Source: Medicago truncatula (lineage: Eukaryota; Streptophyta; Magnoliopsida; Fabales; Fabaceae). Taken from it: DNA of 64,000 nt. Each line of letters starts with the position of its first letter. Position 1 is the first letter of the stretch. This document shows, in pieces, positions 1 through 64,000 of the stretch. The translations under genes were made by a program, and so were the position numbers. The stretch is from positions 15,839,001 to 15,903,000 of the forward strand of contig NC_053043.1 in the NCBI RefSeq assembly GCF_003473485.1, written 5' to 3'. A model generated the notes under the pieces. The model saw nothing but the letters and a program-made list of their open reading frames with translations. It did not search any database and was not told the origin of the DNA.

Positions 1-143
1 TGCAAGAAAAACATAGGTAAAATTGTGATTGAAAATACTGCGAGGCAGAGACAATTTGAACTGTACAGTTGAAATCTGATAATTGACAAAGTTTGAAATG
101 AAATTGGGCCCAGTATTTTTAGGTCCAAAAACAGGGTATAACA
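1..143 (+). mobile_element. 3' tail of an LTR (same family as the 3.07 kb solo LTR)
   Basis: The last 33 or so bases (about 111-143), ending in ATAACA, match the last bases of the solo LTR that ends at 7561, with one substitution. Farther inward the two sequences are clearly diverged. Position 143 is therefore the 3' edge of an LTR whose body lies outside the window. The next bases, taacg, are also present at the matching point of the second block copy (about 12627), where no LTR is inserted. Whether this is a solo LTR or one end of a full element cannot be seen. Confidence 0.7.
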
Positions 144-452
144 TAACGTAATGACTACTGTCATCAATTTATGTTTAATAAAATTATTGAATTAAAAATA
201 GTTATGAAAATGTATTCTTAATATTAAGTTTCCAAACAAGTTTTTTCATTTTTCATCTTTAAAACAGTTTTTGAAAATATAATTCCCAAATAGATTTTTT
301 TCTTCTTCTTAAAAATAGGTTTTAAAAACAGATTTATGAAACAGTTTCCAAAAACAGAAAAGCAAAACACAACCGAACAACACCTTAGTCTTATGTTTTT
401 TTTTTCTTTTTGGTACAAGAGAGGGCCGAAGCCCACCCTTAGTCTTATGTTT

Positions 453-655
453 TATAGGTAATACTCCTAACCTTTATACAAAAACTGATGATTCAAATTT
501 TAAATTCTCCTAACAACCATAGTGTGAACATAAAAGTCTAACCATTGATCATAAAAGAAAAAACATTATGCAAATTAAATATAATTGATATTAATCTTTA
601 AAATATCTACGAAGTAAATATATAATTTTTTTAGAGTAGGTAAAATATATAATTG
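453..655. repeat. Internal direct repeat, upstream unit (partner about 1351-1545)
   Basis: About 200 bases starting near ctttatacaaaaactgatg recur at about 1351-1545 in the same orientation, with scattered substitutions. Both units are also present in copy B (about 12946-13115 and 13826-14012). The internal duplication therefore predates the block duplication. Confidence 0.75.
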
Positions 656-2475
656 GATATGGATAACGTGTAAAATATATAATTGTTTTTAGAGTGGAAA
701 ATATGATGGTATATGGTATTATGTCTAAACTTTTGGGTCCCAATAATTATTAATTTACCGGTACTTAAAATATGAATTTTTTATTCTACTCGTTTGTACA
801 TATTAAGATATTTATATGTATAGATTTGTGGTAAAAATTTTTTTAGATATATACCATCCATATATAATTTTGGTCCTCCTTAACTATGTGTCTAATCCGG
901 ATAACGTTGAATAAATACACTAGTAGTTATAATTAAAGACTTTTGAAGGTAAAGGCTTCTTATTTATGATAAATCTATACCATTGATTTAAATACGCGAT
1001 TATTAATTTTAAATTGAAAGACTACAACTAGTTTAGTTCTTTTTTTTTTTTTTGTACACGTGTGACTAATTGCAATAAAAGTAGTCTTGTTTTACAATGC
1101 ATGGATCCTGATCACATAAAACTCTTAGTCTATTGTTTTATAGGTAATACTTCTAGCCGAGTTAAGATCATCTCCATTTATTATCCACTTCATTTTTACA
1201 ATTCGGAGAGATAATGACATAATTTTTTTTAAAAAGTAATTAATGATGATGGAACCCACTTAATGGTAGGATCCACTATCTATTTTATATGTTTATCTCT
1301 CTCCAAATTGCATATTCCATTTATTTTGCTAAATCGAGAAGATTCTTACCCCTCCTAGCCTTTATACAAAAACTGATGATTCAAACTTAAATTCTCCTAA
1401 CAACCATAGTGTGAACATAAAAGTCTGTCCATTGATCATAATAGAAAAAACATTATGCAATTTAAATATAATTGAAGTTTTTCTTTAAAATATCGACAAA
1501 GTAAATATATCATTTTTTTTAGAGTGGGTAAAATATATAATTGGATAACGTGTAAAATATAAATCGAAGTTGTCTTTCAAATTATTATTTCTCACATAAA
1601 ATGTAAATTTTTTTAAGTATAACTGAATTGATAGACACGTCACATTAATATGTATGTACTGATTGATATTTAAACCATTAGAGGTGTTTACTTGGACTTG
1701 GCGGTGGTGGTTACAATCTTCGGTGGTCTCGACTCTCAATGAATTTTATGGGTGGAGAGTTTGTTTTTTGAGATCAGGGTGTTGACAAGGGTGTTAGTCA
1801 TAATTAATGCTTGAGGGTGCTGATGAAGGGGAGGCATAACTGTATGTCAATTAGCGGTGTGACTTCTTTTGGAGGTCGCCTCCGTTATTCGGGTTCATAT
1901 CCGTCGTCGCTAGCTCTTGTTTGAGTATTGGATTGTTAAGGTGTTTTGGGTGCCTTGAGCATGCGTGTCCTTCAAACTAAGCCTTTTCCTTTTTGATTTG
2001 ATTGATGTTTGTACCATTGAAAATCATGTCTATTGTCTTACAAATTGTCTGCTAGATTCTGGTGGGCCAATTACTTTTGCTTTGAGATCGGGAGTTGGTG
2101 TTTAGTTGCAATCTTGTTTGGCTGACTATAGTGTTTCTCTGGTGAACCGGAGGTGAGGGGTGCCCTTCTGATTAGACCCAGATGTCTGGTGAACCAATCA
2201 CTTTTGATTCGAGATCGTCAATCAGTTCTTTAGTTCAAGTTCGTGCCTCTCTTTCCTTATTTTTATTTTATGAATCCGTAACAACCAAAGTATGAACACA
2301 TATAAGGGGATGATGGTATATACTATTATGTCAAACAAAAACGTATATACTATATACTTAATTAGAAGAATTTTGTCAAATAAAAATGTTAATTGGAAGA
2401 ATAGACATAAAAAATAAAAAAGTCTACTAGACTAATGTAAGGAATTACCCCATTAATTAGTTGGATCCGTTGGCT

Positions 2476-2483
2476 TATAAAAG
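2476..2483 (+). promoter_or_regulatory. TATA box of narbonin-like gene, copy A
   Basis: TATAAAAG lies about 93 bases before the ATG, within a segment identical in copy B (14954-14961). Its position and sequence fit a plant core promoter. The transcription start is inferred to lie in the 2488-2522 block. Confidence 0.65.
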
Positions 2484-2487
2484 GGCA

Positions 2488-2522
2488 TAAGAGTTGGTCA
2501 TTCCAACCACAACCAATCAAAC
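2488..2522 (+). promoter_or_regulatory. 35 bp leader block shared with the double-MIT gene
   Basis: This 35-base stretch just upstream of the narbonin-like start is identical, base for base, to the reverse complement of 35420-35454, just upstream of the unrelated double-MIT gene. It is also present in copy B (about 14966-15000). Shorter collinear matches lie farther upstream: atatactattatg at 2318-2330 and cttaattagaaga at 2357-2369, paired with 35605-35617 and 35588-35600. Confidence 0.85.
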
Positions 2523-2535
2523 ACACAAAAAGCAC

Positions 2536-2536
<1 letters not shown>

Positions 2537-2572
<36 letters not shown>
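2537..2572 (+). repeat. (TATC)9 microsatellite in the 5' leader
   Basis: Nine tandem TATC units end four bases before the narbonin-like ATG. Copy B has eight units (15015-15046). This is one of the very few differences between the copies near the gene. In copy B the change opens a longer reading frame through the leader, but that frame has no upstream ATG. Confidence 0.95.
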
Positions 2573-2575
2573 ATA

Positions 2576-3505
2576 ATGTCCCATACTCATCAGATCAATG
2601 CTGTTGTGAAGCCAATCATTTTTCGCGAATACATTGGTGTGAAAGATATCCCAAAAAATTTAAAGGATTTTCCAGCTGAGATGATCAACGACGACATCGA
2701 AGAATTCCATTTTATTTTGGGCACTCTGAGGGAGGTGTATAGTGGAGATGGAAAAGGCAAGGGAGAATTCTATCGGACTTGGAATTTTAATAATTTCAGT
2801 CCAGCAAAAGTGGCGAAGCTGAAGAAAGATCATAAGAATGTTAAGGTGATAATAAGCATTGGAGGGTTTGGCGCTGAAAATCCATTCAATCCCAAAGAGA
2901 TTGAATCATGGAGTACCAAGGCGAAACAATCGATCAAAAAGCTCATCAATGAATACCAAGAGTACTCAAAGGATAGCAGCAGCACCGACGAGTGCCATTG
3001 CGATGACATAATTGATGGTATTGATATTAACTATGAGTACAGCAATTGCAATCCGGATGAGTTTTCTTCCTGCATAGGAGAACTCATAAGAAAACTCAAG
3101 AAGAGTTCCAAATCCATAAAACTGGTGTCCATTGCTCCAACAGAGCTTCTCAAACCCCACTACCATAAATTGTATTGGGCCAACAAAGACATAATTAACT
3201 GGGTTGACTACAAGTTCTACAATCAGACTGTGTCCAGCGCGGATGAATTGGTAAATCTCTATAATAAGTTGCTTAATGAATACGGTACTGATGTTAAACT
3301 CTTGCCAGGAGTCAGCACTGATCCAGATAGTAACACTAACATGACACGAGATGTCTTCATTAAGGGTTGCAAATCCCTCCTCGAAAGCGAATCACTCCCT
3401 GGTATTTTTGTTTGGAACGCTAATGATTCTGCCATGCCCTCCAACGAAGACAATACTCCTTACTTCCTAGAGGAAGTCCTACAAGACCTCCTTACTGATA
3501 ATTGA
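2576..3505 (+). CDS. Narbonin-like GH18-fold protein, copy A
   Basis: Intact 309-residue single-exon gene of the plant narbonin/RuBisCO-associated branch of glycoside hydrolase family 18. Seen: a SIGG segment at residues 93-96 on the third strand of the expected TIM barrel, the family active-site motif at 146-153 read as D-G-I-D-I-N-Y-E, and a late WNAND motif near 280-284. In active GH18 enzymes the last Asp before the Glu is normally present; here it is Asn151 while Glu153 is kept. Narbonins have a GH18 fold without chitinase activity, so a non-catalytic storage or binding role is the likelier inference. No signal peptide or membrane segment is visible, so the protein is probably cytosolic. 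The ATG at 2576 is the first in frame; the open frame above it begins only at a TTG. The protein is identical to copy B. Confidence 0.9.
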   Translation: MSHTHQINAVVKPIIFREYIGVKDIPKNLKDFPAEMINDDIEEFHFILGTLREVYSGDGKGKGEFYRTWNFNNFSPAKVAKLKKDHKNVKVIISIGGFGAENPFNPKEIESWSTKAKQSIKKLINEYQEYSKDSSSTDECHCDDIIDGIDINYEYSNCNPDEFSSCIGELIRKLKKSSKSIKLVSIAPTELLKPHYHKLYWANKDIINWVDYKFYNQTVSSADELVNLYNKLLNEYGTDVKLLPGVSTDPDSNTNMTRDVFIKGCKSLLESESLPGIFVWNANDSAMPSNEDNTPYFLEEVLQDLLTDN

Positions 3506-3816
3506 ATGAATCACATTACAACAAACTACACTACGTTGGTACCTCCTCAAAATATATAAGACCTATTATTCCTATTGTCGTGTGCTCTATTATTATGCTA
3601 TGTTGTGTGTGGATATTTAATAGCTTCTCTTGTATTGTATTAAATAATAAGAAGCAATTATATCCTTTTCCTATCTTAAAAGACTTTAATTTGTCTCATC
3701 TCATGTGTACAACTTAAATAGTCTTTCACCATGTACAAGTGTGTTTTTTCCCATTCTATTAATAAATACCATCATATTTCCTTTAATTACTATGCTGTTT
3801 ATTTTCTTACTTTGCT

Positions 3817-4492
3817 TCACATATATTTCACAATTTTAAGTTTCAAGATTTGAGAATGTTTAGAGCTAGAATTTTTGAAAATAATTAGAAAAGATTTGTA
3901 AATGTTCACTACTAGAGAAATTCTTTTCAAATTCAATTTTATCACAATTAAACTTCAATTAAATTTCAAATCATTTATTCATATACTTTGTGTTTCGTAG
4001 TGTTAGTTTGGTTTACTGCATTTAGGTTTGGTTCAAGCTTGTCTAGTTATGTAAATTGTATTGTTGATTATTGATATTTAATGTACTTATTAAGATTCAA
4101 CATTTGAACCTCTCAATTCAATATTGAATCTCGAGTGTTTTAATCATTGTCTTAATTTTTGTTATTGTTATCTTGCACTAATTCGAAAAGTCATACGTTT
4201 TCTAATCACGCTTTCACTAAACTCTTTTGAAAAATACTAATCACCCCCCCCCCCCCCCCCCCCTCTAACGCACCTTTTTGTTCGCCATATAGACCAACCA
4301 TAAAGCCCTTAAAGTTTTGATGATAACAAGACAATATACGGAGCATATTTGAGAAAAATTAGGATAAACTAATATGTGTCTAAGTGTGCGAGAAATTCTA
4401 AGTACAAAAGTAATATATTGCTTCTGGACAAGAAGTCAAAGCACTAGACAGAAATCCAAATATCTGGACCAAGTCAGAGCTCTGATTATGAT
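3817..4492. repeat. Retroelement-like filler with poly(C) tract
   Basis: No gene seen. The stretch carries a run of 20 C (4244-4263) just after a ctcttttgaaaaatac-type sequence, a pattern common in degraded plant retrotransposon DNA. The sequence from about 4290 to 4492 is the left flank of the solo LTR and continues at 7567. Confidence 0.4.
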
Positions 4493-7400
4493 TGTTATCG
4501 CGATTTCGGGTGTCAAGTCATTAATTTGGCTTGAACCTTTCAATCTTTGATATTCTCTATTTTTCTTGGGAAGGGCAAAATTGAGAAAAAACCCTTAGAT
4601 TCTAAGTTCGGGGGTCGTTTTCGCTACGGGAAGGTGTTAGGCACCCGGAGCGATTATGGTACTCCATAAGAACCGTTCTCCTAAGCTTATTTCTACGCTT
4701 TATTTTTTATTGCCTACTTATTGAAAAGAAGAGATTTTATTTGAGTGAAGAATGGGGGAGAGAAGATGATTGAGGTTTTTTATTTTACTTGGAAAATGAT
4801 TTTTGAAAAGGAGGAGAGAAGCCGTAAGGCATAGAAGAAAAATGTCGAATTTGATCTTTATTTTTATTTCACAAAAAGGCATTGGAGTTTTGACTCCAAA
4901 GTTTGTTTGAAAAAATTTAGCCTATTTCGAAGGAGAAATTTCACTAGGCGTCGGATTCCTAAACATACACCTAAATCGATAATCATGCAACGTGTGTGCG
5001 AGTGTCGGTGCTTGTGTCGGTGTACATTATTAGAGAGTCCATAGTCCTTTACATTGTCCTAGATACATTCTATGGTCTTGCAAAAATCTTAAAAGAAATT
5101 AAAACTATCTAAAATATTACATGCCAAAGTAACATTGAAATAAAAGAGATAAACCCTAAACTATGAGGAATAGGAATCGAATTGTGAAATGCTTATGAAA
5201 TGTATGGCACATGAAATGAAATGGTTAGTAATCATAAAGCACAAAATAGTAGGAAATAAACAAAAAGAAATTGCATAAGAATGGCAAAAAGAAAGTAATA
5301 AAGTGGTAAAAACCTAAAAAATTTGATATGATACCTAAATGTGCTTGTGACCCATAATTCTCACATCATGGCAATTTTGAAAGAGATTTTGTTTCAAGCC
5401 ATGACATGAAATTAATAGAGACACATGCAAGCAAAGTATCACACCAAATTCATAGAGAAATTTGACACTTTATTCCTTAAGACAAACACTTATTGTTTGC
5501 AAAACAAGAAATTTACAAAATCATATCCAAAAACAGCAAAAAGGACACATGATCAGAGGCATATTCATCACAATATTGTATATCAATCATCCATGTCACA
5601 TATCAAAGTGTCAAGAACAAAAAAACATAACCAAAAGAATACCAAAAATGTAAAAACACATGGGAATTAATTCATGCCATTTTACCATTTTTTTTACATG
5701 CAAAACACCATAAAAATACCAAAAATGTATCAAGAAACACCTAGGATTTTTAGGAATTTTTTGTAAAAATATGTGAGCGAGAAACAGGTTCAGATAGCAA
5801 AAATAGGGGTGCAGACAGCAAGAAAAAACAAGAAATTCTCAGAAAACTAAGCCCAAACCTAAAGCCCAACACACAAAACTCAGATTGCACAGGAGACGTT
5901 GGATTGATCCAGGGTAGGAAACCCTAGATCCAACGGCCAGGAATGAAGGAGGTTGGACCGGTCCTGAACCGGTCCGGTTCACTGGCTTTAAAAAGGGGGA
6001 ATCCGGTTTTTTCTCATTTCTCTTCCTCTCCTTCTCTCTCTTCTCTCATTCTAGTGAGAGAAGCTCCCACTTCTCTCTTCCCTCTCTCTCGCCGGAACTT
6101 CATGAGGAAGATGAATCTTCATCTTCTCCGGTGAAGCTTGCTCTTCCGGCGCGGTGGCCGGCCACCCAAGGGTGGCGGCGCCGCCGCCGGAGTTGAACAA
6201 ACTTCTTCGTTTTCGAAATTTTTTTACATTTTTAAATATCCCTTTTCATCCTAAACACGAATATGGCACTGGATTTCTCATGCAAAGCGTGAATCAACGT
6301 AGATCTTAGGATCTTTTTTGCGGTTTTGAAAGAAATTTTTTTTTAAGTTTTTTTTTGCTTTTTCGGTTGGAAACTTTTGAAACTCTACAGATCTACACTT
6401 GATTCGCCTTTGTTGATGTTCTTGAAAAAAAAAAGATGAAGTTTGAGTTTTACCTGTGATTTTGGTTGGAGATTTCAAACGAGATCTTCGGAAAACTTGA
6501 ATATTGGTGCGGTTTTGATTTTCTGGCTTGGATCCGAAAATAAATCGGTTCTTCTCTCCTTCTTCTTTGCTGGTCCGAACCAGTTCTTTCCCTCTTCTTC
6601 TCAAACTTTCGGATCCTTCGTGATCGTGCTTGGATTCGTTGCTAATGGCGACGGATCCGCACTGGAATTGTGAAGGATTCGGTTCAATGATGATGATTCT
6701 TTGATGAATCACTGAGAACTGTGATGAATTCGAGTTCTGGAAAATTTTCTAGGGTTTTTGTTCTTGGTGATTTTCTATGATTTTTCTGTTTTGATTTGTA
6801 ACTGAATGGAGAGAGAAGAAAAAAATCTGTTTGTGATGTGTCACTGACCTTTTTTTTTTTACTGTGCATTGAATGCGCCTTTTATAGGCTGCCACTTGTA
6901 TTTGAGACCCAATGGGACACTGCCACCTGGAATTGGACCTTGCTGCAAAAAGAAAAAATAAAAGGACTAAACTGCAATTAACAAAAAGGACTTAAAAATG
7001 CAATTTTTAAAAAGTATTGGACTAAAACGTAATAAAAAAATAAAATTGGACTAAAACTGGTAATTTGGACAAAACGTAAAGTGAAACCTAAAATAAAATC
7101 AACAAAAGGACTAAAACGAACCAAAAATTGACATGAGGTATTTCAAAATACCTCCCTGTCAAAATTTTGACAGGAAAAGACCAAAATGCCCCTAGGGACT
7201 AAACTGACCCAAATTGACTCAGATGCAATTTTGAAATGATTTTTTAAACAAAGACTCAACAATAATTCGTACAGACAAGTTGAAAAGACTCAGAGGCAAA
7301 CACAGGGACTAAAATGGGTTCCACTGCAGGAAATGACCAAAATACCCTTTTTGTATGATTTTTGAAATAAAATGCAAGAAAAAGTAACGCGACGTTTCAG

Positions 7401-7561
7401 AGAGTTCTTAAATGACTTGGAATGTCAGAAAAGACAGAGGCAGTAAAATTCGTTTAAAAAGAGAGTAAAGATTCAGAGAAAAAACAACAGCGAATTGACA
7501 AATATCAGTGTTAAAAAGAAGTTTGAACGAGTATTTTTAGGTCCAAAATCAGGGTATAACA
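4493..7561 (+). mobile_element. 3.07 kb solo LTR with 5 bp target duplication
   Basis: The element begins TGTTAT and ends ATAACA, a perfect 6 bp terminal inverted repeat of LTR type. It is flanked by the 5 bp duplication ATGAT (4488-4492 and 7562-7566). I saw no primer-binding site, internal coding region or second LTR inside, so it is best read as a solo LTR left by recombination. The length and the 'ggtgttaggcacccggag' text suit a large Ty3/gypsy element such as Ogre (family assignment is inference). Short open frames inside (5425-5670, 6278-6712 and others) look non-coding. The C+T-rich stretch at 6005-6090 may be the transcribed leader. Confidence 0.8.
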
Positions 7562-7566
7562 ATGAT

Positions 7567-8443
7567 TAGTCAAAGCCCTGCACTAGCGGTCAAAGCTCTG
7601 GACCTTGATGAGCTTTGTGTCATAGATAAAGCAAGACTTTGCATCAAAATTAAGATCAACTTTGTGGAAGTCAATGCTAGTGTGCAAACCACTACGGTGA
7701 GATGCATGGATCATGATCACATAAAACTCTTAGAGCCTGTTTGATTCACTTCTCAAAATCTGTTTTTTAGTTTTTAAAAATTAAAAACTACAAATTTTTT
7801 TTGCAAACTATTTTATAATTATAACATGTAATTTTTAAAACTAATTTCAGTTTTTTTGTTTTAATTTTAGAGTTTTTGAAAAGTTTAAAAAGGCGGACTA
7901 GTGTTAAGTTTTCATTAATGGCACCTTTGGTAATTATAACAACATTTTTTCGTTGCCAGCATTTTTTTTAAACAAGAATGTAAATCATACATACTTTAGA
8001 AAAAAATAGTCTCTAGCCATACATTTTTCTTGAATAAACAAGGCATAAACTTCATTTTACACCGTAGAAAAATATTTGGGACCAACATTTTTCAAAATTG
8101 TTTGTTTAATGATTTCCAACTTTCTCTAATTCATCTTACACTAAATTGTTTTACCATTTTGAAATAATTCAGATAATAAAATTTTATTCCAATAATTTTA
8201 TTTATTTATCTGCTACTATTTGAATTATCACATAGTGTTTGGATTCTTTTCACGTATTGCTAAACATTGGTTTTTGTTCAATTCCAGTTCCAATTCAAGC
8301 ATCAAGTAACAATTTTGTGGGTTCTCCAATCACGTAAGCTTTCCCTCAATTTATTAATTTGTGTGCTGATTGCACTTGGAATCGTGTTATTGGAAATTCA
8401 CCAATTCACGTTCTTCAAGACTTAATTGGTGTCAAGCTTAGGC
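7567..8443. other. Right flank of solo LTR; no gene seen
   Basis: Resumes the sequence interrupted by the LTR. A short stretch near 7703-7735 resembles about 1097-1130 of the duplicated block (gcatggatc...tgatcac...). From 7736 the DNA is AT-rich with no credible open frame. Confidence 0.4.
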
Positions 8444-10050
8444 ATGGCATACATGTGTTTTGCAGCTGTTTTGGGAGGCAAAAATTCTACTACTAATACT
8501 GAAACTGATCCGTTACCGACTCCTTGCAGCAAAGGAGATGCGCTGAGTATTCGAATTGGCCAGGATGAATATCAGCATGGTTTGGCTGATTGCTAGAATG
8601 CATTGAGAGCTAGATTGACCTTGCGCAAAGGGGACAAACCATATACAGCAAGGGACTTGAGCACAAAATTAGGCACGTTTTGGGAAACTACTGCTTAGTG
8701 GAAGATGGTACCGCGTGGCAAGGGCTACTATGATTTCCACTTTGAGTTGGCGGATGATTTACGTAAAATTTGGGCAGCAGGCACCATAAACCTTAAACTA
8801 GGTTTGCTTCGTTTCTCTAAGTGGACCAAGGACTTCAATTATAACTCTCAAAAGCAGACGGACGCATTGCTTTGGATACGTTTGGTTGAGTTACCGCATG
8901 AGTATTGACGGGAAAGAACTTTGAAAGAAATTGAAAGTGCGGTTGGCAATCCTATTGATTTAGATGGTCCGACACGCAACCGCTCTTTTGGCCATTACGC
9001 AAGAATATTGGTGGATTTTGACTTATCAAAGAGGGCATATGACGAAATTCTTGTGGAAAGGGAAGGATTTGCCTTCAAGGTTGAAGTCCAGTATGAACGA
9101 CGACCTCTTTTCTACCATCATTGTTACTATATTGGACATAATGTTACTACATGTCGATGGTTGCACCCGCATGAAGCAAAGGAGAAGCAAGATCTTGGGA
9201 AACAACCAGTGGTTGCCGAAGCTGATCACCCTAGACATGCACAGGTGCGCCACGGTGATGTTGGTTCCTCCTCTTCGACCAAGGGTGGTACTTTGACTTG
9301 GGTTCCAGTTGTTGTTGCCTTTACAACAATGGTTGCTCCTACATAGATGGTTGTTATCGAGCTCATTCAGACTTTGTCATACAACTCTTTCAGTTTTGCT
9401 CTTTATAATGTTATTGATCATATTCCTCAAGGAGAGTTGCCTCGTCCGGGTAGCCCGGTGTTGGGTGTTGTTTCATCATTAGCGCACGATGACATGCATT
9501 CCGATGAAGTGGAGCAATTGCATCTGATTCCGAGAGAGGTGATAGAGAACACCAAGGTTTCTTATGCTACTGTTGCACTTTCTGATGTTGTGGAGCAGGA
9601 ACATTCGCAACCACGGGGCTGGTAGAGAGTCCCAAGGTTTTGGATGCGACTGCAACACATTTATCCCCTTTAGCACACAATGACGTTCTAGAGAGCTATT
9701 TTGAATTGGTTTCTTCCGCAGGTATGGAGTTGGCACCGGTTCATACGGATCATCATGTTGTAGAGCATGATGACGTGCATTCTAGTTCCCCAACTGGCCC
9801 TTTCAGAACTTCGTTTTTGGAAACAGTAATTGAGGAGAGGTCTTAGATTGAGTCTTTTGTGCAAGATGCAGCCCCTGATAGTTTGGCGCAAACAACACAT
9901 GAAGTCGTTCACAGTAATTCGAGAATTCAGCACGACATGGAATTATGGCGCCATATTCGTGAATATGATCAAAAGTCAGCTGAAGAAAATTATTGTTGGT
10001 AAGCCATACAAAACTCGCTCTAGAGGTGATGCTTCTCCAACTGATCATTG
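8444..10050 (+). pseudogene. DUF4283/zinc-knuckle retroelement gag-like pseudogene
   Basis: One frame from the ATG at 8444 reads through as a DUF4283-type protein found in LINE-like retroelements and their host-captured relatives. It is broken by in-frame stops at 8594, 8696, 8906, 9344 and 9623; the first three stand where Trp or Gln codons would fit. The conserved run DALLWIRLVELPHEY and a terminal zinc-knuckle region (YHHCYYIGHNVTTC, about 9113-9154) are legible, but the first Cys of the knuckle is Tyr. After 9625 a frameshift moves the frame, which seems to finish near 10048. A poly(A)-like run and a retroelement-style 3' region follow. It is non-functional. Confidence 0.8.
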
Positions 10051-11698
10051 ATTTAAAAAAAAAAAAATTTGTCTCATTTGTTTCGTCCCATGGGGCGGTG
10101 TGGTTGTCAGTTCTTCCCCCTGACTTGCAGACGAATTTTTATTCAGACCGTTGTGGTATGCCTCGTTATAGGTTTCCCTACGTGGTTGTTTTCTTTCTGT
10201 TTCCGTTTTTTCTTCTGTTTTTTTGAGGGTTTTGGTCTAGTCCCCTCTCTTGTAGCTTTTCCACCCTATTTTTAATAATATTTTGAGTTTGGCAGTAGAG
10301 GATGGGGGTTTATCGGGATGCCAACCTAGTTTGGATGTCGACGTTTCCCCTTGATATCGGTCATTTCTCCTGGTTTAGCGAAAATTTTATTTATTTATTT
10401 CAATTTAAAATTAGGGATGACAATTGGACTCATACATTGAATATATACAAAATCAAAGAAATTTATTTATTTATTACTATTTAAAATCAAAGAAATTTTA
10501 TGATTTATGATAGATTTTTACCAAGTGTACTAAAACTATGGAAGTAATAAAATAAGTTCGTATCCACGAGGACTGTGTTAATCTCAACTTGGCAATAAAG
10601 TTAATATCTAGGATGTGTAAATTTTAGAAGTGCCTAAGGCAGTAGGTTTGTGTGTAACAAAAGTAAGTGAAAGTTGTTTGAAAGATGATTGGAGATGAAT
10701 GATTAAGCCGATGAATCCCCTATTGTTCTATATGAGCAGTTTACCTCCCTTTATTACGAATTACTATTTATTCTTTACGACAAATTAACTAAGTAGTTTT
10801 GATCAATCTCTTGACTCGAAACCCTTTCCTAAGTTATAACCTTTTAATCTCTTCAACCGATTGAATAACTGCGGAAGCGATGTCAGAACGTTAATTCATA
10901 TGTCATGATTCTCAATTTCCTATCTCTAGGTTCCTAGTCATTCAACTCCTAATATCAATTCATGTGATTTCAAGAAGTTAGGGTTAATAGTCATATAAGC
11001 AATTATATAAAAACAATGAACACAAGTAATTCTGAATAAAGACTGAATAACATTAATAATAAAGAGAGTATCAACTACTAATTCATATATTACAAAGGTT
11101 CATCATGGCTCAATGAAACTAATAATTTAACTAGACATGATCAAATAAATAAACAACATAGTAAAGAAAATAAACCGATAGAGTTTCGTCGTTGATGACT
11201 TTGCTCCTCAATCTTTTCTCAATCGCTATTGTTGATGTTTCTTTTCATATCATGTGCCTCACTTCTTGTCCCGATCTGCGTGCCTTTTCAAAACCAAAGG
11301 GATATCGCCCCTCTGTTCCAAACCGCCAGCGTGCTTCCTTTTGTGTGTTACTTCTTCTTATATAAATCATGTCACCTAGTTACCTTCCACTTGTTGCCAA
11401 CGTACACACACAAAGCCCAGTTGTTTTTTTTAATCTTTCTATTATTCACACCACCCAAAAGCAAAACACTTGTTCTCATCCAATTAATTCATATGTGGCA
11501 GTAACTTTATTTAATCATCGTGGCACGTTTCGTGGTTCATCGTGCCACAAAATTTCCAGAACGTATAAGTGAATTCTGAGTCCTTGCAACATGCCATGAT
11601 CCTTGCTCAACGTGGCACGATTCTTAGGCAAATTTCTCTCTTTTCACCAATTTCTTCTTTTGAGCTCTTGTTCCGTTATTTATCTGATCTCACCATGA
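10051..11698. other. Retroelement 3' region and AT-rich repeats; no gene seen
   Basis: 10051-10290 reads like the 3' untranslated end of the preceding element, with a poly(A)-like run at about 10054-10066. From about 10505 the text gtatccacgaggactgtg and its surroundings resemble widely repeated plant LTR-retrotransposon sequence. No frame shows a recognisable protein. Confidence 0.4.
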
Positions 11699-11706
11699 AT
11701 TACAAG

Positions 11707-12567
11707 CAAGGTAGTAAAAACCGGACCGGACCGGCCGGTTCAACCGGGAACCTGACCCCTTTCCGGTCCGGATGATCTTTAAAACCGCTGGCTCACAGAA
11801 CCGGGTCAACAACCGGAAAACCGGTCAAAAGCCGGAAAAAACCAGGAAACCGCCGGTTCAGACGATTTTGCAGGTCTAACCGTTTGGAGTTATATTTTTT
11901 TCCAGAAAAAAATGTTGATTTCCATTTCCTATCGATCTGTTCCCATTTTACACAATCTTTTTGCCATTTAATCTCTCATTTTGTTTAATTGCTACAAGAT
12001 TGAAAACGAAAAATAGATTGGCTGAATCAGGAACAAAGTAAAAAATATCAGTAAGAAACAAGAATTTAGAAGAAAGAACAATGAGGGATGCAAACAATCC
12101 ATGCAATTCATTATGTTGAAGTTTCCATGTGAAGATGTAAGAGAAGAAAAATATGAGCTGAAGAATAGTGAACCATGCTTGTTGAGAATGGGAGATGAAA
12201 AAGGTAGGAGGTGGCTGCTTGTACGTATTCACAGTTTTAGATTGATTGTGTTGTAATTTAGGGTTAATGATGGGTTGGGCTTATTAAACAAGCCCATGAA
12301 ATATGTCTTTATTATTAAAAAAAAAAGTTTTAAGAAAGAGATAAGTATGAGGAAAGCGTTGTTATTTTATTTTATGACTTTTTTTCCTTAATTTTTTACC
12401 AAATTGTAATAAAAAAACATTTATTTTACTAGAATATTATAATAAAATAATAAAAAAATATTATTTAGTTGAATCCGGTTGAACCCCGGTCCAACCCCGG
12501 TTGAACCTCAAAACCTTAAACCCATGTCTCCACCGGTTTAATGTCCGGTCCGGTTTTGATTACCTTG
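11707..12567. mobile_element. 861 bp non-autonomous hAT-type element
   Basis: The ends form an imperfect terminal inverted repeat (CAAGGTAGTAAAAACCGG against CAAGGTAATCAAAACCGG) followed by CCGG-rich subterminal sequence on both sides. It is flanked by the perfect 8 bp duplication ATTACAAG (11699-11706 and 12568-12575), the hAT hallmark. No transposase is visible inside; the 94-residue minus-strand frame at 11948-12232 does not look like one. Confidence 0.88.
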
Positions 12568-14953
12568 ATTACAAGTAATTGACTCTCTAAATGCCATAAA
12601 AGTACCATAAAAAGACTATAAAAATAACGTAATGACTACTGTCATCAATTTATGTTTAATAAAATTATTGAATTAAAAATAGTTATGAAAATGTATTCTT
12701 AATATTAAGTTTCCAAACAAGTTTTTTCATTTTTCATCTTTAAAACAGTTTTTGAAAATATAATTCCCAAACAGATTTTTTTCTTCTTCTTAAAAATAGG
12801 TTTTAAAAACAGATTTATGAAACAGTTTCCAAAAACTGAAAAGCAAAACACAACCAAACAACACCTTAGTCTTATGTTTTTTTTTTTTATTTTTCTTTTT
12901 GGTACAAGAGAGGGCCGAAGCCCACCCTTAGTTTTATGTTTTATAGGTAATACTCCTAACCTTTATACAAAAACTGATGATTCAAACTTTAAATTCTCCT
13001 AACAACCATAGTGTGAACATAAAAGTCTAACCATTGATCATAAAAGAAAAAACATTATGCAAATTAAATATAATTGATATTAATCTTTAAAATATCTACA
13101 AAGTAAATATATAATTGGATATGGATAACGTGTAAAATATATAATTGATTTTAGAGTGTAAAATATGATGGTATATGCTATTATGTTTAAACTTTTGGGT
13201 CCAAATAATTATTAATTTACGGGTACTTAAAATATGAATTTTTTATTCTACTCATTTGTACATATTAAGATATTTTTATGTATAGATTTGTGGTAAATTT
13301 CATTTAGATATATACCATCCATATATAATTTTGGTCATCCTTAACTATGTGTCTAATCCGGACAACGTTGAATAAATACACTAGTAGTTATAATTAAAGA
13401 CTTTTGAAGGTAAACACTTCTTATTTATGATTATTCTATACCATTGATTTAAATACGTGCTTATTAATTTTAAATCGAAAGACAACAACTAGTTTAGTCC
13501 TTTTTTTTTTGTACACGTGTGACTAATTGCAATAACAGTAGTCTTGTTTTTTAATGCATGGATCCTGATCACATAAAATTCTTAATCTATTATTTTATAG
13601 GTATACTTTTAGCCGAGTTAACATCATCTCCATTTATCATCCTCTTTATTTCTATAATTCGGAGAGATAATGACACAAATTTTTTTTTTCAAAAGTAAAA
13701 AGGAATTAATGATGGTGGAACCCATTTAATGGTAGGATAAACTATCTATTTTATATGTTTATCTCTTTCCAAATTGCATATTCCATTTATTTTTCTAAAT
13801 AGAGAGGATTCTTACCCCTCCTAGCCTTTATACAAAAACTGATGATTCAAACTTTAAATTCTCCTAACAACCATAGTGTGAACATAAAAGTCTGTCCGTT
13901 GATCATAATAGAAAAAACATTATGCAATTTAAATATAATTGAAGTTAATCTTTAAAATATCAACAAAGTAAATATATCATTTTTTTTAGAGTAGGTAAAA
14001 TATATAATTGGATAACGTGTAAAATATAAATCGAAGTTGTCTTTCAAATTATTATTTCTCACATAAAATGTAAAAAAGTCTAAGTATAACTGAATTGATA
14101 GACACATCACATTAATATGTATGCAGTGATTGATGTTTAAACCATTAGAGGTGTTTACTTGGACTTGGCGATGGTGGTTATAATCTTTGGTGGTCTCGAC
14201 TCTCAATAAATTTTATGGGTGGAGAGTTTGTTTTTTGAGATCAGGGTGTTGACAAGGGTGTTAGTCATAATGCTTGAGGGTGCTGATGAAGGGGAGGCAT
14301 AACTGTACGTCAATTGGCGGTGTGACTTCTTTTGGAGGTCGCCTCCATTATTCAGGTTGATATCCGTCGTCGCTAGCTCTTGTTTGAGTATTGGATTGTT
14401 AAGGTGTTTTGGGTGCTTTGAGCGTGCGTGTCCTTCAAACTAAGTCTTTTCCTTTTTGATTTGATTGATGTTTGTACCATTGCAAATCATGTCTATTGTC
14501 TTACAAATTGTCTGCTGGATTCTGGTGGACCGGTTACTTTTGGTTCGAGATAGGGAGTTGGTGTCTAGAATTGCAATCTTGTTTGGCGGACTATAGTGTT
14601 TCTCTGGTGAACCGGAGGTGTGGGGTGCCCTTCTGATTAGACTCTGACGTCTGATGAACCAATCACTTTTGATTCGAGATCGTCAGTTAGTTCTTTGTTT
14701 CAAGTTCGTGCCTCTAAAAAAACATGATTTTTCTTATTTTTATTGTATGAATCCGTAACAACCAAAGTATGAACACATATAAGGGGATGATGGTATATAC
14801 TAATATGTCAAACAAAAAACGTATATACTATATACTTAATTAGAAGAATTTTGTCAAATAAAAATGTTAATTGGAAGAATAGACATAAAAAATAAAAAAG
14901 TCTACTAGACTAATGTAAGGAATTACCCCATTAATTAGTTGGATCCGTTGGCT

Positions 14954-14961
14954 TATAAAAG
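14954..14961 (+). promoter_or_regulatory. TATA box of narbonin-like gene, copy B
   Basis: TATAAAAG in a promoter segment identical to copy A, followed by the same 35 bp shared leader block (about 14966-15000) and by (TATC)8 at 15015-15046. Confidence 0.65.
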
Positions 14962-15013
14962 GGCATAAGAGTTGGTCATTCCAACCACAACCAATCAAAC
15001 ACACAAAAAGCAC

Positions 15014-15046
<33 letters not shown>

Positions 15047-15049
15047 ATA

Positions 15050-15979
15050 ATGTCCCATACTCATCAGATCAATGCTGTTGTGAAGCCAATCATTTTTCGC
15101 GAATACATTGGTGTGAAAGATATCCCAAAAAATTTAAAGGATTTTCCAGCTGAGATGATCAACGACGACATCGAAGAATTCCATTTTATTTTGGGCACTC
15201 TGAGGGAGGTGTATAGTGGAGATGGAAAAGGCAAGGGAGAATTCTATCGGACTTGGAATTTTAATAATTTCAGTCCAGCAAAAGTGGCGAAGCTGAAGAA
15301 AGATCATAAGAATGTTAAGGTGATAATAAGCATTGGAGGGTTTGGCGCTGAAAATCCATTCAATCCCAAAGAGATTGAATCATGGAGTACCAAGGCGAAA
15401 CAATCGATCAAAAAGCTCATCAATGAATACCAAGAGTACTCAAAGGATAGCAGCAGCACCGACGAGTGCCATTGCGATGACATAATTGATGGTATTGATA
15501 TTAACTATGAGTACAGCAATTGCAATCCGGATGAGTTTTCTTCCTGCATAGGAGAACTCATAAGAAAACTCAAGAAGAGTTCCAAATCCATAAAACTGGT
15601 GTCCATTGCTCCAACAGAGCTTCTCAAACCCCACTACCATAAATTGTATTGGGCCAACAAAGACATAATTAACTGGGTTGACTACAAGTTCTACAATCAG
15701 ACTGTGTCCAGCGCGGATGAATTGGTAAATCTCTATAATAAGTTGCTTAATGAATACGGTACTGATGTTAAACTCTTGCCAGGAGTCAGCACTGATCCAG
15801 ATAGTAACACTAACATGACACGAGATGTCTTCATTAAGGGTTGCAAATCCCTCCTCGAAAGCGAATCACTCCCTGGTATTTTTGTTTGGAACGCTAATGA
15901 TTCTGCCATGCCCTCCAACGAAGACAATACTCCTTACTTCCTAGAGGAAGTCCTACAAGACCTCCTTACTGATAATTGA
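15050..15979 (+). CDS. Narbonin-like GH18-fold protein, copy B
   Basis: Intact 309-residue single-exon gene whose protein is identical to the copy A product, with the same Asn151 in the D-G-I-D-I-N-Y-E active-site motif. The ATG at 15050 is chosen. The open frame extends 26 codons farther upstream only because the leader has eight TATC units; that extension starts at TTG, runs through the microsatellite and is absent from the copy A frame, so it is not part of the protein. With identical proteins and nearly identical promoters, the two copies probably act as a dosage pair. Function as for copy A: likely a non-catalytic GH18-fold cytosolic protein. Confidence 0.9.
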   Translation: MSHTHQINAVVKPIIFREYIGVKDIPKNLKDFPAEMINDDIEEFHFILGTLREVYSGDGKGKGEFYRTWNFNNFSPAKVAKLKKDHKNVKVIISIGGFGAENPFNPKEIESWSTKAKQSIKKLINEYQEYSKDSSSTDECHCDDIIDGIDINYEYSNCNPDEFSSCIGELIRKLKKSSKSIKLVSIAPTELLKPHYHKLYWANKDIINWVDYKFYNQTVSSADELVNLYNKLLNEYGTDVKLLPGVSTDPDSNTNMTRDVFIKGCKSLLESESLPGIFVWNANDSAMPSNEDNTPYFLEEVLQDLLTDN

Positions 15980-16290
15980 ATGAATCACATTACAACAAAC
16001 TACACTACGTTGGTACCTCCTCAAAATATATAAGACCTATTATTCCTATTGTCGTGTGCTCTATTATTATGCTATGTTGTGTGTGGATATTTAATAGCTT
16101 CTCTTGTATTGTATTAAATAATAAGAAGCAATTATATCCTTTTCCTATCTTAAAAGACTTTAATTTGTCTCATCTCATGTGTACAACTTAAATAGTCTTT
16201 CACCATGTACGAGTGTGTTTTTTCCCATTCTATTAATAAATACCATCATATTTCCTTTAATTACTATGCTGTTTATTTTCTTACTTTTCT

Positions 16291-17040
16291 TCATGATAAA
16301 GAGTATAAATCATATCATATAAGAATAAAAGTAAAATAAAAATATGGAATTGGGAAAGGAACGGTAAAGATCGAAGACGATTAGGTTAAGAGGAATCGCC
16401 ACAATGGTAAGGAAGTCATTGATAAGATTCAATAAACGATTTCTATTCTAAGAACTCAGAGGAGAAAACTATCATTCAAAATACACATAGTGTAATTATC
16501 ATTAAAATTTTACATGTCCTTTATTTTATGAAAATGAGTACATTTTAGAGAGCTTTTGGTCTAATGAACTCAAAAGACTTTAATAAATTAAAATAAACCA
16601 AAATAAATGACATATTAGCCTTACAATTATTCTAAAATAAAAGAAATTAAAAAAAAGCTTAAGAAATGTGAGATCACACACACGTAGTAATAAGCTGATT
16701 GTTTTCATGCCAAAGTGAATGTCCATTGTGCTTGTAGTAATCCTCATCAATTGAAGAAATAATTGCTTTGACCAATGAAAACTGAAAACCGTAGATGAGC
16801 CATTGATTCTCCATAATAGCATTTGAGCTGCTCCAATAATTAACCACTAAAAAATACCTCTTTGAAAACTACATGGATTATTAGTGCTTAAATAATTATA
16901 AAACCATGACATTATAAAAATATTAAAGCGCAGATTTGTGTTTGTAATTGCCTCTCTCGCAAGCTAGCATACTTCTTATAGCTCTTGATCACGTCAGATA
17001 TAAGAACAACTTGATGTTAAAAAACATTCTTTCATGGAGA
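16291..17040. other. AT-rich intergenic; no gene seen
   Basis: Unique sequence right of the copy B breakpoint. Short frames (such as 16580-16822 minus) have no recognisable motif. Confidence 0.4.
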
Positions 17041-17044
17041 CTTA

Positions 17045-17770
17045 AAGGAAGAAATCTATATAGAATAACCTGAAGGTTTCATTGAACCAGGCAAAGAACA
17101 CCTTTATGTCGCCTGAAGATTGTCTTGTGTTAAAGAGGGAGATTGAAAGGCTTCTTAGGGAAGGATAGCTACAATGATATGTCAATGGTGGTTATGAGCA
17201 TGATCAAAGGCGAGACCTGGGGGAACCTCAAAGCCCGGCCACTAAGAAGGGAAAAGAACAGGTAGGGTCCAGTCACAAGGCGGAATAATCTCCCAGGCAC
17301 ACCATCAACAACACTATCAGGGGGGTTCGCAGGAGGAGGCGAATCCAGTTCATCCCGAAAATGGTACGCCTGTCAAGTAATGTTTGTTGATATATCGCTC
17401 GACTAGAGAGTTCAGCTGCAGTCGACCCCGAGATTTCTTTTTCAAGTAAGGATCTTGTGGGTGTCCTTCCCCATGAGGACGACCCCATGGTGATTAGCGT
17501 ACAACTATTAGGCTACAACGTAAGGAGAGTCCTCATCAACCCAAGAAGTTCGGCTGATATTTGTATTATGACGCCTTTGAACGGCTTAACATTGACTCTA
17601 AAGTTTTTCAACCATTTAAGGGGTCACTAGTAGGATTCGTAGGAGAACAGGTGCAAGTTAAGGGCTACGTCTGCATCAAGACAATATTTGGTGCATCCTA
17701 CAACATAATCATTGGGCACCTATCTCCTATGAGCCGCCCTATCAACCCTCCACTTGACTATAATAATTGA
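17045..17770 (+). pseudogene. Ty3/gypsy gag-protease remnant
   Basis: Read in shifting plus-strand frames, the region gives segments typical of plant Ty3/gypsy polyproteins: INTIRGGFAGGGESSS near 17300, a VLPHEDDPMVISVQLLGY stretch near 17460-17510, then a degraded protease active-site region (VLINPRSSADI, normally D-x-G/S-S-A-D-I), and FKGSLVGFVGEQVQVKGYV near 17610-17675. Stops and frameshifts break it. A fragment only; reverse transcriptase and integrase are not seen. Confidence 0.75.
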
Positions 17771-18399
17771 ATCCCTGATCATGTTTCATTCGTAAGGATC
17801 CATTGAAAGGGAAATCTTTATTGTTTTGACCACTGCGTATACTCTTTTATACGATTTCCCTTCAATTGACCTCTTTCTATTATAATGACCATTTGCATGT
17901 AAGTCTTTCAAAAGTTTATTATTTATTTTTTGAAATAATAGTTTTTATTTTTTTAAGGAAAAAAAAAATCTTTTGCTATTATTGATAAAGTTCATGTCCT
18001 ATTATTTTTTCTGGAAATGATGTCACAGCTTTTGAGGAAATATAATATTTTGTACTTGCTCGGTTTTAAATTGTTTGGTGTATAAGGCAGAAACTGAAGC
18101 ATTCAAGTCAATTTAATTCACTGCAATTGTTACTTAATTTAAGGAAGTCTTTGTATTTAATTTTGAAGTACGTTAAAAAGAAATGATTCTATAAAGTCTT
18201 TCAATTATTTAGACATGTCTTAATACTAATAACCTTGTATATGTTTGGTATTGTCAAATTTCTTGTAGTGCAAGGTATTCACCATACACAAATAAAAGAT
18301 ATCAATAGAGATCTTCTTGATGTAGCAACAAACAATCCGCAAAAAATAACTACAGTTACATATCTTAGCTCTTCGAACACATCCAAATGATCGACAAAC

Positions 18400-18750
18400 C
18401 ACCCATCAACCTGCACTAATACACAAAAGGTTCGGTGTGCTGCCTAGTTTAATGATGAAGATGAAATTTGGTGGAAGAATTTTCAAGTTTGTTGTGATCA
18501 ACAAGGAAAATTTTGTGTCCAAATTCTTTCGAGTTGATCTTCAAGACAAAAAATATGCTGTTTTCTAATCCCTAAATCAAGCAACTGTGCTTGTTGGAAA
18601 GTATGCTACTAAATTTGAGGAACTGTCTCGTTTTTATCATCCTTACCGTAATGCTAACAGTGATCATTCAAAGTAATTGAAGCTCGTGAATGGACTGCGT
18701 TCAGATATCTTATATGGGGTTGTGACTTTAGACACGAAATTTTTTGGTGA
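18400..18750 (+). pseudogene. Retrotransposon gag remnant (left copy)
   Basis: In shifting plus-strand frames this gives gag-like text: QKVRCAA, DEIWWKNF, then KYATKFEELSRFYHPY near 18606-18650 and VNGLRSDILYGV near 18690-18725. These match the plant Ty3/gypsy retrotrans_gag pattern (…WW…, KFEELS, …NGL…I). Frames are broken. The same remnant lies at 24110-24500 in the partner copy. Confidence 0.6.
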
Positions 18751-18857
18751 AAAGAACGTTGTTGGAGGGTCTGCGAATCCAAGGGTGCCATGGAGTTCAT
18801 AAAACACTTGATTTTCCTTCTCTATGAAAAAAAACTATAAATATATATGCTCCGACT

Positions 18858-19607
18858 TTATATAAATACAAGAAGAGATTGCAAGGTAAAACTAGCTTGT
18901 ATGAATGTAAAATAAAGAGCCAAAAGAGCACCTATTGTAGAAAGTCCCACAGCCCAACTTGTTAAATAGTTATGAACAAGCGAAGCTCTGAATCTCGCAC
19001 GCCAACAACCCAAATACTCATTCGCCTCATTCACCACTTTGTACAAATATGACTCATTCATATCAGGAACTATTTCTTTAGCTATGTTGTTGATCAATTC
19101 CGCGACATGTTCATCACTTCCTAAAGAATGATGAATAACCCCTTTATAATGAAGAGCAGAAACATCATTAGCTGAGTTTATGAGTCTGTTTAAGAAAAAC
19201 ATGTAAGTTGTCATGTCTAGATTGCATCTCTTGTGACATTTTTCAAATGCAACTATGTTGCGAAAAACAGTACCTCTGTGATCACCAATGTACAAAGGTG
19301 GAATAGTTAGTTCCTTTACCATAATTCCCCATTTTTTTCCAAAGCTTATATCCATCAATTCTCTACTCTCACATGCTTTAGTTTTCACACCCCCTTTTTT
19401 TAGTTCTGTTATTGAATGAATCATCTGGCTCTGACATCCTCTTGGTTCTTCGCCAATGAGTTTTGGCCTTATGTTGTATCTAAGAAGATCAAGAACATGT
19501 TCAATTTTGAACTTGTAAGATGTTTGACATTCAGGGGTTTTTCATGATTCGGATTGAAGCAATTGGTAGAAGAATATGAAAGAAAGATTGTAGAAACTCA
19601 TTTGTGG
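18858..19607 (-). pseudogene. DUF247 pseudogene, truncated at both ends
   Basis: Nearly identical to the middle-to-C-terminal half of the intact DUF247 gene at 24760-26292, but without its first roughly 220 residues (homology stops at 19607) and without the last 50 or so, which a 260 bp deletion replaced with a short unrelated tail. It also has a premature stop at 19542-19544 where the intact gene has an Arg codon (CGA to TGA). The C-terminal membrane segment is still readable. Non-functional as a DUF247 protein. Confidence 0.9.
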
Positions 19608-20600
19608 TAGAAAGTTTGACAATACAAGCTCTAAACATAAATTGCTTTGTTGCATATTGTAGAAAACAAGCTTTTAACAAGATTACTGATCTACGAAAAT
19701 TCAACAGACATTGTTGCATGCCTCTATAGAAGCGATTAGCTCTGGCACAGATTTGAGATAACAGTATATCTGTTTCACGAAAAATCATAACTCTTTGAAA
19801 ATACAATATGAATATCCGCGGGAAAAACCGCAGAAATACCTAAAAGAATCAAGTTAGAGAATAAAACAAATTCAAAGGAGCCACACGAAATGTTCTATTT
19901 TCCTACGAATTTTCTTACGGTTATATTATGTGTAGGGAAACTGCAGTGATGACATGTTGTCGTTTGATGTTTTTTTAGGTAGTATTTATGCATTTTAAGA
20001 GAGTTCAAATGATTTTGGGTTGGGGCATACTCAAATATGAACAACTAAGAGGATGAGAAGAGAAACAACAAGGCAGATAGAAGAAGAAGATAACGAACAA
20101 ATAAAGGGAAGATAACAAACAACATTAATATTTTTTATTTCAAAAATCTATAATAAGGTCATTTTAAAATATTTAATTTTCATTTTGATATATTAATTTT
20201 ATATCTTTTAAGAAAAAATACAGTTAGATTAAGATGAAAAATATGGCTAAACAATAACATACAATTACAATTTTTTTGTTTTGTTTGCTACATGAGTTGG
20301 TTAAAATGATGTGAACAGAACAATGAATTCAATTCGGTATAAGAAACAAAGTCATAATTTCAGAACCTGCATCAAATTAGAAACAAAATTGTGAATAAAA
20401 GAAAAAAATGAAGAGTAAGTTTCAGATGACTAAGATGGCCTAAACAATGTTTAAACCATGCAGTTCATTTTTTTTTTTTTTTTTTGTGTTACACGATTTC
20501 TTTCATTAAATGGCGTGTCGCAATATCTATGACACGTCCGAGCTAAACACTAGATTCCATTCCGTATTTTGAGAAATGGGACGATAGAAACCCCCATTTC
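19608..20600. other. Transposon-derived filler; no intact gene
   Basis: Includes a 276 bp minus-strand frame (19531-19806) with no recognised motif. The segment at about 20018-20125 (ttgggttggggcatactcaa onward) recurs at 21232-21324, a direct repeat flanking the CACTA fragment. A long poly(T) run lies near 20468-20486. Confidence 0.4.
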
Positions 20601-20607
20601 ATAAATA

Positions 20608-20821
20608 AGAAACAAAGTCATATTTTCGATTATTGACAACACAATCTTTTTCCTCTGATTTCCATTTTGAAGTGTTACAAATTTTACAGGTCTCCCTCCC
20701 TTCATCTTCAACCCAATAAAGCATACACTCGTTGGGACATGCAGGTATCTTTATATAATTCATACCAAATTTTGTAATTTTTTTCTTTGCTTCATAGAAC
20801 GAACTTGGAATACTTGCTTCA
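20608..20821 (-). pseudogene. CACTA (En/Spm) Tnp2-type transposase fragment
   Basis: The minus strand reads open for about 70 codons with text typical of plant Tnp2 transposases: SFYEAKKKITKFGMNYIKI, then ACPNECMLYWVEDEG, then CKICNTSKWK. The paired C-x3-C and C-x2-C pattern is intact. There is no start codon and no continuation on either side, so it is an isolated piece. Confidence 0.85.
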
Positions 20822-21231
20822 TATAAAGTTAAACATGAATATGAACCCTACAACACATGACTTTTACCAAAAACTAAAGTTGTAGTTAGTCAGACCCAAG
20901 AATCTCAGAAGCTGGACTCTACTGTGGTAAAGACAAAGCACCACAAAAATCAAACTTTATCCCCTCTATTGTCGTAAGAACCATGTATGTTTTAAAGTTG
21001 TAGGTTTTGTTTTTTTTGAAGAAACAAAGTTGTAGGTTTTGTGAATGATTGATTTAGCAACGAGTGAGAGTGAGAGTGAGATGGAGATTTGATAGTTTTT
21101 TTTCCCCTTTTTGGTAGAAAGATGGAGATTTGGGGTTTTGGGAAAGTGAGAAAGGGGGGAACGAAAATTTGGTAAAGCAGGGAATGAAAATATACAATGA
21201 TTTTGGGTGGTACTAGATTTGAGGCAACTTT

Positions 21232-21800
21232 GGGTTGGGGCATACTGAAATATGAACAACTAAGAGGATGAGAAGAGAAACAACAAGGTAGATAGAAGAA
21301 GAAGACAACGAACAAATAAAGGGAATGATAGAGAATGATGAAGAATAATATGGATGTCTCTAGAACAATAAAGAATAATGTGGAAGTCTCTAGACATAAA
21401 AGAATATTAAGGAAGTCTCTAGAATACTAAAGAATAATAAGGCTCACCACCAAGTGTGTAGAATACTCATATCATTGAATCATTCAAGTAATATAACTTT
21501 TATTTGAGAATATTAGAGAGTTTCTCTATTTTCTCTACCTTTCCTTTTGTCCCTAAGTCAGATTTTTGAGTTTGAGCGAAAAAATCAACGTTGGAGAATG
21601 ATAGAGAATAGAAACATCAAGGTGGGTAGAAGAAGATAACAAACAACATTATTTCAAAAATCTTGAGATGGAAGCCCTCCACTCACAATATAATTGTAGA
21701 AGGGAAACAATTTCACAGACAATAAAGAGTTCATGATTAAACCATGCAGTTCATAATAAGATCATTTTAAAATAATTAATATTCATTTTGAACCTGTTAT
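21232..21800. repeat. Repeat cluster with inserted LTR-like segment
   Basis: 21232-21324 and about 21640-21800 match parts of 20018-20200. They are separated by about 285 bp (21321-21606) bounded by a direct repeat of aatgatagagaat and carrying three reiterations of aagtctctagaa-type sequence, which looks like a small copia-type LTR or TRIM. Boundaries are tentative. Confidence 0.4.
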
Positions 21801-23764
21801 TTTCATTTTAAACCATGCATGGTTTATATATGGTGGAAGCCCCATTTTTAATTCGGTTTATTTTGATTATAATTATGTGTTTAAACTAAGAATACATAAT
21901 GATACAAGGTTGAAATAAAATCTCCTCCACACACTCACAACATACATAATTGTAGAAGGGAAACAAAGTTCACTCATAACACAATAAATAAAAGATCGAT
22001 AAAACACGCATGCAATAATTATAGAAATCAGGCCTTATTTGGTAACAGATAAACATCTATAAGCTAGCCTGGTAATCAAGCAAGCAATTATATATAGTTT
22101 ATCTGTGATATATGGCCTGCCGTACGTGGATAAGATTTTTAATTACTATAGCTTGGTAGGTAGCTATAGTAATCAATAATCTCAATTATCAGAATGGGTG
22201 AGGATTTGAATGGATGGAGTTGTGATTTAATCCATGACATATCCTAGCTGATCTATATAGTTGTACACTAATTATAATCAATATTATACACGTCACACTT
22301 GTGTTCACACCATGGTTATTATGGTTGTTAGGGAAATCATGATGAGCATTATTGTTCATAATTTTCAGTCGGTGTTCGTAATAAAAATATTACTCGCAAA
22401 TCCTTTATCATTGACTGTGCATAAATAGTATAATGAAGGTACATATACGTGTGGCTGAAGTCCTTATTAAGAGTTGCCAGAAAAGCATCTGTAAATGCAC
22501 ATAAATAGAAGTAATAATGGCCTAATGAGTAATGAGGGCTCATATAGGAAAATAATGCATGATCAAACCCTCATCTACTGACTTACTGGCTTCACCATCA
22601 AAATACATAAATGCAGTTTTAAATTGCTCTATCTCTATTATTATATGTTTCCGTGTTTCACTATCTAGCCAAGAGTAGTAAAAAAAAAGGACTAAACGCT
22701 TGGTTCCCAATCCCAGACAACAAAATCAATGTTTCATAGCAGTTTCTATCTTTTTTGTTTCCTCAGTGACTAAAAAAAAATATTGTTGGAATCCACCTAT
22801 TTGGGTTAATATTGTGGTGGTTCGTTGAGACATTAGAGTCTGCACTTCTCAAGATTTTAGATTTGATTTTTCCAGTCTGATTTCTATAGGTTACTTTGAC
22901 TTCTTAAAAATATTGTTGGAGTGATTGTTTCTAAATATTCATTCCCCTAACAACCATCGTGTGAACACGAGTGTGATCTATCTATATATAAGAGAAAATC
23001 TAAGTTGGTCACAAACACAAATAAAAATGATTTAGGCACATACACATAGATAAGAAAAACTTAAAGATAAAAGTAAAAAATGACGTGACTAATTTATTTT
23101 TCTTTTAATTCTTTCATTTATGTATGTGTGTCAAAATATTTTTGATTTGGGTTTGTAACTAAGTAAGAATTGCTGCACAAAGTAAAAATATTTTTGACTT
23201 GGTTTTGTAACTAAGTTGTATATAAATCATTCACTCGATGTTCTGTGAGGCTGGGTTCTATCCATTTCGGCTGCATATGCCTCTGATGTTTTAGATGATG
23301 TCTCAACATGTCATTTTTGCTTTATTTTTTAAAATTGTCTTTTTTAAAGCTCAAGTTTTCCTGTTATCTTCTTTCGTGATGAGTACTTGTGTTAAAGTGA
23401 AGAAGGTATGACTGTATGATCTCCTGCTCGTATTTATCTATGCAGGGTCTTTGGTTTTGAAGATATCTGTTGTGAAGGTTGTTTTAGCCAATATTTGTCA
23501 AATGGGAAGATTGTTAGGTTTATAAACTATAGTTGACTACATTTTTTTAAAACAAGAGCTCTAGCAAGATGTCTTATCATGGTAGTGCGACATCATAGCG
23601 AACCTTGTTCTAGTAAGATATCAGACAAGTTGTCTTGTCATTGATAACAAAAAACATTTATATTTATATTTCTAATCAAAATCAAAATTTCATTAAAAAA
23701 CACACTGTTAATAATTTTTAAACATTAGCGTAATAAAAGAGGACGGTTTTTGCTAGTTATTAAC
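21801..23764. other. AT-rich intergenic; no gene seen
   Basis: About 2 kb without a credible coding frame on either strand. I could not recognise element ends or RNA genes. Confidence 0.4.
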
Positions 23765-25626
23765 AAAATATAATATTTTGTACTTGCTTGATCGGTTTTA
23801 AATTGTTTGGTGTAAAAGGCAGAAACTGAAGCATTCAAGTCTTTGTATTTAATTTTTGAAGTACGTTCAAAAGGAATGATTCTATGAAGTCTTTGAATTA
23901 TTTAGACATGTCTTAATACTAATAACCTTGTATATGTTTGGTATTGTCAAATTTCTTGTAGTGCAATTCACCATACACAAATAATTGAAATCAATGGAGA
24001 TCTTCTTGATGTAGCAACAAACACTCCAAAAAAAATAACTACAGTTACATATCTTAGCTCTTCGAACACATCCAAATGATCGACAAATCACCGATCAAAC
24101 CTGACAACCTGGTCACTGTGCTTTTAAGGATGCCCTTGACCTTGAGGCTGCTCTAAGAAGGATGAAGAACATGGAAAATATTTTCACAAAATTATCAAGT
24201 GCACTAATACACAAAAGGTTCGGTGTGCTGCCTAGTTAAATGATGAAGATGAAAATTGGTGTGAGAATTTTCAAGTTTGTTGGGATCAACATGGAATATT
24301 TTCTGTTGTATTTTGATTTGTCCTTTTAAGACAAGAAATAAGCTGTTTTCTAATCCCTATATCAAACAACTGTGCCTGTCGGAAAATATGCTACTAAATT
24401 CGAGGAACTGTCTCGTTTTTATCATTCTTACCGTAATGCTAACAGTGATCATTCAAAGTGATTGAAGATCGTGAATGGACTGCGTTATATCAAGTTGTGA
24501 CTTTAGACGCGAATTTTTGGTTATAAGAACGTTGTTGCGAATCCAAGTGTAGCATGGAATTCATAAAACACTTGATTTTCCTTCTCTATGAAAAAAAACT
24601 ATAAATATATGCTCCAACTTTAAATAAATACAAGAAGAGATTGCAAGGGAAAACTAGCTCACAAACAATATCACAATGAAAGAAAATACATAGAAAGAGA
24701 AAATAAGTAGAGACATCGATCACATGTATGACAAGCATCAATCCCTGATATGTAGATATTCAATTATTAGTACCATGGTCGATTTTTTTACTGACATCGT
24801 CGAATACTGTATAGTGAGGAGGGTCACGAAATGGAATTATAATCAAACTTCTTATCACTGAACTGAACTTTGCTTTCTCCAGTTTTGTGGCCGCATCTGC
24901 GAAACCACAAATTGCTTGTATGAATGTAAAATAAAGTGCCAAAAGAGCACCTAATGTAGAAAGTCCCACAGCCCAACTTGTTAAATAGTTATGAACAAGC
25001 GAAGCTCTGAATCTCGCACGCCAACAACCCAAATACTCATTCGCCTCATTCACCACGTTGTACAAATATGACTCATTCATATCAGGAACTATTTCTTTAG
25101 CTATGTTGTTGATCAATTCCGCGACATGTTCATCACTTCCTAAAGAATGATGAATAACCCCTTTATAATGAAGAGCAGAAACATCATTAGCTGAATTTAT
25201 GAGTCTGTTTAAGAAAAACATGTAAGTTGTCATGTCTGGATTGCATCTCTTGTGACATTTTTCAAATGCAACTATGTTGCGAAAAACAGTACCTCTGTGA
25301 TCACCAATGTACAAAGGTGGAATAGTTAGTTCCTTTACCATAATTCCCCATTTTTTTCCAAAGCTTATATCCATCAACTCTCTACTCTCGCAGGCTTTAA
25401 TTTTCACACCCCCTTCTTTTAGTTCTGTTATTGAATGAATCATCTGGCTCTGACATCCTCTTGGCTCTTCGCCAATGAGTTTCGGTCTTATGTTGTATCT
25501 AAGAAGATCAAGAACATGTTCAATTTTGAACTTGTAAGATGTTTGACATTCAGGGGTTTTTCGTGATTCGGATTGAAGCAATCGGTAGAAGAATTTGAAA
25601 GAAAGATTGTAGAAACTCATTTGTGG
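23765..25626. repeat. Second segmental duplication, right copy
   Basis: Partner of 18038-19607, same orientation, about 5.7 kb away. It holds a gag remnant and the C-terminal part of the intact DUF247 gene. It keeps the 260 bp that the left copy has lost, so it is closer to the parental form, though the left copy has small segments (near 18110-18130) missing here. Confidence 0.85.
24110..24500 (+). pseudogene. Retrotransposon gag remnant (right copy)
   Basis: Same broken gag-like text as at 18400-18750, with extra upstream sequence reading AFKDALDLEAALRRMKNME. Multiple stops and frameshifts. It lies just downstream of the DUF247 gene in opposite orientation. Confidence 0.55.
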
Positions 25627-26292
25627 ATGAAGACTATTGTTTTTATCGGTTAGCTCGAAAAGTTTTGTTAAAACAAACATTGGAAGTTGGTTTTCAAGCA
25701 TTATCATCTCGCGACGAATGGTTGGTAACATCCATCTACTAAGAGAAGGAACATGTTTGAATTCGTTATCCGATAAATCCCTCAAGAGTTGAATGATGAA
25801 AGAACCATCAACCAACATCATCTTTAGAAACTCATCACTGCTTAATTTGATTTCACCCATGTAACAGTTTCGCGCATTGATTTCTTCTTTCTCAAGAAAC
25901 TTGCAAGCCTCTTCTAATTTGGATCCATTTGCACCGTTTGGATCGAAGAGACGGTGAAAAAACTTGTTTTTCAGAACTTCCATTTCTTGCAAGTGTTGTG
26001 ATCCATAATGGTAAGGACCTATTGAGATGTTGCTAGGTATGTAGGCTTTTGGTTCAACATTTAACATATTTGGTGGGACTCTATATATGCACACACTCTC
26101 ATTTTTTTCTTCAGGCTTTATACTTTGTAACTCTTTCTCCACAAGACCTCTCCAAAATTTTGAACTTTTCACAGCAGTGCCATGAAATTTTCTTTTGATG
26201 AGTTTCTGAAAAGTAAAACTCATGAGCTTATTAGAACTCATAGCTGGAAAATTGAGAGCAAGAGAGGTAACAAGTTCTCTTGTCGTCTTCAT
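24760..26292 (-). CDS. DUF247 (UPF0481) plant membrane protein
   Basis: Intact single-exon gene, 510 residues from the first in-frame ATG at 26292; the open frame above it begins only at TTG. Seen: the N-terminal DUF247 signature IYRVPPNML (about 69-77) and ISIGPYHYG (about 89-97); the mid-domain run MLENQLPMFVL; and one C-terminal hydrophobic helix (WAVGLSTLGALLALYFTF, about 443-460) followed by a short basic tail. The layout (large soluble domain plus C-terminal anchor) is the normal family form, at a normal length. The molecular function of DUF247 proteins is mostly unknown; some grass members act in self-incompatibility. Its 3' half was copied to 18.9-19.6 kb as a pseudogene. Confidence 0.92.
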   Translation of the reverse strand: MKTTRELVTSLALNFPAMSSNKLMSFTFQKLIKRKFHGTAVKSSKFWRGLVEKELQSIKPEEKNESVCIYRVPPNMLNVEPKAYIPSNISIGPYHYGSQHLQEMEVLKNKFFHRLFDPNGANGSKLEEACKFLEKEEINARNCYMGEIKLSSDEFLKMMLVDGSFIIQLLRDLSDNEFKHVPSLSRWMLPTIRREMIMLENQLPMFVLTKLFELTDKNNSLHPQMSFYNLSFKFFYRLLQSESRKTPECQTSYKFKIEHVLDLLRYNIRPKLIGEEPRGCQSQMIHSITELKEGGVKIKACESRELMDISFGKKWGIMVKELTIPPLYIGDHRGTVFRNIVAFEKCHKRCNPDMTTYMFFLNRLINSANDVSALHYKGVIHHSLGSDEHVAELINNIAKEIVPDMNESYLYNVVNEANEYLGCWRARFRASLVHNYLTSWAVGLSTLGALLALYFTFIQAICGFADAATKLEKAKFSSVIRSLIIIPFRDPPHYTVFDDVSKKIDHGTNN

Positions 26293-26342
26293 AATAGAAA
26301 ATTCATGGCTATTTAATTTGCAACCGGTCAATATTTAATATT

Positions 26343-26511
26343 CAAGTCAACTTTTGTTATACAAAGTAAAATGTACATAATATTTTACACGTTATTTTTT
26401 TTTTTAATAGTCAAGTCTCCTATTTACATTTATATAGTAAATTGTACATAACATTTTACACGTTATTTTTTTTTTAATAGTCAAGTCAACTTTTGTTATA
26501 CAAAGTAACGT
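26343..26511. repeat. Short direct repeats upstream of the DUF247 gene
   Basis: A unit containing ttttacacgttattttttttt followed by aatagtcaagtc occurs twice, about 76 bp apart. The segment caacttttgttatacaaagta brackets the pair. They lie in the presumed promoter region; no function is evident. Confidence 0.6.
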
Positions 26512-26524
26512 GTAAATTATTATA

Positions 26525-26828
26525 GGCTAAACTTCACTTTTCGCCCTCTAAGTTTCAAAATGTTGCGATTTTGGTCCCCTATTAAAAGAAATGGCAAAAG
26601 TGACCCCCTATGTTTTGGGAAATATGCTCTTTTGACCTCGTAACATAAGGGAAATATGTATTTTGACCCCTTATCTTTACAAAAAGTTGCGATTATGGCC
26701 CCTTTTTTGGGACACGTGGCGTCTTCTCAACAATTTTGGGATGAAAGGGGCCAAAATTGCCATTTTTTTAAAAGGGGACCAAAATTGCAACATTTTAAAA
26801 CATAGGGGGCGAAAAGTGGAGTTTAGCC
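26525..26828. mobile_element. 304 bp MULE-type MITE with 9 bp target duplication
   Basis: Long terminal inverted repeats: GGCTAAACTTCACTTTTCGC at the left and its near-complement at the right, extending inward to ttttggtccccttt. Flanked by the perfect 9 bp duplication ATTATTATA (26516-26524 and 26829-26837), which fits Mutator-like elements. It sits about 230 bp upstream of the DUF247 start. Confidence 0.85.
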
Positions 26829-26837
26829 ATTATTATA

Positions 26838-27965
26838 ATTGTACCCCTCATATTGTCAAATAAAAATAATTGTACCCCTCAAAAAAATTATTTTAATCGT
26901 AGTCAGTAAACCAACCACATATTCCTGGAATCTTGCCAATTTTAGATTTGCAAAAGTAATTATGACAACTATCATACCGTAGACCTGGTATTTTGCTTGG
27001 TTTATTTAATAACAAAAAATTGCAGGTTTATTTCATTGGTTTGATGGTCTAGATAATATAGAAAAAATAAAAAATAAAAAATTACCAACAACTTATTTGA
27101 AGTCACGTTATTGTTTTTTATTAAATAATTTTAAGTAATAATTTTGTCTTATGTACCGATAGTCACTTTTTTCTTATGGGTTCAAAGTATTCTTGTTTTT
27201 TATATATTTGTGTTTGATAAGGGCAGTTGAGAAATAGGGGGAGATGTGAAAGACTTTCATTCGAAACAAGGGTCTTGTTGTATAAAAATAGCAAGTTGCC
27301 AATGACTTTGGAAAAAGGGGATTTTACGATGTAGATGCCTACTTTATAAGTGCCCTTCCAAGAGGTCTTAGAGCTTCCACAATGATGGATGCTACACCTA
27401 TTTAGCACCAGAATTAATAAACATCTTTATTGTAGAGGGAAAATGTTTGGTGCTTATAGAGAAGGGTGGTTATATAAGCACCCTCTCTTTAATTTTCGTG
27501 GGCCATATGTATAAATTGTACACAAATCAATCAACTTTGATGAAATACAATGGCATTGAGTTATTAATATGATCTATTTATTAACTTTTTCTGAGGTGCG
27601 GGGTTGGAGAGATTGGATGTTTATTAAGTAATATCATTGAAAATTAAAAAAATAGATGATGTGTATATGCATGACCCACTTAAACATCCAAGATTGAGTG
27701 TTCTATTGTAGATGATCTTAGGAATTAGTAATAGGGTAATGCCTTGATTTATTTTATTATAATTTATTTTAAAAAATGAGTGTTATTATAAATGAAGATA
27801 AATACCAACCTTATATACGTAAACCTTCCTATTATATGATCCTCCAGTATCTTTGAACAATGCTCCTTTATCTTCATTTAAGGACATACTAGCCATCATC
27901 TTATAAAATTGTTGTTGACACATCACTGTTGCTGAAAAACACTAGTAAAGTATTAAAATATTTCT
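26838..27965. other. Intergenic; no gene seen
   Basis: AT-rich. The 81-residue minus-strand frame at 27163-27408 has no recognisable motif. Confidence 0.4.
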
Positions 27966-28064
27966 TCGGTAGTTAACTGCCGCAGAAGTTAACCGCCTGC
28001 AGTTAACTGCCGCAAAAGCTTCGGCAATTAACTATTGCAAAAACTTCGACAGTTAACTGCCGCG
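27966..28064. repeat. GTTAAC-centred palindrome array 1
   Basis: About four reiterations of a 25-30 bp unit centred on cggcagttaactgccgc, each starting with cttcgg or cttcga and separated by aaaag or aaaaa. The centre, CAGTTAACTG, is a perfect palindrome made of two opposed MYB-core-like CAGTTA words. Related arrays are at 29344, 30108 and 30468. Confidence 0.8.
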
Positions 28065-28308
28065 GAGTTTTAAACTTGATATTGTCATTATTATTATTTT
28101 TTACTGACCACTGAAATTCCATATTTTTTTTCTAGTTTTCAGCCTCAAAAATTGTGACTGCCAAATTAATTGTGTTTAAATGTTATTCACGTTTATGAAT
28201 ATAAAGGGAAAATGCAATAATTTACATTAATGAATGGTTGATCTTTGTGGAACGGTTACTTTTGTTTTTGGTGGTGTATTTTTTGTTATAACCGGTGCTT
28301 ATTTACTA

Positions 28309-28587
28309 CTAGGAGATATAATTTGCTATAAATTGGATAAATTGAATTTCCTCGACAGTTGACTGGTGTTTGTCAGCCAACAGTGATGTGTCAACAACAA
28401 TCTTCATCATCTTAAGCATAGCGTCAGGGATAGAATTGACCCAATCATAGACCTCATCATGGGTTACTACATAATCTCGAGTATTTTCTTTATATATAAT
28501 ATAGATATTAAATTTGTACTCTATAATTTTAAATTTAACTCCAAATCGAAATATATGTAAATGAAATGTCAAACTATTTTTGTGCAT
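28309..28587 (-). CDS. Small unknown ORF, 92 residues
   Basis: Not recognised. It has an ATG start, and its C-terminal half (VYDWVNSIPDAMLKMMKIVV onward) looks like a helical acidic protein segment. That part resembles the open stretch at 29783-30001 (MPDTLTIIRDVVQIADNIV) in the order of PD, hydrophobic heptads and acidic residues. Both lie between GTTAAC palindrome arrays. It may be a fragment of a transposon-associated gene family (plant mobile domain/MAIN-like is a guess). Expression is doubtful. Confidence 0.3.
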   Translation of the reverse strand: MHKNSLTFHLHIFRFGVKFKIIEYKFNIYIIYKENTRDYVVTHDEVYDWVNSIPDAMLKMMKIVVDTSLLADKHQSTVEEIQFIQFIANYIS

Positions 28588-29130
28588 TGCAATTTATTTT
28601 TTGAGAAAAAAATATTAAAACACAATTATTGATCAAAACAACTTAGACACCATATGATTCCTTCAAAAAAAAAAAAAAACTTAGACACCATATGTGGAAT
28701 AGAACTCATCCATGTTTATTGCGCAAGATAATTTGATAATTTTATCTCTTTCATTTAAAAAGGGACAATGATGTCCTTACATATAAAAAGGGCAATTAGA
28801 TCCTTAACAATAATTAGAAAAGAAAATCAAGTCCCGTACAATATTTGAAAATGGACAATTTAGTCCCTTTGATAACAATTTTTTTTTTTGAACAAGCCTT
28901 TGATAACAAAATTAATAAATCTTTGTAAAGAGTTTTAAATAAGAAAGACAGTAGTATCCAAAATCAACCACAAGGCAATTACAAAATCTAAAACTTAACT
29001 GAATGAGTCTTGACTCGTATATTTTACTAGACATTTTTCTAGAGGAATTTTACTAGGCATATTTGTATGACTAATAATAAAAAAGAAACCCTTGTACTAA
29101 TTACGAGCTCATTTCCATTTTAAAATAAAG
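28588..29130. other. AT-rich intergenic; no gene seen
   Basis: Contains repeated phrases such as ttagacaccatatg and gacaatgatgtccttac, probably old MITE sequence. No frame of interest. Confidence 0.35.
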
Positions 29131-29343
29131 TTTAAAGGTGATAGATTGTTTGTTCAAAGCAACTTTTCACATCACAAACAATGAAAACACTAAGAAATGG
29201 AGAATGATAGTTATATAACATCACAACTTTTTCTATTTATTTTTTATTAATCTGATGTGGCAATTCTAAGAGTTTACATTTATAAAATTGATGTTCTGAC
29301 TTTGAAACCTTCCTAATGAACATGGAAACTTCTAAAAAAAAAT

Positions 29344-29421
29344 CAGCAGTAGTTAACTACCGTTGAGGAAGCCGGCAGCAGTTAACTACCGCTAAAGTCA
29401 GCAGTTGTTAACTGCCGCTGC
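29344..29421. repeat. GTTAAC-centred palindrome array 2
   Basis: Three units: agtagttaactaccgt, cagcagttaactaccgct and gcagttgttaactgccgc. They are separated by gaggaagccgg and aaagt. The array forms part of the left inverted arm; its mirror is at 30108-30186. Confidence 0.8.
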
Positions 29422-29692
29422 ATACTTGGTTAAATTTCCAGCCACTTTCTCCTTCCCTTTTTAAACAAAATTTTTCACTCTTTTTCATCCAATTTCAAAT
29501 TCATGAATATAAAATGTATGGAATAATATTTAACATGATAAAATTAATACGCAAGAAATAATATAAAAGGTATGTACGAAAATGTCATAGAAATACTAAA
29601 ATGTACGAAACATGTCATAATAATACATCACCTTCATCATAGTCAAAATGTACACAAAAAAAAAAAAGAAAAAAACCAAATGATAATCAGCC

Positions 29693-30040
29693 CTACTGTC
29701 TACGATGCCTCTGCCCCCTGCGATGCCTGGCAATCTGATACGTAAGGGCAGGGCGACCGGTACTGCCAATCCGAATCACCTCCTAAACAGTATCCTCTTT
29801 AGTCATCTTGCCGCTCCTAGACACAATATTATCAGCTATCTGCACCACATCCCTAATGATCGTCAGTGTGTCAGGCATCTCTCTGGCATGCTCCTCCTCT
29901 ATAATCTGCTCCACGTTCGCCGGCCTATGAGGAGATCCTTCATCAGATGGGAGAATATGAGGGTTAGAGACTTTGAAGAAATTGGGCGCAAATTCGTGCA
30001 ATTGAAGTTTGGAAAAATTTGGAAGAGAGTTTAGTAGTGT
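29693..30040 (-). pseudogene. Unknown gene 3' fragment with one in-frame stop
   Basis: The minus strand gives a protein-like run (VEQIIEEEHAREMPDTLTII near the middle) ending in an Arg-rich tail (RHRRGQRHRRQ) at a TAG at 29693-29695. It is interrupted by a TAG at 29783-29785 where CAG (Gln) would fit. There is no ATG start, so only a C-terminal piece is here. Family not recognised with confidence. Confidence 0.45.
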
Positions 30041-30107
30041 GTTTTAATGTTTATGTTTCTGGAAAAAGGAAAAGTGATGGTTTTGTTCTTGTTTATTCGC
30101 AGAACTC

Positions 30108-30186
30108 AACGGTAGTTAACTACCATTGAGGCCAGCGGCAGTTAACTGCTACTGGCTTCCTCAACGGTAGTTAACTACCGCTGAGG
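30108..30186. repeat. GTTAAC-centred palindrome array 3
   Basis: Three units (cggtagttaactaccat, cggcagttaactgctac, cggtagttaactaccgc) in an order that mirrors array 2, making it the right inverted arm of the candidate element. Confidence 0.8.
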
Positions 30187-30467
30187 GCTTTTAAGGAATT
30201 TTCATGTGTTAATATCATGTTTTTGAAGTTAGAACAGCGATTTTCTTACATTTATTGTCTATGCAAAGTTGTTTTGAACTGATACTCCACCACTTTTAAA
30301 TTCTAAAAAAAATTACAAGTCCATTTCCCCCTAAATATATTACAAGCCCATCATCTTTCCTTTTTATTTTTATTTTTACAAAACCCATTTTTGGTAAAAA
30401 TAAATAAATTTCTCGTCTCACATTCAAAATTGTTCTCCTGCATCATTAAAAGATCATTATACCCCCA

Positions 30468-30560
30468 TCGACAGTTAAGTGTTGTTGTACCAATGGTAGT
30501 TAAATATCGTTGGGTAACCAACAATAGTTAATTGTCGTTGTTCTCTGATATGCAAACAAC
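30468..30560. repeat. GTTAAC-type palindrome array 4 (degenerate)
   Basis: Decayed units such as cgacagttaagtgttg, tggtagttaaatatcg and caatagttaattgtcg. They have the same spacing style as arrays 1-3 but with most palindromes broken. Confidence 0.6.
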
Positions 30561-30750
30561 AATAGTTGTAATGTCGATCAAGACACAAATCGGTCTGCCT
30601 TAGTACCTGTAACTCATAACCACAATTTCAAAAGCAGATTTAATAAGATCCATGAAATGGTTATCAATTATGGTTAAGAAACAGTTTTTGTGATAATATT
30701 TATGAAATTGAGACATTGTGTGTTCCTAGTTTGTGATAAAAAATGTAACA

Positions 30751-31039
30751 CACTTCCTACAGATTTTCTTGTGGGAAACTATTATTTCTATTTACCTGTG
30801 GAAATAGTTTTGTGGCGGAACTAAATGCGATATGTTCACAATAAATATATTTGCGGGAAGGCATACTCCTCCAACTCTGATTAAAGGTTTCCGGTGGATA
30901 TTTTTCACCTTTCCTCAAGAAACAATTACCCGTGAAGATATCACCTGAGAACCTTAATCCTTGGCAAAATATGCACGAAATATTTTTCATGCAAAATTTG
31001 TACGAAAGTTCGCAGGAAAAATTAATATTTCTAGTAGTA
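30751..31039. mobile_element. Possible small CACTA-like element
   Basis: The left end reads CACTTCCTACAGAT. The right end reads atatttctagtagt, whose complement ACTACTAGAAAT resembles the CACTA terminus. Subterminal gtggga/cgcagga-type words occur on both sides. No clear 3 bp target duplication was found, so the call is tentative. Confidence 0.35.
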
Positions 31040-31163
31040 ATATGTGATCCCACAGAAGAAGCAGAACATGGGCATGTTCTCATACTTGAAATCAACCGAA
31101 TTAAACACCATCACTGGTGATGTAGATAAACATTTCAGCTCCAGTGGCCTTTCTGACATTAGT

Positions 31164-31430
31164 CTATATTTTAATATGTATGTTCTTTGCCTTATCTAGG
31201 AACTCATACAAGGGTTGTTTATAAATTTTCCCAAGTATTTCTCTCAAATGCGTACCCATAATAGATGTTTTATAGTGTAGTGGTGAACCCCAGATCTGGA
31301 TCCACATAGGAACATGATTGAAATCTAAGGAATGTAAGTCAATGCTCTGCCCCAAGCATAAACTACGAAGGCACGAACTAAACATCATAAATGATCCATG
31401 GATTTCCTTTCAAGACTCTAAATATCAGAT
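31164..31430 (-). pseudogene. DUF4283 domain fragment (retroelement-derived)
   Basis: The minus-strand frame includes LHSLDFNHVPMWIQIWGSPL and GTHLREILGKIY, the core text of the plant DUF4283 domain (FNHVPxWVQIWGLP…MG…LG). It lacks the rest of the domain and the zinc knuckle, and the frame seems to shift near the N-terminal side. It belongs to the same class of element as 8444-10050, on the opposite strand. Confidence 0.7.
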
Positions 31431-31439
31431 TCATTATTC

Positions 31440-33640
31440 ATATGATTTAATACAATTTTCCCTTTATTTTTTATATTTTGAAACCTTGAGGGTTAAATCA
31501 AATCCCCAAAAGAGCACTTTGACACACTTGCTTAGGTATAGAGAATCTTACCAATTAAATTGTTCTTGCACTATTGAATGCAATCTTGCACAGGTTCTTC
31601 TTTATAGACAATAAAGGTTCATCATCCAAATCTTCTATTATAGGATTATTGAGATTGTTCTGTCATCATTTCTTGAACGGTTAGCCGGCCTCAACAATAT
31701 ATGTTGGTTTCTTAAAACCACTAGAAGACCGTTCTTCATCTGGAGCATTGTTGCATATATTTTGGAATGTGAAGGAGTGATGGAGTTCTGGTACGTACTA
31801 AAACCACCTAAATATTACATTATATTATTTAGGTGCTTATTAACTTATTTTTTAAGTAATCATATAGAGTTCCCCAAAATTCTTGTCAATTTTAGATAGC
31901 TTGTTTTTTAGTATCATCATAGCTACTGTCACATGTTTCCAATTTATCTGTATGTTTAAAGATCATGGAATGCTTGCAATATCAATTAATAAGAATTATG
32001 AGTATCAGGAAATTTAGAAGCAAGCAAGGAGAGAGAAGGTAGCAAGCCAAGTCAAAGGGTTCAAGAAAACAGAGAAAGTAGATTCTCTAAGCGAGTCAAG
32101 TCAGAGAATTGAAGATGGATTGGAAGATAAGATTCCTTAAGCGAGCATAAATTTACTTTAGCGATTTAAGGTGAAATTAGTGACCTGTTGAATGAGCCGA
32201 CAATTACTTTATACCGAAGAAATCTCAATTCTCTAAGTGAGCACTTGTTTGCTTGGAGAATTTTAACTTTTCTGTGAAATATAAATAGCAACTTAGATTA
32301 TAAATTTTGGTTTTCTTAAAATTTCTAATGTTACATAAAATAGAGAGTTTGGAAGGCGACCAAAAATGGTGAAGAGGCATTGGAAGATTGTATCATCAAA
32401 ATTTTAAGCTATTTCGTCTCATTCTCATCTATTTGTACTTGCTACCATGAGTATATGTAAAATTGAGATTAGGTGTAGTTAGCTATGTATATTATGTAAA
32501 CTCTTGATCTAGATATGTGTGTGTATTGTTTCATTAAACTATATCAATGAAGTTATTTTTGCACTTAATGGTTTTCCAACCTGAAAATCCAAGACTGAAC
32601 TTTTGGTTTAGGAAGTAATAGAAATAGACTTTTTACATAAGGGATATGGAGTAGTTTTATATGCAGAGGCTAGTTTTTAGACATATAAAGCTATATTTAC
32701 ACTCAAAAACTACTATCCTAACTTAATGTTATTGATGAATTAATTGAGCGAGACATCTGAAGTCGATAGGTATAAAAGATATCTACGTATAGCACTCCCT
32801 TAGTCAAAAGATTAATCTCAGTCTGTACGTTGGAGAAGCATTAAGTAAATAAATAAAAACATTGATATAATGAAATATGATTTATATATAACCGGTCATA
32901 TCAAGTATCTACATTATCTATACTATATGTAAAGAAAGTATACCATTAATATAACATGTTGCGCATACATAACCGCGTTGGTGGTGGTGAGAAAAGGAAT
33001 AAACCTGATTCATCTTGATGTAGACTTTCACGGCGACGAGGTGGACACCAAAAACAACAAAGGTGATATTGAGGGCAGGAGTGTTGTGACACATCTGATT
33101 GTCAACATTGGGATGCTTCCTCCTCTCGTCCCTCCTTCTGTAGAACTCTGTTGTATGCATCTCTCGATCCCATTTTTTTATCGAAACAGATCTGGAGACC
33201 GACCTATTTCTCTACCAAAACCACCGAAAACAATCTGTTAGAGTTCTGGAGGATGGTAGTGCGGAGGGCCAGAGCCACTCCTTGCACCACTGCAGTGGTC
33301 GCTACGTCTTATCAGAGAATTGTTTGGATGAAAGATAGATGACAGTGCGAACTTAAGGTATAATAATTTTTTTAATACATTTCTACTAAAAATAGGGTAC
33401 TTCAAGATCGATCGAGTTGTTTTTTTACATGCAGTAGTAGACTTTTTTTTTTAAGGAATGTAGTAGTAGACTTGTTGTTGCTGATAACTTTTGTATCATT
33501 GTAAACTTTCTCTCATGTGCATCCAACAAAAAAATCAAAATAAAGTAAGCATAGTTGTTAAGATTTACTTATATTTAGACAGAACTCCAAATTACTAGAA
33601 ACCTTTTCTATAAGAAACAGGGGGTTACTAAAAAAACCTA
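31440..33640. other. Intergenic; no recognised gene
   Basis: AT-rich to about 32900. Overlapping short frames occupy 32918-33342 in somewhat more GC-balanced sequence (one minus-strand frame, 32918-33160, has a hydrophobic middle), but none shows a known motif and none is extended by a plausible exon. Confidence 0.35.
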
Positions 33641-33644
33641 TGGT

Positions 33645-33950
33645 TTTGTAGGAATTTAATTGCAATTTTAGTCCTCCTATTTGTTCAATTTATGGATTTT
33701 GGTCCCCTAATTTTTAAACCCCGTAATTTTAATCCCATAGTTTTTTCAATTTTAGGAATTGAGGCCAACCTTTCAACTGACTCTGATATGGCACAATTTT
33801 AAATGACATGGCATGAACTCAGTACACACATGAAAGTCATGTCATGTCATATTAAACTTAAACTTTTTTTTTTTTGAGGGATAAACTTAAACTTTTTAAC
33901 ATCCAGAAATTGAACAAATGGGGGAGACAAACTTTAATTAAGCTTAAATT
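33645..33950. repeat. MITE-like inverted repeat remnant
   Basis: The left side holds tttagtcctcctatttgttc and ggattttggtccccta. The right side, in reverse complement, holds cccccatttgttcaatttct. This is the pattern of 'tttggtcccc' long-TIR MITEs such as those at 26525 and 35919, but the ends are blurred. Confidence 0.4.
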
Positions 33951-34064
33951 TGTTTAAAGCATAAGGTGTGTCAAGAATAGGAAAAGTGCAATAGAATTCA
34001 CAAAATTAAAAATCGAAACAGCCCAAAGCTACTACAAACCAAAAGATTCAGAGATGAAATGATG

Positions 34065-34525
34065 TGGCTTATTTGCTGGCCTCAGATTAATGATTCTATT
34101 TTCTCAGACAAGCTTCTAAATGTGGAGCAACTCGTAGATAGGATTAAGTCCTCGTGAAAATGGTTTCTTGGCAAGAACTTCGGGAATTCTTGTTTTAATT
34201 ATGAGTAGGAAGGTGGAACCTATTCTACGTTTGGGCCGATCGAGATTTGTGTAGGGGGTTCAGTATGGTGGTCTATGCTCGAAGGTGGCTTTTCTTGGCA
34301 GGGAGGTTTTCCTCCGTTCTTTTGCTTAGGTTCCTTTGTTCAGTCCATTCTTTGTTGCTCTGGTGCTTAAGATGCTTAGCTCCGGATACACGTTTTCGTT
34401 GTTTTTGCTTTTGCCTTGATTTGGTTTGTTTATCGTCTCTTCCTGTTTACCTTGTGCTCCGTGTATCTCTTGCTATCTTTAGCTTGTGTTGCTAATATTA
34501 ATTTGGCATTCAAAAGAATAAAGAA
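34065..34525 (+). mobile_element. LINE 3' end remnant
   Basis: Around 34138-34205 shifting frames give DRIKSS, KWFLGKNFGNSC and NYE, the usual C-terminal text of plant LINE reverse transcriptase ORFs (…DRIK…SWKWFL…C.YEW). An untranslated tail follows that ends in an A-rich stretch near 34500-34530. It is truncated at the 5' side, as is normal for LINE copies. Confidence 0.55.
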
Positions 34526-34581
34526 ACCATTACTCATGCTCCTAAACACACTTTTTTCAATTAGTAAAAATGTGCTTTGAT

Positions 34582-35400
34582 TTAGGAACGGCTTCTAGTT
34601 CTCTGCTTGAATTTGCATGGCCAACATCGTCCCATGGCCGTTCTTGGCTTCTCAGCCACATTATTCGGTTTCTCCATGACAATTGTGGAATTCAACCCCG
34701 CTCTTAGCTTATCCTGCTCAGGATCCTCTCCACTTCTCTCACCACCATTCTCCTGCTTCATTTCCTGCCTCAAAGCAACAGCAACATCCCCATCAGATGC
34801 GGGTCTCGGCAACCCATCACCAAGCACAAAACGGATCTCCTCAGCACGACGAAGATACCCTGTGCATTTCTGAGTAATAGCTTCTCTGATTTTAGGGTTT
34901 TTCTCGTATTTGAGGTGTGTTTTGAAATACTCTAAAGTGTTCATGTATAAAGGAAACGCTTTTGCATAGTTTCCAGCATTATCTTCTTGCACAGCTTGTT
35001 TCACGTATTCTATTGCTTGTTCCTTGAAAAAAGCGGAATTAAACCCGGCTCTTACCTTACTCTTCTCAGGATCCTCTCCATCTCCCTCTCCATCTCTCTC
35101 CCCATCATTCTTCGGCTTCGTTTCTGGCCTCAAAGTAACAGCAGCATCCCCATTAGAAGCTGGTCCCGGCATACCATCATCAAGCACAAAACGGATCTCC
35201 TCAGCACGACGAAGATACTCTGAAAATTTCTGAGTAATAGCTTCTTTGATTTCAGGGTTTTTCTCGTATTTGAGATGTGTTTTGAAATACTCTAAAGCGT
35301 TCATGTATAACGGAAACGCTCTTGCGTAGTTTCCAGCATTATCTTCTTGCACAGCTTGTTTCACGTATTCTATTGCTTGCTCCTTGAAATTGCTATACAT
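34582..35400 (-). CDS. Double-MIT protein derived from the VPS4/SKD1 N-terminus
   Basis: Intact 272-residue single-exon frame from the ATG at 35400. It carries two nearly identical copies of the VPS4/SKD1 N-terminal region: MIT three-helix domain 1 at about 1-76 (FKEQAIEYVKQAVQEDNAGN, ending EYLRRAEEIRFVLDDG) and domain 2 at about 122-197. Each is followed by the acidic, Pro/Gly-rich VPS4 linker. VPS4 is the AAA ATPase that disassembles ESCRT-III; its MIT domain binds ESCRT-III tails. Here the AAA module is absent: after EKPNNVAEK the frame runs into a short basic tail instead of the Walker A region. It may be a decoy or adaptor binding ESCRT-III, or a non-functional gene piece (both inference). 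Its leader shares a 35 bp identical block with the narbonin-like genes. Confidence 0.8.
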   Translation of the reverse strand: MYSNFKEQAIEYVKQAVQEDNAGNYARAFPLYMNALEYFKTHLKYEKNPEIKEAITQKFSEYLRRAEEIRFVLDDGMPGPASNGDAAVTLRPETKPKNDGERDGEGDGEDPEKSKVRAGFNSAFFKEQAIEYVKQAVQEDNAGNYAKAFPLYMNTLEYFKTHLKYEKNPKIREAITQKCTGYLRRAEEIRFVLGDGLPRPASDGDVAVALRQEMKQENGGERSGEDPEQDKLRAGLNSTIVMEKPNNVAEKPRTAMGRCWPCKFKQRTRSRS

Positions 35401-35419
35401 TTTCTTCTGGTTTTTGTGG

Positions 35420-35454
35420 GTTTGATTGGTTGTGGTTGGAATGACCAACTCTTA
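35420..35454 (-). promoter_or_regulatory. 35 bp leader block shared with narbonin-like genes
   Basis: Reverse complement of 2488-2522 with no mismatch, located 20-54 bases upstream of the double-MIT ATG. Upstream on the same strand, 35588-35600 and 35605-35617 match 2357-2369 and 2318-2330 in the same order. The TATA box of the narbonin-like genes is not conserved here. Confidence 0.85.
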
Positions 35455-35918
35455 ATTAGAATGGGATAAATCAAAATAAAGTATGCATACACTTTTGCCT
35501 ATTGTTTTCTCATTAACTTTTTTGTTAGACTTCTTTACAATTTTTTTTTGTTTGACTGCCTAAAAAAAACTTTTTGTTTGACTACACTCTTCTAATTAAG
35601 CCGGCATAATAGTATATTATTTTTTTTGGTAGAACGGAATAATAGTATGTATATTTTTTTGGGTAGAAGGGAATAATAGTATATATAGCAAACCATTTTT
35701 ATTTGTCAAAAAAAAAAAAAAAAGCAAACCATTTTTAAGCAATATAATATACCTAAGAAATTAAAAATAAGAAAATTAGGTGAAAGGAACTGAAAATACA
35801 TTCATATTGTATAATACATTAAACATTTACGATTAGGTATCCTCAGAAAGAAAGAAAAAAAGTACGATTAGGTGAAAATCGTATAAAATAATCACATGTA
35901 CCTCAACAAAAAAAAAAT

Positions 35919-36357
35919 GCTAAATTACCTTTTTGGTCCTCTAACTATTTAGTTGGTATCGGATTGGTCCTCTAACTAAAAATTGATTTATTTCGGTCCT
36001 CTAAGTTTCTAACTGTTACTACATTTAGTCCTTTCTGTTAGTTTTATTCAAATAAACGTTAGGGTTTGTGTTATGTGGGTCCTCTAACTTTATTTATTAG
36101 CATCATTTTGGTCATATTCCTTGTTAAGGTATTATGATTAAATAGTGACGGATATTATTGGTAACTGTTATGGTTCATATGTATGTGTGAAATAGGAGGT
36201 CAGGTACCCATATAACACAAACCCTAACGTTTATTTAAATAAAACGACTAAATGTAGTAACGGTGAGAAACTTAGAGGACCAAAATAAATCAATTTTTAG
36301 TTAGAGGACCAATCTGATACCAACTAAATAGTTAGAGGACCAAAAATGTAATTAAGC
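35919..36357. mobile_element. About 440 bp long-TIR MITE
   Basis: Near-perfect inverted arms: left gctaaattacctttttggtc and the right complement gcttaattacatttttggtc, continuing through ctctaactatttag, aaaattgatttatttcggtc and aaccctaacgtttatt. The flanks are c plus 10 A on the left and c plus 8 A on the right, a possible 9 bp duplication blurred by slippage. Probably Mutator-like. Confidence 0.75.
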
Positions 36358-36954
36358 CAAAAAAAACTATGAAACGGTGTGTTAACATTATTATAAACTA
36401 GCATTTAGACCGTGCCCGTTTGTCTGTCTACTTTTTCTACTGTGTTAACATGTGAAAATATTATTCTCAATTTTTCACCCACGTGTCAAACATCAAATAA
36501 GAGTAAGCGAAAGATAAATCTATCATGTGTTGGCGGTAACGGGGGTGGTAACAGCACTGAACTCCATCAACGTTAGTTTAAAGAAAACGGTAAAATTGAA
36601 AGTGATTATAAAACTTGATTGATCCTTAAAAAAAAAACTTGATTGAAACGAAAGAAGATACATACTCCTGCCACACTTTTTCGTCTCAAAGGCGTCTGTT
36701 ATCAAATATGCAAAGAGGAACAATTTATCGATGTGAATGTGTGTTATTTGTTGTGTACAGTTGTATTTTGAAAACTTGTTAACTTCCCTTTTTGTTGTGC
36801 TTAGTTAAGAGAGAATTGAAAACGGTCAAAATCTATATTTCAATGTGGGAGTTAGTTTTCAACGTGTCCATAAAAAAAGAAGGATAAAATAGGAAAGAAA
36901 TTAGTTTTCAAAGTCATAATTCTTTAGATCTAATGATGTTATTATTTTTTTTAA

Positions 36955-38425
36955 ATGTGTTCAATACAATCTGGTATTTCTACTAAAATCTGGAAACTAG
37001 CTGAAGATGTGGCCTCCTTAGCTAATAATCTATGGGCTGTCTCATTTGCTTGTCTCCTTACAAATTCAACATAAGAGTTGACATAATATTGTTCAAATAT
37101 AGTTTTACAATTATGGATAATCATCCCAAATTCTGTAACATCCTAACGTGCAGATGAAAAACTATCCACCACGTTTTTGGCATCAAGCTCAAAATCGATA
37201 GATCCCAAGTGTAATTGATGAACCCATTCCAAAGCTGATAACAATCTAAGAGCTTCGCCAACATGCACCTCATAGACTGGAGTAAGCCATTCAGTTTTTA
37301 CCAAAACAAAAGTACCTGTATCATCTCTTATACAGACTCCTATTCCCACTCTATTAGAAAGCATAGAGAAAAAAGCATCAATATTGCACTTAAATCTCCC
37401 TTCAACTGGTTTGATCCATTTCACATTTCCTTCTTGTCGCAACTGTGCACAAGAAGTATTACGAAACCTACGTGCATCTTGCCAAGCATGAAACATAGTT
37501 TTTGCTCTCTCAACAACATAGGCTTTAATATCAATTACCTCATTCTACACGTTGTTGTTTCTTTGTTTCCATATATTCCACAACACACAACAAAATAAAG
37601 TTGCATCTTCATTAGATAAATAATCATGTACTGCTTTGAAAATAATATTCTTACTATCCATATCTTGTTGTAGCAAAATAGAAATAGAAGAAAAGAATGG
37701 AAGCATACTCCAAACATTTAAGCTACTTGAGCATTGAAAAAATAAATGAAGTGTATCCTCACTGCCCACCGTACACAGTGTACAATCCATAGGACATGTG
37801 ACTCCTTTATCTTTTAGACGTACGCGAGTTGGTAAACAATTCCTACAGATTCGCCCCATAAAGTTTTTTACCTTTGGAGGAATCTTGAGCTTGCAGATTA
37901 GATTCCAAGAGCCTTGTACCTTGAAATGAGATGTATCAAGTAATTCTTGCACACAAAAGTGGTATGCACTACGAACAGAGTATTCACCATGATTTTCTTT
38001 TTTCAGATGAGTCGATCTTCAGTCACTGATGGATAGAGCGGTGTGTTCACTATATTTTCAACTACCTGGTGATCATATATTGACTGTAGGAAAGGTAGAT
38101 TCCTTTCTTTGCGGTCATGTAGCATGCAATCTGAGACTCTCTTAGATCAGCTAGAGGGAAATCTCCGTTAGCATGTGGGATAAGTGTAACATCATTTGCA
38201 ATCCACTTGTTATATCAAACTGAGATATCCTCACCATTACCTATCCTCCATCTACTTCCAGCTTTGAGAATAAATTTAGAATTACATATGTTTCGCCATA
38301 CAAAGCTAGGCTTATGTCCCAAAGTCGACTCAAAGAAATTGCATCTAGGATAATATTTTGCCTTATAAAGTCGAGCTACCAACGAACCAGGATTTGAATG
38401 ACCTAATGTTATTAAAAACATGAAA
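36955..38425 (-). mobile_element. LINE remnant: RT end, zf-RVT and RNase H
   Basis: On the minus strand, in order: the C-terminal part of a reverse transcriptase (SLVARLYKAKYYPRCNFFES near 38390-38325); the zf-RVT zinc-binding region (KIPPKVKNFMGRICRNCLPT and a C-x2-C...H pattern near 37890-37740); and an RNase H-like (RVT_3) domain (GIGVCIRDDTGTFVLVKT near 37350-37300). The end is near 36960 with VRRQANETAHRL text. Stops at about 37545 and 37143 and a frame change break it. The 5' side is truncated at 38425. Confidence 0.85.
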
Positions 38426-39201
38426 ACGCTAATTTTATAACATATGTAGATTTTTTTTTGTGGAAATTGATTTTTTTTGGTGGAGATGATTCAATAATTC
38501 TAAGGTCGTATGCTCCATCTCAAATTTGATTCTTTCCGATGTTAATTTGGGAGGACTAATTTAACTTTTGTAAAAAGAAATATTCTAAGATCATAATCTA
38601 AAGAACAATTATCTTGTGTCTGATCGTATAGAGAATTTCTGCAAAAGTGCGTTTAGTACATATTATCCGATTAATTCAACCTATTTTTGGACTCACATAG
38701 AAAATCTCTTGTGGTTGTGTTTATTTCAATACTTTAAGGTTTATTTTATAGAAAATGCTAACAAATATCTAGGAATTATTGGTTAAGAAAACCAATATGA
38801 TAAAAAAAATAATATCTTAAAACCTGTGTAGCCCAATGTTTAAAAATCAAAAGATATTTTTGCAATAAATTTTTTGTCATTTTTATCTTCTTTACTAGCG
38901 TTGCATGTGAACTAATTTTATTTGGATTGTCAAAATCATGGTCACTTTGTGCTGTTTTTGACATAAAATCTCGCATTTGTCTTGTACCAACTTGTTAATT
39001 GCAGCATGAATGTGGTCAATATTATGGCATGTTAATTGCAATATGAGTTTGTTCCTTCAAAAAAAAATTGCAATATGAGTTTGTTTTATTAAATATTTCG
39101 CCATATTGAATCTCTGGTTCACGGATAATGGTCTCTTTAATTTAACGGGGTGGACGGAAGGTGAAGAGGGAATGTGAAAAAATATTTTTAATTTAACATA
39201 T
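38426..39201. other. AT-rich intergenic; no gene seen
   Basis: No credible frame; a short minus frame at 38776-38976 has no motif. The text ttgcaatatgagtttgtt occurs twice near 39036-39082. Confidence 0.4.
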
Positions 39202-39210
39202 TTGATTTAA

Positions 39211-40524
39211 GGGTTAATAGACCTTTACCCCCTGTAATATAGGTCACTTTTGGTTTTGTTCCCTGTAAAAACAAATTTTTCAATTCGGTCCTTGTAAAAT
39301 TTTTTTGTTTTGGAAAACCCCCTAGACTAGCTGACTGTGCATTTTTGCTGATGTGGCATGTTGTGTCACCCTTTTTGGATGACGTTGCGCGCTGACTGTA
39401 TAATTATTTTTTTTAATTTTTTTATGGGGTACATGTGGCATTAATGATTATTTTTTAAAAAAAATAAAAAAATTCTTAAAAAATTTAAAAAAACGAAAAA
39501 AATGAAATAAATTCTAGAAAAATAAAAAAATTAATAAAAATGATTAAAAAAACGAAAATAATTACGGAAAAATTAATAAAAATCTGGTAAATGAAAAATA
39601 ATGAAAAAAATAGAAAATTTAGTAAAAAAAAATTCTGGAATAATTTAAAAAATCTGGTAAAATGAAAAAAATATAGAAAATTTAATAAAATAAAATCTGG
39701 AAAAATTAATATATTTCAAAAAATTCATATTTCCATATTATTTCAATAGAGGAAATATTTAAAAATTCTGGAAAAATAAAAAAAAAATTCATATTTTTTC
39801 GAAATTAAGAAGTTTTATTTTATAAAAAAATAAAAAATTCAGCAACTTAAAATATTTCAAAATTTATGAATCTAATAAGAATAGAATTAAAAATGAAAGT
39901 TCAGATTTTTCTTTCGAAATTAAAAAGTTTGTTTTTTTATTTTTTATACAGAAAATCAAAATATTGGAAAGTATATTAATAATTAGAAAAACATAAAATT
40001 AGGTCATGAAGAATAGAATTTCGATATATATTAATTTTTTTTATAGAATTTCGATTTTCTTTTATAATTTTAATTTAATTCAGATTTTTTTTAATAATAT
40101 TTTTGAAATTTTCGATATATATTAATTTTTTTTATTAAATTTTCTAGATTTTTTAAATTTTTTCATTTTTATTTATTTTTCCATAATTATTTTTTTTAAT
40201 CATTTTTATTAATATTTTTATTTTTCGAGAATTTATTTTATTTTTTATAATATTTTTTCGTTTTTTTAAGAATTTTTTATTTTTAAAAAAAATCATAAAT
40301 TCCACTTGTACCCCATAAAAAATAAAAATAATTATACAGTCAGCGCGCCACGTCATCCGAAAAAGGTGACGCAGCGTGCCACATTAGCAAAAATGTACAG
40401 TCAGCTGCTCTAGGGGGGTTTTCCAAAACAAAAAAAATTTACAAGGACCGAATCCAAAAAAAAAAATTACAGGGGGCAAAACCAAAAGTGACATATATTA
40501 CAGGGGATAAAAGCCTATTAACCC
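39211..40524. mobile_element. 1.3 kb MULE-type long-TIR element, non-coding
   Basis: Inverted arms of about 190-210 bp. The left begins gggttaatagacctttaccc; the right ends with the complement, and both include ttttggaaaaccccctag-like and cagtcagc text. The 9 bp duplication TTGATTTAA flanks it (39202-39210 and 40525-40533). The interior is extremely A/T-rich low-complexity sequence without coding capacity, which fits a non-autonomous Mutator-like element. Confidence 0.88.
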
Positions 40525-40533
40525 TTGATTTAA

Positions 40534-42088
40534 TTATTAGAAAGGGAAGAGAGGGGAGAGAAGGGTAGTAAAATCCCTTTAAAACCCATTTGTAGAGCAC
40601 TGTGTGTGTGGGGGGGGGGGGGGGTCTTTGGAAGTCGTGGTCCCCCTATATTTTTAAGGGTTTTCTATTTTGTGCAAATTTGCACATGTTAAGAAGTTTC
40701 AAATGTATAAATTTTATATGGAAACTTGTACATTTAATATTAAATATAAAATTTTTGAATAAATAATTGTTGTTTTTCAAGAAAAAATTACTACTAGTTG
40801 TTTTAGCATGTACAATGCCGTGCATGTTAGACAAACTCTATTTTTAATAATTTTTTTATATACTACAATTAAACTATATTAGAATATTTCTAAAATATAT
40901 GTTAGGTTATGGTCCCCCAATTAATCTAATTAAAATGATCAGCATGTTATTAGATTAATTGACAACTAATATCATTAATTTTTTACGTTATATTATTTTT
41001 AATTAACTCATGGTCCTTTCCGCAACATATGTTAATTTGAATGAAACAAAATGATATAGCTTTGCAAAATAAAAGGCTATTTTAAAGCAAAAAAAAATGA
41101 ACAAATAAAAACAGGGGAATAAAATATAATTTAGTCCTTAATTGATTTTCTTGAAACAACATATTTTCTTAAAAATAGGGGATTAAAATATGATTTAGTT
41201 CTCATATGGTCCTTTCCTTAACATATTCTTGAAACAATGATTTTCTCAATTACAATGTCAATAAAAACATCGCTCAATATAAGTAATCAAACAATTTTCT
41301 CATTTTACTATTCATCTCTTTTGCAATTTCACGTCTGATTCTTGATAATATTCATATCATAAAAAAAAATTCAACTATTATAATTGTGATAATTAATTTC
41401 AGAGACAACTCTAAAAGCAAATATACCAATATACCAACAGAATAAACACTACCAAAACGAATAATTAGAACTCATGCTCAAATAAGCATGTATTTTGTGT
41501 TATTAAATAATTAAAATAAATAGTATCTCTACCCTCTTACTTCTATCCCAGACCCACAGTTTAATTTTCTGTTTTATTTTTCAAATGCAGTGAGGTCCCA
41601 GACCCACAATTTATTTTGTCTGAGTTTGTGTCTGTAGTACTTTATCAATTTAAATGAATAAATATCATTTAATTTTTATAAAAAAAATAAATAATAATAA
41701 TAATAATAATAAACTGCACCCCAACATATATATCTGATGTGCATGTAGCCCTTTACCAACCATCTAAGCAATAGTGACAAGAGGAAACCTCTATAATAAA
41801 TATGTCTTACATTAAACAAATGATGGTATCATCCGATAAACTCAAAATTTATCAAAACGTCAGCTACATTTTCCTTCATCAAAGTCAGCTATTACCTTCT
41901 TATATTTTAATTATAAAATGCCAAAAAAAAAAAAAAAAAAAAAAAGAGAGACAGAGAGAATTAGGCTTATAAGCCATAGAATGAAGCTTAAAATGCATAA
42001 TTAGCCTATTGTCTTTTTATTTAGTCTTCAAGGATCTGTATCTTATATTTTTTTTCTTTGGAAATTGATTGAAATAAGAAACAAAATA
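40534..42088. other. HMA upstream region; no other gene seen
   Basis: Contains a run of 15 G (40610-40624), a (TAA)n microsatellite near 41691-41712, and a poly(A)/GA run near 41920-41958 about 130-170 bp before the HMA start codon. No protein-like frame. I did not notice a palindromic zinc-deficiency element of the RTGTCGACAY type. Confidence 0.45.
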
Positions 42089-45000
42089 ATGGTTGAGAAT
42101 ATAAAGAGAAGTAACTTTGAAGTGTTGGGAATGTGTTGTGCCACAGAAGCAACACTGGTTGAAAGAATTCTGAAGCCTCTTCATGGAGTCAAAGCTGTCT
42201 CTGTGATTGTTCCTGCTCGAACAGTTACTGTTGTTCATGATGTTCTCCTTATTTCTGAGTCAAAAATAGGTTATTTCTATGTTTTTTACATATACAACAT
42301 GAATTTGTATATCTTAGGGATCAATTTGAATATCTAAAATATCTAGGAGAGTGATGTTGACTTTTTTCTGTGTGATGGATCATAACTTACTTTGTTTCTT
42401 GGATTCATGTTTGGTTTTACTGTTATTTATACTTTTACATATGTTCATGATTAATTACGTTCTAATCGTTAGAGTATTTAATCATGAACATATGTAACAT
42501 ATGATTAATCGCTGTAATCGTTATTTACGTGATTGTTTCAGCTGATGCACTGAATACAGCAAGGCTTGAAGCTAGTTTTAGACCACAAGGAGAGACCAAT
42601 AATGAAAAGAAATGTCCAGACATACTTACAATGGCATGTGGCTTGTTACTTGCACTTTCATTTTTGAAGTATATATATCCTCCTTTGGGATGGTTGGCTC
42701 TTGGTTCTGTTGCCATTGGATTCCCTAAAGTTCTATTTAGGGCTATAGCTTCCATTAGAGCTCTTACTCTTAATATCAACATTTTGGTTTTATTGGCAGG
42801 TATACCATTTTCTACAAATGTCTGAAAAAATGATACTTATGCGCGATTTATAAAGAAAACATGTTTGCATTGGTGTAGTGTTAATGTGATTCAATGTTCT
42901 GTTTATGTCTCATCATATGTTGCAGTATGTGGTACTGCTGCTTTACAAGATTTTACAGATGGTGGAGTCATCATCTTTCTGTTCTCTATTGCTCAGTGGC
43001 TTGAGACAAGAGCAACTCATAAGGTTTTGTGATATCATTTCCCTCTTTCTCCTTGTCACTATGATTTCTTTCTTACTTCAGTAACCTTCATTACTTGATT
43101 AATACCAAATTTTATGTCGTTAATGTATTTTTGCTTCTTGCTGTATTAATGTACTCACAAGTTTAATGTTCTGGCTTCTTGCTATATTAATGTACTCATA
43201 AGGTTTAGTGTATATTAGTGTACTTTGGTTTCTTGCTTTAGGGGAAAGAGTTGGTGCAAGCATTTTTGTTTTTAGAAAATACTACCACTACTTGTGGTTC
43301 GCACTTGCGGTTCTGCTACAAACTGTAATATTGCGGAAAAATGCAGACAAATTCGACTAATGTGGCTACAATTGTGGTTGAGATGCCTTTACAAATACAT
43401 CTAAAACATTTATGTTATGGCTGCAATTTCAGTTGCGGACTGCAATTTAGAACTCTAGTCGTCCCCGAGAAATGTGCTATAGCAAGTTACATGGAAAATT
43501 ACAATGATTTCTTTAAACATTGTAGGGATTTATCAAGGCATTGCTAAATCTAATTTTACCTTCATAGTTCTCTCTCAACTGAAGGTGACTTGAGCCGAAA
43601 GTCTTGTCTTTACTCTTATTATCATTTGTTTTAATATTTTCATTTTCTTCTCTCATAAACACACAAATCACTATAAGAATCCACTGGACATTTAAGTTTC
43701 ATGGATGATACCTTATTACACTATTACATTCATAGGCATTGGTTGCGATGTCCTCTTTAACAAACATGGCTCCTCAAATGGCCATTGTTGCCGAGACCGG
43801 GGAACGTGTTGATGTCAATGATGTTAAGATGAACACCATCCTTGCAGTCAAGGCTGGTGATGCTATTCCTCTTGATGGAATTGTTGTGGAAGGAAAGTGT
43901 GAAGTTGATGAAAAAATGTTAACTGGAGAATCATTCCCTGTTACCAAAGAATCAGATTCACTTGTGTGGGCTGGAACTATTAATATGAATGGTATAGTAT
44001 CTTGACATTTTCTATCACTACTAGAAAGAAAAAATAAATAAATTAGCAATGAATAATAGTGACAAAATAAATTTCTCTCTGATTTCCCGTCACTATATTT
44101 AGTTACGGATTTAAAGAAGGATTTCATGTTTTCTCTCTAAATTTTCTTTGCTAATTTAATTTTTTTCAGTAACTCTTCTCTTTTAGTCTCGCTCTCAAAA
44201 TATTACCTATCCTAAAATAATTTTTGATACATATGATTTCAGGATATATAAGTGTAAGAACTACAGTGTTGGCAAAAGACACAGTAGTGGCAAGAATGTC
44301 AAGACTTGTTGAAGAAGCTTCTAGCAGAAAGTCATTAGCACAAAGATTCATAGATAATTTCGCAAAGTACTATATTCCTGGTATGTATCATGTACATCAA
44401 ATTTCTTCTGTTGGAAGTGGAGAAAATTATTCTTCACTATTTGTTGCTTTCACTGCAAACTTTTATCCTTGGATTAATAAATAAGATAGTGAACTAGATT
44501 ACCTTATTAATTTTTGGAAAGTCCCCCTTAATGCCAGTATTAGTGTGGTGAGGCCGACATGTCCTTGATTCAGAACCATGCTTTGTTTTTGGTATCCATC
44601 GACTTTGTCGATGACTAATCTCCACTAGAGAACCTATAGCTAGTCACCTTTAGTGGAGTCTCTCCTCTCAACCAAATTTTTTTCTATTCGCAAGGCTTGA
44701 ACCAAAACCTTATTTAAGGGATCCGAGTCTAATTCCATTGGGCCCAACGTAATGTGGAAGTCAGGACCATGATTTGATACCTAACAAGAAAACATTCTTA
44801 TAAAAAAGATTAAACTTTAGAGTTCATGCACTGATATGAACATATAGATTAAGCACCAAATAATGAGTCCGGTTAATGTGTATAATAATCACATATTACA
44901 ACATTAATATTTGAATTATGTTTATGTTGTATCGCAGTGGTTGTGTTGATTTCAGCTAGCATTGCAGTGGTTCCAGCTGCATTAAGTGTTCCTGATATGG

Positions 45001-46887
45001 AGCCATGGTTTCATCTAGCACTTGTGGTTTTATTGAGTGGATGCCCTTGTGCTCTTATCCTCTCCACACCGGTTGCAATCTTTTGTGCTCTCACAAAAGC
45101 TGCAATAAGTGGATTACTATTGAAAGGTGGAGATTATCTTGAAACACTTTCTAGAATTAAGACGGTGGCTTTTGATAAAACAGGCACCATAACAAGAGGA
45201 GAGTTCTCTGTAACAGATTTTAGTGCTGGAGATGACATCAACAATGAGACCTTATTGTACTGGTAGGTTTTCATTTATCTATCGAACGTAATAATGTTCG
45301 TAGTTTAGCCCTGCTTGAATAAACAAATTAATGGAGCAATTATAGCATACACGGTTATCATAAAAGAGCTTATGTATAAGCTATTTGGTTAATGAAAACT
45401 TTGGTAGGATTTCAAGTATTGAGAGTAAATCAAGTCATCCAGTGGCAGGTGCACTAGTGGATTATGCAAGGTTGCACTCTATCAAACCAGTCCCAGAAAA
45501 TGTGGAGAATTTTCAAAATTTTCCAGGGGAAGGAATTTTTGGTACGATTGATGGTAGAGATATCTATATAGGAAACAAGAGAGTTGGTGTCAGAGCTATA
45601 TGTAAAAGAGGTGATTGTATTCAGAACTTAATTCTTTAAGGATTTCTAATTAAGAATGTCTGAAAATGTGATTCATTACTCATGTTTATATGTTGATCAT
45701 TGAATTTGATAGTTTATGATCTATAATTAAATTCTACTATTATATTTATAGATAACTGCGAAGTACAATTTCAAAGACCTGAGATTTCTACCAAGAAAAA
45801 TAACTGTGAAGAAACTCTAGTTGGAGTTTTCAGCCTAGTTGATGCTTGTAGATCAGGTGCTTTAGAGGCAATGGAAGAGCTAAAGTTATTAGGAGTCAGA
45901 TCAGTCATGCTGACAGGAGATAGCTCTCAGGTTGCTATGTATGTTCAGAGTCAGGTATGATCAATAATGCATATATTTCTAAAACTAAAATGAAGATTTT
46001 GTTATTAACCTTATAAGTTTTGACCATTAATGCTTCATTTGTTTACTTATTCTTATCAGTTAAAGAATGCTATAGACATAGTTCATGCAGAGCTTCTACC
46101 ACATGAAAAGGCAAAACTCATTGAGAATTTCAAGAAAGAAGGGCCAATAGCCATGATAGGAGATGGCATAAATGATGCTCCTGCATTAGCTACAGCAGAC
46201 ATCGGCATATCAATGGGAATATCTGGTTCAGCTCTTGCAAATGAGACAAGCAACGCGATTCTCATGTCAAACGATATCCGAAAAGTACCTGAAGCGATTC
46301 GTTTAGCAAGAAAAACAACTAGAAAGCTCGTTGAGAATGTCATTATTTCAGTTGGTTTCAAATGTGCCATACTTGCATTAGCAATTGCAGGTTATCCATT
46401 AGTTTGGCTAGCTGTATTGACCGATGTTGGAACATGTTTACTTGTGATTCTCAATAGCATGTTAATTTTACAAGAGAATCACAAATATGAAAAAAGAGAA
46501 TCAACCAAAGGTAGTAAATATGGTAAATTTTTGGAAGATAAGACCAAACCATTACTTAACAAGCAAAGTAATATTGATGAGGAAAAAGGACTTCTTAGTG
46601 GTGAAGAGTGTGGTAAAGATTGTTGTAAAAATGCTACTCATTATGTGGAAACTTCAAAGGAAAGAAATGATGAATCTTGTGGAGTTTCAAAGTTGAGTTT
46701 ACTCAATGGAAATGATCATGGAATGTTTATGTTTGTTGAAGTTCATGTTGTGAAGCATTGTGTTATGATACAAGATTCTAGCATTCTTACTTTGGAATCT
46801 CAAGGCCAAAAGGACAAATCTATAACTGTTTCAGAGACAAGTGGGATTAGTGAGTGCTGCAAGAATAGATGCTGTAATGACATTTAA
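42089..46887 (+). CDS. HMA: P1B-type heavy-metal ATPase, Zn/Cd (HMA2/3/4 group)
   Basis: Nine exons, phase-consistent with GT-AG introns: 42089-42269, 42542-42799, 42926-43023, 43736-43991, 44243-44380, 44938-45262, 45408-45610, 45752-45954 and 46060-46887; 829 residues. Seen: an N-terminal HMA metal-binding loop G14-M-C-C-A-T-E20 (the CC-x-x-E form of Zn/Cd HMAs); actuator TGE at 242-244; the membrane metal site C346-P-C348; phosphorylation motif D390-K-T-G-T; H429-P of the ATP domain; and GDGINDAP at 588-595. The C-terminal tail is Cys-rich with paired Cys, ending [12 protein letters not shown], but shorter than in Arabidopsis HMA2/HMA4 and without a long His run. The family pumps Zn2+/Cd2+ out of the cytosol; whether this one sits at the plasma membrane (HMA2/4) or tonoplast (HMA3) cannot be told from sequence. 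Confidence 0.93.
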
Positions 46888-47877
46888 GGATCAATATCTG
46901 AAACACAATCATTGACTAAATTGTATTTACCTCCTAGTTGAATTTTAGAATATCAGCATCAATTTTCCTAATAAAAACATAGGGTTAATGCCAAAACAGT
47001 GTTATTTGTGTACCATAAAAATAAAAACAGTGTTATTTGAAGGCAGATGAACAATCAAATCAAACATAGCTGCATGTGTAGTGTAATAGTGTGGGCACTA
47101 GAGCCGTTAGATCTCAATATAATCAATTATTTTTGTATTTAGATCTATAAGATCCAAATTCCAAACAGACTACATTCCAGATTTGAATAGAATTAATTTG
47201 CTTAAACTTTGACAAATACAGTCATACATCTTTATCATAATCATCGAAATCAAAATTGAAAACGAGTAAATAAAAACAAAACTTTCAAATTTAAAATGGG
47301 TGTAAATAACGTAATTAAGGACATAGTAAACTTTGGTCTCAATTATTAGAAAAAAATTTACTTTTCGGATAATTCAATGATTAATGTATTTCGTTTGTAA
47401 TACAGACCAAATACATTAGTTATCGAATGAAAAACTCGTTGATGTTTGTAAAACAACTTGTTACCAAAAATAATAATTCTTTGAATCAAATAAGATTATA
47501 ATGGATGATAATCCCTTGAGACGAGTATGACCAATAGGTACTAAATATATTTCTCAAGATATCTTAGTACTTTTGGTTAAGCTTACACATAGATTCCATC
47601 TAAATAATATTGAGTATAAATGATCTTATATTGAACTATATATATGAAAAGCAGTCACAAGGGAAAAATGATTTTCTTATTTTGAGATTAATTAGTATGC
47701 TTATATATGTGTTGTCACGTCAATTAATGAATATGAAAACACATAAGTTCTCATATTCATTAAGCAACGTAATAACACATCATTTTTCATTTATAAAAAG
47801 AAAATGTTAACTAGTGTTCTGGAACACTGGTTAAGGTATATTACTCTTTCTCGTCACATTTTTTGTTGTCAAATAGT
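46888..47877. other. HMA 3' flank; no gene seen
   Basis: AT-rich 3' region. A polyadenylation-like AATAAA is not obvious; aataaaaac occurs near 46970. The short plus frame at 47610-47810 has no motif. Confidence 0.4.
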
Positions 47878-47995
47878 TTATTGGCTGAAACTCACCCATT
47901 TTAAATGTGGAGAGAAGTGGGAAGTCCAGAGTTCAAACCTCAGATTTTACGTATAATATTGTCCCTACCAACTAAATTTAGTTCAGGGGACCTTT
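47878..47995 (-). mobile_element. tRNA-derived SINE, minus strand
   Basis: The reverse complement carries ttagttggtagggacaat (A-box side), ggtttgaactctgga (degenerate B box) and cccacttctctccacattt, matching the text of the SINE at 56390-56518. It lies in the HMA-MTP1 intergenic space. Confidence 0.7.
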
Positions 47996-48339
47996 CTCGT
48001 CACATTTATAAGTAATTATGTTTTTTTTTTTTAAAAACGAACAAATATTTTTAAATTAATTAAATAACTGATGTATCTGAACTATAAATGAAGGAAGAAA
48101 AATCAATATTTACTTATAAATATGAAAAATATGGAATATACTTTGACATAGTAAAGTAATTAAATTCTTTTAATTTTATATTAATTTTGAGGCAATCATA
48201 TCATATGGGGGGGGTGGGTATCACAAGCCTTAAAAGAAAATGCCCTTTTTTATCCATAGGACCACATAAATACGATTACACTATACTTTTACCCACACTC
48301 CGAATAAACCCCAAAACAAAAACAACAATATAAACCAAA

Positions 48340-50820
48340 GAGTTAGAAGCAGAATTTGGATTCAGAATCTGAACAAGAAGCAACCAAACGAATACGAAAC
48401 GAGAGAGAGACGATCACACATAAGTGCGTTCCGTAAACACTATCTTATCTCTTTCTTACTCACACTTTTTGCATTACGATTCATCACACACTTCATGTTT
48501 CATCTAATTTATTTATTTATTCATTCTTTTTTGTGCTTTTCTGTTTGTCTCAATGTTTTTCATTTATTGAAGAAATCATTGTTTCTTTAATAATTCTATG
48601 TTTATTCTTGTTGTTGTGCTGTTGCAATTTTTTGTGTTTTTTCCTCTTTGTCATCATCTTAGAACCTTCTATTCCATTATTATTTTGTGTTAATTAACAA
48701 TTCTATGTGAGATTTTTGTTCAATAATCATGTGAATTGAATAATTCAGATATTTGTATTTATATGATCGTTTTTGCGTTTATTTTCGTCGTTGGAGTATC
48801 TTATTAGCTGCTGTATTCTGCTTCTGGAAGGGTATTTTTCTCTCTTTCTTTGTGTTAAAATTGTGGGTTCGTATTAGATTTCTCATATATTGAGTTAACA
48901 ATTTCGTTTATATGGTTGTTACATTATAAAAGTACGAATTTTGCTTATTGCTCTGCTAGTTGTATTCATTTAACTGCAGTTTTGATGTTTGTTTAATGTA
49001 GTTGAACATAGAAACCCAAATATCGATTTGGGGATTGTTTGGAATGGTTTATTTGAGCTTATTTACTGGCATAAGTTTTGTGAGACTGCTTGGGAGAATT
49101 TATGAAAACTGCTTATGACAATTTTCAGAAGCTTTTTTCAGCTTATTTTCATACGTTCTCTTGTATAGCTTATAAATACAACTTATAGCATATACAAAAA
49201 ACAATTTAACTTTATTTTATCATTTTCTTTAGATATAGCTTATGTGAGCTTATACATAAGCTTTTATCGCTTATCATGATAAGCGCTTGTGCTATAAGCT
49301 GAAAATAAGCTGTTTATCCAAACAGGCCATGGAAAAGAATATATCATTTGGTTTTCCTTTTCATAATCCAAAAGAATTTTTAGAAGGTGTCATTAGGTGT
49401 CTTGTCAATCAAGTTTTCGCTACTAGGTAGTAGCTGCTATTGCTTTAAATTATGATGTATTTCTGTATAGCTATATAAGGACGCTGGATTTTCTTGATGT
49501 ATTTGTTTTAGAGTTGTCATCCTTTATTTGCTCTGCTGTGCTTGACTTAGTTTTAAGGTATGTGTTGATTTGAAATATGAAGTGTATTCGTGAATCATGA
49601 TGGAGTGGCCTTGTCGCTATTGTACTTTGTTCCATGCTTTTGCGAATAATGCATTGGAAAAGGAAAAGATCTTTATAACACGTTCATAAGCACTTTCTTG
49701 TACTTGTGGAAAATTTGTTTTAGTGTCTATTTGCAGTACAAACGAGTCTTTATTGGAGCTTGGTAACCAATTGAATTGACTAGCTTAAACTATTCATGAA
49801 GAGGATAAGTTATCACAACATATATAAATAATCGAAGAGAGGAGAGAAGTGTTTGGTAGTTTAAGAGAACTTTGGGGCTTTTTGGCATGTGGGAGGTCGC
49901 TGAGGGTCTGCAAGGGAAAAGTTTGCTTTGTTTATAGAACAAAGGGTATGCCCCTGATTACACACCTTATGGAAAGTTTGCTTTCTGATTTGATAGACTT
50001 TTAGTCACAATATGGCCTGAGAAGTTCTTAACGTCTAATATTCGGATAGGAATTTAATTTATGGCTTATGGTTTCATAGTCCTAATCATTTGCTATGTAC
50101 TTCAATTGCACTTTTGATGTTTATTTTCTATAGTTGAGTATAGAGACCCCAGTATCTAATTAATGCAAAAGAATGTATCGTAGGTTTTCCTTTAGATAAT
50201 CCAAAGAAATTTCATATTTGTAGAGTGATGATTTCATTCTGTGCTTTCTTGTTATGTTTCTTTTCGCTGTCTTGCCAAAAAAAAATTCTCTTGTATGTAG
50301 TAGTTGGAAATATTTTGCTTAAACGCTGATCATATAATTGTCTTAAAGTCTTACTTAGTTGGCTCTTCACACAAGTATGTCTGACACTTTTAATCTGAAA
50401 AAGTAGCGTTTTATTCATTCATATGAAAAGGTTTTATTTGACTTGATTTTCTGGTCAAATTTCTCAAATTATTGCCTATGGTCGGATATTTTTAAAATGT
50501 TATCAGTAATTTATTTTGGTTATAGAACGCTGAAATGCTTGGTCATTTATTGAATTAGGCAAACTACATCACATGAAAATTTGTTGGTCATCCATTTCAG
50601 AGGTCTAAATGTTTTATAAAAACTACTGATGGTCTTAGATGTTGAATTGGATTAATGGTTGATGCAGCTCCTGTTAGTGGAGTCATCAGAACTTCCTGTT
50701 TCTTTTTATTTATGGCTGATTTAATATTTCTTGCTTCCATTTAATGCTTGGAACTGTACAATTCTGTTTAATGGTTTATCAACAACTCAAGAAATATTTC
50801 ATTTTATTAATTTATTGCAG
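48340..50820 (+). other. MTP1 leader exon and long 5' UTR intron
   Basis: The MTP1 reading frame begins exactly after a strong splice acceptor (tttattgcag, 50811-50820). A leader-like exon with gagagagacgatcacacataa (about 48340-48421) precedes a possible donor near 48422. An intron of about 2.4 kb in the leader is inferred; Arabidopsis MTP1 also has an intron-free coding region. The intron holds a MITE (49030-49328) and no other gene. The position of the leader exon is tentative. Confidence 0.5.
49030..49328. mobile_element. MITE in the MTP1 leader intron
   Basis: The ends are inverted: left ggattgtttggaatggttta, right (complement) ggcctgtttggataaacagc. The interior is filled with inverted agcttat/ataagct words that can fold into a long hairpin. 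This 'tgtttggataa...agcttat' type is common in legume introns; class probably hAT. No clear target duplication was fixed. Confidence 0.7.
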
Positions 50821-52044
50821 ATGGAAGCACAAAGCGCTCACCATGGACAAATAATTGAAATCAGTGGAGAACTCCCTGATGTAGGAAGGAAAATTTGTGG
50901 GGAAGCACCATGTGAGTTCTCAGATGCAGGGTCCATTTCGAAGGATTCTGAAGAACGATCAACTTCTATGCGAAAGCTTTTCATAGCAGTGACACTTTGC
51001 GTTATTTTCATGGCCGTTGAGGTAGTTGGTGGTATTAAGGCCAACAGTCTTGCAATATTGACTGATGCAGCACATTTGCTTTCAGATGTTGCAGCATTTG
51101 CCATCTCCTTATTTTCTATTTGGGCTGGAGGATGGGAACCAAATCCTCGTCAGTCGTTTGGATTTTTTCGAATAGAGATTCTTGGTGCTTTGGTTTCTAT
51201 GCAATTAATATGGCTGCTTGCTGGGATTCTTGTATATGAAGCCATTGCTAGACTCATTGCAGGTCCTCAAGAAGTGGATGGTTTTTTAATGTTTGTAGTT
51301 GCTGCATTTGGTCTTGTGGTGAACATCATTATGGCTTTGGTATTGGGCCATGATCACGGCCATGGCCATGGACATGATCACGGCCACGGACATGATCATC
51401 ATGGCCACAGCCATGGTATTTCAGTTTCTACCAAGCATACAGATGAGCATCATCACACACATGGTGATCAGACTCACCATCATGACAATGAAAAGCATTC
51501 GCATGATGAACACCACCATACTCATGATGATGTGCACCATCATGACCATGACCACAAAGAGGTTACTGAACCACTTCTTGGTGAATCAAAAGGCCGATCC
51601 GAGAAGAAACGGAACATAAATGTACATGGGGCATATCTCCATGTACTTGGAGACTCTATCCAGAGTATTGGTGTAATGATTGGGGGAGCAATCATATGGT
51701 ATAAACCTGAATGGAAAATAGTCGATTTGATTTGCACTCTAATCTTTTCTGTAATTGTCTTGGCCACAACTATCAACATGCTGAGAAACATCCTGGAAGT
51801 CTTGATGGAAAGCACACCACGCGAGATAGATGCTACTCAGCTTCAAAAGGGGCTATTGGAGATGGAAGAAGTAGTGGCTGTTCATGAGCTGCACATATGG
51901 GCCATTACAGTAGGGAAGGTATTACTAGCTTGTCATGTTAAAGTCATTCCTGAAGCAGACGCTGATGTGATGCTTGACAAGGTCGTAGACTACATCAGGA
52001 GGGTTCATAACATTAGTCATGTAACTATTCAGATAGAACGCTAA
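50821..52044 (+). CDS. MTP1: MTP1-type vacuolar zinc transporter (CDF family)
   Basis: Intact 407-residue coding exon starting right after a splice acceptor; the open frame above it begins at TTG in the intron. Seen: N-terminal Cys residues (C26, C31) in a short cytosolic tail; six hydrophobic segments; the CDF metal-site motif HLLSD (85-89) in TM2 and its partner HVLGD in TM5; a long His-rich cytosolic loop (about 180-245, with [22 protein letters not shown]); and a C-terminal cytosolic domain. The family exchanges Zn2+ for H+ at the tonoplast, storing Zn in the vacuole; the His loop acts as a zinc sensor or buffer. It lies 3.9 kb downstream of the HMA zinc ATPase on the same strand. Length and layout are normal. 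Confidence 0.95.
51350..51560 (+). repeat. Imprecise CAY/GGN-rich repeat encoding the His loop
   Basis: Degenerate short repeats of catgatcacggccatgg-type sequence encode the His-Asp-Gly and His-rich stretches of MTP1. Such tracts change length easily between alleles and could alter the zinc-binding loop. Confidence 0.6.
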
Positions 52045-52790
52045 TTTTTCATTCTGAATCTTTTTTTGTTTAGTGATGATTTGATGGGATGAATTTAGTT
52101 TAGACTATGGATTTCAACTTTCTCTATGACAATAAATATTCTGTACACTACTTGTTTCTAGAAGTTTAAGAGTGTTGATATGAGCATTGTTTATATTCAT
52201 GCCAAATTTTTATGTCTGGGATATTATTGCGAACATGGGGAAGTTTGAACTCAAGGAAATATGTAACCAACAAGTCCAATTTTGGGAGTTGAAGTTCGCG
52301 ATCCTTTTTGTTCTTGCGTCTGAGACAAGAGGACACAGCAAAGCAAGGATGTCATGTCAACAAAGTTAGTTGTAACAGAACGAGTGGATGATGGATGTGA
52401 GGAGAGATGCATGATGTAAGGAGTGAGTATGAAAGATATTACATTACGCAGGCAAAGGAAGAAAGTTATGATATGAATGAGTCAAATCCCTTTTTGATAT
52501 TTCTTTTTCTATCTTCCATTTTATTCTTCTGGAGAGTTCTGTTTCTATTCTTCACGTGCTTTTAATCCCCTAATGTATTGTACGTGTGTGTGGATTATTG
52601 TTTTTACCCAGGATCTCTAGTACAATTACAAATCTATTTATTGAAAAATTCTGTGTGCCTAGTTCTATGTAATAGAACATTGAGTCTGTTACAACATGCC
52701 TCAAAACTCAACACATACTTATTTTGCATTACTAGTTACTATCATTGTTTCATTGTGATATTTTAAACAATGTTCAAATAAACTTCACGA
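52045..52790. other. MTP1 3' flank; no gene seen
   Basis: MTP1 3' untranslated region followed by AT-rich DNA. Short frames at 52187 and 52578 have no motif. Confidence 0.4.
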
Positions 52791-52799
52791 TAGAGCACT

Positions 52800-53880
52800 T
52801 CATGATTTCCTCCGCAAGGACTTCTGGACAACCACCACTAGCATTTTACGTTGTTGAATTTCCCAATAAAGTGTCAAATGCTGCAATACCTCTGCTCATT
52901 CACGCATACATAGTAAACTTTGATGATCGCATAATCATGGTTGACATCGGGGCTTTTTGCGATATGATGTATACCTACCTGTTTGAAACTCTTCAGCTGG
53001 CGGAGAAAAATCGAATTCCTTACGTTGGATTCAAACTCTATGGGTACAACAGTTCCTCAAGAAAATCTTGGGATCATATCGAGCTCCTAGTCACGTTCGG
53101 TGAATGGGAAGCAAGGAGAATAGCGAAGGTACAATTCCTGGTAGTAGGCTGCAAATCCTTTACAATTGTATCATCGGAAGGCCTGCACTGGAAGAATTGA
53201 TTGCAATTTCGTCAACTGCTCACCTCATGATGAAGTATCATTCAAAGAATGGTACACTCAATATCCTGCATGGAGACATCAAGTTTGCTCGAAGATGTTT
53301 CCTCGCTGCAAACAAAATTCAAAGCTCGGTCTAAACTCCAAAAGCACCCTCTAAGGGTAAAAAAAAGAAGACTGATGCGGGCAACATTGAAGTTATTCTT
53401 GTTGAGCTCGACTGAAGGTTTAGCAAGATAGAGCTAAAAGAACATAAGAAAAGGGATCCACTCAACCAAGATATCGTGAGGTCCACCATGATGATGACTT
53501 CAAGTCGATTCCCTTATGTGAAGATATGTTGAGGAATGTCAAGATCAGGAAGGAGCTCCCTACATTCGTTCAAACTCATCTCATAGCTTGCCTATGAGAA
53601 AATACATATATGTTTGCATGGAGTGTTGTTGACATGCTCGAAATAGATTCTGATGTTGCTTGTGACCAGCTGACAGTTAGTCGTAGTGCTAGAGTTGTAG
53701 CTCCGTGGTGTAGGAAGCAGTCTTCTAAAAACTCATCTGGTAGACAACTCAATAGGGCTTCCCCCCAATATGCATATCCCTTTCCCAACATGGATAAACT
53801 AGTAGACAACTCATCTGGTTTTAAACTTTTATCATTCATTGATGATTATGAATTCAGAAACAAATCGCATAGGTGAGTAT
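52800..53880 (+). pseudogene. Ty3/gypsy protease-region remnant
   Basis: Shifting plus-strand frames give the retropepsin region: RIIMVDIGAFCDMMY near 52940-52980, where intact elements have VD-x-G-S-S-x-D; then GYNSSSRKSWDHIELLVTFG; then, after a frame change near 53140, YNCIIGRPALEELIAISSTA and DIKFARRCFLAANK. Later text (to about 53880) is less clear. Gag, RT and integrase are not seen. Confidence 0.75.
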
Positions 53881-54801
53881 TTTTAGAAAGAAGAAAAAAA
53901 AGATTTACAATAGTTTTCAAACGCATTTAGCAGAAGATATTTTTGACTGAACATGTTTATATTCTATCTAACTATGTTCATCAAGGTTGGAGAAAATATA
54001 TCTTCATTTGCATATGCCATTTTTTAGGGTACATCAATTGTGCTTATTCTTCTTATATTTTTCATGTGTGCGTGTGATTTTATCTCGATGTGGTTGTAGT
54101 TTTGTGTCATTGCTTCTTCCTAATCCTTTGTTGATGTGTAAAAACTACTTTTTGTTGTTTTATTTGGAGTAACAAAGTCCATTTTGTTTTGGGACTTTGA
54201 GATTCTATATATAATTGAACTGATATTTTACAAAGATTGTGTTATGTTACCGGGTTCTATTTGCTTTGATGCATTTTATTGACCTAATGTTCTGCTTACT
54301 CAACTAATTTCTAGGTGTTTTTTAACAATCCTGACGGGTTACTAAATTAGTCCGTATCACCGTTCATCTGCCTATCTATTATTTTTGAAGAGGTAAATTT
54401 TTAAAAGTTTCATTTAATTTGCTGCAGCTCCTATCATCATTGGATTTCTTTGCAAGGCAACTCATTGATTTTCTTTCAAGTGATCATTTCATATCTAATT
54501 ACTTGCGCAGACCTAGACTAACCATCTCTAGATTGTAAACCGTGATCTAAATCTTAGCTAACTGTGTTTTGCAGATTTAGTACAGCTAATTCTTTAACTA
54601 ATGGCTCAACCAATGAAGACATAATCATTATTTTTTCCTTGCAATAGTATATATGCAAGCAATCTTTGATACCATATCATCATATAAGCCTTGAAATGTA
54701 GCAAGCCTCAGTATTGTCATAATCATTGTTTCTGTTAAACATGGTGCATTGAAAGAGATGACTGATAACAATCCTATGGTGTGTGTGAGTGCGTGCGTGT
54801 G

Positions 54802-54832
<31 letters not shown>

Positions 54833-55270
54833 TATGTGTGTGTATTTTATTTTTCTGCTAAACATTATTTTTATGTATATATACATGTGTTGGTCCTATT
54901 TTGCAGACAAAATTTTATTGATCTAATTTTCATTTAGGATGTTTTGGTAAAGTAACTATATCACTACCTCATAAACGAGTTCTCCATGGAGAGGTTGGTA
55001 TTCTTGAAGGATCTGCATTGTGAAGAAAGTTATAAAGATTGATAACCTTTTGCCTAACCTTTTGCCTTATGATATGTTCGTTGAATGAAGCCTATTGTGT
55101 TCAGTTTTCTGTTATTTTTGATTAGTTTATAAGCATTGTGATGTTGTATTTAAGGCTTGAATTGTAATTGATATTGGATGCTGAATGCTTTTGAAATATA
55201 TTTTTTTCTTCTGCATTTTTCAAAATAAACAGCTTATGTTTATGAATCGGGGTTGCTGATTGTATATATT
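53881..55270. other. Intergenic with GT microsatellite; no gene seen
   Basis: A GT-rich microsatellite runs from about 54779 to 54843 (interrupted GTGCGT then pure GT). The rest is AT-rich and may be part of the Helitron ending at 55728, whose 5' end I could not find. Confidence 0.5.
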
Positions 55271-55278
55271 CAACAATA

Positions 55279-55728
55279 ATGTTTATAGGATTCAGTATCC
55301 CCATTGTCTATTGGTACAAAACTCAAATGTTTATTAGTATCTCTATTTTTCGTTATCTGTTTTCGTTTGCCATGACCATTAACAAGAGTCAGGGACAATC
55401 CCTTAATCATGTTGGGGTATATCTTCCGCAATCAGTATTTTCTCATGGTCAGTTAATTGTTGCCATGTCCGGAGTTATTTGGTGAAATGGGTTGAAGATA
55501 TTGTTAATTGATGAAGAAGGCAATGATACAAATATAGCCTCTAACGTTGTTTACAAAGAGGTGTTCCAAAATGTTCGTTGATTAAATTTTAAATTCTTAT
55601 GTTATAATGAAGTTGACATATATTTCATGTTGTTTTTATTGAATATCTTTTATTTAAAACAAAGTCCATATGTTGCTTGTAAATGAATCTCATCATTAAC
55701 CCGTGCGATAGCATGGGTCGGCGACTAG
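55279..55728 (+). mobile_element. Helitron 3' end with helicase C-terminus remnant
   Basis: The frame at 55340-55485 reads [20 protein letters not shown] and [17 protein letters not shown], the C-terminal motif block of the Pif1-type helicase of plant Helitrons. Downstream out-of-frame text reads VVYKEVFQNV. The element then ends with a short hairpin (cccgtgc/gcatggg, about 55700-55717) followed by the terminal CTAG (55725-55728) before a T, as expected for a Helitron 3' end. The helicase is truncated and not functional. Confidence 0.8.
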
Positions 55729-56194
55729 TTAATGTTATAGAGGCTACATAGTATAAAAGTCTTGTTCATACACAAAGGGTCATTGGCACAACAACACAAT
55801 CATTGAAGAACAAAAAACTACACAATCAGTGAAAAGGAGCCTCCCATTCTTTTTCCCTTCATTTTCTAGAGCTTTATCTTCTCTCTTTGCTCACCTCTTC
55901 CACACTTGTCTCCTTCCCTTTCTTTACCTTTGTCTTATGTTCATTCCCTTGCTTTCAGGTTCATTTCTTCATTCTTCAACCCACTAATTTTCCTTTCTTC
56001 TATTTTGTAATTTATGTGCTTAACTTGATTTTGTAGTTGAAAACTTGAAATGAGTGAAAAGGGTCATTGTAAAGTTTCAGTTTTTAATATTATAACATAA
56101 ATTTCAATATTTTTTACTACGTATAACTTAATTTTGATGTTAGAGATTTTCTTGTGTTATGGGTTGATGAATTTTTGTTGATTACCTTAGGTGG

Positions 56195-56945
56195 CAGGGG
56201 CGGATCTGGGATTAAATTATTAGTGGGGCTAATTTTTTTTTAAAGAAGTAAGACTAAAATTTTTGGCAAAATAAATTATACAAATAATAACATTTGTATT
56301 AATGGCTCAAATCGTCAATCATTTTGTTCCTTGTGTAGTAAAGTTGTTTATATTTTAGTGAATTTAACTTTATTTAAATGACATCATCCTCGTGAGCTTA
56401 GCTCAGTTGGTAGGGATATTGCATATTATATGCAGGGGTTGGGGTTCGAATCCCAGACACCTCACTTCTCTACAATTAAATTGCGTGAGCCATAGCCACT
56501 AGGCTACTTGACAAAAAAAAATGACAACATAAAAATGATAAAATAATTTAAATGAATGTTAAGTTCGGAGTAAAAAAACTCAATCCAAAAATCTCCCCTT
56601 TGTATTTTTTTTTATAGATTATATAATGCTTGCCATAAGTTGCACAATTTATTTTTTTTGGTACAATAAGTTACACAATCTTAATATATATTTATATATA
56701 ATTTATGTTGTTTATTTTATTCTTCGAAAAAATTAAGAAAAAATGCAAAAATTGAGAGTTGAACATGTGCCATTCAAGTTAATACTCAAAACACACACTA
56801 CTGGGCCAAGGCTATGGTTAAATTAATTTACGAAATGAAAGATATATTACATAAGATCGGCTTTGTATAAAAATAAAAATAAATTTTGGGCTGGGCTGGT
56901 TTGTGTGGCTATTGCCACACCCAGCCTCACACAAATCCGCCCCTG
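56195..56945. mobile_element. 751 bp non-autonomous hAT element
   Basis: Terminal inverted repeat CAGGGGCGGATCTG at the left and the complement CAGGGGCGGATTTG at the right, flanked by a perfect 8 bp duplication TTAGGTGG (56187-56194 and 56946-56953). No transposase is inside. A SINE (56390-56518) is nested within it and is therefore younger. Confidence 0.9.
56390..56518 (+). mobile_element. tRNA-derived SINE nested in the hAT element
   Basis: The head has an RNA polymerase III A box (tagctcagttgg, 56399-56410) and B box (ggttcgaatcc, 56443-56453). A short tRNA-unrelated body follows, then an A-run tail near 56512. A possible target duplication aaatgaca flanks it (about 56376-56383 and 56518-56525). 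The tRNA-like head lacks an acceptor stem partner, so it is a SINE and not a tRNA gene. Confidence 0.85.
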
Positions 56946-56953
56946 TTAGGTGG

Positions 56954-58800
56954 TGTTATTGTTGTTGATGGTAGTGGAGGTATAGTAATGAGATGATGAT
57001 AATAATGTTGTTGATGATGATAAATTTTTTATGAATATTGACGAACGTGATCTTGAAATTGATGAAGAATTGGAATGAAGAAGATGAAGAAAGCAAAAAA
57101 ATAAAAATAAAAAGTCATTTATCCCTTGTGGCATGACATAAGGTTCAACCCACGTGGAGTTGTCACGTGTAGAGTTAAACTGTCACGTCACATGATTTAA
57201 CAACCAAAACAAATGGATGGGTAATTGACCGAGGTTTTTTTTTTTAGTTTTTTAAAAATCAAAGATTTTTTTACGAAAGTTACAAATTCCGGAGGTGTCT
57301 ATTCACTCGATTTTAATTTTAGGATTTTTCATGTTTTTTATTCTTTTTTAATTATATAGTCAGGTGTCAAAGAATTACATATGTGGAACAATTAACAAAA
57401 TTAATTATATATCCAGTCATGTGTCACATCAGCGAAAATCATGAGTTAGATGAGTCGGTGTCTATTTCTAAAAAAAATTTATCTTACAAAGATGAAATTA
57501 AAAAAAAAATACAGAGAATAAATCGGAAATGACATATATGATATGTTTCGTTGGAATTTTATGGTCCATTCATTTTCAATCAAATAAGAAAATATCTCTC
57601 GAAACATCTCAGAAAAGAAAATAACAAAATAGAAACGTGTTTTGACTAACAAGCAATAATCATCCATAACTTTCGAGTGATTGGACGGTCCAATGAAATC
57701 TTATCCATTGAAAAATAAATGTATTTGAGAAATTAAATGTTAAAATCAGGAGAGAGAAGATGTTTAATGACTTAGATTTGGCACCCGAGAAAACTGCAAT
57801 ATTCTAACACGAGACAATCTATTCCAAATAAATTGTTAATTATCTTGGATTTGATAATTTTTGCTTTCTCTTCTTATAAAAAAGACCGGATAGAGTAGTA
57901 CTATACCCGCCTAATAGCCACACACATCAATTTCAATCCTCTACCTCTCGTTTTCTTATTATTTTTTGTAAAAAAAAAAAAAAAAATCCTCGAAAAAAAT
58001 CAATTTCAATCCACTAGCCTTTTTTTTTTATTTTTTTTTTTTGTGTCAAACAAATCCACTAGGCTTCTTTTTTTTTTTCGTGTCAAAAAACTCCTCTAGG
58101 CTTTTTCCTAGTAATTTCAATCAAATTTTAATAAAAGCACGTTTTGAGAATCATGCATACTGAACAAACTCACGTATTAAGAATTCCCTTTGGTACTTTG
58201 AATTATTATCATTTCCAATGTCAACTTCAGTTTCTGTTATAAATTTGTAAAAATTTCTTAAAGTCTATCATTAAATTGAAAATCCATATCCATGTAAAAT
58301 TTTGCATAAATAGTAAATTATTTGATATATTATTCAGACCCGTCAAAATTAACGATGATCTATAAAAGTTTATAAAACCTTAATTTTAATAGGTTTCAAT
58401 TATAAGAGAAGACCGTCAAAAGAAAGATATAAGAGAAGAACGTATCTTGTTGTATCTCTCAAAAAAAATAAAAATATATTTTGTTGTATTGATTTTTGTA
58501 TAAACATGTACGCTATATATTACCTTAAAGTTCCTGCGAGCTTAGCTAACATGGACATCCAGTTTATTTTCATTGAAGTGAAAAGTGAATTTATAACCAC
58601 TATACTACCTTAAAAAAAATTATTAAAAGAAAAATGTTTGGTATATACTCTTATATTATTACACGAGACAAATGAGAAAGGAAGGTGTTGCATGATTTTT
58701 GCCTAAGCTTGAGCTATAGAGACGGTAAGCTACAAGGTAGTGTAGTGTAGCACTTTAATAAAACTAATTATCAAATCAAATCTCCTTCATATCAAATCAA
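56954..58800. other. Intergenic; no gene seen
   Basis: AT-rich with several poly(A) and poly(T) runs (57970, 58022, 58066). A segment at about 58535-58560 (gcgagcttagctaacatggac) resembles the head of the same SINE family but lacks a B box. No coding frame of interest. Confidence 0.4.
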
Positions 58801-59175
58801 ATATCCTTTATTATTGTTGGAGAATAGATATGTGGGCACCAAACTTGTTGCTCACGAGGGTATGAGTTCGAGTATGAGAATTTTTTATAAACGCATGTAT
58901 AAGGATGGGCACTATAATACTGTGTATCCATTGTCATCCCTACAGCATTGTTTCCTTGAGAGCCATGAAATGGGGTTACCTCAAAGATATACTATATACG
59001 GAAATGTTAGGCTTATGTACAGATTGTGAATAAAGAGTTGAGTCTGTGGAAGTTGTTCCATCATTAAGTGTGAGTTTGTAATTGTGGAAGTTGTTCGATA
59101 TATACGTGTGTGCGCGTGCGCGTGATAGAAGCTAAAAAACTCTCCTCTAACTGAATACTTACTTACACATTGCAG

Positions 59176-60380
59176 GTGTCTTCACAGCAATTTTTATTTT
59201 AAGTATTGTGGTAGGTTTACTACCTGGATGCCGAGGAAGACGCCCCCGCAGATCAGCTAGTGTACCCTCACACTTCATCACAGTCACAATGGATAAATTT
59301 CTAAATGATATGGAAAAGGAAAAACCAATAAGATTCACTGATCAGCAACTAAGGATTGCAACCGATAACTATTCCTACCGGTTGGGATCGGGAGGTTTTG
59401 GAGTTGTTTATAAAGGAAGTTTAAGTGACGGAACCATGATAGCTGTCAAGGTTCTACATGGAAGTTCCGACAAAAGAATTGATCAACAGTTTATGGCAGA
59501 AGTTGGCACAATAGGTAAAGTTCACCATTTCAATCTTGCTAGGCTATATGGTTATTGTTTTGAAAAGAACTTGATAGCACTTGTTTATGAATACATGAGG
59601 AACGGATCTCTTGATCGCTATTTGTTCCAAGAATACAATATCTTAGGATTTGAAAAGCTTTGAGAGATTGCAATTGGTACCGCAAGAGGCATTGCTTACT
59701 TACATGAAGAATGCCAACAAAGAATAATCCACTACGATATAAAACCAGGAAATATTCTCTTGGATACGAATTTCAACCCTAAAGTTGCTGATTTTGGCTT
59801 GGCCAAACTTTGCAACAGGGAAAATACTCACATAACGATGAGCGGAGGAAGGGGGACGCCCGGTTATGCAGCACCTGAGCTTTGGATGCCATTTCCTGTA
59901 ACTCACAAGTGTGACGTTTATAGTTTTGGTATACTACTATTTGAAATTATAGGTAGGAGAAGAAACCATGATGTAAACCTCGCAGAAAGCCAAGAATGGT
60001 TTCCGATATGGGTTTGGAAAAAATTCGATGCTGAACAAGTGAATGAATTGGTAGCAGCTTGTGGGATAGAGGAGAAAAATATGGAGATTGTAGAGAGAAT
60101 GGTTAAGGTAGCTTTGGCATGTGTTCAATATAGGCCAGAATCAAGACCTAAAATGAGTGTTGTGGTACAAATGTTGGAAGGTTTAGTTGAAATTTCAAAG
60201 CCTTTGAATCCTTTTCAATATATGATTGATGGAACTTCTTCTTATCTTTCAATGCCAATATCACAGATCAATACTGATACAAGTATTGGTTCTGGATCTT
60301 CTGTTATGGTAACTGAATCTAGTGTTGAAGGTGTTACTCCTATAATGACCAAGTACCAAGTCGAATCAGCATCTGTCTAA
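59176..60380 (+). pseudogene. LRK10-like receptor kinase exon with in-frame TGA
   Basis: The exon starts after the acceptor ttgcag (59175) in phase 1. It encodes a membrane segment (VFTAIFILSIVVGLL), the stretch HFITVTMDKFLNDMEKEKPI, and a Ser/Thr kinase of the LRK10L/PR5K-like family: glycine loop LGSGGFGVVYKG, IAVKVL lysine, HYDIKPGNILLD catalytic loop, DFGLAKL, GYAAPELW and a normal C-terminal lobe to the TAA at 60378. All catalytic motifs survive, but TGA at 59661-59663 interrupts the frame between the two lobes, where relatives have a sense codon (His or Trp). No extracellular domain was found upstream; 58814-59029 is open but unrecognised. It could be a pseudogene, a sequencing error or a young null allele. 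Confidence 0.8.
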
Positions 60381-61435
60381 AATGTATTATAAATAAATAA
60401 TGTCAAAGTTTACCCTATATCATTAGTTTTAATGTCATCTTAATCGGCTAAAGTGTCGAATCATCTATAATTATTTGTTTGTGTACGTCCTAGAGATCAA
60501 TATATATATTTATTTTTTTTAATTTACATCTGTATCACAATGTTGATTTATATATGAGGTATTATACAGTTCATTTATATAATGTAAGCCGTGTAATGTA
60601 ATTGTAGGAACCATGATTTGTTCTCCTTGATTGATGATGATTTTGAGAAAGGGAGAGGGTTTGCATGGTGAATGTTGAAATGGACATTAGGAAGGAAGAA
60701 GCGTCGGTGTGCGAAGCAATAAAGGATGTGTGCGTAGTTTTGTTTCAGTCCATAAAACTGTTGTAGACCAATAGAACCTAAGTCATAAAGGGGAGAAATC
60801 AGATAAATAGAAAAAGGGGGGTGGGTAGCCATTAGAACCTTCGAAACATTATATCTATTTATTTTCAAGCATTTTTTATGTTATTTCTTGACAAAAATGA
60901 AATATTTTTATGAAATAGTTTTAAATACTATTCTCAAAATGTTACGTACATTTACTATTTTTATACTCTCCTATTGGATTATGAGGAGTGTTCAGAAGAT
61001 CATCCACAATGGACTAAAAATAACCACGCAAGTGAGTTGGCACCACATCTTTACTCAACTTTAGAATGTTGCTCTAGTCACCCCTCCAATTACCCACATG
61101 TCCCTCGAATTACAAGTAAACTAAACTTGTCGTCAAGTAATAATAAGTTTTTCTCCATAGGGATTGTGAAATTCCTACATAACTACAATGAATGTGATTA
61201 GAATTATGTGACAAGGGGGATTTTCACTTGGGAATGGTTTTTTCGACGCCAATAGAGAGAAAATGTGATTACGTCAATGATCAATTCCCCTATCTTTCAC
61301 TATTCCTACTTGGTTTCACAATGTTTTATCAAAAATATATAGGCCCTGGTTAGGCATACTAGCACTTTTCTCCTGTACAACACCCTGATTTACCTAGGTA
61401 TGTCGTAACACTGGATAGGATTGAATGAGTGCCAA
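60381..61435. other. Intergenic; no gene seen
   Basis: The 3' flank of the kinase. Short frames at 60575-60868 (minus) and 60974-61201 (plus) have no recognisable motif. Confidence 0.4.
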
Positions 61436-61439
61436 ACTA

Positions 61440-61870
61440 TAGTAACTAAGCTGCAATATAGACACTTCCTTCTCTAGTGCTCTTAATAAGGCAAGGGTTG
61501 GTATGTGTATCAGAGATGATCAAGGGATTTTGTCTTGGCTTGTATAGAGTGGTACTCTCATATTTTGAAGTTGATACATGGGATGCTCTTTGGCTCCTAC
61601 ATGCCATGAAATGGGCGACGGACTTACAACTACTTGATATGGACTTTGAAGTGGAGTCAAATAAGTTTGTCGATAGTATTTATCGTGGTAAAGATAGGGT
61701 CTCGGATTTTGGGTGCAGAACTGACAAACTCAAATGTGAAGTTCATTAAAAGACAAACTAATGAAGTTGTTCATGGTTTCGCTAGAATGGCTCAATTATT
61801 TGCTAGTTTCCTTATTTTTCTCAACATTCCAACATGTACGAAATGCATTAAAATTGTTTATCTGTAATCA
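61440..61870 (+). pseudogene. LINE RNase H-like (RVT_3) fragment
   Basis: Two plus-strand frames give RNase H-type text: DALWLLHAMKWATDLQLLDMDFEVESNKFVDSI near 61592-61680, and then, after a frame shift, KRQTNEVVHGFARMA near 61750-61795. The order matches the end of the minus-strand LINE at 36955-37500. Only the C-terminal domain is present. Confidence 0.7.
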
Positions 61871-62242
61871 ATAAAAATAAAAAGCTTTTAATATCATATA
61901 CGCGTCTAGACATTCTAGGAGGATATTAATTTTTTAATTTTTTTTAAAGAAACATTGTCGGAGGATGTTACCTAGAAAGTGCAAATGCTAATCCTATGCA
62001 TTTGTCACTATAGATTTTGCTCATATGTCATATTCAAGACCGGTTTGGAATTAAGCTACTAATCTCATCCATTTCAGTATATCCAAAGAATCATATTAAT
62101 TCTTTATACCTTGGAAGACTTGTAAATGATGGAACATCTACGCGGTTTTCTGGTTTGAAATTAAGGATGTTCTGTTTGTTTGTTTGTTTTTTTTTTTTTT
62201 TAAGGGAAGAATGTTATGTTATTAATCACTTATCTAATATGA

Positions 62243-62335
62243 CCTCGTGAGCTTAGTTCAATTGGTATGGACAATGCATAATATATGTAACGTCTGCGTT
62301 CAAACTCTGACCACCACAAAAACAAAAATCATTTA
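62243..62335 (+). mobile_element. tRNA-derived SINE, degenerate
   Basis: cctcgtgagcttagttcaattggtatgg (A-box side) and gttcaaactctgacc (degenerate B box), then an A-rich tail acaaaaacaaaaatc. Same family as 56390-56518 but more mutated and shorter. Confidence 0.7.
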
Positions 62336-62340
62336 TTTAG

Positions 62341-62600
62341 TACTATCTCCGTCCCATATTAAGTGACACAGTTGACTCTGTTACACATACCAATACATAA
62401 TTTTGACTTTAAATAACTTTACTAATCTATAAGAAAAAATTATAAAAATTTGATATTTTAAAAATATTCATCGAGATGAATCAAACGACATCTTATATGA
62501 TATTATTTATCTTTATATATTAATAGAAAAATACGATCAAAATATGTTAGATCAATAGTGCACATTTTCAAATAAGTCATATATTATAGGATAATATATT
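62341..62600. repeat. Stowaway-like MITE, one end
   Basis: Begins tactatctccgtcccatatt followed by aagtgacacagttgact, the usual left end of Tc1/mariner-type plant MITEs. The mirror end was not found, so it is probably truncated. Confidence 0.5.
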
Positions 62601-62765
62601 TTTTCATTTTGACCAATCACAAATTTAGTCTTGAGATTTACAGATGTTGGATAGCATAATTAGATAAACCCTTAATTATTTATTATTCCAAGTATCGTTC
62701 GTTGCCTTGCCTCTTTTAGTTTTGTCTCTAACGTATATAAAAATAGGACATAAAGTATATGAAAT

Positions 62766-63173
62766 GGGCCCTTCTACGGTACACCCGTAAATTAAGGTGT
62801 ACCGGTACTCTCGCTTATAATTTTTATAAATTAACTATCATTTTTTATAAAGAAAATAAGTGTTTGTTGACATATATATTTTAGAAAATATCATTTTATA
62901 AGAAAAAACATCATTTCATTTTTTATAAAAGTCATACTAATTTTTTTTTACATTTTATTGTAAAAAATAATCAAAATTTTCTATTATGACTAATAAGAAT
63001 TCAGAAAAATCAAATTTTATTGCGTTGACGTTTTTGTTAAATAAGATTTAATCATTATAATTATAGGTGATAGAAAATAATTTTTTCCTACAAAAAATAA
63101 CTTATTGAACTATTAATTTAATGATTGGGTGTACCAATACACTTAAATAATTGGGTGTACTATAGAATTTGCC
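62766..63173. mobile_element. 408 bp MULE-type MITE with 9 bp target duplication
   Basis: Inverted ends GGGCCCTTCTACGGTACACC and (complement) GGCAAATTCTATAGTACACC, flanked by the perfect 9 bp duplication ATATGAAAT (62757-62765 and 63174-63182). The interior is AT-rich without coding capacity. Confidence 0.85.
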
Positions 63174-63653
63174 ATATGAAATATATCAAAGTAATCCTTA
63201 CGATTAAGATAATGTTAGAGACTAATTGAACGAAACTTTTTTCTTCTTTCAAATAGTCTAGTAGTTAGAAATTCATCTTTATAAGCTGAATAAGTGTGGT
63301 ATCCGAGTTATGACCCTGCCCCTGCATATATTATGCACTACCCCATACTTTAAATACTAAAATGATATATTTAATACACTTTAGTTATTGTGGAATTTTT
63401 TTTTATTTTAACAATCATTTAAAAAAATTCGGTAAAAAAATTATTTTAAGATATAGTTTTTTTTAAGAGAATATTTTGTTAATATGCCTCAATATGTAGA
63501 AGCTAAGTTGATGTTCCATGTATATATGATTGCTTTTCCTTGATAGTGACTTGGGATTTAATTAATTAATTTGCATATAAATTTGAATACTACACCTCTT
63601 CACTTTGCTCCTCACAAAACAATCTAGTGTTTTGAATTTTTATCTCTTGTCTA

Positions 63654-64000
63654 ATGTCATCCTCGGAAGCTATTGCAATTGAGGCTGTTCTAGTCATAGG
63701 TAGGATTCTGATTAAACCGTTATGATCTTTTTGTTTTTCATATTTTGCTTTGTTATGTTTTTTTTCCTAATGATTTAGTAACAAGATTTCTAATAGAACA
63801 TTATCAATTTTGCAGTAGTGATTGTCGCGAAGGTAGCTATTTTAATCTGTGTGTGTAGAAAAAGAAATCAAGTAAATGGTGGAACCATTAGTCCAGATTC
63901 ACAATTTATAACACTCACTATGGATAAATTTTTAAACGACATGGAAAGGGAGAAGCCGATAAGATTCACCGGTCAACAACTAAGAATTGCAACAGACAAC
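63654..64000 (+). CDS. LRK10-like receptor kinase, 5' part (runs off window)
   Basis: Exon 1 is 63654-63699 (15 codons plus one base), the intron is 63700-63815 (GT-AG), and exon 2 runs from 63816 to the window end. The start reads MSSSEAIAIEAVLVI, continuing into a membrane segment (VVIVAKVAILICVC), a basic stop-transfer (RKRNQ), then FITLTMDKFLNDMEREKPIR and FTGQQLRIATDN, the juxtamembrane start of the same kinase family as 59176-60380. There is no room for an extracellular domain before the membrane helix, so the protein would be a membrane-anchored kinase without an ectodomain, if the ATG at 63654 is right. A TATA-like tataaattt lies near 63574. The exon 2 start phase equals that of the upstream pseudogene. 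Confidence 0.8.

Follow-up and report, generated by a model that had tools for sequence, protein, structure and literature searches.

A double-MIT gene of VPS4 origin carries a narbonin-family leader in a narbonin gene cluster of Medicago truncatula

The window analysed here, a 64,000-nucleotide stretch of the Medicago truncatula genome (C2:15839001-15903000), contains two narbonin-like genes on the forward strand and, on the reverse strand, a gene that encodes two MIT domains in series. A short leader of the same family precedes all three, although the narbonin-like and double-MIT genes themselves are unrelated, as the original prediction had held. The genes, their leaders and the upstream elements lie at the following positions of the window.

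2317..2427, forward strand: stretch upstream of narbonin-1 that is collinear with sequence upstream of the MIT gene (score 58)
2476..2483, forward strand: narbonin-1 TATA box TATAAAAG, starting 12 bases upstream of the block and without a counterpart in the MIT copy
2488..2534, forward strand: narbonin-1 leader block, 35 identical bases and 47 aligned
2576..3505, forward strand: narbonin-like gene 1, 309 amino acids (Pfam GH18; best solved relative 1NAR, E 4.6e-75)
14966..15012, forward strand: narbonin-2 leader, equal to that of narbonin-1
15050..15979, forward strand: narbonin-like gene 2, 930 of 930 bases identical to gene 1
34582..35400, reverse strand: double-MIT open reading frame, 272 amino acids, from VPS4/SKD1 exon 1, without the ATPase part
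34651..35028, reverse strand: VPS4 unit 2, MIT domain and linker
35029..35388, reverse strand: VPS4 unit 1, MIT domain and linker
35408..35454, reverse strand: narbonin-family leader preceding the double-MIT gene

The observation from which this analysis began, that 35 bases at 2488-2522 on the forward strand recur at 35420-35454 on the reverse strand, is exact, and no such match arose in 100 dinucleotide shuffles. A further exact copy of the 35-mer precedes narbonin-2 (14966-15000, forward strand). In BLAST, the match between narbonin-1 and the MIT gene grows to 47 bases, of which 45 are identical and two are mismatched (2488-2534 against 35454-35408 on the reverse strand). The leader RNA is predicted to form one short hairpin that is not clearly above shuffled sequences (29, 15 and 29 of 200 as good), and Rfam at gathering scores gave no match.

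Around the window, tblastn revealed seven narbonin-like genes within 281 kb: three that are identical, one with 48% protein identity and three with 45%. The third identical gene, 10 kb to the left of the window, also carries the block, and its 930 coding bases are the same as those of the other two. The 45% genes have TTATAAAAGGG and a related leader that matches narbonin-1 with a score of 52 and the MIT leader with a score of 46 (0 of 1,000 shuffles in each comparison). The 48% gene retains its TATA region along with some of the leader (score 37 against narbonin-1, 0 of 1,000 shuffles), and the MIT leader alone matches it weakly (score 21, 11 of 1,000). Upstream of the leader, the 45% genes have no convincing similarity to the MIT flanks. 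The MIT and narbonin-1 leaders differ at positions 36 and 45 of 47, and at both the 45% and 48% genes have the MIT base; the MIT leader therefore does not seem to have been copied recently from the narbonin-1 leader as it now stands. Because related leaders occur in front of other narbonin genes and two VPS4 genes were found without one, narbonin is the donor.

The copies within the cluster are of uneven similarity along their length. Over about 1.4 kb (2327-3736), narbonin-1 and narbonin-2 are free of mismatches and are distinguished only by repeat-length indels, and they are 2-8% different in bins of 250 bases from 250 to 2249; their promoter, gene and 3′ end look like the product of gene conversion. 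A module of about 215 bases is present in two copies upstream of each of these genes (464-679 and 1352-1561; 12953-13166 and 13818-14028). Three further narbonin-like genes (L014-L016, at C2:15797077, 15807242 and 15817402) are identical over 1,060 bases around the start and coding sequence, and their upstream 700 bases, compared without gaps, are not (236 and 304 differences). These three appear to be a second homogenised narbonin set in the same cluster.

Similarity between narbonin-1 and the MIT gene continues upstream of the leader, where the two collinear 13-mers that had been noted, TATATACTATTAT (from 2317) and CTTAATTAGAAGA (from 2357), are both present. With the block left out, the score of 58 over 2317-2427 is reached by 0 of 1,000 shuffles (top score 41), and only 8 of 1,276 window tiles score at least as high, seven belonging to narbonin-1 or narbonin-2 and one to the MIT upstream region. 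Global alignments of the upstream 150, 200 and 300 bases were likewise equalled by 0 of 500 shuffles, whereas the 60 and 100 bases adjacent to the block are no more alike than chance allows (71 and 57 of 500 shuffles equal). No similarity above chance was detected when the narbonin and MIT 3′ flanks were compared (51 of 200 shuffles as good), when the MIT 3′ flank was set against the narbonin coding sequence (63 of 100) or in the regions farther upstream (20 of 100).

The MIT upstream region also contains no TATA[AT]A counterpart within 280 bases of the ATG; the nearest TATA-like site is about 285-287 bases away. The best single-gap fit of narbonin-1 to the MIT gene has a loss of 30 bases, the TATA box included, and it is equalled by 25 of 1,000 shuffles, 21 of 2,078 window 30-mers and 1 of 60 in a separate run; as the exact path of change, this loss is only suggestive. 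Narbonin and MIT genes thus appear, at the level of sequence, to have in common a leader and distal elements and not an intact promoter. The original prediction that one gene had taken over the other's promoter and leader therefore holds for the acquisition of 5′ sequence, in the direction from narbonin to MIT, but not for an intact promoter, because the TATA box is absent and the upstream similarity seems to belong to an older promoter.

Common control of the narbonin and MIT genes is a plausible hypothesis, but it is weakened by a TATA box that has no MIT counterpart and by upstream similarity that is best read as an older, interrupted promoter of the narbonin type. In its functional form, the MIT gene would have a working narbonin promoter and leader and would be co-expressed with the narbonin genes, which we consider possible but doubtful. 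Such control is favoured by a leader that differs at only 2 of 47 positions, both apparently changed on the narbonin-1 side, by distal narbonin-type elements that have been kept and by a 272-codon frame that is open, but it has to contend with the lack of a TATA box within 280 bases of the ATG and with the dissimilar 60-100 bases beside the block.

The double-MIT protein matches Pfam MIT in two stretches (E 1.6e-43); MIT is its sole Pfam match, with no AAA ATPase, and its best solved relatives are VPS4 proteins, aligned across the MIT domain and linker only. Its coding sequence has three matches in the genome, namely itself, C4:27460231 (83%) and C2:42325603 (80%), over the first 368-386 bases. 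The latter two are multi-exon VPS4 genes that cover residues 1 to 435 of an Arabidopsis SKD1 query, against which the rest of the window gave E values of 3.5 or worse. Neither VPS4 gene has a match to the narbonin promoter with the block, and the promoter of a narbonin-type region to the left of the window (L005, described below) gave just 26-29-base matches to the two (E 0.001 and 0.005). Similarity to VPS4-A begins 8 bases before the MIT ATG, at the end of the narbonin leader (one base of overlap), and ends inside VPS4 exon 1; because it is confined to that exon, genomic DNA could have been the source. As to signs of a retrogene, the MIT piece lies within a single VPS4 exon, and by eye no run of A stands beside the far-side repeat described below. 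The tail of the protein is short and unrelated to VPS4.

AlphaFold2, run without an alignment, predicted two three-helix bundles with pLDDT mostly 82-91 in ten-residue blocks, joined by low-confidence linkers (pLDDT 64.8 and pTM 0.31 for the whole model). In the MIT domains, Ka/Ks is 0.09 between unit 1 and VPS4-A and 0.15 between unit 2 and VPS4-A, values that include the constrained VPS4-A branch and owe part of their lowness to it; the corresponding figure is 0.13 for VPS4-A against VPS4-B and 0.37 between the units. In the linkers, the same comparisons give 0.44, 0.64, 0.15 and 0.80. Only the between-unit values cover the time since the internal duplication, and they rest on 5 synonymous and 8 non-synonymous changes; over nearly the same stretch (5 and 7 changes), the two classes do not differ significantly (Fisher p 0.056). 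Non-synonymous changes between the units are nevertheless under-represented in the MIT domain compared with the linker (Fisher p 0.0007).

These values bear on a second, similarly tentative reading, in which the MIT frame would be a silent relic, open by chance or because it arrived recently. A missing TATA box, the short unrelated tail and the relaxed linker, with Ka/Ks of up to 0.80, are consistent with a relic, as is the contribution of the VPS4-A branch to the low ratios, which leaves 0.37 between the units on few changes. The reading is opposed by MIT-domain ratios against VPS4-A that are similar to those between VPS4-A and VPS4-B, by the avoidance of the MIT domain by non-synonymous changes and by the prediction that both domains fold as three-helix bundles.

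The sequences on either side of the MIT gene suggest how it came to lie where it does, and the relevant features are these.

33435..33553, reverse strand: right part of an old promoter of narbonin type, which now lies 3′ to the MIT gene (33513-33553 by BLAST, the remainder from a separate alignment)
33532..33553, reverse strand: 22-base direct repeat, far-side copy, 21 of 22 identical
33554..35467, reverse strand: putative 1,914-base insert with leader and MIT gene
35468..35489, reverse strand: 22-base direct repeat, promoter-side copy
35468..35688, reverse strand: left part of the same old promoter (like L005:5192-5431)

A narbonin-type upstream region about 12 kb to the left of the window (L005:5192-5431) carries the 22-mer uninterrupted. 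It is 72% identical to the narbonin-2 upstream region over 218 columns, and the next narbonin coding sequence begins 1.6 kb farther on. The MIT left flank, through the 22-mer, matches L005:5371-5431 at 56 of 65 positions (E 1e-15), and the far flank, from the 22-mer onward, continues the L005 sequence (35 of 41, E 2e-7); joined together, the flanks align continuously with L005 (68 of 82, E 5e-18). Past the 22-mer, the far-flank extension scores 30, reached by 0 of 1,000 shuffles (best 28), and the best local match there is A-rich and differs in its distance from the repeat, which is 37 bases in one sequence and 77 in the other. A 22-base repeat in the flanks was seen once in the real sequence and in 0 of 300 shuffles, by a criterion chosen post hoc. 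A direct repeat at both ends and an empty-site homologue, which is paralogous and not orthologous, are the marks of insertion with target-site duplication. If the upstream part belongs to the target and the block to the insert, this would account for the contrast between a 96% match in the block and patchy similarity upstream of it.

Other marks were sought around the unit. By eye there is no poly(A), terminal inverted repeats are not convincing among the longest 25 of 35 pairs and no recognisable element ends were seen; an A/T-rich pair of 17 bases, 82% alike, lies at 33522-33538 and 35513-35529. Beside the MIT gene there are no narbonin coding or 3′ remnants. We rejected the 22-base repeat as repair filler, since L005 shows a continuous promoter, and we rejected dating of the insertion from the 1/22 and 2/47 differences, since narbonins conserve this leader. 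The stretch of about 34066-34500 was considered as LINE-like for its resemblance to plant LINE tails, a reading that was dropped when two pieces gave no Pfam match.

The leader is of common origin in the narbonin and MIT genes, the MIT coding sequence stems from VPS4, the TATA box is missing, and the direct repeat has a matching uninterrupted site. We propose, with a probability of about 0.7, that the double-MIT gene is a chimera born inside the narbonin cluster, in which a leader-VPS4 unit was inserted into an older narbonin-type promoter. Exon 1 of a VPS4/SKD1 gene would have supplied the MIT domain and linker together with about 8 bases of 5′ UTR, followed by tandem duplication and loss of the ATPase, and a narbonin-family 5′ leader of 47 bases would have been joined directly to this fragment. 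The unit would then have entered the older promoter, perhaps placed within the cluster by break repair, duplicating 22 target bases and parting the distal elements from the TATA end. On this course of events the fusion would have come first and the insertion second, with the unit arriving as one insertion, and the MIT gene may be transcribed from leftover narbonin-type elements without a TATA box.

The main rival for the mechanism does without an insertion: the composite would have been produced by ectopic recombination or unequal crossing-over among the narbonin-type promoters of the cluster, and the 22-base repeat would be the remnant of a second copy. That an insert beginning with narbonin sequence landed in a narbonin promoter is a coincidence, which promoter recombination explains better: it accounts for narbonin sequence flanking the junction on both sides, in a cluster with promoter-like repeats, tandem copies and conversion-like homogenisation. 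We nonetheless regard it as rather unlikely, because the overlap of the flanks is confined to the 22-base repeat and the two, when joined, form one continuous promoter, as target-site duplication predicts.

A search of the genome (429.9 Mb in 42 contigs, up to 3 mismatches, with repeat counts as lower bounds) found the 35-mer at four sites, which belong to the three identical narbonin genes and the double-MIT gene of this one cluster (plus strand: C2:15828957, 15841488 and 15853966; minus strand: C2:15874420); a reversed version of the pattern, used as a control, had none. The dispersed transposon with many unrelated copies, which the original prediction had named as its undoing, was thus not what emerged. 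The 27-base core of the block likewise had no exact match in IMG/VR and GTDB contigs, neither of which is a plant collection. That the block is a piece of such a transposon, for which nothing beyond the direct repeat at the MIT unit speaks, is hardly credible with four sites confined to this cluster, in a many-copies test that covers the 35-base block.

Young chimeric genes that borrow a 5′ leader or promoter from a neighbour are a known kind. The double-MIT gene resembles them in drawing its coding part and leader from different genes, both of whose relatives remain in the genome, and differs in having a leader without a TATA box and in sitting inside another promoter of the donor family. Like the VPS4/SKD1 AAA ATPases, with which it has 83% and 80% DNA identity, it encodes an N-terminal MIT domain and linker; unlike them it has no ATPase, and its MIT part is duplicated. 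The narbonin family (GH18-type, 1NAR), as leader donor, gives it non-coding sequence only. LIP5 and CAPN7 are tandem-MIT proteins (PMC9887185 and PMC9477494), and they share with the double-MIT protein the arrangement of two MIT domains in series, although both domains here are copies of VPS4's own. Neither a C-terminal VSL domain nor a protease was found in the double-MIT protein (Pfam, E up to 0.001), and our searches of open-licence papers brought up no report of this chimera.

If expressed, the gene would give a plant a naturally occurring VPS4 fragment that lacks the ATPase, a possible competitor for ESCRT-III. One speculative and frankly improbable role is that of an ESCRT-III-binding decoy or adaptor under narbonin-type, tissue-specific expression, conferred by a narbonin leader inside a narbonin promoter; it might then act as a tissue-specific brake on, or adaptor of, the multivesicular-body route to the vacuole, which narbonin-type or other vacuolar proteins may take. 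The locus also makes the birth of a gene legible: the genome that holds it still contains relatives of each parent and an empty-site paralogue, which makes the order of events testable.

Several other features of the window were recorded. A MITE-like element, distinct from the features above, occupies 35919-36357 upstream of the MIT gene; it is an inverted repeat with 116-base arms that are 94% complementary. An imperfect palindrome about 1.3 kb long (73%) spans 39198-40537. A DUF247 gene region is duplicated (18038-19607 and 23766-25626), the longest ATG frame of the left copy having 188 codons against 510, with the Pfam assignment made on the long frame only. A HAD-type frame at 46030-46887 could be part of a metal ATPase, and a cation-efflux transporter gene lies about 4 kb farther on, at 50821-52044.
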